Below, one piece after another: positions 1-37,836 of a DNA stretch of 37,836 bases. How positions within the stretch are numbered: position 1 is the stretch's first letter; the number at the start of each line of letters is the position of its first letter. The position numbers and the translations under genes are program-made. The notes under the pieces were generated by a model. It was not told the DNA's origin. It ran no database searches and saw only the letters and a list, made by a program, of their open reading frames with translations. This DNA comes from Halalkalibacter oceani (GTDB lineage: Bacteria > Bacillota > Bacilli > Bacillales > Bacillaceae_D), in NCBI RefSeq assembly GCF_023715605.1, contig NZ_JAMBOL010000032.1, positions 1 through 37,836 of the forward strand, given 5' to 3'.

Positions 1-217
1 GATGTCTTTTTCCTTTCCCCAGAATTATAAATGTCGAAATGTTTCGAATTATATACGGACATTATAATCGACTAATTCTGGACAGGCAATACCGTCAACT
101 TTCGGTAATTTAAGGGTGTCAAAAACAGAAAAATGGTTCAAAATGAGCGAAGGATGCATAACGTAATAAGAATACATGAATTATAGGAACTTCGAAAATG
201 GGGAGAGACGTAAACCA

Positions 218-964
218 ATGAAGCATGTACGGTATTTTCGCATTGGGGACCAATGGAACGTTCTCTATCTTCCAGAGCAGCCGAGTGGTTTCGCCGTTTG
301 CCTGATTGGCGATAATGGGATGACGGTGACGAGTAATTCCAGTGAATGGCTCCATCATCCTGAGAAGGAACAATTTATTCAGGATCTCCTGAAGCGGGGA
401 TATACGGTTTTTGCTTCTTCTCTTTATGATAAGCATTGGGGAAGCCCTAAAGCGTTTGAACTGCTTGAGCATCTGTACCATTTCATTTTAAAACGAGAAA
501 TTCTTAATAAAAAAATTCACCTCTTTGCGGAAGGAGCCGGCGGGTTACTTGCTTTGAGGTGGATCCATACGCATTCAGAGCAAATTCGTTCCTGTTATTT
601 AATCAACCCTTGCCTCTCGCTTAGCTCGTACTATGAACAGGAGAGGGAGAATAAGCTGTATTATAAGCGCTTTGTCAAAGAGCTGGAGCTGGCCTATGAT
701 CTGAAATCGGAACGTGATATTCAGGAGGATTGGGTGCGAAATCAAGTTCCTGCACTGACATGCGGGCAATGTCCGCCTCTCTCGATTCATTGTCATGTTC
801 AGGAAAAACGTTTTCCTCTTCACGCCCATAGCCGCGCTCTGCAAAAGCAGTTAGCGGCTGACGGATGCCTGATTAATTTACGGATTCATAGCAATGAACG
901 TTCCTTTTACAAGGAGGCGCAATCCGCCTTTCCTTTTTACCAAAAGTATGAAGAGGTGTTGTAG
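218..964 (+). CDS. alpha/beta-hydrolase-like protein (YjaU-like)
   Basis: A 248-residue soluble protein with an alpha/beta-hydrolase look: a beta strand (LHLFAEGAGGLLAL-type) followed by a helix at about residues 101-116. At the nucleophile elbow, where active hydrolases have G-x-S-x-G, this protein reads A-E-G-A-G-G at about 104-109, so the usual catalytic serine is absent (Gly at about 106). I chose the ATG at 218, preceded by GGGGAGAG at 200-207, over an ATG at 176 that lacks a good ribosome site. It lies 58 bases before the epimerase gene, the order seen for yjaU-yjaV in Bacillus subtilis (from memory). The product may be a non-catalytic member of the fold or use other residues; no substrate can be assigned. 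The fold call is moderately sure and the function unknown. Confidence 0.6.
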   Translation: MKHVRYFRIGDQWNVLYLPEQPSGFAVCLIGDNGMTVTSNSSEWLHHPEKEQFIQDLLKRGYTVFASSLYDKHWGSPKAFELLEHLYHFILKREILNKKIHLFAEGAGGLLALRWIHTHSEQIRSCYLINPCLSLSSYYEQERENKLYYKRFVKELELAYDLKSERDIQEDWVRNQVPALTCGQCPPLSIHCHVQEKRFPLHAHSRALQKQLAADGCLINLRIHSNERSFYKEAQSAFPFYQKYEEVL

Positions 965-1022
965 CGCGGTGCTGGGAGTGAACCTTTTGGCTGGGTTCGG
1001 TAGTTGAAAAAGGAGGGGAAGA

Positions 1023-1934
1023 ATGAAGAAAGTTGTTGTCACAGGAGGCTTTGGTTTTATTGGCTTTCATCTTTGTGAGCGGCTGCTTCTCAATGGAGTG
1101 GAAGTGATTGCGATCGATCAAATGAATGAAGCTGAAAAAGAAAAACAGGAAGAAATGGAATTGCGACTTGGACGGAATGCTTTGCTGACGATCATCAAGG
1201 AAAAAGCAGAGAATGCCGACCTGGAAAAACTTCTGACCGGGATCGACGCGCTTTATCATCTTGCCGCCGATACGTCAGCCGATCATACATGGCCGCCACT
1301 CGCCGAGTCGATTGAAAACAATGTTAATTTGACCCGGACCCTCGTGCAGGCATGTCCGCCAGAAGCGCGCTTTATTTACGCTTCGACCGTCGATGTGTAT
1401 GGCGAGCGTCCTGGCGTGATTACCGAACGGACGCCTGCCAATCCCACTTCGCCCTATGGAATTACGAAGTTAACCGGGGAGAATGTCATTCGCAAATATG
1501 CCGAGCAGCGCGGCCTTCCGTATGTCATTTTACGGTTGCCGACGGTCTATGGGCCGTGGCAGCGCGCTGATATGACGTATTACCAGCTGCTTTCCGGCAA
1601 GGAGGAGGTAGAGTCGGATCGTTCAACGCTCGATGTGCTGTATGTCGATGATGTCGTGGACGCTTTTATGCTCGCCGGGAAAACGAAGCATGTGAACGAG
1701 GTGTATCAGCTGTCGTCGGGAAAAGCCAACCAGTGGGTGCGCGGAGTCGAACATGTGGCGCCCGATCATCCGTTGACGGTCTCGCCGCGGTTTGAGACGT
1801 CATTATCGGCTGAGAAAAGTAAAGACATGCTTGGCTTCGAGGCGAAAGTATCCTTGCAGGAAGGGCTTGCCAAGCAGCGGGAACATATGACACAATGGCT
1901 AAAACAGCAGCAACTGCAAAAAGGGCGTGAATAG
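1023..1934 (+). CDS. yjaV: NAD-dependent epimerase/dehydratase (extended SDR, YjaV-like)
   Basis: A 303-residue extended short-chain dehydrogenase/reductase. The N-terminal Rossmann motif GGFGFIG starts at residue 8. The catalytic Tyr and Lys are in SPYGITK (Tyr145, Lys149), with the usual Ser in YASTVDVYGE near 121. Such proteins bind NAD(P) and act on nucleotide sugars or similar hydroxyl substrates; nothing here fixes the substrate. The ATG has a strong site, AAAGGAGGGGAAG, just upstream. It follows the hydrolase-like gene by 58 bases and abuts the next small gene, whose GTG directly follows this stop, so the three probably form an operon. The yjaV assignment rests on gene order next to med-comZ-fabH plus family, recalled rather than searched. 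Confidence 0.75.
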   Translation: MKKVVVTGGFGFIGFHLCERLLLNGVEVIAIDQMNEAEKEKQEEMELRLGRNALLTIIKEKAENADLEKLLTGIDALYHLAADTSADHTWPPLAESIENNVNLTRTLVQACPPEARFIYASTVDVYGERPGVITERTPANPTSPYGITKLTGENVIRKYAEQRGLPYVILRLPTVYGPWQRADMTYYQLLSGKEEVESDRSTLDVLYVDDVVDAFMLAGKTKHVNEVYQLSSGKANQWVRGVEHVAPDHPLTVSPRFETSLSAEKSKDMLGFEAKVSLQEGLAKQREHMTQWLKQQQLQKGRE

Positions 1935-2126
1935 GTGGATATGAAACGGGCCTTTATCGGAATCGTCATCTTTGCATTCGTGACAGTGATTTCCTTTTTG
2001 CTCTTGCGACGAATGTTCGGTTTGCCGGAGGGGATCAGTGTAATTGGCGCGATCGGCTTAGGGGCGCTGGCGGAAATCCTTTATCAGCGCAGCCGCAAGC
2101 GAGCGGGGAGGAAGATTTCCGAATAG
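1935..2126 (+). CDS. small membrane protein, hypothetical
   Basis: A 63-residue protein with one clear transmembrane segment at residues 6-25 (FIGIVIFAFVTVISFLLL), a short loop, a second moderately hydrophobic stretch near 35-47, and a basic tail (QRSRKRAGRK). The GTG at 1935 begins on the base after the epimerase stop, and an A/G-rich AAAAAGGG lies about 7 bases upstream inside that gene; the ATG at 1941 has poorer spacing. The tight junction suggests translational coupling. A hairpin terminator follows at 2154. I do not recognise the family. Confidence 0.6.
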   Translation: MDMKRAFIGIVIFAFVTVISFLLLRRMFGLPEGISVIGAIGLGALAEILYQRSRKRAGRKISE

Positions 2127-2153
2127 GCAAGTGAGGGCGAGCCAAAATCAGGT

Positions 2154-2210
2154 AGGGACTGGGGCAAAAGGTAAAAAATAACCTCTGTCCCAGTCCCTTC
2201 ACGTTTTTTT
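2154..2210 (+). terminator. hairpin terminator of the epimerase operon
   Basis: The arms AGGGACTGGGGC (2154-2165) and GTCCCAGTCCCT (2187-2198) pair with one G-T wobble, and an inner AGGT/ACCT pairing extends the stem. A T7 run follows at 2204-2210. It resembles the other intergenic hairpins in this window (9097, 23647, 31517, 34850) but lacks their shared leader. Confidence 0.75.
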
Positions 2211-2262
2211 GGTTGATTCGTAAAAACATTCTCAGGAGGAAGTGTAGGAAGCATCGAGGAAG

Positions 2263-2349
2263 AGCACTGGCTCCGCACGTTACGTTCACCATGAAAGAAC
2301 CTCACTTTCATGGTGAACAAAGACCGTTGTAACGGCTCTGCACAGTGCT
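2263..2349. repeat. nested inverted repeat between two terminators
   Basis: A perfect 14-bp inverted repeat, GTTCACCATGAAAG (2284-2297) and CTTTCATGGTGAAC (2305-2318), has a 7-base loop. It is nested inside an imperfect outer repeat whose ends are AGCACTG (2263-2269) and CAGTGCT (2343-2349), with GTTAC/GTAAC pairing between. No T-run follows the inner stem, so it is not a standard terminator. Its function is unknown. Confidence 0.55.
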
Positions 2350-2351
2350 TC

Positions 2352-2377
2352 AAAAAAACGCCACAGGCGTTTTTTTT
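2352..2377. terminator. bidirectional terminator overlapping the prfC stop codon
   Basis: A short stem ACGCC/GGCGT with an ACA loop is flanked by A7 on the left and T7 on the right, so it can terminate in both directions. Its right T-run (2371-2377) overlaps the prfC stop codon (TTA on the plus strand at 2376-2378). Confidence 0.7.
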
Positions 2378-3971
2378 AGATCGTGGAACGGAAGAAAGAA
2401 TTCTCGTAAAATGTAATATCAGGATACTTCTCCGTTGCTGTGCGCATTTGGAAATCATTTTCAAACAGCACGACAATCCGGCCATCGCGGTCGGTTACGA
2501 GATTACGCTGGGCTTTTTTAAAGGCTTCCAGCGCTTCCGGCGGGCCGTCTGCCCAGCGCGCCAATGAAAACGGCAGCCGTTCAAGCTGAATGTCAACGTG
2601 ATATTCATGCTTCAGCCGATGCTCAAGCACTTCAAACTGCAGGACTCCGACTACGCCGACAATTTGCTGCTCATTGAAGCGGTTAAACGTTTTAAACAGC
2701 TGAATGGCGCCTTCCTCCGTTAATTGGTGCAGCCCTTTTTCAAAGGATTTATGCTTTAATGCTTCCTTAACTGTGATCGCACTGAAGAATTCAGGCGAGA
2801 AATGAGGCATCTCCGCAAATTCAAAGCTGTCTCCTTCAACGAGCGTATCGCCAATCCGGAAGTTGCCCGGATCAAAGAGACCGATAATATCGCCGGCGTA
2901 AGCCTCGTCGATGATGCTGCGGTTTTGCGCCAGAAATTGCGTCGGCTGCGAGAGCTTGATGTTTTTTCCGATGCGGACATGCTTGACCGCCATCCCGCGT
3001 TCAAATTTGCCGGACGTGATCCGCAAGAAAGCAATCCGGTCGCGGTGAGCAGGATTCATGTTGGCCTGGATTTTGAAAATAAATCCGGAAAACTCTTTAT
3101 AGGTTAACGGCTCGATCAAGCCTTTCGAGCTTTCTCTTGGCGTCGGTGCCGGCGAAAGCTTTAAGAAGTGCTCAAGGAATGTTTGCACGCCAAAGCTGGA
3201 AATTGCGCTGCCGAAGAAAATCGGCGTCAGTTCTCCTTTGGCAACAAGCTCAAGGTCGAACTCATCTCCGGCGACATCAAGCAGCTCCAGCTCCTCGCGA
3301 AACTGCGCAACGAGCTCGGGGTCGTTAATCGCTTCATCAAGCTTCGGATCATCCGGTCCTTCCAATTGAATGACATCAATTTCTTTCGGGTTTTCCGGAT
3401 TATACAGTTCCAGCCGCTTCTCATGACGGTCATAAACACCTGAGAAGGACTGTCCCATGCCGATTGGCCAGCCCATCGGATACGAGCGGATGCCAAGCAG
3501 GTTCTCAAGCTCTTCCATCAGCTCAAAAGGGTCGCGTCCCTGGCGGTCGAGCTTGTTCATAAACGTAAAAATCGGTATGCCCCGCATTTTACATACTTTA
3601 AAGAGCTTCTTCGTCTGCGCCTCGACGCCTTTGGCCGCATCGATCAGCATCGTCGCCGAGTCAGCCGCTGTTAGCGTCCGGTACGTATCTTCACTGAAAT
3701 CTTCATGCCCCGGTGTATCAAGAATATTGACGTGATAGCCGTCATATTGAAATTCAAGGACAGAGCTTGTCACGGAAATTCCCCGCTGCTTTTCAATATC
3801 CATCCAGTCACTCATCGCATGTTTGGCTGTTTTCTTCCCTTTAACGGATCCAGCCTCGCGTATTGCTCCACCAAACAGCAGCAGTTTTTCCGTTAAAGTC
3901 GTTTTTCCGGCATCGGGATGCGAAATAATCGCAAAGGTCCGCCGTGATTGCACAGCTTCCGTGTACGTCAT
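2376..3971 (-). CDS. prfC: peptide chain release factor 3 (RF3)
   Basis: A 531-residue translational GTPase. RF3 binds ribosomes after peptide release and uses GTP to eject RF1 or RF2. Visible GTPase motifs are G1 SHPDAGKTT (residues 17-25), G3 DTPGH (85-89) and G4 NKLD (139-142), with the conserved effector stretch DIEKQRGISVTSS before G3. The C-terminal half has the RF3-type domains, and length and ending are typical. The ATG is preceded by CGAGGAA about 8 bases upstream. It is transcribed alone on the minus strand, divergent from med. RF3 is not universal in bacilli; from memory B. subtilis 168 lacks it, so this gene may interrupt the yjaV-med order relative to that species. Confidence 0.95.
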   Translation of the reverse strand: MTYTEAVQSRRTFAIISHPDAGKTTLTEKLLLFGGAIREAGSVKGKKTAKHAMSDWMDIEKQRGISVTSSVLEFQYDGYHVNILDTPGHEDFSEDTYRTLTAADSATMLIDAAKGVEAQTKKLFKVCKMRGIPIFTFMNKLDRQGRDPFELMEELENLLGIRSYPMGWPIGMGQSFSGVYDRHEKRLELYNPENPKEIDVIQLEGPDDPKLDEAINDPELVAQFREELELLDVAGDEFDLELVAKGELTPIFFGSAISSFGVQTFLEHFLKLSPAPTPRESSKGLIEPLTYKEFSGFIFKIQANMNPAHRDRIAFLRITSGKFERGMAVKHVRIGKNIKLSQPTQFLAQNRSIIDEAYAGDIIGLFDPGNFRIGDTLVEGDSFEFAEMPHFSPEFFSAITVKEALKHKSFEKGLHQLTEEGAIQLFKTFNRFNEQQIVGVVGVLQFEVLEHRLKHEYHVDIQLERLPFSLARWADGPPEALEAFKKAQRNLVTDRDGRIVVLFENDFQMRTATEKYPDITFYENSFFRSTI

Positions 3972-4218
3972 AAATATGTTCCTCGTTTCTCGTTCAAATA
4001 GTCTTATCCATTATACCAGCCTTCGCTCAATGTTTCATCTTTGCGCCAAAAAACATTACAATCAGATTACATCTGTCCAAGAAAGGATAAAACAAAAAGG
4101 GTATCGTCATAGAATAACGAATAACTAGGACGAAAGAAGGTGATCAATTCGATAGAGTAGGAAAGCGCTAAAAAGGAAGCCTTCCAATTACTAACAGGAA
4201 ATCATTTCATTCATCCAT

Positions 4219-4224
4219 TATAAT
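4219..4224 (+). promoter_or_regulatory. candidate -10 box for med-comZ
   Basis: TATAAT lies 34 bases before the med ATG. The hexamer 17 bases upstream (AGGAAA) is a poor -35, so any promoter here would be weak or activator-dependent. The rest of the 286-base gap between prfC and med shows nothing I recognise. Confidence 0.35.
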
Positions 4225-4257
4225 AGAAAAGGGCAAATCAATAGGGAGCGTGTCAAC

Positions 4258-5220
4258 ATGAGAATTCCACAGATTTTGCAAGTCACTTTGCTGATCATTC
4301 TGCTGGCAGGCTGCAGCAATCCGATTTCTTCATCTTCACCGGCGAAAATCGGACTGCTGCTCGAAAACACGATTGACGACCAGGGATGGAACAGCAAAGG
4401 ATATCAGGGACTTTTAAATATTCATACTAACCGAAAGAGTGAAGTTGTGTTTAAAGAGGATATGAATACGCTCGAAAAAGTAAAAAATGCCGTGGCGGAA
4501 TTTGCTGCCAATGATGTTCAATTGGTGTTCGGACATGGCAGGATTTTTGCTGAATTTTTCTCCGAGCTTGGCGAGGATTATCCAGACATCCATTTTGTCA
4601 GCTTTAACGGGGATGTAGAAGGTGAGAATGTCACGAGCCTACAATTCGACAGCTATGCGATGGGTTATTTTGCCGGGATGATGGCCGCATCGATGTCGGA
4701 AACCGGGGTGGTCGGTATTATCGCCGCCTTTCCATGGCAGCCGGAGGTCAAAGGCTTCCAGGAAGGGGCAAAGGTAGAAAACGGGGCAATCGAGGTGGAG
4801 GTTGAATTTGTCGAAAGCTGGACAAATGAAGAGCGCGCTTTGACTTATTTTAAAGAGATGCAACAGAAAGATGTCGATGTGTTCTATCCGGCCGGCGATG
4901 GCTACCATGTGGCGGTGATTGAGGAAGCGAAGAATCAAGGGCTGTATGCGATCGGCTTTGTCGGCGACCAATCTGATTTGGGTGAATCAACTGTGTTAAC
5001 AAGCACGGTACAGCATGTCGATGTGCTGTATGAACTGGTCGCTGACCAATATGAAAAAGATGAACTGCCGGCAGGGAACAAGAGCTATGATTTTCAAGAT
5101 GGAGTCATTACACTTGGCCGTTTTAGTCCAATTGTACCGGAAGAAATAAAGCTGGAGCTTGAAGAGGCAGTCAAGACGTATATTGAAACGGGAGACTTGC
5201 CGGAATCGCCCTTAACCTAA
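4258..5220 (+). CDS. med: Med-like lipoprotein of the BMP family, competence regulator
   Basis: A 320-residue predicted lipoprotein. The signal peptide ends in a lipobox LLAGC with the lipidated Cys at residue 19, followed by a Ser/Pro linker and a periplasmic-binding-protein fold of the basic membrane protein (BMP/PnrA) type, which starts at KIGLLLENTIDDQGWNSKGY. In B. subtilis Med is a surface-type BMP-family protein that positively affects comK expression. The identity rests on family, length (about 317 in B. subtilis, from memory) and the following comZ gene. A GGGAG site precedes the ATG by about 9 bases. The pair med-comZ lies upstream of fabH as in B. subtilis. It could act as a nucleoside-type ligand sensor; the ligand is unknown. 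Confidence 0.85.
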   Translation: MRIPQILQVTLLIILLAGCSNPISSSSPAKIGLLLENTIDDQGWNSKGYQGLLNIHTNRKSEVVFKEDMNTLEKVKNAVAEFAANDVQLVFGHGRIFAEFFSELGEDYPDIHFVSFNGDVEGENVTSLQFDSYAMGYFAGMMAASMSETGVVGIIAAFPWQPEVKGFQEGAKVENGAIEVEVEFVESWTNEERALTYFKEMQQKDVDVFYPAGDGYHVAVIEEAKNQGLYAIGFVGDQSDLGESTVLTSTVQHVDVLYELVADQYEKDELPAGNKSYDFQDGVITLGRFSPIVPEEIKLELEEAVKTYIETGDLPESPLT

Positions 5221-5287
5221 CTACTTGCGTTCACCTGCTCATCATAGTATCGTAGATGAGAGAATGATCTTAAGAGGTGGATAATGT

Positions 5288-5482
5288 ATGAATCTTCCGG
5301 AAATGAATATGAAATTTATGCAAATTGCAATGAAGCACCTGCCTGAAGGAAAGAAGTTTCTCGATGAAAAAGGAATCGAATTAAATATGGAAGATTTACA
5401 GCCGATGCTTGAGCTGCTGTTAAATGTCATGTCCGAAGCATATGAGCTGGGCAAGGAGCATTCTGCGTTGGAGAAAGAGTAA
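5288..5482 (+). CDS. comZ: ComZ, late-competence regulator
   Basis: A 64-residue protein matching remembered ComZ in length and pattern, notably MKFMQIAMKHLPEGKKFLDE, then GIELNMEDLQPMLELL and MSEAYELGK. In B. subtilis ComZ represses the comG DNA-uptake operon. The ATG at 5288 has AGAGGTGG about 8 bases upstream. It follows med by 67 bases with no terminator between, so the two probably share a transcript; a hairpin follows comZ. Confidence 0.88.
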   Translation: MNLPEMNMKFMQIAMKHLPEGKKFLDEKGIELNMEDLQPMLELLLNVMSEAYELGKEHSALEKE

Positions 5483-5499
5483 GAAAAGCTGTACATGAA

Positions 5500-5545
5500 A
5501 GAAAAGCTCGACAGGGGGAAGCACCTGATCCGGGCTTTTCTTCTG
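5500..5545 (+). terminator. hairpin after comZ
   Basis: AGAAAAGC (5500-5507) pairs with GCTTTTCT (5534-5541), with additional CAGG/CCTG pairing inside (5512-5515 and 5524-5527). A T-rich stretch follows. The stem is imperfect, so efficiency is uncertain. Confidence 0.5.
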
Positions 5546-5576
5546 TTTAAATTTATGAGCGCAAGGAGGAAATAAG

Positions 5577-5900
5577 ATGGACAAGACGGCGAGACTTAAA
5601 GCGTTTGCTGAAGAAATGAAACAAGGCTATCAGCTGGTCAAGGAGAAGAAGGACAAAGAAGCGATTCAAAAGCTACGCCCGTTTATCGAATTAATGAGAC
5701 AAAGCGAGGCGCCTCATATACGACTGTTTGTATCGTACAGTATCGCTCAAATCCGCACTGGGGATCTTGAAGGGTTTTTGCAAACGTATGAAGAGGTAAA
5801 AGGCATGTCGCCGAAAAGCGAGGAAGACGAGCAGCTGAAAAGTCAGCTGGACGGATTTTTTGTTGATATGATGGAAGAGCTGCAAAAGAAAGAAAAATAA
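5577..5900 (+). CDS. small alpha-helical protein, hypothetical
   Basis: A 107-residue, highly charged, probably all-helical cytosolic protein. Helical stretches around residues 5-25, 28-45, 48-65 and 68-80 (the last in GDLEGFLQTYEEVKGM) are reminiscent of a tetratricopeptide-like array, but I cannot match a named family. The ATG is preceded by AAGGAGG with good spacing. It lies between comZ and fabH, where B. subtilis has a different small gene (yjzB, from memory). No signal peptide or membrane segment is visible. Function unknown. Confidence 0.6.
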   Translation: MDKTARLKAFAEEMKQGYQLVKEKKDKEAIQKLRPFIELMRQSEAPHIRLFVSYSIAQIRTGDLEGFLQTYEEVKGMSPKSEEDEQLKSQLDGFFVDMMEELQKKEK

Positions 5901-5966
5901 CGACAGGCTCCATTCTTTCTGCTCGTTCATAGGATAAAGAGAACCTAGCGGAAGGAGCGGTGAAGC

Positions 5967-6254
5967 ATGAGCTATCTCCCTTATCAACCGATGATGAGAA
6001 ACGCCGGGTATGAGCAACAGGATCAACGTTTTTTTCCTGTGCTTCCCTTTATAGCGGGACTCGCGGTCAGTCCATTTCTTTTCGGGGGCTATGGCTATGG
6101 TCGGCCAAATGTCTTTTACGGTCCAAATTACGGTCCAAATTACGGTCCGAATTATGGCCCAAGCTACGGACCTGGTTATGGCCCGAACTATGGTCCGGGT
6201 TACGGTCCCAGCTATGGTCCTCAGTACGGTCCGGTCTATCCTTACTATAGATGA
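5967..6254 (+). CDS. YGPN-repeat protein, possible spore coat component
   Basis: A 95-residue protein whose first part (1-45) holds a short hydrophobic stretch FPVLPFIAGLAVSPFLFGG. The second half is a tandem array of four-residue units Y-G-P-N/S/G/Q, about ten copies, ending in YPYYR. Gly/Tyr/Pro-rich repeats of this kind are common in Bacillus spore coat and exosporium proteins, so a structural role on the spore is a reasonable inference. A GGAAGGAGCGG site precedes the ATG. The reading frames on the opposite strand here are shadows of the repeat. Confidence 0.65.
   Translation: MSYLPYQPMMRNAGYEQQDQRFFPVLPFIAGLAVSPFLFGGYGYGRPNVFYGPNYGPNYGPNYGPSYGPGYGPNYGPGYGPSYGPQYGPVYPYYR
6115..6237 (+). 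repeat. 12-bp tandem repeat encoding YGPN units
   Basis: Direct repeats of the form TACGGTCCAAAT (Tyr-Gly-Pro-Asn) run head to tail; copies at the left are nearly identical and those at the right have diverged at third positions and at the fourth codon (Asn, Ser, Gly, Gln). Such a tract can change copy number by slippage. Confidence 0.75.
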
Positions 6255-6269
6255 GCATAATAAGGAAAA

Positions 6270-6314
6270 GAGGTGTCTCAATCGGCTAACGCCTTTTTAG
6301 GGACACCTCGTTTT
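6270..6314 (+). terminator. terminator after the YGPN-repeat gene
   Basis: GAGGTGTC (6270-6277) pairs with GACACCTC (6302-6309), followed by GTTTT. The stem is extended by a wobble pair; the loop is about 24 bases and contains a further T5 run. Confidence 0.65.
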
Positions 6315-6376
6315 ACATAGAATGCTGCTGAAAAAGTCTCGGTTTCATTTTAGTAGCCTGCCTTGGTTTAAGCTGC

Positions 6377-6679
6377 TTATTCCTGCTTTTTCGCCTGTTT
6401 TCCGGACGGCTTTTTGGAAGAAGGCTCTTCCTTCTTCTGCTTCGTAAAAAACGTGTGAGCGGCGCCGATAAGCGGGGCCAGCTTGTCGATTGTCGGGCCT
6501 AACGTCTGGACAAGCGTCAGCACCTGCTCTAATTGAGTCGGCGGCGTCGCCGGCTCTGTGTTTTCCTGTTCTTCCGCCTGTGGCTCTGGTTGTTGATTGT
6601 CTGCCTGCGGTTCGGAAATAGGACGTCCAAACATAAATTCATCGAAAAAATCACGCCGCGGCTTTTGCTGTTCAGCCAT
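6377..6679 (-). CDS. acidic/Gln-rich small protein, hypothetical
   Basis: A 100-residue protein. Residues 1-20 hold a basic start and RRDFFDEFMFGRP, residues 21-50 are a Gln/Glu/Pro-rich disordered stretch, residues 50-80 form an amphipathic helix (LEQVLTLVQTLGPTIDKLAP), and the end is Lys-rich. The helix loosely recalls the C-terminal part of YqfQ/VrrA-type spore proteins, but this is only a resemblance. The ATG has an excellent AAAGGAGG site. It is a single gene on the minus strand, tail to tail with the YGPN-repeat gene. Function unknown. Confidence 0.55.
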   Translation of the reverse strand: MAEQQKPRRDFFDEFMFGRPISEPQADNQQPEPQAEEQENTEPATPPTQLEQVLTLVQTLGPTIDKLAPLIGAAHTFFTKQKKEEPSSKKPSGKQAKKQE

Positions 6680-6769
6680 AGTTGTTCCTCCTTTCTTCTC
6701 TCATTTTAGTGTATGGAAGAGGACGAATCTGCGTGTGAATCCGATCGCCTAATTCAAAAGAGGTTCATA

Positions 6770-6798
6770 TAGACAGGAGAGTCAACATAGGATAGAAT
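6770..6798 (+). promoter_or_regulatory. sigma-A promoter of fabH-fabF
   Basis: A -35 box TAGACA (6770-6775) and a -10 box TAGAAT (6793-6798) are separated by exactly 17 bases. The FapR operator overlaps the -10 box and the expected start point, the arrangement known for FapR-controlled genes. Confidence 0.8.
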
Positions 6799-6815
6799 TA
6801 GTAGCAGGTACTAAT
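6797..6815. promoter_or_regulatory. FapR operator
   Basis: The perfect palindrome ATTAGTA-GCAGG-TACTAAT matches the known FapR half-sites (TTAGTA...TACTAA) with the 5-base spacer. FapR represses fatty-acid synthesis genes and is released by malonyl-CoA. Its place over the fabH promoter makes the assignment firm. Confidence 0.92.
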
Positions 6816-6863
6816 AATAACCCAAAAAGAATCGTGCGATCGACCGCGAAAGGGGAACGAAAG

Positions 6864-7802
6864 ATGAGACATGCAGGAATTTTAGGCATTGGCAGTTATG
6901 TGGGAGAGCAAGTAGTAACAAATGCTGATTTTGAACAGAAGCTTGACACGTCTGATGAATGGATTCGCACCCGCACTGGAATTGAAGAGCGTCGTTTTGC
7001 TCCTGATCATATTGAAACGTCCGATATGGCTTATCTCGCTGCAAAGGATGCGCTGGAACAGGCGGAGATAGCGGCGGAGGATATTGATTTGATTTTAGTC
7101 GCGACGGTTACACCGGATATGCCGTTTCCGACCGTTTCGACGTTAATTCAGGAAAGACTCGGTGCTAAAAAAGCGGCCGCTATGGATATTAGCGCGGCGT
7201 GTGCCGGCTTTATTTATGGCCTTGCCACGGGGCAGCAGTTCATCCAGACCGGAGCTTACCGCCATATCTTGGTCGTCGGAGTGGAGAAGCTTTCGAAAAT
7301 CACTGATTTTTCCGACCGTAATACCGCTGTTTTATTCGGCGATGGCGCCGGCGCGGCTGTGCTTGGTCCTGTATCTGAAGGAAAAGGAATTTTGGCCTTT
7401 GAACTTGGAGCCGATGGGGCCGGGGCGATGCATATTAATCAGCGGGACAAATATTTAGAGATGAACGGGAGAGAGGTCTTTAAGTTTGCTGTTCGTCAAA
7501 TGGGCGAGTCTTCCTTACGAGTTCTGGAAAAGGCGGGATTGACGAAAGAGGATTGTGACTTCCTCGTCCCCCATCAAGCCAATATCCGCATTATGGAAGC
7601 GGCGCGGGAACGGTTGGAGCTGCCTCAGGAAAAAATGGCGAAAACGGTCCATAAATATGGGAACACATCATCAGCTTCGATTCCGATGACATTGGTCGAT
7701 GAATTAAAAAATGGTAAAATAAAGGATGGAGATATTGTTGTCCTCGTTGGCTTTGGAGCTGGACTCGTCTGGGGCTCAGTAGCCTTGCGATGGGGGAAGT
7801 AA
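6864..7802 (+). CDS. fabH: 3-oxoacyl-ACP synthase III (KAS III)
   Basis: A 312-residue condensing enzyme that starts fatty-acid synthesis by joining an acyl-CoA primer to malonyl-ACP. The triad is visible: Cys113 in SAACAGF, His237 in HQANIRI and Asn267 in GNTSS. The length equals B. subtilis FabHA. I placed the start at the ATG 6864, after GAAAGGGGAACG, not at a GTG 30 bases upstream, because the family begins at this Met. It is the first gene of fabH-fabF, with a 39-base gap, and is controlled by the FapR operator and promoter at 6770-6815. In bacilli this enzyme prefers branched-chain primers; that preference is inferred from the family. Confidence 0.96.
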
Positions 7803-7841
7803 CAAGCTGAAAGATCAATTGTAGCAAAGGAGAGGAAAGAC

Positions 7842-9080
7842 ATGGAAAAAAGACGTGTCGTGATCACCGGCGTTGGCGCGGTAACACCATTAGGGTTAGA
7901 CGCTGCAACGACGTGGAAGCGTGCTGTTGAGGGACAATCAGGGATTGGCCTGCTGACGCGTGTCAATGCTGAGGAATTTCCGATGAAAGTGGCGGCGGAA
8001 ATCAATGAGTTTGATCCAGGAGCCTTTATCGATAAAAAAGAAGCGCGGAAGATGGATCGCTTCACCCAATTCGCCGTTGCGGCATCGTTAATGGCGTTAA
8101 AAGATGCGAACCTCGAAATTACGGAAGAGATTGCCCCGCGTGTCGGTGTTTGGATTGGTTCCGGGATCGGTGGAATGGAAACATATGAGCAAAATTTCCG
8201 GCAGTTTTTAGAAAAAGGACACCGCCGGGTTAGCCCGTTTTTTGTGCCGATGATGATTCCGGATATGGCTTCCGGCCAAGTGTCGATTACGACAGGAGCA
8301 AAAGGGATTAACTCCTGCTCGGTAACGGCATGCGCTTCAGGCACAAATTCAATCGGAGATGCGTTTAAAGTGATCCAGCGCGGTGATGCTGATGTGATGA
8401 TTACCGGCGGATCAGAGGCGCCGATTACGAACATGGCTGTTGCGGGCTTCAGCTCGGCAAAAGCGATTTCGACGAATGAAGATCCGGCAACAGCTTCAAG
8501 ACCGTTCGATGCTGATCGTGACGGCTTCGTCATGGGAGAGGGAGCGGGAATTCTGATTCTTGAGTCGCTTGAATCGGCTGAGAAGCGCGGGGCGACGATT
8601 TACGCTGAAATCATCGGCTATGGAGCAACCGGCGATGCCTATCATGTGACGGCTCCTGCACCGGAAGGAGAAGGTGGCGCGCGGGCGATGAGTCAGGCGA
8701 TTGCCGACGCCGGCCTTGAACCGACGGATATCGATTATGTCAATGCCCATGGGACAAGCACGCCCTATAATGACAAGTTTGAAACGATGGCATTGAAAAC
8801 GGTTTTCGGAGAGCACGCCCATCAGCTGGCGGTGAGCTCAACGAAGTCAATGACCGGGCATCTTTTAGGTGCTGCGGGCGCGGTTGAGGCGATTTTCTCG
8901 GTTAAGGCGCTGCAGGAAGGAATCATTCCGCCGACAATCAACTATGTGAACCCTGATCCGGATTGTGATCTTGACTATGTGCCAAATGAAGCGCGACGTG
9001 CAGAGTTGCGCGCGGTCTTGAGCAACTCTCTTGGTTTCGGCGGACATAACGCAACGCTGATTTTTAAGAAATACGAATAA
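7842..9080 (+). CDS. fabF: 3-oxoacyl-ACP synthase II (KAS II)
   Basis: A 412-residue elongating condensing enzyme of type II fatty-acid synthesis. The catalytic residues are Cys164 in VTACASG, His303 in [11 protein letters not shown] and His340 in [11 protein letters not shown]. The length matches the family. An AAGGAGAGGAAAG site precedes the ATG. It follows fabH in one operon and is therefore expected to be repressed by FapR; a strong terminator follows. Confidence 0.97.
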
Positions 9081-9096
9081 GCTTATAAGCCGCTTC

Positions 9097-9138
9097 GGGG
9101 GTGTCCCAAAAGGTGAAACGACCTTTTGGGACACCCCC
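9097..9138 (+). terminator. strong hairpin terminator of fabH-fabF
   Basis: A perfect 18-bp stem, GGGGGTGTCCCAAAAGGT (9097-9114) and its complement (9121-9138), has a 6-base loop GAAACG. Only GTTTG follows, so the T-run is short, but the inner A4/T4 pairs are typical of this class of Bacillus hairpin. Confidence 0.8.
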
Positions 9139-9239
9139 GTTTGTTTGTTCATCTCTTGCGTACGGCGTAAGGTCGCTGCATCTTGCGTTTGTGAATTTTC
9201 GAAGCTATCAAAAACACTCCATCTGGGCACAAAAGCCAC

Positions 9240-9275
9240 AAAAAGGGGCATAAGGTGATGTTCTCCTTATGCCCC
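9240..9275 (-). terminator. terminator of the LCP gene
   Basis: An 11-bp stem, GGGGCATAAGG (9245-9255) and CCTTATGCCCC (9265-9275), is followed on the minus strand by T5 (A5 at 9240-9244 on the plus strand). It lies 17 bases after the LCP stop. Confidence 0.85.
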
Positions 9276-9291
9276 CGCGTTTATCTTTTTG

Positions 9292-10335
9292 TTAGGATTC
9301 TTGCTCGTTGTCTTCTGCTTCGGTGTCATTGGCGAGCACCTTTTTACCGGAAAAGAAGTCGGTAATAGCCTGAACGTTTCTTGTTTTGTCGATTTCCAAT
9401 ACAGCTCCGGCATGTGAATAATATTCATCGTGGTAGCTGTTATCCAATGGAATTCGCAGCGTTTCAAAGTCATTAATTGGATTGAGCGCAAAATCGCGGC
9501 CAATGCTTAGCATTTGAGAAAGGCCGATATTCGTTTCGAGATACGGTTCAACCGACCCAATTAAACGCGGAATGCGTGTCAAACCTGAAAAGGATAAAAG
9601 TTCATCCTTTAATAATGCCAGTACTTGCTGCTGCCGTTCGACCCGGCCAAAATCATTTTCACTGTCTTTGCGGAAACGGACATACTTTAAAATATCCTCC
9701 CCGCTCAATGTCTGCACACCGGGCTGAAAATCAATTGTCATATCAGCCGCTGAATCACGGTAATACATCCGGCGCTCGACATTTACTTCAATTCCGTCCG
9801 GTGCCACAGTATCAACGACATTGACAAAGCCATTAAAGTTGACCATCGCATAATAATGAATATCAAGATCAAAATTCTGTTCAATCGTTTCGCGCAACAG
9901 ATCGGCTCCGCCGGCGGCGAAAGCATAATTGATCTTGTTATTCATATGCCCGGGAATTTCAACATAGGTGTCACGCATAATCGAAGCAAGCCTCGCGTCA
10001 CCATTTTTGGCATCGTATTGACCGATCATAATCGTGTCCGTTCGGGCAGGCTCCTGTTCCGATGTATCAATGCCAATTAACAGAACATTGATCGGTTCAT
10101 CATTTTCAGGCTCCTTGACTTCGACAACCTCATCATCGAGCTCGTCCGTTCCAATCATTTCATTTTCTGTTAAGTTATCTTGTGCTTCATTTTTACCAGC
10201 TTGAAATTGCATCACTGCATAGGCTGTTGTCACAAGAAAGAGGCAGGAGAATATGAGCACAAACATCGTGAGAAGCTTGTGTTTTCGTTTTGGCTTTTTT
10301 CTCGCTGCCTGCCTTCGTTTCATCCTAGTATCCAC
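9292..10335 (-). CDS. LytR-CpsA-Psr (LCP) family wall-polymer ligase
   Basis: A 347-residue membrane-anchored protein: a basic N-terminus (KRRQAARKKPKRKHK), one transmembrane helix at about 22-42, an acidic linker, then an extracellular LCP domain from about residue 80. Conserved LCP features are INVLLIGID, ARTDTI, IMRDTYVEIPG and the arginine-rich VRFRK...GRVERQQ. LCP enzymes transfer undecaprenyl-phosphate-linked polymers such as teichoic acids to peptidoglycan. I place the start at a GTG at 10335, preceded by AAGGGGGG; an ATG lies four codons downstream. A TATAAT on the minus strand at 10366-10371 may be its -10 box. Which TagTUV-like paralogue it is cannot be told. Confidence 0.88.
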   Translation of the reverse strand: MDTRMKRRQAARKKPKRKHKLLTMFVLIFSCLFLVTTAYAVMQFQAGKNEAQDNLTENEMIGTDELDDEVVEVKEPENDEPINVLLIGIDTSEQEPARTDTIMIGQYDAKNGDARLASIMRDTYVEIPGHMNNKINYAFAAGGADLLRETIEQNFDLDIHYYAMVNFNGFVNVVDTVAPDGIEVNVERRMYYRDSAADMTIDFQPGVQTLSGEDILKYVRFRKDSENDFGRVERQQQVLALLKDELLSFSGLTRIPRLIGSVEPYLETNIGLSQMLSIGRDFALNPINDFETLRIPLDNSYHDEYYSHAGAVLEIDKTRNVQAITDFFSGKKVLANDTEAEDNEQES

Positions 10336-10596
10336 ATCGTACCCCCCTTACACCTACCACGTTTCATTATAACAGAAACATCGACAAGTTTTGTGAAAAA
10401 AAGTCATTTTAATGCGATGATATCATGAACGTCTTGTGAATGGGAAGAAGTGCTGCCAAAATAAAAAGCTCATTCTTATCATATGATAAAACGGTTATCT
10501 TCATAAGTAGGAAAAGAAATGCAGCTGCCGGTTTGTGCAAAATGTTGCCATTGCCAATCGCTCAAAGCTGGTTCTGTCCCAACCATGATGAAGCGG

Positions 10597-13122
10597 CTAT
10601 TCAGCCTTATGAGCGGCCTGCTTCAGCCATTCCAGCGCCTCCTGGCGGGTGCGGATCGCATTGTCAAGCTGCAAGCCGAAAAGCTGTTGAAGCAAGGAAG
10701 AGTAAACCGGCCCGGGCTTAATCCCCTGTTTCCTTAAGTCATGTCCATTGAGCAGGAGGGTGATTTTCTGGCGTTTTTTTACATAATCAAGCAGAAAAGG
10801 CTTGTTATCGAGCAACGCAGACAATTGTAAAGCAAGATCGGAAAAATGAGACAGCTCTCCGTGCAGCTCGCGCAAAGGCTTTTCCCGGGTGTCGAAGGAG
10901 TGAAGATGTGTCCATTCGCCCAGCAGCTTCATATCGGCAATCGTCAGCGCATAACGCTGCAGCTTCTGCTCGAAGTTGTCTGCTTGATGGAAAAGTACGA
11001 ATAAAGCAAGAAATGGTTCCATTTCTGCTTCCAGCTGTTCGCCGACTTCGCTAAGCTGCTTCCAGTCGTTCGCTGTCGGCTGATAGGCGAACAGCGCTTC
11101 CCAGACGCCGAGCCGGTCGAGCCACTTCGCGCCGGAGAGGAGATGCTGCTCTTCGTGAAGAAGTTCCAGCTCGCGTAAAAATCGGGACGCACTAATTTGC
11201 GTAAGCATCGGCGCGGCGTTTTTCGCGAGACGTTCAGTCTGCTCATCGAATTGATAGCCGAACCGAAGGGCGAACCGGACCGCGCGCAAAATCCGCGTCG
11301 GGTCTTCCACGAAGCTGAGCGTATGCAGAATCCGAATTTTCCGCTGCTTGAGATCGTTTTGTCCCTGGAAAAAGTCAAGAATTTGACCGAAGTTTTCTTT
11401 GTTGATTTTGACCGCAAGTGCGTTAATCGTAAAATCGCGCCTGCGGAGATCCTCGCGTAAATTGGATGCGCGAACGACCGGTAAAAGACCTGGTGCCTCA
11501 TAATATTCCGTCCGGCATGTGACGATGTCGATTTTTTCATCAGCCGGAGTCGTCCACGTTGCCGTCCCGAATGTATCATGAGTTTTGATGCTTCCGCCGA
11601 GCTTTGCCGCGATGGCTTCGGCAAAGGCGATCCCGTCCCCTTCGACGACGAGATCGATGTCTTCGTTTTGCCGCTTCAACAATAAATCACGGACGATTCC
11701 GCCAATTAAATAGACAGGGAGGTCAAGCTCATCAGCAATTTCCCCAATTTGTTTCAATAAAGTAAGCGTAGAGGCGGGCAAGGATGCCTTCATATGCGGC
11801 AATAAAGAATCTTTTGCTGTAAGCTCCACTGCCGAAGATTGCTGGTGAAGCTGCTCAATCACATCAGTGCGTGAAACAATCCCGACTAAAGCGCCGTTTT
11901 CGACAATCGGAATGCGGCCGATATTATGCTGCATCATCGTCGCCTGAATTTCTTCTATCGTCGCTTCAGGCGGCAAGATGACCGGCCGGCTCGACATATA
12001 GGCTTTCACCGGAGCGTGCCCAAGCCCGTGATGAGTCGCTTTATCGACATCCCGACGGGAAATGACACCAACGAGCTGCCCGTTTTCATCGACAACAGGG
12101 AAGCCGGTATGACCGTATTGAAACATTCGCTCAAGAACAGCTTCAATTTTGTCCGTTGGCACGACCGATTTAACGGGACTTGCCATAATGGATGAGGCGG
12201 TGACCGCTTGTTTCAAAATCAAAGGCACAAGCTCCATAACCTTTGGCACGATTTCCGTCAACGACTTGTGCTTGAACGTCGCCGATGCTGCCTGGGCATG
12301 CCCGCCGCCGCCGAGTGCCTGCATGAGCGGGTTGAAATCAATCCGGCTTGATGAAGCACGGGCGACGACATACGTGCGGTCTTTCATCATGACGATCGCG
12401 ATCGCCGCGTCGCTGTCGGTGATGTCCATCAGCCGTCTCGTCAGTGTGGCGAGGCCGCCCTGATAATGGTCCTGCTCATGAGTCGTCAGGAGAATCGTTA
12501 ACCCTTCACGCTGCTGTTCCTCACTGTTTGTCAGCAATGTTTGAAATAGAGCTTTTTCCTCCGTTGTCAGCACCTGTTCAGCAAAGCGTTCAATCAAGCT
12601 GACGTCCATACCTTGTTCCCGGAGGACGGAAGCGATATACAAATCTCTTGCGGTAACTTGCGGGTATGTAAAATTTCCGGTATCCGTATAGAGCCCTAAG
12701 CCGAACAAGGTTGCTTCAAAGGCATTGATCGGATGATCGCGCTTGAGCAGCTGCTCGGTGAGAAGCGTAATCGCCGCCCCGACCGCTTCAATCAGGCTGT
12801 ACTCAGCACCCGTTTCCGGCTCGTTTTGCAAATGATGATCATAAATCAGTATAGAGATGTCATCCCTCAACTCCTTAAGCGGTATGCCGGTTCGGTCGAG
12901 GGAGCCGACATCAACGAGGATTATTTTCGTAACAGATGTCCAGGGAATTTGCTCGTATGAAGAAAAATTCAGCTGATCGCGGTAAATCGCCAAGTAGGAT
13001 TTGACTGTCGGCTGCTGTTTATCGGTTAAGGCAACGGTTGCCTGAGGATGGAGCTTATGAGCAGCCAGTAAACAGGCCAATCCATCGAAGTCAATATTCA
13101 TATGTGAAACAATTACTTCCAT
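10597..13122 (-). CDS. DHH-CBS-CBS-nucleotidyltransferase fusion, probable tRNA A-adding enzyme
   Basis: About 841 residues, in order: a DHH phosphoesterase domain (IDFDG near 10, DHH at 95-97, DHHA1-type GGGGHAQAAS near 271-280), two CBS domains (about 312-430), and a class II tRNA nucleotidyltransferase/poly(A) polymerase head with GGIVRD (474-479) and catalytic DID (EDIDLV, near 488), LREDLRRRDFTINALA and EDPTRILRAVRF. This architecture is known from the large tRNA A-adding enzymes (Aquifex type), which add the final A of CCA to tRNA made with CC by a partner. Bacillus halodurans is reported to have two tRNA nucleotidyltransferases, so this species may also split the task. The ATG at 13122 is preceded by GAGGGG; an in-frame ATG four codons upstream has a poorer site. 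It is about twice the length of a standard Bacillus Cca. Confidence 0.82.
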   Translation of the reverse strand: MEVIVSHMNIDFDGLACLLAAHKLHPQATVALTDKQQPTVKSYLAIYRDQLNFSSYEQIPWTSVTKIILVDVGSLDRTGIPLKELRDDISILIYDHHLQNEPETGAEYSLIEAVGAAITLLTEQLLKRDHPINAFEATLFGLGLYTDTGNFTYPQVTARDLYIASVLREQGMDVSLIERFAEQVLTTEEKALFQTLLTNSEEQQREGLTILLTTHEQDHYQGGLATLTRRLMDITDSDAAIAIVMMKDRTYVVARASSSRIDFNPLMQALGGGGHAQAASATFKHKSLTEIVPKVMELVPLILKQAVTASSIMASPVKSVVPTDKIEAVLERMFQYGHTGFPVVDENGQLVGVISRRDVDKATHHGLGHAPVKAYMSSRPVILPPEATIEEIQATMMQHNIGRIPIVENGALVGIVSRTDVIEQLHQQSSAVELTAKDSLLPHMKASLPASTLTLLKQIGEIADELDLPVYLIGGIVRDLLLKRQNEDIDLVVEGDGIAFAEAIAAKLGGSIKTHDTFGTATWTTPADEKIDIVTCRTEYYEAPGLLPVVRASNLREDLRRRDFTINALAVKINKENFGQILDFFQGQNDLKQRKIRILHTLSFVEDPTRILRAVRFALRFGYQFDEQTERLAKNAAPMLTQISASRFLRELELLHEEQHLLSGAKWLDRLGVWEALFAYQPTANDWKQLSEVGEQLEAEMEPFLALFVLFHQADNFEQKLQRYALTIADMKLLGEWTHLHSFDTREKPLRELHGELSHFSDLALQLSALLDNKPFLLDYVKKRQKITLLLNGHDLRKQGIKPGPVYSSLLQQLFGLQLDNAIRTRQEALEWLKQAAHKAE

Positions 13123-13194
13123 GATACCCCTCATTTCTGCACACGCTTGATCTATCTATTGTACCAAAAAAAGCGTTGTGCAAGAGCAGAGAGT

Positions 13195-13845
13195 CTAATA
13201 TTGTTCTTCAATTAAAAGGCCTTTTACAGGAAGAGGCTGGCTTTCATACGCGTCTGCCGGGGTGTCTGGCGCCTTAATGCGGATAAAGGTCTGATATTCC
13301 TTCAGAATCATCGATTTAAAGCGGCCCATGAATTCAGAAGCAGCATGCTCGGCATCGTGCAGAAATGATAAAAATTGGTCCATATGAAGAGAAAGGGAGT
13401 AATCTTCATTTTCGGTTACGCCGATGGCCTGGAAATCTTCAGCAAAGAGCGTGTAAATATGATGGATGGATTGCAGGTGGTCGGTGCCGGCGAGCGCATC
13501 AAAGTCGCGCAGTGCTTCCAACGCCAGGTTGTACTTTTCGACAAGCGTCTTTGTCTGTTCGGCGAGCGTCTGATCATTTTCATTGAGGCGGGCAATCGCC
13601 TGCTGCAATTCTTTTTCATGATGATAGAAGCGCTTAAATTCCTTTTTTAATTCTTGAATGCTGCGATAATAACGGTCGTATGAAATGAGGTAATTTTCTG
13701 AAAATTGATTGAAGGGACGCTGGGACTCGTTAATTGGATTTACTTTTTCAATATGAGTAGCGCGTTCAATATTTGTCATGCGATTTACATAATTGGCGTG
13801 GATACGTTCAGTTTGCAGCCGGGAAGAGCGAGAAATTCGTCCCAT
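13195..13845 (-). CDS. coiled-coil protein, hypothetical
   Basis: A 216-residue soluble protein with long helices: a coiled-coil-like region at about 55-120 (SIQELKKEFKRFYHHEKELQ, then LAEQTKTLVEKYNLALEALRDF) and another at 150-190. The basic Ser/Arg N-terminus (GRISRSSRLQTER) lacks a signal peptide. The general pattern recalls flagellar-cap or coat-associated helical proteins, but I recognise no family. AAGGCGGTG precedes the ATG, and a TATAAT lies just upstream. It is the gene upstream of the A-adding enzyme, 72 bases away and co-directional, and could share its transcript. Confidence 0.6.
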   Translation of the reverse strand: MGRISRSSRLQTERIHANYVNRMTNIERATHIEKVNPINESQRPFNQFSENYLISYDRYYRSIQELKKEFKRFYHHEKELQQAIARLNENDQTLAEQTKTLVEKYNLALEALRDFDALAGTDHLQSIHHIYTLFAEDFQAIGVTENEDYSLSLHMDQFLSFLHDAEHAASEFMGRFKSMILKEYQTFIRIKAPDTPADAYESQPLPVKGLLIEEQY

Positions 13846-14416
13846 TCAACACACCGCCTTCATTATAATCTGCTTACCCTTACTATATTCCCCTTCTCAT
13901 GGAGATCAACCTTCTTTTTGAGAAAAATCGACGTCAGGGAAAAACTGAAACAGACATGAAGGGGAGAAGTGACCTCATGAGGAATATCCACCGCTACTGA
14001 AATAGACTTCGCTTTCCGCGGGAAGCTGGTGAGCCTCTCGGGCTCCCGCCCTGTGGGTCTCACCGTTGCTTCTGTTCCCGCAGGAGTCTTCGTCTATTTC
14101 ATCCGCTACGTTGGTGTTTTCTTAGGGATGTCATGTCTCAGCCTCTGCGTATGACGAAAGACTTACTGATTTTCTTATTTCGAGAGGTCTGTGTGTGATA
14201 GCGAAGGTAAACTTGGTTACGATTTCTGAGCGGGTCGCGCAGACGTATCATCGTAGTAGCTGAAACGTCACTTTCAGAAAATGGAAACGCTACAATCGCA
14301 ACCTTATGGGTCTTTCATTGAGGTTGTGTTTTTCATTTGTCCTCATCGTCCACGATATGATTTACCTTTTGCCAGCCTTTAAGCCAGTTTTGTTTCAAGC
14401 TTAATAGTAGTATGTT
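13846..14416. other. 571-base gene-free region
   Basis: No convincing gene on either strand. It holds a 102-bp palindromic element at 13999-14100, a short hairpin with CAACCT (14300) / AGGTTG (14322) arms followed by TGTTTTTC, and at 14364-14401 half of the dispersed hairpin element described at 31438. The remainder (about 14101-14290) shows nothing I recognise and may be decayed sequence. Confidence 0.6.
13999..14100. repeat. 102-bp palindromic intergenic element
   Basis: The ends GAAATAGACTTC and a complementary CGTCTATTTC pair, followed inward by CTTTCCGCGGGAA against TTCCCGCAGGAG and TGGTGAG against CTCACC. The apex is GC-rich. Elements of this type (with CTTTCCGCGGG arms) are scattered through many Bacillaceae genomes; I recall the pattern but no formal name. 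Confidence 0.7.
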
Positions 14417-15004
14417 TTATTTAGCAAACACGTGGTCACCGATCCGTACGGTTTCTGTCCGGGTCGCGTTCCAGTGATTTGTTGCTTTTGCGGGATTATA
14501 GAAGTAAAGGGAGCCTTGTCCCTGACCGTGAAAGGCTAATGCTTCATTAACAGCGCGTTTCGCCTGTTCGGTTGCCGGCTGATTGATGTTACCATCTTTC
14601 ACCGGGGAAAACGCATAGTGGCCTGTAGGTGTCACTTCTTCAATCACTCCACGAATCGTATTCGGGAAATCGTGATGATCAACCCGATTTAGAACGACCG
14701 TCGCTACAGCGACCATGCCGGCATAAGGTTCTCCTTTTGCCTCGGCAGTCACGAGCCGAGCGAGTAAATCTTTATCGGCTTGACTGATGGAAGCCGGAAG
14801 AGTGAGCTGTTCTCCTGGATAAAGAACTGAGCTGCTTTTTCCATTTACTTGTTTAAGCGCTTCTACCGAAACGCCATACGTCTGACCGACTTTATAAAGA
14901 GTGTCGCCGGTTTGGACAGTATGGACGCCTGCCGCTGCGGTCGCGAGACCTCCTGTACATAAGAGGGCAGCTGTTATTCCTACAATTGTGATCATTTTTT
15001 TCAT
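14417..15004 (-). CDS. LysM-SleB/CwlJ-type cell wall hydrolase (YkvT-like)
   Basis: A 195-residue secreted protein. Residues 1-25 are a signal peptide ending ATAAAG, residues 28-72 a LysM domain (HTVQTGDTLYKVGQTYGVS), and residues 78-195 a hydrolase_2 (SleB/CwlJ) domain with the conserved glutamate at about 88 (VTAEAKGEPYAG) and the HYAFSPV and SLYFYNP blocks. Enzymes of this family cleave peptidoglycan; SleB and CwlJ act on spore cortex in germination. The LysM arrangement resembles B. subtilis YkvT. AAAGGAGG precedes the ATG. It is divergent from a CAP-domain protein gene, with a 422-base shared upstream region. Confidence 0.85.
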   Translation of the reverse strand: MKKMITIVGITAALLCTGGLATAAAGVHTVQTGDTLYKVGQTYGVSVEALKQVNGKSSSVLYPGEQLTLPASISQADKDLLARLVTAEAKGEPYAGMVAVATVVLNRVDHHDFPNTIRGVIEEVTPTGHYAFSPVKDGNINQPATEQAKRAVNEALAFHGQGQGSLYFYNPAKATNHWNATRTETVRIGDHVFAK

Positions 15005-15426
15005 TGATGGTTTTCCTCCTTTTTCAGAAAAGCAATCTCTATAAAACTATCAAAATACTTCAGCCCGAACACCGCGTAATATTTTCCATTGGCGGGAGGT
15101 GAAGGCCTGAGACTAGCAATGACAAAGCGCGACGATGTTTTATTACAGTTGTGTAACCAACTTTGGAGGAATCTATAAAAATCAAGCCGGTCTGTGAGAA
15201 TTGGAAATTTGCTCAATGGGGAAAAGCGTAAATTAGCGAATGGTCAAAAATCAATGGAAGCAGGAGTGACAAAGGGTAGGGAGTTTTTTTGCGTGGGAAA
15301 AGAGGTGAAAAAGAGCCAATTTCCGCTGGTTTTCAAGCTACTATTTTCCAGAGAAATTCAACAGGAAGTCATGGTACGGTTGTTCCTGTAGCACAACACA
15401 CCAACATATTTTGGAGGGAAACAACT
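15005..15426. other. 422-base divergent intergenic region
   Basis: Upstream region of both the wall hydrolase (minus) and the CAP protein (plus). I tested it by eye for a ydaO-type c-di-AMP riboswitch and for paired WalR boxes and found neither convincingly. A GTTG-TGTAA-CCAAC inverted repeat lies near 15149-15162. No gene and no clear promoter can be supported. Confidence 0.4.
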
Positions 15427-16251
15427 ATGAAAAAATTACTCGTAACGACAGTAGCGGCTGCAGCGATCGCAGCAGGTTTTGGAGGACAAGCATTCGCAGC
15501 TGAAAAGACTCATCAGCCTGTTTATGCAAAGGTGCAAGCATATGAGTTGAAAAACATAGATAAAGAGTCGATCAATCAATTGCTGGAAAAGTTCGCGCAT
15601 ACTACATTAAAAGATGTGCTCGTTGACTGGCAAAAGCAAGCTAAGAAGCATGCTGGTCCTGCACCGGTGAAGCAGCCGGCCCCTGAACAAGCACCTGAAA
15701 AAGAAGCAGCACCGGAAAAGCAGCCGGCGCCAACACAAGAGGAAAAGCCAGCACCACAGCCGGCTCCAGAAGAACAAGCACCAGCACCGGCTGAACAAGC
15801 ACCGGCTCCTGCCCAGCAGCAACCGGCACCAGAAAAGCCGCAGGCACCAGAGCAGGAACAAGTGAATGGTATTAGCCAGGAAGAGCAGCAAATGCTTGAC
15901 CTTGTCAATCAGGAGCGCTCACAGCAAGGTCTTGCGCCACTGAAAGCTGACCTTGAATTAACAAAAGTAGCAAGAGTGAAAGCGCAGGACATGATTGATA
16001 ACAACTACTTTAGTCATCAATCACCAACGTACGGCTCTCCATTTGACATGATGTCACAATTCGGTATCCAGTACCGTACTGCCGGAGAGAACTTAGCTGG
16101 TAATCAAACAGTTGAAGCGGCGCATCAGGCATTAATGAATTCACAAGGTCACCGTGAGAATATCCTTAAAGGGGACTACACAGAAGTAGGAATCGGCATC
16201 GTTGACGGCGGTCCTTACGGAAAAATGTTCGTTCAGCTTTTCAAAGGATAA
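15427..16251 (+). CDS. secreted CAP/SCP-domain protein (YkwD-like)
   Basis: A 274-residue exported protein: signal peptide 1-24 (ends QAFAA), a short helical region 30-75, a low-complexity Pro/Ala/Glu/Gln linker at about 77-148, and a CAP domain at 150-274 with the typical MLDLVNQERSQQGLAPL, YFSHQSP, GENLAGN and HRENIL blocks. It resembles B. subtilis YkwD in layout; CAP proteins of bacilli are surface or spore-associated with unclear activity. I chose the ATG at 15427 with TGGAGGGAAAC upstream and a clear signal peptide, rather than a longer in-frame reading from 15289. The linker may be variable in length between strains. Confidence 0.88.
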   Translation: MKKLLVTTVAAAAIAAGFGGQAFAAEKTHQPVYAKVQAYELKNIDKESINQLLEKFAHTTLKDVLVDWQKQAKKHAGPAPVKQPAPEQAPEKEAAPEKQPAPTQEEKPAPQPAPEEQAPAPAEQAPAPAQQQPAPEKPQAPEQEQVNGISQEEQQMLDLVNQERSQQGLAPLKADLELTKVARVKAQDMIDNNYFSHQSPTYGSPFDMMSQFGIQYRTAGENLAGNQTVEAAHQALMNSQGHRENILKGDYTEVGIGIVDGGPYGKMFVQLFKG

Positions 16252-16290
16252 TAGAATAAGAAAACCGCATAGCGTCCTTTCTTATCTTTT

Positions 16291-16324
16291 AAAAAAAGCT
16301 GTCCCTCCGGGGGCAGCTTTTTCG
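16291..16324 (+). terminator. terminator of the CAP-protein gene
   Basis: AAAAAAAGCTG (16291-16301) pairs with CAGCTTTTT (16314-16322), with C3/G3 pairing inside; the T-run is part of the right arm. Confidence 0.8.
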
Positions 16325-16416
16325 TAATGAGCGTAGCCATTACTCTTCTTCGAGTTACGGAAAAAGAGGTTTTTCAGTGGCCTCCTTCTCTCCAGGCTTT
16401 AAAAATGCAGCGACTT

Positions 16417-16472
16417 CGCTCATTGCTTCGGTTTTGTCCGCGAAGGTGAACGTCAGCCTTTGCGGACAAAAC
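16417..16472 (-). terminator. hairpin at the coaA stop codon
   Basis: GTTTTGTCCGC (16431-16441) pairs with GCGGACAAAAC (16462-16472) and AAGG pairs with CCTT inside. The right arm touches the coaA stop codon. A 12-mer CGCTCATTGCTT at 16417-16428 before the hairpin is identical to one at 31505-31516 before another hairpin, linking the two. Confidence 0.55.
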
Positions 16473-17428
16473 TACATCTTTTTCAGCCGGATTTCGGAGA
16501 CGCGATGGCCGGCTTCTTTTTTTAGAATCAGGTCGGCACGGTGCCGCGTCGGACGAATGTTTTTCTCCAGGTTTATCCCGTTAATCGTATGCCAGACATC
16601 TGTCGCAAACTCGACCGCTTCCCTGTCCGATAAATGACGGTAGCGGTGAAAAAACGACTCGGGGTTTTGAAAGGCCGTATTGCGCAAAAGCTTAAACCGT
16701 TCAATGTACCAGGACAGAATATCACCTTCCTCGGCGTCGACATAGATCGAAAAGTCGAAGAAATCAGAGACGAAAACCTGCGGCATCCGCCGGTCTTTCT
16801 TATTTACTTGCAGCACATTGATTCCTTCGACGATCACGACATCCGGCTCTTCAATTTTCTGCACTTGATCCTCCAGCACATCATAGCTCAAGTGAGAATA
16901 AAGCGGTGCTTCAATGTAAGCGCAGCCAGATTTCAATTGATAAAGAAAATGAATTAAGCGCTTAATATCATAGCTTTCAGGAAAGCCCTTCCGCTTCATC
17001 AGCCCTCTTTCCTCCAGCACGGCATTCGGATAGAGGAAGCCGTCGGTCGTCACAAGCTCGACCTTCGGTTGATTCGGCCAGCGCGAGGCGAGAGCCTGAA
17101 TCAGCCTGGCCGTTGTGCTTTTGCCGACGGACACGCTGCCGGCGACACCGATCACAAAGGGAACTTTTTTCGTCCGGCTTTGCAAAAATGTATTCACCTG
17201 CTGGTGAAGGCTAACCGATTGGGTCATATGTAAATAGAGGAGCTGTGACAATGGAAGGTAAATCTCAGATACCTCTTCAGCGGAAATTGTATCATAAATG
17301 CCTTCAAGCTCCATCCGCTCATGCGGGGAAAGAAGATGATCCGTTTTACCTTTGGAAAGCTTCGCCCACTCTGCCCGGCTAAACGTCGTGTACGCCGATA
17401 AGGGGGGCGTTTTTTTAATAGTAACCAT
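16472..17428 (-). CDS. coaA: type I pantothenate kinase
   Basis: A 318-residue CoaA: it phosphorylates pantothenate with ATP, the first step of coenzyme A synthesis. The P-loop [12 protein letters not shown] lies at residues 94-105, followed by the family motifs [19 protein letters not shown] and the C-terminal block with [10 protein letters not shown]-like [13 protein letters not shown]. Length matches the family. AAAGGAG precedes the ATG. It is a single gene, divergent from topB. Confidence 0.95.
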
Positions 17429-17572
17429 GTTGTTTCTCCTTTTTCGTCAGGTTATCCTCACACGTAAACAGGATTCGTTACATAGCAGCATGTTGAACGA
17501 CAAGATCTTTTAACGTAAAAGCATGCTCTTATAAGATATAATGAAAGTGATGAGGAAGCAAGGAGGATCGTC

Positions 17573-19747
17573 GTGAAAAAAGTAATTATTGCAGAAAAAC
17601 CATCCGTTGCGAAAAACATAGCGGATGCCTTACAAATAAAAGGAAAAAAGGATGGCTATTATGAAGGGCCGCAATATGTGATCACCTGGGCGTTCGGCCA
17701 TCTGCTCCAATTATATGATGTGAAAGATTATGACGAACGGCTGGCGAAATGGAAGCTCGACCATTTTCCTTTTATTCCCGAGCGGTTCCGTTACAAGGTG
17801 AAAGGCGATGCGCGGAAAAAGGGCAAGGAGGATCTAAACGCGAAAAAGCAGCTTAAGCTGATCCGTAGTTTGTTTTCGCGTCCGGATGTCGACGGGATTA
17901 TTTCGGCATGCGACTATGACCGCGAAGGACAGATCATCGGCGACACGATTATTCAGACGAGCAATGTCACCAAGCCGGTGTACCGTCTCCTGTTAAATGA
18001 ATGGACGCCCGATGCTGTCGTGAAAGGACTCGCTGGCATCAAATCCAACGAGGAGATGAAGCCGCTGCAGGACGCGGGCGTCAGCAGGCAGTGGGCTGAC
18101 TGGGTGATCGGGATTAATCTGACGACGGTCACGACGTTGAAATATCAAAAAGGGAGCGGAAGCCCGCTCAATATCGGCCGGGTGCTGATGCCGACGTTAA
18201 AGCTGATCTATGATCGTGATAAAGCGATTGAAACGTTCGTGCCGGAGCGGTATTACACGTTGTCCGCTTTGTTCCAAACGGAGAACGGCGAGCAGTATGA
18301 AGGCGTATATGCGGAGGAAGGAAACGAGAAATTCAAGGAGAAAGAGCAGCTTGAACAGATCGCCGCCTCCCTCTCTGATGAAGCGATCGTCGTCGATAAG
18401 CAGGTCGAGGAAAAAAGAAGCTTTCCGCCGTATTTGTTCAACCTTTCAAACCTGCAAGGACATATCACCAGCAAATACAAAGGCTGGACTGCCGACAAAG
18501 TATTAAAGGTCGCCCAGTCTCTCTATGAGAAAAAATCAATTACCTATCCGCGGACGGCCAGTGTCGTGCTCGATGACAGCTTAGTGGGCCGGGCCCGTAA
18601 AGTGCTGGAGCTAGTCAAAAAAGAGTTGCCGTACGAGGATGAAGTTGTTTTTAAGAAGACAAAACGGATTTTCGATAGCGCGCGCGTTGACAGCCATAGC
18701 GCGATCATTCCGACTTACCTCTTGCCGAAGCGGCTGACAAAGGATGAGGAGCTTGTTTATCGGGCGATCAAAAACCGCTTTATTATGCAATTTATGCCGC
18801 CTGCGGTTCATGAAGAAACGAAGCTGACGACGAAGGTGAATGGTGCCCTGATTAAAGGGCTGTTTCATACAACAGGCAGGGTTCAGCTTGTGGAAGGATG
18901 GAAAAAGGTCGAGCAGATCGCGACGAAGGAAGTGCTGCTCCCATTCGTGACAAAGGGGGAAACGGTCAGCCTGGCGGAGAAAGAGGTCCATTCCCACGTG
19001 ACGAAGCCGCCGCGTCCCCATACGGAGAAAACGTTGCTTCATGTGATGGAAACATGCGGCAAAGGACAGGAGGAAGAGAAATCCGAAGAGCTGATGGCCA
19101 CAATTTTAAGCGGCTACAGCATTGGCACGCCGGCAACGCGCGCGGAAACAATCAAGAAGTTGAAGGATATCGGCTACATTACAGCCGAGCAAAAGAACTT
19201 ACAATGTACGGAGCTTGGCAGAAAGCTCGTTGAAACATTCCCGGTTCAGGAGCTGTTTGATCTTGAATTTACCGGCAGGCTGGAAAAGGCGCTCAGCGAT
19301 ATTGAAAAGCAAAAGGTCGGGAAAGATCAGTTCCTCTCGTTTATTTATTCGTTTACGACGAAATCCGTCAACACGATTAAGCAGGAGCAGGAAGTATTGC
19401 TGCGCGAAGTGAAGAGGCAGCAGCGGAACAATGAAGTACTCGGCCCATGTCCGGTATGCGGACACAACGTGATAGAAGGGCAAAAAGGGTTCGGCTGCAG
19501 CAATTGGAAAAACGGCTGCAAATTTGTCATCTGGAAAAATGACCGCTATTTAGCGGCGATGAAAAAGAAGCCGACCAAAACAATGGTCAAGCAGCTTCTC
19601 AAACAGGGAAGCGCGGTCGTCAAAGGGCTGAAAAGCAAAAAAGGCCAGACGTTTTCCGCCCGCCTGCGCTATGAAAAAAATGAGGAAAATGATTATTACA
19701 GCTGGAAGATGGAATTCGCCGAGCGGCCTCAGCGGTCACCACGATAG
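17573..19747 (+). CDS. topB: DNA topoisomerase III
   Basis: A 724-residue type IA topoisomerase that decatenates DNA by single-strand passage. The TOPRIM domain shows Glu8 (IIAEKPSVA) and DYDREGQ (Asp114, Asp116, Glu118). The active-site tyrosine is Tyr325 in SITYPRTAS. Near the C-terminus a four-cysteine zinc-ribbon reads CPVCGH...GFGCSNW...GCKF. The length is close to B. subtilis TopB (727, from memory). A GTG start has AAGGAGG 6 bases upstream, and a TATAAT lies at 17537-17542 with no good -35. Confidence 0.96.
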   Translation: MKKVIIAEKPSVAKNIADALQIKGKKDGYYEGPQYVITWAFGHLLQLYDVKDYDERLAKWKLDHFPFIPERFRYKVKGDARKKGKEDLNAKKQLKLIRSLFSRPDVDGIISACDYDREGQIIGDTIIQTSNVTKPVYRLLLNEWTPDAVVKGLAGIKSNEEMKPLQDAGVSRQWADWVIGINLTTVTTLKYQKGSGSPLNIGRVLMPTLKLIYDRDKAIETFVPERYYTLSALFQTENGEQYEGVYAEEGNEKFKEKEQLEQIAASLSDEAIVVDKQVEEKRSFPPYLFNLSNLQGHITSKYKGWTADKVLKVAQSLYEKKSITYPRTASVVLDDSLVGRARKVLELVKKELPYEDEVVFKKTKRIFDSARVDSHSAIIPTYLLPKRLTKDEELVYRAIKNRFIMQFMPPAVHEETKLTTKVNGALIKGLFHTTGRVQLVEGWKKVEQIATKEVLLPFVTKGETVSLAEKEVHSHVTKPPRPHTEKTLLHVMETCGKGQEEEKSEELMATILSGYSIGTPATRAETIKKLKDIGYITAEQKNLQCTELGRKLVETFPVQELFDLEFTGRLEKALSDIEKQKVGKDQFLSFIYSFTTKSVNTIKQEQEVLLREVKRQQRNNEVLGPCPVCGHNVIEGQKGFGCSNWKNGCKFVIWKNDRYLAAMKKKPTKTMVKQLLKQGSAVVKGLKSKKGQTFSARLRYEKNEENDYYSWKMEFAERPQRSPR

Positions 19748-19847
19748 GCAGGAAAGCCGTCATTTCTATGATCCTTGAAACTTTTTCTATTTTATTAACG
19801 TATAATGAGAATATGTGAAACGATGAGAGAGGAAAGAGGGGAACCGG

Positions 19848-22397
19848 ATGAAGGAGAAACGATGGCTGGGTGCGCTGGCAGCGGTGATGTTGCTTTTGCT
19901 GCCGACCAGTGTCAGTGCTGCTGTTACGGTTGACGATCAAGGGGAGTTTTTCTCAGCTGAAGAGGTTGAAAAGCTGGAAACAGAATACAATGAAACGGAA
20001 TTTGATTATTATGTCAGGACCATACCAAGTTTGAGCGGAGAATCAATTGGGGAAGCCTCCGAGACTCTTTTTGAGGACGTAAAGGGCGATGGGTTTGACG
20101 CCGCGATCCTGATAGCTGTCGAGGAAAGTGAGATTCATATGAATGTCGGTCCCGGCACGGCGATTGATCGGGCGATTGCCCAGCTGTCAAATTCGGATCC
20201 GTTCGGGAGATTACTAGACGAGACCTTCGTCCAGGCCGCGGGTGATGGCCGCTTTGGCGATGGAATTGCTGACCTCGTTCTGAAAGTCGAAGAGCTTGGC
20301 AGTGTAGAGCCGGATGCAGAGGACAGTTCAGCCGAAGACTTGGCAGCGGTCCCGTCTGCGCCGGTCGCACCGGGAAATCCGAATTCTACTAGTCCGCTTC
20401 TCCTGTTAGCATTCTTGATTTTAGCCGTGTTAGCGGCGCGAATCGTCTATTTGCTCGGTCAGGTAAAGAAGGTCGCCAAACGGCTAGAGGCGCTCGTTCA
20501 ACGACAAAAAGGGCTGTTGTCTAACGTGCTTGAGCCTTATCAGCAATCATTGGAACGCAGTGAGATCAGCAAAGGCTTGACGAAGGAGCGGTTTCAGGCG
20601 CTTCATGAGCAATTGTCTATTTTATTGACAAATGCTAAAGAGCAGGAGCAAACGTTGACTGCTATGAAAGAGTCGGTAAAGAAACGGAAATATGCCATTG
20701 CTTTTAAACAGATTGGCTCGTTTGCGATCTTCTCCGGCAAACAGGGAAAGACGACGAGCTTAGGAAAGCTGGAACAGGAAGCTTCACGCTTTGAAAAAGG
20801 AAGTAAAGAACAGGAAACGATGTTAGCCGGGCTGAAAGACGAGCTTGAACAGTTAACGGCAAAGGAGCTTGAAACATCGCGGGAAATCAAAGCCTTACAG
20901 GAGGCAGCAACACAGGCTGAGACGAAGCTGGAACAACTGCAGCAGGAAACAGAGCTTGCCTTTCCGGCGATGAAGCAGCACATCGATCAAGCTCTGCTTC
21001 TTCTTAATCAGGCCGTTCAGCTTGATGATGCGTTTGATTTTGCCGCTGCCAGTGAGCTGCTGCCGAACCTGAAGCCGAAATGGCAGGAAATCGCCTCTGA
21101 TTTGGCGACGCTCGAAGCGTTGCTGACGAGCAAAGAGACGATGACCGCTGACATTGATCAAACGGAAGAAGAGATTCGTCACTATACCGCGCGGGAAAAC
21201 CTCAAATTAGCAGATGAAGATCCATATGCGTTGCTCGATGAGGCGCGCGAACGATTTGTTACTTTCTCCGAATCGGTGGCGGAAGGCCGGGTCAGTCACG
21301 CCAAGGCAGAGCAGGCAAGAATAAGTGATTTGGCCGGGGAGGCGAAGCGGCGGGTTGAAACGCTTGTTACCTATCGCGATCAAACCGCTATTGATCATCG
21401 AAAAATAACCGATGGGATTTTGCCGTTTCAAAATCTTGAGCGGGCATTTGAGCGAGAGCTGGAGCAGCTTCGCTCATCCTATGCCGAGCATCATTGGCAT
21501 TATTTGCAGGAGCGCTTTTCACGGATGCAGGAATTGATAAGCCTTATTGAAGAAAAGCTGCCTTTGATCGCCAAGCTGATCGATCCAGATGAGCAGCAGT
21601 ATAAGCAAGGACGAGCCGAAATGAATCATCTGCTCGAGATGTTTCAATTTATTGAACAGCTGCATGCCGACTGCTTTACAGCCTACGAAGGACTTGAAGA
21701 GCAGCGGATTCGTCTTACCGACTCCATTGCTTCCTTGAAGAAAAGGCTGAGCGGCATGGAGGAGATGGCGACCCGACACCGGCTTCCGGTTCAGCGCTAT
21801 TCCTTTGAGCAATTGCGGCAGGGGATTGAACATTTGCAGGTCGATGTCGAGCAAAAGCCGCTTGATGTAACGCTCGTTGCCGGGCAATTTGCAGAGGAAC
21901 AGCAGCGGATGGAGCAGCTGGATGAACTGCTGCAAACATTGCTTCGCGATAAACAACGAGCAGAACGGGAATGGCAGGAGCTGAGATCAGCGTATCAGCA
22001 GGCTGATCGCCGTCTCGGAATTGGCTTTGGCACGGGGGCGTATCAGAACCGGTTCCGGGCGTGTGAAGGGCTGATTATCCAGTATATCAACGACGGCCAG
22101 TATGCCGAGGCGCTTAGCGAGGTGGCGATTGGCAGGCGGATCGTCGAAGAAATGAGAGAGGAAGAACGCCGGATCGCCCGTGAACGGCAAAGAAGAGCAG
22201 CACAGCAGGCGGCGAGAGCGGCAGCGCAGCGGAACCGCCATAATTCCGGAGGCGGAGGAGGATTTGGCGGCTTCGGTGGTGGTTCAAGAGGCGGGGGCAG
22301 CGGCTTCGGTGGCGGCTCGCGCGGTGGCGGTTCAAGCTTCGGATCAAGAGGCGGCGGTTCAGGCTTCGGTTCCCGAGGAGGAGGCAGAAAGTTTTAG
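19848..22397 (+). CDS. TPM-domain, single-pass, long coiled-coil membrane protein with FG/RGG tail
   Basis: An 849-residue protein: signal peptide 1-24, a TPM domain at about 28-150 (the YgcG/TPM_phosphatase type: FSAEEVEKLE, DAAILIAVEE, MNVGPGT), one transmembrane helix at 183-203, a very long helical, coiled-coil-rich region from 205 to about 790, and a 50-residue tail rich in Gly, Ser, Phe and Arg with repeated SRGGGS units. TPM proteins with Gly-rich ends are common (B. subtilis YdjH is one, next to pspA), but the large coiled-coil insert is unusual. AGAGGGG precedes the ATG. TATAAT at 19801 and TTGAAA at 19775 may form a promoter, though with a 20-base spacer. pspA is nearby at 23692. 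Function unknown; envelope stress or a septal scaffold is only a guess. Confidence 0.75.
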   Translation: MKEKRWLGALAAVMLLLLPTSVSAAVTVDDQGEFFSAEEVEKLETEYNETEFDYYVRTIPSLSGESIGEASETLFEDVKGDGFDAAILIAVEESEIHMNVGPGTAIDRAIAQLSNSDPFGRLLDETFVQAAGDGRFGDGIADLVLKVEELGSVEPDAEDSSAEDLAAVPSAPVAPGNPNSTSPLLLLAFLILAVLAARIVYLLGQVKKVAKRLEALVQRQKGLLSNVLEPYQQSLERSEISKGLTKERFQALHEQLSILLTNAKEQEQTLTAMKESVKKRKYAIAFKQIGSFAIFSGKQGKTTSLGKLEQEASRFEKGSKEQETMLAGLKDELEQLTAKELETSREIKALQEAATQAETKLEQLQQETELAFPAMKQHIDQALLLLNQAVQLDDAFDFAAASELLPNLKPKWQEIASDLATLEALLTSKETMTADIDQTEEEIRHYTARENLKLADEDPYALLDEARERFVTFSESVAEGRVSHAKAEQARISDLAGEAKRRVETLVTYRDQTAIDHRKITDGILPFQNLERAFERELEQLRSSYAEHHWHYLQERFSRMQELISLIEEKLPLIAKLIDPDEQQYKQGRAEMNHLLEMFQFIEQLHADCFTAYEGLEEQRIRLTDSIASLKKRLSGMEEMATRHRLPVQRYSFEQLRQGIEHLQVDVEQKPLDVTLVAGQFAEEQQRMEQLDELLQTLLRDKQRAEREWQELRSAYQQADRRLGIGFGTGAYQNRFRACEGLIIQYINDGQYAEALSEVAIGRRIVEEMREEERRIARERQRRAAQQAARAAAQRNRHNSGGGGGFGGFGGGSRGGGSGFGGGSRGGGSSFGSRGGGSGFGSRGGGRKF
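22242..22394 (+). repeat. degenerate repeat encoding the Gly/Ser/Phe/Arg tail
   Basis: Short GC-rich units encoding GGGSRGGGSGFG-like segments recur four to five times at the 3' end of the TPM gene. The protein repeats are closer than the DNA repeats, implying expansion followed by third-position drift. Confidence 0.65.
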
Positions 22398-22437
22398 GCA
22401 TCTGTCTCCGCTTGAAACAAAGTCAAGATATAATACG

Positions 22438-22476
22438 AAAATCGAACTTTCTAATATTTGGAAGTTCGATTTTTTA
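22438..22476 (+). terminator. terminator of the TPM gene
   Basis: AAAATCGAACTT (22438-22449) pairs with AAGTTCGATTTT (22462-22473), followed by further Ts to 22476. A textbook intrinsic terminator. Confidence 0.88.
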
Positions 22477-22610
22477 TTTACTACCACCAAGATGTGCAAT
22501 CTATGTGGCTATATCGGTAAAGTATTCCTCTTATATTGAAAGACGAAATTTCGATTGCTAAACTACTTTTTGAAACAGGGCTATTACGAGGAACGAAAGG
22601 AGGCTGCCAG

Positions 22611-23063
22611 TTGAAAATCAAACTTGACATTAGTAAGGAACGTTATGATGAAATCAAATACGCACTCGAGGAGCGAGGAATTGAAATAGATGATACGGCC
22701 GACCTGGTATTAAGTGAGGCTAACAGCTTCATTGATAATCTGACTGTGAGAGAAAAAGGAACAAATTCGCGGATCATTTTACCGGTAGAGGATATTGTTT
22801 GTATTGAATCGTTCGGTCATGCAGTTGAGGTACAAACGCAAGAAGCACTATATCAAGCTACCGACCGGTTATACCGAATTGTCAGCTTGCTTGATCCGAC
22901 AAAATTTTTGCGGATTAGTAACTCTGTTGTCATTGCAAGAAATAAGGTTAAACGCATTACCCCAACTCTTTCGTCGAAGTTTATCCTTACAATGACGAAT
23001 GGTAAACAGGTTGATGTAACAAGAAGCTATTATTACATATTTAAAGAGAATTTCGGAATATAG
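22611..23063 (+). CDS. LytTR-family DNA-binding regulator
   Basis: A 150-residue protein without a receiver domain. The C-terminal LytTR domain (about 52-148) shows IILPVEDIVCIES, LYRIVSLLDPTKFLRISNSVVIARNKVKRI and SYYYIFKE, all typical. LytTR proteins bind promoter DNA as direct-repeat readers. I chose the TTG at 22611, preceded by AAAGGAGG at 22596-22603, giving MKIKLDISKERYDEIK, over an upstream ATT/TTG-type start at 22536. It sits 13 bases before a membrane-protein gene, with which it forms an operon. The usual Firmicute partner is DUF3021; this partner is different. Confidence 0.83.
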   Translation: MKIKLDISKERYDEIKYALEERGIEIDDTADLVLSEANSFIDNLTVREKGTNSRIILPVEDIVCIESFGHAVEVQTQEALYQATDRLYRIVSLLDPTKFLRISNSVVIARNKVKRITPTLSSKFILTMTNGKQVDVTRSYYYIFKENFGI

Positions 23064-23076
23064 AGGAGGCAATGAC

Positions 23077-23604
23077 ATGGGTTTTCCTATTTATTTTCTC
23101 GCGCTGGTTGCAATCCTAATGATAGTAGCCGCTACCGTTGCTGTCTATTTTCAAGTCTATAAACGGCATATTAATAAGGCTTTAGCAGCGACCGAGGGCA
23201 AGCGTACTTCAATGGTTCCTCCAAATAAAGTCGCAATTGGTATGACGATCATCGTTTTACTTATTGGTATCTTGATTAGCTATTTTGCGGGATATGTGAA
23301 TGCCTATAAAGATTACGAAGAAGACGTGTGGGTGCTGGCACATTCTGATATCCAGACATTCTATGCAGAGGTAAAAGAAGTTGGCGAGAAATCTTTAATG
23401 GTTGATGGGATATCCCTCAATGATGAGAAATATCGGGGTGAATTTCACTATGATATATGGGAAGAAGTGAGTATCTATCGGCAGGATAATGCTATCCCGC
23501 TTTCTGATTTATCAGAAGGTGATTTGGTTTCCATCACACTATTAACCGACCGCACAGGCATTACAAATATCTTTAAAATTGAGCAATTAGCTGACAAGGA
23601 GTAG
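23077..23604 (+). CDS. two-helix membrane protein paired with the LytTR regulator
   Basis: A 175-residue protein: transmembrane helices at about 4-26 and 51-75, a positively charged loop between them (KRHINKALAATEGKR), which by the positive-inside rule is cytoplasmic, and a C-terminal domain of about 95 residues (80-175) expected outside. That domain has alternating beta strands with a LSEGDLVSITLL segment reminiscent of OB-fold/DUF3221-like exported domains. GAGGAGG precedes the ATG. The tight spacing suggests a functional pair with the regulator, perhaps as its inhibitor or sensor, as in streptococcal LytTR-membrane pairs (HdrRM, BrsRM). This is inference. Confidence 0.6.
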   Translation: MGFPIYFLALVAILMIVAATVAVYFQVYKRHINKALAATEGKRTSMVPPNKVAIGMTIIVLLIGILISYFAGYVNAYKDYEEDVWVLAHSDIQTFYAEVKEVGEKSLMVDGISLNDEKYRGEFHYDIWEEVSIYRQDNAIPLSDLSEGDLVSITLLTDRTGITNIFKIEQLADKE

Positions 23605-23646
23605 TCTTGTGTTCCGACGCCACAAGCTCGTGCGATTTCATTCATT

Positions 23647-23682
23647 GGCTGGGAAAAGGGAAAAACAACCTTGTTCCCAGCC
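23647..23682. terminator. hairpin between the LytTR operon and pspA
   Basis: GGCTGGGAA (23647-23655) pairs with TTCCCAGCC (23674-23682), with AAGG/CCTT inside. It serves two converging genes and belongs to the dispersed hairpin family described at 31438. Confidence 0.75.
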
Positions 23683-23691
23683 CCTTCTTCG

Positions 23692-24363
23692 TTAGTTTTT
23701 ATTATTTAATTTCGCTTTCAGCGCGGCGAGTTCATCATCAACAGAGCTCTTTGTATCGAGAGCCGCCAGTTCATCATCCAGCGTTTTGTTGGCGCTGCGC
23801 AATTCTTCGGACGCTTCAACTTCGGCTTCATGGCGGATCACTTTTTCTTCCATCCGGTCAAAACCGCTCTTCGCCCCAGTGCCGATGCCGGACATCGTCC
23901 GGTTGACTTTGGCGCGCGCTTTGGCGCTTTCGGAACGCGCCTTCAACGAATCTTTCTTCATGTTCATTTCGCGGAGCTCATCTTTCATTTCGCGGAGTTT
24001 GTCTTTCAGCTCTTCCGATAGTTTCGCAGCTTCATCGACTGCCTGCTTGAGCGAATCGGCGTGGGATTTCTGTTTATTCTTATCCTCCAGCACTCTTCTT
24101 GCCAGGCTTTCATCACCGGACTCAAGTGCTGTAACGGCCTGTTCCTCACGCTTGGCGACGAGTTCTGCCGCTTCGGTATATTGTTTGCTGAGCAGCTTTT
24201 CATTAGCGATTTGTTTGGCGACGGCGGCTTCAACCTCGGCAATGTCTTTTTCCATATCGAGGATAAACTGGTCAAGCATTTTTCCTGGATCCTCAGCTTT
24301 ATTGAGCAAAGCGTTCAGTTCAGAGGATACAACCGTCCGAACCCGGTTAAAAAAGCGAAACAT
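23692..24363 (-). CDS. pspA: PspA/IM30-family phage shock protein A
   Basis: A 223-residue coiled-coil protein starting MFRFFNRVRTVVSSELNALL, with the amphipathic N-terminal helix and the long PspA helices (QFILDMEKDIAEVEAAV, RVLEDKNKQK). PspA oligomers line and stabilise damaged membranes. The ATG at 24363 has GGAGGGG upstream; a longer in-frame reading from 24396 would add 11 residues not typical of the family. A perfect sigma-W-type promoter lies 69-96 bases upstream, as for the B. subtilis pspA (ydjF) operon. Here pspA is monocistronic, without ydjG-ydjI, though a TPM-domain gene like ydjH lies 1.3 kb away. Confidence 0.93.
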   Translation of the reverse strand: MFRFFNRVRTVVSSELNALLNKAEDPGKMLDQFILDMEKDIAEVEAAVAKQIANEKLLSKQYTEAAELVAKREEQAVTALESGDESLARRVLEDKNKQKSHADSLKQAVDEAAKLSEELKDKLREMKDELREMNMKKDSLKARSESAKARAKVNRTMSGIGTGAKSGFDRMEEKVIRHEAEVEASEELRSANKTLDDELAALDTKSSVDDELAALKAKLNNKN

Positions 24364-24431
24364 GGGCAACCCCTCCATATAATAAGTGTGAAGCAACGAT
24401 ACGGTAAAAACAACGTTGTATTCTTTTATTA

Positions 24432-24459
24432 TATACGAGAAAAGAAGCGTCTGGTTTCA
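24432..24459 (-). promoter_or_regulatory. sigma-W promoter of pspA
   Basis: On the minus strand, TGAAAC (24459-24454), exactly 16 bases, then CGTATA (24437-24432). This is the extracytoplasmic-function sigma-W consensus (TGAAAC N16 CGTA). Sigma-W answers envelope stress in bacilli. Confidence 0.9.
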
Positions 24460-24586
24460 CAATAAGGCAAAAGGAAGAAACAATTTACATAGAGGAGAGC
24501 AAAAGTCAGAAATTTCGATAAAAAGTGACTCGCGTGTTGTCGAAATGATACAATAAATAGAATGAAGAGATGAGGAGGAAAAACAG

Positions 24587-25549
24587 ATGGGAGAGCGTGA
24601 TTTTTCAGAGCAGAGGCTGGAACTGCTCTGGCAGGAAGTCGCAAAGGTCGTCATTGGCCGGAGCAGGGAGTGTCGGCTTATGCTGACAGCTCTGCTGACG
24701 GAAGGACATGTGTTAATTGAAGATATGCCGGGAACCGGAAAGACGACGATGGTCAAGGCGTTTGCGAAAGGGCTTGATTGTCAGTTTACCCGTATCCAAT
24801 GTACCCCGGATCTGTTGCCGTCGGATATTGTCGGAGGGTCGATTTTTAATCCGAAGACAAATGAATTTTATTTGCGCAAAGGTCCGGTTTTTACCAATAT
24901 TCTGCTCGTTGACGAGATTAACCGCTCATTACCGCGGACGCAGTCCAGCTTGCTGGAAAGCATGGAGGAAAAGCAAGTAACGATAGAAGGGGTAACCCAT
25001 CCTCTCCCGGCTCCGTTTATCGTATTGGCGACGCAAAATCCGGTTGATATGGAGGGGACGTTCCCATTACCTGAGGCGCAGCTTGACCGTTTTTTAATGA
25101 AGCTGACGTTAGGCTATCCGTCAGCGGAGGAAGAAGAGCAAATGCTGGCACAGGTCGGAGATGAAGTTCCGTTTGCCGAGATCAACAGCGTTTTCAGCCC
25201 GGAGGAGATTGCTGGCTTGCAGCTTGCTTGCCGCCAGGTCGAGGTGCATGAAGCGATACGCGAATATATTACGGCTCTTGCTCAAAAAACCCGGCAGCAT
25301 CCGCTCGTATCAGTCGGCGTCAGCCCGCGGGCGAGTAAAGCGCTATATAAAGCAGCGAAGACTTGGGCTTTTCTTCACGGACGCCGCTATGTCACGCTTG
25401 ATGATGTGAAAGCTTTGATCGTGCCAGTCTGGAATCATCGTCTCATTCTGACAACCGAAGCCCGCATGAACGACCGTAAGCAGGATGACATTTTGGAGGA
25501 ATTATTGAAAGAGGTTGCTATTCCTGAGGAACAGGTGATCCGGACATGA
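24587..25549 (+). CDS. MoxR-family AAA+ ATPase (YeaC-like)
   Basis: A 320-residue AAA+ protein of the MoxR/RavA-like group, probably a chaperone-like assembly factor. Walker A is MPGTGKTT (residues 47-54), Walker B LLVDEINR (106-113), and the sensor 1 region reads VLATQNPVDMEGTFPLPEAQLDRF. GAGGAGG precedes the ATG. It overlaps the next gene by four bases (ATGA), so the two are translationally coupled. MoxR-DUF58-transglutaminase operons are widespread; B. subtilis has yeaC-yeaD-yebA. Confidence 0.93.
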   Translation: MGERDFSEQRLELLWQEVAKVVIGRSRECRLMLTALLTEGHVLIEDMPGTGKTTMVKAFAKGLDCQFTRIQCTPDLLPSDIVGGSIFNPKTNEFYLRKGPVFTNILLVDEINRSLPRTQSSLLESMEEKQVTIEGVTHPLPAPFIVLATQNPVDMEGTFPLPEAQLDRFLMKLTLGYPSAEEEEQMLAQVGDEVPFAEINSVFSPEEIAGLQLACRQVEVHEAIREYITALAQKTRQHPLVSVGVSPRASKALYKAAKTWAFLHGRRYVTLDDVKALIVPVWNHRLILTTEARMNDRKQDDILEELLKEVAIPEEQVIRT

Positions 25550-26832
25550 GCCAGGCCGAGCGTACGGAAACGACTCCTCCCACCGAAGAAGAGGAGTTTT
25601 CCGTAAAGGAAACGAGCGTGCTGTTTGAAGCGAAAGCGAGCTGGGTGCTGCTGGCTTTGCTGGCGCTGGCGATTTGGTTCCGCTTTTTGCCATTGATCGC
25701 TGTCTCTACTTTTTTGCTGCTGCTTTCCTTCTGTATGATCTGGTGGAAGAAGAAAGCGCTGACAGGACTGGAGCCACAGCTGACATTCTCGACGTCGCGC
25801 GTCTTTGCCGAAGAGGAATTTCATATTGACGCATCGCTCACAAACAATAAATGGTTGCCATTAGTATGGCTTGAATGCGAACTGGCTGGCAGCAGGCTTG
25901 TCAGCTGGGGGAAACAGCAACGTACATATGTCGTGCGCTTTTTGTGGCTGTTATGGTATCAGCGGATTGAGTGGACGATTGAAGGGAAGGCGCAGCGGCG
26001 CGGTGTGTATGAATGTCAGGACGTCACGCTCAGATCGGGAGACGGATTTCGCTTTTCAGAACAGGAGAAGCCGTTTCCAGTCGGGCAGGTGCTGTTTATT
26101 TATCCAGCTTTGCGTTCTGTTCGGCCACCTGCCTTTCGCCCATCCTTGCAATGGGGGATGAATGGGAAGCAGGGCGGCTTTCTGGAAGATCCGCTGCTGA
26201 TCGCCGGGATTCGGGACTATGAGCCGGGCGACGAATGGCGGAAGTTTAACTGGAAGGCAAGCGCCCGTACAGGGAAGCTGCAGTCCAATATTTATCAGCC
26301 TGTTGTGACGGAGCAGCTGATGATCGCCATTGATGTACAAGCTTTTCTAGTACAGCCCGAGGCGTATGAGGATCCGAGTGAGCAAAAGAAATATGAGCTG
26401 CAAAAGCAAGAAGCATTTGAGAACTATTTGTCGATTATCGCCTCGTTCGCCGCGGTTTATGAAAAGCAGGGGATCATGATCGGATTTATCACAAATGCGC
26501 TTGATTACAAAGGACAGCCGCTCGCTTCTCTACAGCCAAACGCTCAATTGACAAGCTTCCTCGATCAACTGGCAAAAATGGAAGCGCGCATCCAAATGAG
26601 AAAGAAAGACTTTTTGCAGAAGCTGCGCTATGAATTGCCCCGTTCGGTGCCGCTATTTCTTTTTTGCGGAACGGTGACGAAGGAGCATTATCAATGGTAC
26701 GAACAGGAAAAGAACCGGCTGGCGGATGTGCAGTTCTTTTATAGCAAAGAGAGCGAATATTCACAAAGGCTCACCCGGCTTGCTAAGCCGTTTGATGAGT
26801 ATGTGCAGCAGCCGGCGAGGAAAGGAGGATAG
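25546..26832 (+). CDS. DUF58 protein (YeaD-like)
   Basis: A 428-residue protein with two transmembrane helices near residues 27-65, a beta-rich region, and the DUF58 signature GIRDYEPGDEWRKFNWKASA at about 224-243 followed by a von Willebrand-like segment (LMIAIDVQ). DUF58 proteins work with MoxR ATPases in envelope assembly of unknown kind. The start ATG overlaps the moxR stop, and the next gene begins two bases after its stop. Confidence 0.88.
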   Translation: MSQAERTETTPPTEEEEFSVKETSVLFEAKASWVLLALLALAIWFRFLPLIAVSTFLLLLSFCMIWWKKKALTGLEPQLTFSTSRVFAEEEFHIDASLTNNKWLPLVWLECELAGSRLVSWGKQQRTYVVRFLWLLWYQRIEWTIEGKAQRRGVYECQDVTLRSGDGFRFSEQEKPFPVGQVLFIYPALRSVRPPAFRPSLQWGMNGKQGGFLEDPLLIAGIRDYEPGDEWRKFNWKASARTGKLQSNIYQPVVTEQLMIAIDVQAFLVQPEAYEDPSEQKKYELQKQEAFENYLSIIASFAAVYEKQGIMIGFITNALDYKGQPLASLQPNAQLTSFLDQLAKMEARIQMRKKDFLQKLRYELPRSVPLFLFCGTVTKEHYQWYEQEKNRLADVQFFYSKESEYSQRLTRLAKPFDEYVQQPARKGG

Positions 26833-26834
26833 CG

Positions 26835-28211
26835 ATGCAGCTGTTTACATCCATCGGAAAATCATTGATCGTGCTGCTTAGTGAGGCGGTATGGATTTAT
26901 TACTTGATCGTCCTGTTCACGAGTATCGAGTGGGGAAGTGTCGCTTCCTTCCAGGTCTCCTGGTGGCTCGGCGCGGCAATCCTCGGCTACGCTATGACAA
27001 AAGGGCTTGCCGGCAGAGTTCATTACATCGCTGTGATCGCGATTCAGCTGCCGCTTTTGCTTTTCATTCTTTGGCAAAACTGGCTGGCGGCCGTGCCGCA
27101 AGGTGGTTGGGTTCTTGGGATTTCGCTGAGCCTCGCCCTTCTTTTTCTCTATGTTCGCAGTGGCAGCTTCGTCTTTTTTGAACCGAAGCGGGCCCATATG
27201 CTCCGGCGCTTTGAAGGGAATATTATCTTTTATGTGATGTTTGCCTGGATTTTCACCTATAACGGGTGGGCGACCGAAACGTTTCATCTTCTGTTTCTCG
27301 CCAGCATTTTTCTCAGCTTGCTCGGAATGGTGACAACATTACAAAGCGATACGCAGTCGGCCGGACAGGAGGTAGAGGTGAGGACGGTTGGCCAGTCCCG
27401 CTGGTTTCATGGGGTGCTTTCGTTATTTGTGCTTTCCATCACCCTGCTATGCTTTGTGTTATTTTTGCCGATCATTCGCAACGGACTTTATGCGCTTGCT
27501 CTCACGGGCTGGGGCTGGCTGACGGCGGCTGGTGCTCTGGCGCTTAAATGGCTCCACTGGCTGCTCAGTTTGCTGCCAGGCGAAACGGGCGGCGAGATGC
27601 TGCTGGCGGAGAACAATGAGATGCCACTGCTTCCTGAAGAAGCGATGGAGGAAGCGCCGTTCAACATTCCGATCCACTGGATTGTCATTGGCCTCGGCAG
27701 CGTGGTCGCGATCCTCGCTCTCATCGTTGTCGCCAGATTTTTGAAAGGCTGGCAGCCGCCAAAAGGGATCAAGCCACGCAAGCTGCGCGTTACCCGCATT
27801 TCCTTATGGAGCAGGCTGCTCAGCTCCTTACAGGCGTTAGGGCGCAGGCTAAAACGGAGATGGCGCGCCGGTATCCGGCGTTATTATCTTCATTCGGTTT
27901 ATTGGACATATGCCAAAGTCCATAAGTGGGGGAGAAAAAACGGCTTGAAACGTCAAAAGGTGGAGACGGCGAAGGACTATATTGACAGAATCATCTCCAG
28001 ACTGACGGAAGACCAAAAAGGGGAAAGTGACGCTGAAAGACGTGAGCAGGCGGAGCTGCAAAGTATGCTGAGACAGCTCTATCAGGAATATGACGCCGTC
28101 TATTACGGGGGAGAGAAAATCGGAACCGAAACGGATTACGCGCCGTTACTGAACATGCTTGGCGCTAGATCGCTTAAAAAAAGGCGCACGGCAGGAAATA
28201 GTGGCGCTTAA
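26835..28211 (+). CDS. polytopic membrane protein with DUF4129-like C-terminus, third gene of the MoxR operon
   Basis: A 458-residue protein: about seven transmembrane helices in the first 240 residues and one more at about 280-302, then a basic cytosolic region and a helical C-terminus (VETAKDYIDRIISRL ... LYQEYDAVYYGG) that resembles DUF4129. In this position B. subtilis has YebA, a membrane protein with an exported transglutaminase core; here I see no Cys-His-Asp transglutaminase block between the helices, so the enzyme domain appears to be missing. AAAGGAGG precedes the ATG. A terminator follows. Confidence 0.75.
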   Translation: MQLFTSIGKSLIVLLSEAVWIYYLIVLFTSIEWGSVASFQVSWWLGAAILGYAMTKGLAGRVHYIAVIAIQLPLLLFILWQNWLAAVPQGGWVLGISLSLALLFLYVRSGSFVFFEPKRAHMLRRFEGNIIFYVMFAWIFTYNGWATETFHLLFLASIFLSLLGMVTTLQSDTQSAGQEVEVRTVGQSRWFHGVLSLFVLSITLLCFVLFLPIIRNGLYALALTGWGWLTAAGALALKWLHWLLSLLPGETGGEMLLAENNEMPLLPEEAMEEAPFNIPIHWIVIGLGSVVAILALIVVARFLKGWQPPKGIKPRKLRVTRISLWSRLLSSLQALGRRLKRRWRAGIRRYYLHSVYWTYAKVHKWGRKNGLKRQKVETAKDYIDRIISRLTEDQKGESDAERREQAELQSMLRQLYQEYDAVYYGGEKIGTETDYAPLLNMLGARSLKKRRTAGNSGA

Positions 28212-28234
28212 GAAAAATAATGAACAACCATCAT

Positions 28235-28275
28235 CAGCCAGGTTTGCCCGTAGATCATCGAAGCAAACCTGGCTG
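28235..28275. terminator. terminator shared by the MoxR operon and the convergent gene
   Basis: A 13-bp stem, CAGCCAGGTTTGC (28235-28247) and GCAAACCTGGCTG (28263-28275), with TTATTTT on the right. It touches the stop codon of the minus-strand gene. Confidence 0.8.
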
Positions 28276-28632
28276 TTATTTTCGAGGCGGATTATTTAAT
28301 AAAGAGGATAAAAAGTCGCCGACAGGAACATCACGGACTTGATCAATAAGCTTATCGAGCTCGGATCTTTTTCGCAATGAGCCTTCAAGCAGGACTTGAA
28401 CGGTTTGATCTCTGTCAACAAGAATGGACTGCACGTGAAGAGCATCGGTTAACAAGGCGATAATCACAGCGATTTCATTTGGAGTAAGCCGTGATGCCAG
28501 GTTCTTTGCTTTAGCTTGCTGTTGTTTTTTTTGATTGAATTGATTCGGCGGGGGCCCTTGCTGATTTTGCTGCTGCCCCTGACCGTAAAGATACGGATTG
28601 CGATAAGGAGGTGGTGAGCCATTTGGAAACAT
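28276..28632 (-). CDS. Gln/Asn/Pro-rich N-terminus protein, hypothetical
   Basis: A 118-residue protein. Residues 1-45 are low complexity (Pro, Asn, Gln, Tyr), like spore coat-associated proteins; residues 46-118 are a compact helical domain with LTPNEIAVIIALLTDALHVQ and LEGSLRKRSELDKLIDQVRD. TAAGGAGGGG precedes the ATG. No family recognised. Confidence 0.58.
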   Translation of the reverse strand: MFPNGSPPPYRNPYLYGQGQQQNQQGPPPNQFNQKKQQQAKAKNLASRLTPNEIAVIIALLTDALHVQSILVDRDQTVQVLLEGSLRKRSELDKLIDQVRDVPVGDFLSSLLNNPPRK

Positions 28633-28654
28633 ATAAAACCCCTCCTTATGTTAG

Positions 28655-28786
28655 TTAAGAATTAAAGACGATTAAAGGACTGGCAGGGACGTCACTCGGT
28701 TCGCCATTTCCTAAGTCAAGCAGGAAGCTGATAACGATAAAAATTGTCATGACAAACAAAAGACCGCGTTGGAATTTGTCGTCCAT
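28655..28786 (-). CDS. 43-residue single-pass membrane protein
   Basis: A short open frame, ATG at 28786 and TAA at 28655-28657, encoding MDDKFQRGLLFVMTIFIVIS then FLLDLGNGEPSDVP and an uncharged end. Residues 9-25 form one transmembrane helix. A GTGGGTG lies 6 bases before the ATG. It sits 22 bases upstream of, and co-directional with, the 118-residue gene, so the two probably form one transcript. Too short for most gene finders; reality inferred from start signal, helix and position. Confidence 0.55.
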   Translation of the reverse strand: MDDKFQRGLLFVMTIFIVISFLLDLGNGEPSDVPASPLIVFNS

Positions 28787-28871
28787 GTTTTCACCCACTC
28801 TGCGCACGATTTTCCTACATCTTATTCGTCACAGCTTGACTTTGTTCAAGATGCAAGCCCCCGCTTCTTTC

Positions 28872-29150
28872 TTATTCACTTTCAATATGCTTGACAAACT
28901 GGTGGAAATGGCTGAGAGCCATCATCAAAATTTCGCTATCTGTCGTTTGCGCCGCGCTCATGCCCACTTTTCGAAAATAGGTTTGAATCTCTGCAAGCTG
29001 TTCGAGCTGTTCTCTATACAATGAGCATTCGATATACCTCGTTTCAATCCCGAGATGGGCCGCTAAATCGTTTGTTTTCCGGCACGTTTCGTTAAGCTCG
29101 TCCGTAAAGCGGTAATAGGTGGCGAGCTGTTGTTCTCTTCCCGTAGCCAT
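28872..29150 (-). CDS. small helical protein, hypothetical
   Basis: A 92-residue, charged, all-helical protein with no signal or membrane segment, containing ELNETCRKTNDLAAHLGIE and SEILMMALSHFHQFVKHIES. GAGGAGGAGGGG precedes the ATG. It is the first gene of the minus-strand group 28276-29150 and divergent from the yjaZ-like gene. No family recognised. Confidence 0.58.
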   Translation of the reverse strand: MATGREQQLATYYRFTDELNETCRKTNDLAAHLGIETRYIECSLYREQLEQLAEIQTYFRKVGMSAAQTTDSEILMMALSHFHQFVKHIESE

Positions 29151-29215
29151 CGAGATCCCCTCCTCCTCTTCTTATTTTTACATAATCGCCAAAAGGTGAA
29201 AACCATGAATTGATG

Positions 29216-29255
29216 ATGAACCTGGACAGATGAAGGTTCATATTATCATTTTTTC
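29216..29255 (+). terminator. hairpin in the yjaZ leader
   Basis: ATGAACCT (29216-29223) pairs with AGGTTCAT (29234-29241), with weaker pairing outside, and a T6 run is at 29250-29255. It could end a transcript coming from upstream or be a leader attenuator for the metalloprotease gene. Confidence 0.4.
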
Positions 29256-29284
29256 TCATATAGTAATTTAGAGGAGGGAAAAGC

Positions 29285-30112
29285 ATGGGTGTGGTGCGAA
29301 CGGATAGATGGCTGCGGATGTATGCTGAGCAGTGGAAGAAGGCGGATAGCGTAACAGAAAAGGTCGATGTCGCCCGGAAAACGCTAATCAAGCCGCTTTG
29401 TGATGTCTTTCAGACAAAGGATGTTCATGCGCTGCAGGATCATTTGCTGCAAGCCGGCCTGCTTCAGCCGGATCAGCCTCTTTCTTCCCAATGGCTGGAG
29501 CGTGAGGAGCCATGGCGGATTGTCGCGGAGCAATACCGAGCGTTGCAGCGAAAGTGGACGGGACCCGAGGTGAAAATTTATTTGCTGCCGATTGAGGAGC
29601 GCAATCGTTTTTTGCAGGACCAGCTCGGGGGAAAAATGGGGCTGACATTACCAGAAGCGGTTATTCTCTTTATTCATCCGGCGATTGAAGAAGAAGAGCT
29701 GCGGGTTTTGCTGACTCATGAATATCATCATTGCTGCCGGCTGAGTCATACAAAAGTGACGGAACAGGAGATTACATTATTAGAGTCGATCGTCATGGAA
29801 GGGCTGGCCGAACATGCAGTGAAAGAAGAGTTCGGTTCGGGGCGCACGGCAGTATGGACAAGATATTACGACCGGTCATGGAGCATGGAATGGTTCGAGA
29901 AATGGCTGAAGCCACATCTTGATTTGCCAAACAGAAAGCTTCATTACCGTTATTTATATGGTGACAAGCGAAGCGGTATTCCACTTTGGCTTGGTTATTA
30001 TTTTGGCTTCCGGCTTGTTGCGACGGCGTGGGATGAAGAAGCGACCACGAGCAAGCTGTTACCTTGTCCAGCGGAGGAACTGCTGGCAAAATCGGAGTTT
30101 CATGAACGATAA
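29285..30112 (+). CDS. yjaZ: DUF2268 zinc-metalloprotease-like protein (YjaZ-like)
   Basis: A 275-residue cytosolic protein with a gluzincin-type motif HEYHH (His145, Glu146, His149) and a later glutamate in MEGLAEH (Glu172), the expected third zinc ligand. DUF2268 proteins are putative Zn-dependent proteases of unknown substrate. GAGGAGGG precedes the ATG. The link to yjaZ rests on family and on yjbA and trpS following. It is followed closely by a small membrane-protein gene. Confidence 0.85.
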   Translation: MGVVRTDRWLRMYAEQWKKADSVTEKVDVARKTLIKPLCDVFQTKDVHALQDHLLQAGLLQPDQPLSSQWLEREEPWRIVAEQYRALQRKWTGPEVKIYLLPIEERNRFLQDQLGGKMGLTLPEAVILFIHPAIEEEELRVLLTHEYHHCCRLSHTKVTEQEITLLESIVMEGLAEHAVKEEFGSGRTAVWTRYYDRSWSMEWFEKWLKPHLDLPNRKLHYRYLYGDKRSGIPLWLGYYFGFRLVATAWDEEATTSKLLPCPAEELLAKSEFHER

Positions 30113-30136
30113 AGAAGAGCAGGGGAGGTGATTAAG

Positions 30137-30361
30137 TTGATTCGGCTATTTTTTGTGCTTACCGGTATTTTGCTGGCGGTTGGCGGCGGTGTCAGCATAC
30201 TTGCGTATTTAAATTTGTTGACGACAGGCTATCATTTTACGATGTATCTCGCTTTTCTTGTCAATCGAATTGAACTTTATCTCTTTTTGGCCGGAGTCGC
30301 TTTAACGATAGGTGCCCTCATGTTCCCCTCTTCCCGTAAACGTCGTCGCCCTCCGAAATAA
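30137..30361 (+). CDS. small two-helix membrane protein, hypothetical
   Basis: A 74-residue protein with transmembrane helices at about 3-25 and 38-62 and a strongly basic end ([10 protein letters not shown]). I chose the TTG at 30137 because GGGGAGGTG lies about 8 bases upstream; the GTG at 30128 is part of that site. It lies 24 bases after the yjaZ-like stop, so probably in one operon. Confidence 0.6.
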
Positions 30362-30458
30362 ATTATTCTCAGGAATTAGCAGCTTGTGGAATAAACTGGT
30401 TCCAGTCTGCCTATACTGTGGATACCAAATTGATTCAGAAGTAAGGGGGGGCTTTAGT

Positions 30459-31205
30459 ATGGTCCATATTCGAGACGTATGGGTCAACTGGTTCGAAGGC
30501 GAAGAAAATGGCTACAACGTTTGTGAGTTTCATGAATGGCGCAGTGAAGACAAGATCGAGGTACTGGATCAGGCGAAGCTTGTTTTCGTAAGTGCCCGCC
30601 TATTTGATTATCTTGAAAATTATTTAGATGAACTGCCTGATGAATTGCTGGCAGAGGTTTACCAGCAAAGCTATTTACGAAAAAACATGTCACGGCTGCA
30701 GCTTGATTATTGCTTTGTGGCGACAGACGGCGAGAAAGTGATCGCGGTCGATACGATGGGATATAAAACACCGATTCGCAAAAGCCGCCTGACTCCGCGG
30801 CAGGAACAAACGGTGTATGAGCTATTGCAGCAGCATGAAATGAAAGAGTTTGATATTGAGCATGAAATCGGGAAAAAGGAATACCATATGCTTTCTCCGG
30901 ATCCCGCCGAGCTGAAAGGATTGACCCGCAAGGAACGTCAATTAAAGCAGCTGCTCTATATGGCGCTCGATCAGCTTTATACGACGGGGACTGATGCCGA
31001 GGTGCGCTATTGGTATACGGAATGGAACCCGCGTGATTATATGCGGATTCAGATGCTTGAAAGAGAAGAAGCGTGGCAGCAGCTTTATGATGAGATTCGC
31101 CCGGGGTGGACAAGCAAGCATCATCAACTATGTGAAGCGATGGTCCGCGGACAGGCATTTTTCGAGAAGCTCTGGGAGCTTGAGCATGGGGAAAGCGTAA
31201 AATAA
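30459..31205 (+). CDS. yjbA: DUF3603 protein YjbA
   Basis: A 248-residue cytosolic protein matching remembered B. subtilis YjbA (249 residues) over long blocks: [47 protein letters not shown] and RYWYTEWNP. Function unknown. The ATG at 30459 is preceded by AAGGGGGG; an upstream in-frame extension lacks family similarity. It precedes trpS as in B. subtilis, though here the app permease genes found before it there are absent. Confidence 0.92.
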
Positions 31206-31245
31206 TGCAGATTGTGAGCAAGCGTTGACATTTTTACGACCTCCA

Positions 31246-31274
31246 TTTACAATTCCACACCACTCTCCTATAAT
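31246..31274 (+). promoter_or_regulatory. sigma-A promoter of the 39-residue gene
   Basis: TTTACA (31246-31251) and TATAAT (31269-31274) are separated by exactly 17 bases, 37 bases before the start codon. A near-consensus promoter. Confidence 0.82.
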
Positions 31275-31310
31275 GGGAAGGAAGAACATCTGTACATAGG
31301 AGGGATAGAA

Positions 31311-31430
31311 ATGAACACGGATACTTTTGCTCATACAGTCATGCAAATCCTTACAGTCGTTTTACTCGTTGGAACGTTAGGACTTTCCTTTTTTGTCGGG
31401 AAAATCTGGAAAAAGAATAACGGGTATTAA
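31311..31430 (+). CDS. 39-residue single-pass membrane protein
   Basis: A complete short frame encoding MNTDTFAHTVMQILTVVLLV then GTLGLSFFVGKIWKKNNGY. Residues 9-29 form one transmembrane helix, with a basic end. TAGGAGGG lies about 7 bases before the ATG and a near-consensus promoter lies upstream (31246-31274). No family recognised. The promoter and ribosome site make it more convincing than most frames of this size. Confidence 0.72.
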   Translation: MNTDTFAHTVMQILTVVLLVGTLGLSFFVGKIWKKNNGY

Positions 31431-31437
31431 AGAGGGA

Positions 31438-31562
31438 GCTTGAGACAAAACTAGCTTTGAACCTACTGGCAATGGCTTCACACGCCACAAGCCCGTGGCG
31501 GTTCCGCTCATTGCTTAGAGGCTGGAAAAAGGTAAAAACAACCTTTTTCCAGCCTCTTTTTT
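31438..31562 (+). repeat. dispersed hairpin element, full-length copy, acting as terminator
   Basis: A leader AGCTTGAGACAAAACTAGCT (31438-31457) is followed by GCCACAAGCCCGTGGC and CGCTCATTGCTT (31505-31516), then a perfect 17-bp hairpin with arms AGAGGCTGGAAAAAGGT (31517-31533) and 31541-31557, then T6. Parts of it recur at 14364-14401, 16417-16472, 23614-23682 and, inverted, at 34850-34925. Confidence 0.75.
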
Positions 31563-31604
31563 GTTTCGTAATCAGGTTTCGGCTCTTTGACCTCGCTACC
31601 GTGA

Positions 31605-31693
31605 TGGGGGCACGCTTTCCGCAGGCGGGCGTTGAACGAACCGGCAACGTCGGTGTATTTCAACATGCCCGTCCTCCTGGAAGATGTCCGCTT
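31605..31693. repeat. diverged palindromic intergenic element
   Basis: CTTTCCGCAGGCGGGCGTTGA on the left and a complementary block TTTCAACATGCCCGTCCTCC further right pair imperfectly, and the CTTTCCGC start matches the arm of the element at 13999-14100. It appears to be a decayed copy of that family between two genes. Confidence 0.45.
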
Positions 31694-31773
31694 TTTGCTT
31701 CTCCACAAATAAAGACTGGGGCTACCCAATGTAAAGTGCCATCTTCAGAAAATCATGCGAACAATCGTTTTTC

Positions 31774-32766
<993 letters not shown>

Positions 32767-32923
32767 TCATCCTTTCACCATTGCATGATTTCTACTTTAT
32801 CATATAATGTCTGTCCTTTCACCAATCCTTTACGGAAACATAACAAAAGGACGGTTGAATAATTACGCATTTCTTTTCCATACTTTATAAGTAAGGCGCA
32901 TATTACAGAAAGAGGTGCTATCG

Positions 32924-34081
32924 ATGTCAGGAGCTCCAGTTGTGTTTACCGCTTCGATTGGGAAAGGGCATGATCAGGCGGCGCTTGCATTGCGGAAGGA
33001 ACTTGAAGCACGGGGCTTTCCGCGTGTAAGGGTGATTGATACGCTGCATTGGCTTCATCCATTACTCCACCACAGTGTCCGTATGTCTTATACGTGGCTG
33101 CTGCGCTATCGTCCGGAAGTATGGGGGAAGCTTTTTTCGGAAAATTTTCAGTCGCCCAAATGGCTTGTTTCCTATGAGAAAATGATCCGTCTTTTTACAA
33201 AACAGGTCGAGCGTTTCATCGCCAGGGAAAATCCTTCCTTTATTATATCGACACATCCGCTGGCAACGCTGCTGCTGGCATTGGCGAAGGAAAAGCAGGA
33301 TTGCAGCATTCCCTTATACAGTGTGGTGACTGATTTTCAACTGCACCGCGCCTATCTACATAAACAGGTGAACCGTTATTTCACGATCGATGAACAGGCT
33401 CCGCGATTTGCGATTCAGAACGGTCTGTCGCCCGCGTTGTTTCAAGTTAGTGGAATTCCATTTCCGACAGAGCCGCCGACTGCGATGGAGGCAGCTCTGT
33501 TTCGGGAAAAGCAGAATGTTCCTCCTGATCGCGCGACGGTTCTCGTGGCGGGAGGGGGCTTCGGCATTTCTAGCTACGAAACCATTCTGGAAGAACTGGA
33601 ATGTATCGATAAGCAGCTGACCATATTGTGTATGACTGGCCGCAACGAGCAGGCGGCGCGGAAAATCAACCCCGCTGCCTCTAAACATGAGGTACGCATT
33701 ATTCCGTATACGGCTCATTTTGTTTCGTATATGGCAATCAGTGACGTTATGATCACGAAAGCAGGCGGGCTGACACTCAGCGAGGCGCTTGCTTGTGAAA
33801 CTCCACTTGTTCTTTACGAGCCGATTCCGGGGCATGAAGAGCAGAATGCGAATATTGTGGTTGAGTGGGGGTTGGCGCTTAGAGCGTTTACGCGCCGCCA
33901 GATCTCTGAACAGACTGCCCTTATTTTAACCAATCAGCGGGTGAAAGAGAGAATGATCCAATCGGCACAGAAACGGAAAAAGCCGTACGCTGCTAAGGAA
34001 ATTGTTAATGCGATTACGCTTGGTCAGCATCACGCTGCTGACGTCGTTCACGCAGGCGCATTATCCAAAGGATCAGGTTGA
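32924..34081 (+). CDS. diacylglycerol glycosyltransferase-like protein (MGDG synthase/GT28 family)
   Basis: A 385-residue enzyme: the N-terminal MGDG-synthase-type domain opens with FTASIGKGHDQAA and FIISTHPLATLL; the C-terminal nucleotide-sugar domain shows VLVAGGGFG and ITKAGGLTLSEALACETPLV with PGHEEQN. Members such as UgtP transfer glucose from UDP-glucose to diacylglycerol, making glycolipids that anchor lipoteichoic acid. The acceptor here is inferred. The ATG at 32924 follows AGAGGTG; a GTG at 32915 is less likely. Its 3' end overlaps a minus-strand gene by 68 bases. Confidence 0.82.
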   Translation: MSGAPVVFTASIGKGHDQAALALRKELEARGFPRVRVIDTLHWLHPLLHHSVRMSYTWLLRYRPEVWGKLFSENFQSPKWLVSYEKMIRLFTKQVERFIARENPSFIISTHPLATLLLALAKEKQDCSIPLYSVVTDFQLHRAYLHKQVNRYFTIDEQAPRFAIQNGLSPALFQVSGIPFPTEPPTAMEAALFREKQNVPPDRATVLVAGGGFGISSYETILEELECIDKQLTILCMTGRNEQAARKINPAASKHEVRIIPYTAHFVSYMAISDVMITKAGGLTLSEALACETPLVLYEPIPGHEEQNANIVVEWGLALRAFTRRQISEQTALILTNQRVKERMIQSAQKRKKPYAAKEIVNAITLGQHHAADVVHAGALSKGSG

Positions 34082-34196
34082 GGCCGACTAATGGAAAGAA
34101 GATCAAATCATTGCGGTTATCCTGCTGATAGGAAATGACGACGAAAATAACGAGGGCGATAACGGCAACGGCTTGAGCCAGCTGTAGTTTGGTCAT
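34014..34196 (-). CDS. 60-residue two-helix membrane protein
   Basis: A 60-residue protein with hydrophobic helices at about 7-23 and 31-46 and a charged end (RLRERRQQRDADQA). A strong AAAGGAGGAG site precedes the ATG, which supports it as a gene. Its last 68 bases overlap the end of the convergent glycosyltransferase gene. No family recognised. Confidence 0.65.
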   Translation of the reverse strand: MTKLQLAQAVAVIALVIFVVISYQQDNRNDLIFFPLVGLNLILWIMRLRERRQQRDADQA

Positions 34197-34281
34197 TGAT
34201 TTTTCTCCTCCTTTTGCATGATTATGACATGATGGACATAGGTTACATTATAGCAATTTTTACTGGGAAGAGGCGAATGGG

Positions 34282-34845
34282 ATGAACAATAAAAAACGGC
34301 AAACCTTTTATCGGAGCATTCTAATTCTCATACTGTGCGGAGTCGGCTTTATGTATAGTCAATCAACAACGGTCTTTCAGCAGGTGGAGGAAGCAGTGGC
34401 CGCCCAGGTGACAACAGGGGCGCAAATTGGACAAGAAGCGCTTTCCTTTGAATTGCCGACTTTAACAGGGAAGCAGGTCGCGCTCGCCGATTATCGCGGA
34501 CAGCCGGTCGTGCTCAACTTCTTTGCGACATGGTGTCATCCATGCCAGGAAGAAATGCCGATTATCGTTGAGATGGAAAAAAGGCTGAAGGAAAAGAATG
34601 TCGCTTTTTTGGCGGTCAACATGACAAGTCAGGAAACGGACAAGTCACAAATCAAACCATTTCTCCAGCATTTCCGCGCCTATTTTGATCCGCTGCTTGA
34701 CGAAGAAGGAGACGTGCTGAAAGCTTATCAAATCATCGGCATCCCGACGACGATTGTCATTGATGAGCATGGCATCATCACCCAACGGATTAACGGCGGG
34801 ATGACCTATGAGATGATGGAAGATCTGATTTTGCTGCGCGAGTAA
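34282..34845 (+). CDS. membrane-anchored thiol-disulfide oxidoreductase (TlpA/ResA-like)
   Basis: A 187-residue protein: an N-terminal signal anchor (about 11-28), then an exported thioredoxin fold with the active site WCHPC (Cys85, Cys88) and a cis-proline in IIGIPTT. Relatives reduce c-type cytochrome haem-binding cysteines (ResA) or act in sporulation (StoA); YneN-like proteins have no clear role. The WCHPC sequence differs from ResA (WCEPC, from memory). The ATG follows GGGAAGAGG. A hairpin follows. Confidence 0.85.
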   Translation: MNNKKRQTFYRSILILILCGVGFMYSQSTTVFQQVEEAVAAQVTTGAQIGQEALSFELPTLTGKQVALADYRGQPVVLNFFATWCHPCQEEMPIIVEMEKRLKEKNVAFLAVNMTSQETDKSQIKPFLQHFRAYFDPLLDEEGDVLKAYQIIGIPTTIVIDEHGIITQRINGGMTYEMMEDLILLRE

Positions 34846-34849
34846 AGAG

Positions 34850-34890
34850 AGGGCTGGGAAAAAAGGTTGTTTTACCCTTTTCCCAGCCCT
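34850..34890. terminator. hairpin between the TlpA-like gene and the antiporter gene
   Basis: AGGGCTGGGAAAA (34850-34862) pairs with TTTTCCCAGCCCT (34878-34890), with AAGG/CC pairing inside. It ends both converging genes. Read on the minus strand it is preceded by CACTCATTGTTT (34902-34891), so it is an inverted copy of the dispersed hairpin element. Confidence 0.75.
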
Positions 34891-34935
34891 AAACAATGAG
34901 TGGAACCGTCATGAGTTTTGCTTAAAGCTCTCGTC

Positions 34936-35931
34936 CTATTGAATAAAAATCAGATAGGAGGAGACGAAGTAGAGAACAATTAAGATTAAGGAAGGGAGAG
35001 CGTAGCGGAAGGCTGACTCTCTTGGCTTACGAACGAGTGAATATAGAACGACAATGGAAAGGATTCCGACTGCTGCTGCGGTAATCTGATGGACATCGGA
35101 AGCGGCGCTAATAATCGTCCCTTTCCGGTAAAACACATCTGAAGCACCAAGGATCAAGATATTAAACAAATTGCTTCCTAAAATCGAACCAATCGCCAGG
35201 TTATGGTTGCGCAATTGCAGCGCGACAAGAACGGACACGGCTTCGGGAAGGGAAGTCGTTGCGGCAATTAGGAAGCTGCCGACAAAGCTTGCTCCGAGAC
35301 CGGTAATGACAGCAATCTGATCCCCGCTGATAGTAAGAAGGGTGCCGGCACCCATGATGACAAGTGCGGCGATAATAAAGCCGATGATCGCCCGCTTTAA
35401 AGGAATGGCCGACAGATTGTAGGGCGATTCCTTTTCCTCCTCGATTTGCTGGGGCGCGGCCTGCTGCTTTTTCGATAAATAAGAGATCAGCCAGAGACCT
35501 GCTCCGTAAATCATCATTAGCACCCATGTATCAAGCCCGATGCCGAGAAAGTCATAGGGCAGGCGAAGCGTCAATGCCAAAAGGGCCGCAATCGCCAACA
35601 AAAGGCCTAAACTTGCCGTATAAAAATGAGACCGGTCCGCGGAAGCGAAGATTTGCTGTTTGCGGTAATATAAATCAAAGCTGGCTAAAATTAATAAATT
35701 AAACATATTGCTTCCAAAAACATTTCCGACAGCAATATCGGGACTGTCGAGAATAATCGCCGATACGCTCGTTGTTACTTCAGGAAGAGAGGTGGCGCCA
35801 GCGAGAAGAATCGTGCCGACAAGCATCCCGCCGAGGGACGTCTTTTCCCCGATTGTATCGGCGTAAGTAGAAAGTTTCACAGCAGCGATCACCGTCACAA
35901 CCGCCGCTAAAATAAACCAGACAAAAACCAT
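34936..35931 (-). CDS. CaCA-family cation antiporter, under a manganese riboswitch
   Basis: A 331-residue polytopic membrane protein of the Ca2+/cation antiporter superfamily (YrbG-like). It has two inverted repeats carrying the alpha motifs: GATSLPEVTTS ... GNVFGSNMFNLL in the first half and AATTSLPEAVS ... GSILGSNLFNILIL in the second, about ten helices and a charged cytosolic loop (near 165-185). CaCA proteins exchange Ca2+ or related ions for Na+ or H+. The ATG at 35931 follows AAAGGAGG; an upstream in-frame reading runs through the leader. The leader holds a yybP-ykoY (Mn2+) riboswitch, so Mn2+ export is the likely role; CaCA members are known among genes under this riboswitch, recalled from the literature. 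Confidence 0.88.
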   Translation of the reverse strand: MVFVWFILAAVVTVIAAVKLSTYADTIGEKTSLGGMLVGTILLAGATSLPEVTTSVSAIILDSPDIAVGNVFGSNMFNLLILASFDLYYRKQQIFASADRSHFYTASLGLLLAIAALLALTLRLPYDFLGIGLDTWVLMMIYGAGLWLISYLSKKQQAAPQQIEEEKESPYNLSAIPLKRAIIGFIIAALVIMGAGTLLTISGDQIAVITGLGASFVGSFLIAATTSLPEAVSVLVALQLRNHNLAIGSILGSNLFNILILGASDVFYRKGTIISAASDVHQITAAAVGILSIVVLYSLVRKPRESAFRYALPSLILIVLYFVSSYLIFIQ

Positions 35932-35962
35932 TGAAGCTGCCTCCTTTTTCTTTAAACACCAC

Positions 35963-36021
35963 AAAAAAAGACCCTTTTATGAGAGTCTGCCCGTAAATCG
36001 CTGCTCTCATAAAAAGGTCTT
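35963..36021 (-). terminator. riboswitch-controlled terminator of the antiporter gene
   Basis: Read on the minus strand, AAGACCTTTTTATGAGAG (36021-36004) pairs with CTCTCATAAAAGGGTCTT (35985-35968), followed by T7. The first arm contains the 3' strand of the aptamer P1 helix, so aptamer folding and terminator exclude each other. Confidence 0.85.
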
Positions 36022-36127
36022 GCGTACTTTATGAACATGAAAAGATCATGCCAGAAAGCTCAATGAACCGAGTGGAATTCCACTGTCATGACGACTCATT
36101 GACCAGTTGGTCGCTACTCCCCTTTTC
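36011..36127 (-). promoter_or_regulatory. yybP-ykoY manganese riboswitch aptamer
   Basis: Read on the minus strand it opens with AAAAGGGGAGTAGCG and closes with GCAAGACCTTTTT, the diagnostic ends of this class, which pair as P1. Between them are a TCAATGA/TTCATTGA stem with tip GTGGAATTCCAC and a CGGTT block. Mn2+ binding stabilises P1, prevents the overlapping terminator and turns the gene on. The match is from memory of the consensus, without a covariance search. Confidence 0.88.
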
Positions 36128-36150
36128 GGGTATCCAGTTGTGTTGGACTA

Positions 36151-36180
36151 AATGTAGCATGAAGCTCTAGTATTCGTCAA
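36151..36180 (-). promoter_or_regulatory. promoter of the riboswitch-antiporter transcript
   Basis: On the minus strand, TTGACG (36180-36175) and TACATT (36156-36151) with an 18-base spacer, about 25 bases upstream of the aptamer. Confidence 0.65.
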
Positions 36181-36287
36181 TAGAAAACCGCAATTGTCAT
36201 TTGGCAGGAAGCAGATAAGCGTGGGGGAATCCTTTCAAGTTCAGCTGCATTCGGGGGAGAGCGGCGGCTTTTTCCGTTCCACGCCGC

Positions 36288-36797
36288 TTATATGTCACCT
36301 TCTACTTTTTTATCTAGTTCGCCGAGAAGGTGGCGGGCCCGTTCGTCTGAAATCGTGCGGTAATGATGCTCTCCTCCCGGCTCCTCGTCCGCTTCGTCGG
36401 CAAGTGCGACTACATATTGAAGCGGCTTCAGCTCAAGCTCTCCCTCAGGCAAGTAGGAATCGGTATGAAGCAGAATTGCCAGGGCAATTTCTTTTGCAAT
36501 GCGCGGATGTTCTCCGAGGCGGATCAGCAGTTTATGCGCCCGTTCCGCCCCTTTGATCGCATGAATATCATATTCCTTATATAATTGATAATCCCATTGG
36601 CCGTCCCGATACCATGTGTAGTGGCCGATATCATGAAGAAAGGCCGCTTTTGTTGCCATATCGGGATCAACATGGTGCACTTTCGCCAAGCGAAAAGCAT
36701 GGTAAGCACAAGCAACAGCATGAGCCATGCCGGAACGTTTTACAAATTTTTGCGTAATCGGATGGTCAAATAATTGGACAAGAGTAACATATCTCAC
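36288..36797 (-). CDS. HD-domain phosphohydrolase-like protein
   Basis: A 169-residue soluble protein with the HD metal site: His33, His55-Asp56 (FLHDIGHY), His111 (LLHTDSY) and Asp134 (ALADEAD). HD proteins hydrolyse phosphate esters of nucleotides; the substrate is unknown. I chose a GTG at 36797 with GGAGG 8 bases upstream; the longer in-frame reading begins within the upstream region and lacks a site. The neighbours do not suggest a role. Confidence 0.8.
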   Translation of the reverse strand: MRYVTLVQLFDHPITQKFVKRSGMAHAVACAYHAFRLAKVHHVDPDMATKAAFLHDIGHYTWYRDGQWDYQLYKEYDIHAIKGAERAHKLLIRLGEHPRIAKEIALAILLHTDSYLPEGELELKPLQYVVALADEADEEPGGEHHYRTISDERARHLLGELDKKVEGDI

Positions 36798-36878
36798 CGT
36801 GCCTTCCTCCTTCTGTATAAGGTCAGTAAAGATGAAAAATTCCCGGCTGATTCGAGACAGGCGCCGGGGCTTCACGCA

Positions 36879-36908
36879 TTTTAAGTAAAGCTGTTGCGCG
36901 GTTTTACT
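36879..36908. repeat. short inverted repeat in the HD/hemolysin III divergent region
   Basis: TAAGTAAA and TTTACTTA pair as 8-bp arms across 13-14 bases, between the divergent HD-domain and hemolysin III genes. It could be an operator; no T-run is present to the right. Confidence 0.35.
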
Positions 36909-36970
36909 TATTATATTAACGCATGTCAGTCAATGCAACCATCATGCAGAAAATCATGTAAAAACCGCGA

Positions 36971-37000
36971 TTGATCTCCATTTATTTGGTATACTATAAA
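36971..37000 (+). promoter_or_regulatory. promoter of the hemolysin III gene
   Basis: TTGATC (36971-36976) and TATAAA (36995-37000) with an 18-base spacer, 24 bases before the start codon. Confidence 0.6.
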
Positions 37001-37024
37001 AAGGAAGAGGAAAAGAGGGAAAAG

Positions 37025-37669
37025 ATGGCGACTACTCATACGTTTTCAAAAGAAGAAGAACTGGCAAATGCCATTACCCACGGAATTGGTGTCCTGTTAA
37101 GCATAGCAGCTCTTGTGCTGCTGATTGTGTTTTCGTCTGTTCACGGCACGGCGCTTCATATTATCAGCTTTACGATTTACGGAGTTACGATGCTGATGCT
37201 ATATTTTTCTTCAACGATGCTGCACAGCTTGCCTGCCGGCAGATTGAAGAACATGTTTGAAATTTTTGATCATGCTTCGATTTATTTGTTTATTGCTGGG
37301 AGCTACACACCTCTGCTTTTTATCGTCGTTCAAGGTACGCTTGGCTGGACGTTGTTCGGGATTGTATGGGGGCTGGCGACGGCGGGGATTGTGTTTAAAA
37401 TCTTCTTTGTCAAGCGCTTCCTGTTTCTGTCGACGTTGTTTTATATCGGAATGGGCTGGCTCGCGATATTTGCGATTAATCCTCTGATTGAGAACATGCC
37501 TTTTGCGGGAGTTGTTTTGCTTGTAGCTGGAGGACTTTGTTATACATTTGGCACGATCTTTTATGTGTGGCGCGGATTCAGGTTTCACCATGCTGTATGG
37601 CATACATTTGTATTGGCCGGCAGTGTTTTGCATTTCTTTATGATCTTGCTCTATGTACTGCCGATTTGA
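37025..37669 (+). CDS. hemolysin III / PAQR family membrane protein (YplQ-like)
   Basis: A 214-residue protein with seven transmembrane helices. Family signatures are ANAITHGIG near the start, SSTMLHS, FDHASIYLFIAGSYTP and the C-terminal HHAVWHTFVLAGSVLHF, whose histidines belong to the conserved metal site. Despite the name, the role in Firmicutes is membrane-related and not firmly haemolytic. The ATG at 37025 follows GAGGGAAAAG; an upstream in-frame extension lacks family similarity. A terminator and then a group II intron follow. Confidence 0.9.
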   Translation: MATTHTFSKEEELANAITHGIGVLLSIAALVLLIVFSSVHGTALHIISFTIYGVTMLMLYFSSTMLHSLPAGRLKNMFEIFDHASIYLFIAGSYTPLLFIVVQGTLGWTLFGIVWGLATAGIVFKIFFVKRFLFLSTLFYIGMGWLAIFAINPLIENMPFAGVVLLVAGGLCYTFGTIFYVWRGFRFHHAVWHTFVLAGSVLHFFMILLYVLPI

Positions 37670-37675
37670 TCTGAG

Positions 37676-37715
37676 AAGACAGCGAGCTGGTGAGAGACCG
37701 CACGCTGTCTTTTTG
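37676..37715 (+). terminator. terminator of the hemolysin III gene and intron target
   Basis: AAGACAGCG (37676-37684) pairs with CGCTGTCTT (37703-37711), followed by T3-GG. The T-run is interrupted by the intron start at 37716. Confidence 0.85.
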
Positions 37716-37836
37716 GTGTGCCCGGCATGTGCATGGGCTATAGGGTTCAAGTCCCGAGCAGTGAAGGTCACTGTAACTGTTAGCCAACGACAAGGGTGTC
37801 TAGGGTGACCTAGAATCTGAAGGAAGTCCGAGGCAA
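37716..37836 (+). mobile_element. group IIC-type intron, 5' end (truncated by window edge)
   Basis: Starting with the group II 5' consensus GTGTG then CCCGGC, the sequence continues with blocks I recall from domain I of bacterial class C introns (Oceanobacillus O.i.I1, B. halodurans B.h.I1): GGGTTCAAGTCCC, TAACTGTTAGCC, ACAAGGGTGTC and GAATCTGAAGGAAG. The window ends inside domain I, so the reverse transcriptase gene and 3' end are not seen. It sits immediately after an intrinsic terminator hairpin, the known target of group IIC introns. Confidence 0.88.

Follow-up and report, generated by a model that had tools for sequence, protein, structure and literature searches.

Bacterial Mn2+ exporters include MntP, the cation-diffusion exporters, and P-type ATPases controlled by riboswitches. 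Bacterial proteins of the CaCA superfamily commonly carry a Na+/Ca2+ or H+/Ca2+ exchanger annotation. In B. pertussis, BP3410 is annotated as a calcium:cation antiporter and lies under a yybP-ykoY riboswitch, through which it is induced by Mn; calcium is stated, as data not shown, to be without effect, and cells without a working BP3410 hold about five times more Mn (PMC8546581). In L. lactis, helix P1.1 of the riboswitch competes with an intrinsic terminator, and Mn2+ keeps P1.1, so that the gene is turned on by antitermination (PMC11087558). The adenosine that discriminates Mn2+, contacting it by its N7, is numbered A41 in the L. lactis riboswitch and A48 in that of X. oryzae (PMC6754395). 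The ykoY riboswitch of H. halodurans is of the same class, but precedes a TerC-family gene, not an antiporter gene (PMC10898510). TerC proteins have been proposed to metalate exported enzymes.

We analyzed a stretch of 37,836 nucleotides from Halalkalibacter oceani (hereafter, the window), where a CaCA antiporter gene lies on the minus strand behind a yybP-ykoY leader. As in BP3410, the CaCA gene is directly under the riboswitch, with a promoter (here a promoter-like sequence) upstream of it; unlike it, BP3410 is betaproteobacterial and inactivated by a duplication in almost 98% of the fully sequenced strains (PMC8546581). We liken the two by architecture and annotation, not by sequence; a betaproteobacterial plasmid relative, from Variovorax, shares 33% identity with the window protein. 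The predicted competition between P1.1 and a terminator and the L1 and L3 motifs are shared with the L. lactis Mn2+ riboswitch (PMC11087558, PMC6754395), which controls another kind of transporter, a P-type ATPase orthologue, instead of a CaCA antiporter (PMC11477304). On the protein side, NCX_Mj from Methanocaldococcus jannaschii (PDB 3v5s/3v5u) belongs to the same superfamily and has TSLPE in both repeats, but its Gly before TSLPE is Ala and Thr in the window protein, and its D240 is Asn. The window's genome also has a yybP-ykoY riboswitch before a YkoY-type TerC gene (locus L002, contig C52).

The kind of system is thus already known from BP3410, and what is new here is the survey of how far the pairing has spread in the window's order. 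Among the papers listed by our searches, the B. pertussis study is the single case of a CaCA gene under this riboswitch that we recognised, and we recognised no account of the wide spread, though one may stand in the founding papers of the riboswitch class. The locus is probably a Mn2+-induced Mn2+ exporter, that is, a one-gene unit of Mn2+ detoxification.

Layout of the locus and identity of its leader

The antiporter locus was correctly placed by the first-pass annotation at 34936-36180. Read on the minus strand from 36180 to 34936, it comprises a promoter-like sequence, the aptamer, a terminator, AAGGAGG, and a frame of 331 residues (Table 1), with the ATG at 35931 and a stop ending at 34936. 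A stretch of 1451 bases has four promoter-like sites on its two strands, against 1.7 (sd 1.5) in shuffles, and the Halalkalibacter relatives have, by eye, a similar sequence at the same position. The next gene in the window is convergent and encodes a ResA-like thiol-disulfide oxidoreductase. A convergent gene of one cluster, of about 185 aa, follows the antiporter in 15 of the 15 fetched loci of the family. Given this convergent neighbor, the antiporter gene is probably transcribed alone. Elsewhere in the window, the start of a group II intron (RF02001, 33.7 bits) lies at 37799-37836 on the plus strand, about 130 bases past an HlyIII/TrhA gene, and is cut by the window end.

Table 1. Features of the antiporter locus, in positions of the window
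Feature	Position	Strand	Basis
Promoter-like TTGACG-18-TACATT, TG before the second hexamer	36151-36180	-	Consensus scan, 9/12 matches
yybP-ykoY (Mn2+ riboswitch) aptamer, P1.1/P1.2/P2/P3/P4, four-way junction	36011-36127	-	RF00080 and covariation
L1 motif GGGGAGTAGC	36113-36122	-	Exact in 53/55 CaCA-linked leaders
L3 motif CGTCA	36089-36093	-	In 52/55 CaCA-linked leaders
3' motif GCAAGACC closing P1	36023-36016	-	Sequence
Intrinsic terminator	35963-36021	-	Fold; 5' arm overlaps the P1 3' strand
Ribosome-binding site AAGGAGG	35940-35946	-	Sequence
CaCA-superfamily cation antiporter, 331 aa, probable Mn2+ exporter	34936-35931	-	PF01699, TIGR00367, NCX_Mj
Alpha-1 repeat, residues 38-78, GATSLPE ... 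GNVFGSNMFN	35698-35820	-	Alignment to NCX_Mj and 134-protein alignment
Alpha-2 repeat, residues 217-257, ATTSLPE ... GSILGSNLFN	35161-35283	-	Alignment to NCX_Mj and 134-protein alignment

The leader is a yybP-ykoY aptamer, which confirms the first observation made on this DNA. Both aptamer ends that had been claimed for it, the L1 and the 3' motifs, are present. A covariance search with RF00080 (E-value scan, 391 nt) matched 36014-36130 on the minus strand with 30.5 bits (E 9.8e-7); with the whole 4.5 Mb genome searched, this score corresponds to E = 2.7e-6. The predicted fold has a z-score of -5.35, and none of 200 shuffles was as stable. At the gathering threshold, Rfam reported no RF00080 match anywhere in the window, as the leader's 30.5 bits fall short of the gathering score of 45, which is a curation threshold and not a biological feature. 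Among 14 control genomes, including E. coli, B. subtilis, and L. lactis, RF00080 matched nine and exceeded the cut-off in only two. Since the other seven of these nine are also below the gathering score, a sub-threshold score does not refute the match in the window.

Rfam is weak on CaCA leaders: in one batch of ten loci, every one of them with a leader, it listed three (37.9, 33.9, and 28.9 bits) with an E-value of 0.05 or lower, and none above the gathering score. Hence, we built our own covariance model, R1, from ten leaders. The window leader is one of them, so that its own R1 score proves nothing. The first relatives of the leader came from nine loci, of which five are from Halalkalibacter, three from Jeotgalibacillus, and one from Alkalihalobacillus. 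Each has one GGGGAGTAGC in a leader ahead of a CaCA gene, and Rfam listed three of the nine at the same E-value limit; in one Jeotgalibacillus locus (L011) the leader precedes the first CaCA gene of an operon, 2.1 kb upstream of the matched CaCA gene. In the alignment of ten leaders including the window's (A2, RNAalifold structure), 98.1% of the cells form standard pairs and 21 are compensatory, against 7.0 in shuffles; six pairs show a compensatory change, which is not unusual (reached by 98 of 500 shuffles).

We then aligned to R1 55 CaCA-linked leaders, the window's included, which are a selection of those found; one leader fills two rows (L011 and L078), leaving 54 distinct. Here, 95.9% of the cells are paired, 23 of the 38 pairs change on both sides, and 249 cells are compensatory; shuffling gives 59.0 (sd 7.9), and sliding the partners gives 51 at most. 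Being fitted to the R1 structure, this alignment leans towards it, but the margin is still large. Covariation extends over six helices, so that the junction of P1, P2, P3, and P4 is held by pairing; P1 and P1.2 show little variation, P3 and P4 the most. L1 reads [AG]GGAGTAGC and the 3' motif GC[AG]AGA[TC]C in 55/55 leaders, and the three that lack CGTCA in L3 still have, by eye, TCA or CCA. By motif, the A at 36089 corresponds to the Mn2+-discriminating adenosine A41 of L. lactis.

These motifs bear on the identity of the ligand. The aptamer might have changed specificity and sense a divalent ion other than Mn2+ (Ca2+, Cd2+, Co2+, or Ni2+), which the antiporter would then export. Breaker's group considers that some yybP variants have probably changed ligand (PMC7266159), the class is said to bind also Co2+, Cd2+, and Ni2+ (PMC11477304), and for the aptamer of S. 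pneumoniae, tighter binding of Ca2+ than of Mn2+ has been reported, although Mn2+ activates transcription more (PMC9495176). We regard this explanation as highly improbable: L1 is kept in 55/55 leaders, CGTCA with the presumed discriminating adenosine in 52/55, with CA kept in the other three, and calcium failed to induce BP3410, as stated among data not shown (PMC8546581). The ligand would be Mn2+, as expected from the riboswitch class.

The first arm of the terminator had been proposed to include the 3' strand of P1, and indeed all eight bases of this strand fall in the predicted stem, which runs from 36021 to about 35968 and is followed by a T run to 35963 (-28.0 kcal/mol). In 55/55 CaCA-linked leaders, the predicted terminator stem takes in 60% or more of the P1 3' strand, and so it does in 40 of the 43 other yybP-ykoY leaders of the family. 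This matches the L. lactis arrangement, which makes an ON switch the natural reading of the window riboswitch. A review on C. difficile riboswitches describes the class as OFF switches with loose metal specificity (PMC11477304); the OFF label disagrees with the experiments in L. lactis and B. pertussis.

The antiporter and its ion-binding positions

The antiporter is a member of the CaCA superfamily. It matches PF01699 over two stretches (118.6 bits for a cut-off of 24.9), and both alpha motifs attributed to it are there, with TSLPE at residues 47-51 and 226-230 and the Glu kept in both repeats. It does not reach the cut-off of TIGR00367, the calcium/sodium antiporter family (101.8 vs 179.65 bits); two relatives from a single genome of Jeotgalibacillus also score below it (89.8 and 91.9 bits). 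An AlphaFold model made from 11 sequences has ten helices, with a mean pLDDT of 40.3. The best relative of solved structure is NCX_Mj (phmmer 3.9e-8). Both TSLPE Glu, S77, S236, and N81 are conserved between the two proteins and D240 is replaced by Asn; these are positions that we take to be the ion ligands of NCX_Mj.

We compared relatives having an L1 motif at most 500 nt upstream (linked, here and in the tree below) with the others, counting identical proteins once; L122 at 0 counts as unlinked only through being cut off from its leader. In the alignment of 134 proteins, none of the predicted ion-ligand positions separates linked from unlinked relatives. The residue before TSLPE is Gly in NCX_Mj and in nine of nine YrbG-like paralogues. 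In window-type proteins, it is Ala in the first repeat of 58/58 linked and 59/61 unlinked sequences, and Thr, Ser, or Ala in the second repeat of all 119. It marks the clade and not the linkage, and hence cannot alone be called a Mn2+ signature.

The main rival explanation accepts that the riboswitch senses Mn2+ and makes the antiporter chiefly a Na+/Ca2+ or general divalent exchanger, acting by cross-protection, e.g., by adjusting Ca2+ under Mn2+ stress. Such a role would fit the family annotation, the conservation of all the presumed NCX_Mj ligands except D240, and the unlinked relatives, which have the same site. Ca2+ has also been reported to rescue the Mn2+-sensitive growth of an mntE mutant of S. 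pneumoniae (PMC11434433). We nevertheless find it unlikely, because the antiporter scores below the curated Ca2+/Na+ cut-off, a Mn2+ switch precedes 91 of the best 150 relatives listed, and BP3410, which bears the same annotation, is reported to export Mn (PMC8546581).

Spread of the pairing and proposed function

In the family of the window's host, R1 found 86 riboswitches in 41 genomes. All 16 leaders above 95 bits directly precede a window-type PF01699 gene (compared by eye): 15 were fetched and confirmed, with 74-97% protein identity, and the 16th is the window. As R1 was trained on CaCA leaders, high scores select them, and a count from the gene side is fairer. Among the 58 family riboswitches examined in fetched loci, 15 serve a window-type gene and 43 serve others, TerC/YkoY being the most frequent, while five window-type genes checked within the family (L071-L075) had no riboswitch.

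Of 397 genomes across the order, 144 encode a window-type protein (threshold E 1e-40); the following counts rest on the best 150 genes and, for R1, on the best 108 matches of a longer list. An R1 match lies at most 600 nt upstream of 86 of the best 150 listed relatives, at 48-162 nt from the gene in 85 of these 86 pairs and at 330 nt in one. We fetched and rescanned the remaining 64 (L106-L168 and L071), which added five riboswitches (L147, L151, L165, L166, and L167) and brought the count to 91 of the best 150 listed. The other 59 have no riboswitch directly upstream; for two of them (L117 and L135), the contig supplies about 300 nt of upstream sequence before it ends. Four (L107, L110, L122, and L126) seem, judging from spacing, to be later genes of an operon whose first CaCA gene is switched. 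Rfam scans of 40 of the 59 gave no RNA family at E 0.01.

Outside the window's order, the pairing is the exception in our sample. A window-type protein occurs in 36 of 398 genomes sampled across the phylum, and R1 found a riboswitch in two of the 29 fetched loci other than the window's: L192 (44.9 bits) and L204 (29.9 bits). The latter is also matched by RF00080 just upstream of the CaCA gene with 51.3 bits, over the gathering score, and is the only RF00080 match given by Rfam among 17 phylum loci (L193-L209). We also searched, as an outgroup, six proteobacterial plasmid relatives (L186-L191; 142 plasmid records matched), and found no loose leader motifs within 500 nt upstream. In the protein tree, built by a quick method and with several long branches, the linked/unlinked label changes 12-13 times, at least nine of them on well-supported branches. 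This pattern may come from repeated loss of an ancient linkage or from its having been gained several times.

Could the pairing be a matter of chance, or a decayed neighborhood with no regulatory effect on the gene? Two relatives, L106 (genome G025) and L116 (G026), have by eye lost the aptamer and retain the terminator hairpin just upstream of the CaCA gene, as decay would have it. The strong covariation, the overlap of P1 and terminator in 55/55 leaders, and the short riboswitch-gene distances make this very unlikely, close to negligible. As a separate observation, one locus (L185:2046-3198) has a riboswitch before a window-type CaCA gene broken by frameshifts or an assembly error, and its genome carries an unlinked copy of such a gene elsewhere.

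The first-pass annotation had proposed that the switch predicts a substrate, Mn2+, that the Na+/Ca2+ annotation misses. The 91 of the best 150 listed relatives, the two of 29 phylum loci, and BP3410 support this, and the antiporter stands as a candidate. As the pairing of switch and CaCA gene recurs in many related bacteria, the antiporter most likely exports excess Mn2+. Transcription would start upstream of the aptamer. At low Mn2+, the terminator hairpin would take the P1 3' strand and RNA polymerase would stop before the gene; at high Mn2+, the ion would join L1 and L3, P1 would stay closed, and the terminator would be blocked, so that the antiporter is made. It would then export Mn2+, with Na+ or H+ as the probable counter-ion. 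Here we infer the main substrate, the direction of transport, and the coupling ion.

Two Jeotgalibacillus loci (L011:862-3999 and L012:2850-6002) have an operon-like order of riboswitch, CaCA, YtaF, and CaCA genes, YtaF being of the MntP family (PF02659, 59.5 bits in L011). Since YtaF has, to our knowledge, no established function of its own, this operon is supporting evidence only. The window's genome has three MntP-family (PF02659) and three cation-diffusion (PF01545) genes, none of which adjoins an R1 match; with these six candidates, the antiporter would not be the only exporter. Several results go against a Mn2+ exporter: 59 of the best 150 listed relatives and 27 of the 29 phylum loci (by R1) are without a switch, the label changes 12-13 times on the tree, no ligand position separates the two groups, and RF00080 scores under its gathering score.

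If the antiporter is a Mn2+ exporter, a riboswitch of known ligand ahead of a large coherent clade would provide an independent substrate assignment for at least 91 genes of our sample and name the residues to test. BP3410 and the window antiporter together would establish the CaCA superfamily as a recurrent family of Mn2+ exporters. A bolder reading, which we find doubtful and offer tentatively, is that Mn2+ efflux in much of the order was founded on this pair, as a module older than its scattered distribution and working as a Na+/Mn2+ antiporter. The altered residues before TSLPE (Ala for Gly in the first repeat; Thr, Ser, or Ala for Gly in the second) would then adapt an NCX site for Ca2+ to the smaller Mn2+ ion. 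Alkaliphilic and halophilic members would then export Mn2+ where proton-driven exporters work poorly.

Other yybP-ykoY leaders in the surveyed genomes

A second, distant CaCA lineage, YrbG-like and, in the loci named here, 26-28% identical to the window protein, is also found behind yybP-ykoY leaders. It follows the leader directly in L048 (G022:C27), and comes after a Spo0M-like gene in L031, after Spo0M- and EcsC-like genes in L036 and L040, and after UppP and AI-2E genes in L032. By eye, the P2 helix of the four-way junction is clear in the CaCA leaders L056-L070 and seemingly absent from most of the others (L016-L054).

Eight of the 43 leaders not serving a window-type gene form a subclass with GCCAGACC in place of GCAAGACC or GCGAGACC (L026, L032, L035, L038, L046, L048, L049, and L051); L046 is in the window's own genome (C47:388422-388515). 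All eight precede genes for UppP (PF02673), an undecaprenyl-phosphate translocase-like protein (PF04018), an AI-2E transporter, or a YrbG-like CaCA protein, followed in some cases by CNNM or mechanosensitive-channel genes; one representative was scanned per cluster and the other identities follow from the clustering. The same gene set stands behind a canonical leader in L020, against a clean split by GCCAGACC. The subclass could be a ligand variant.
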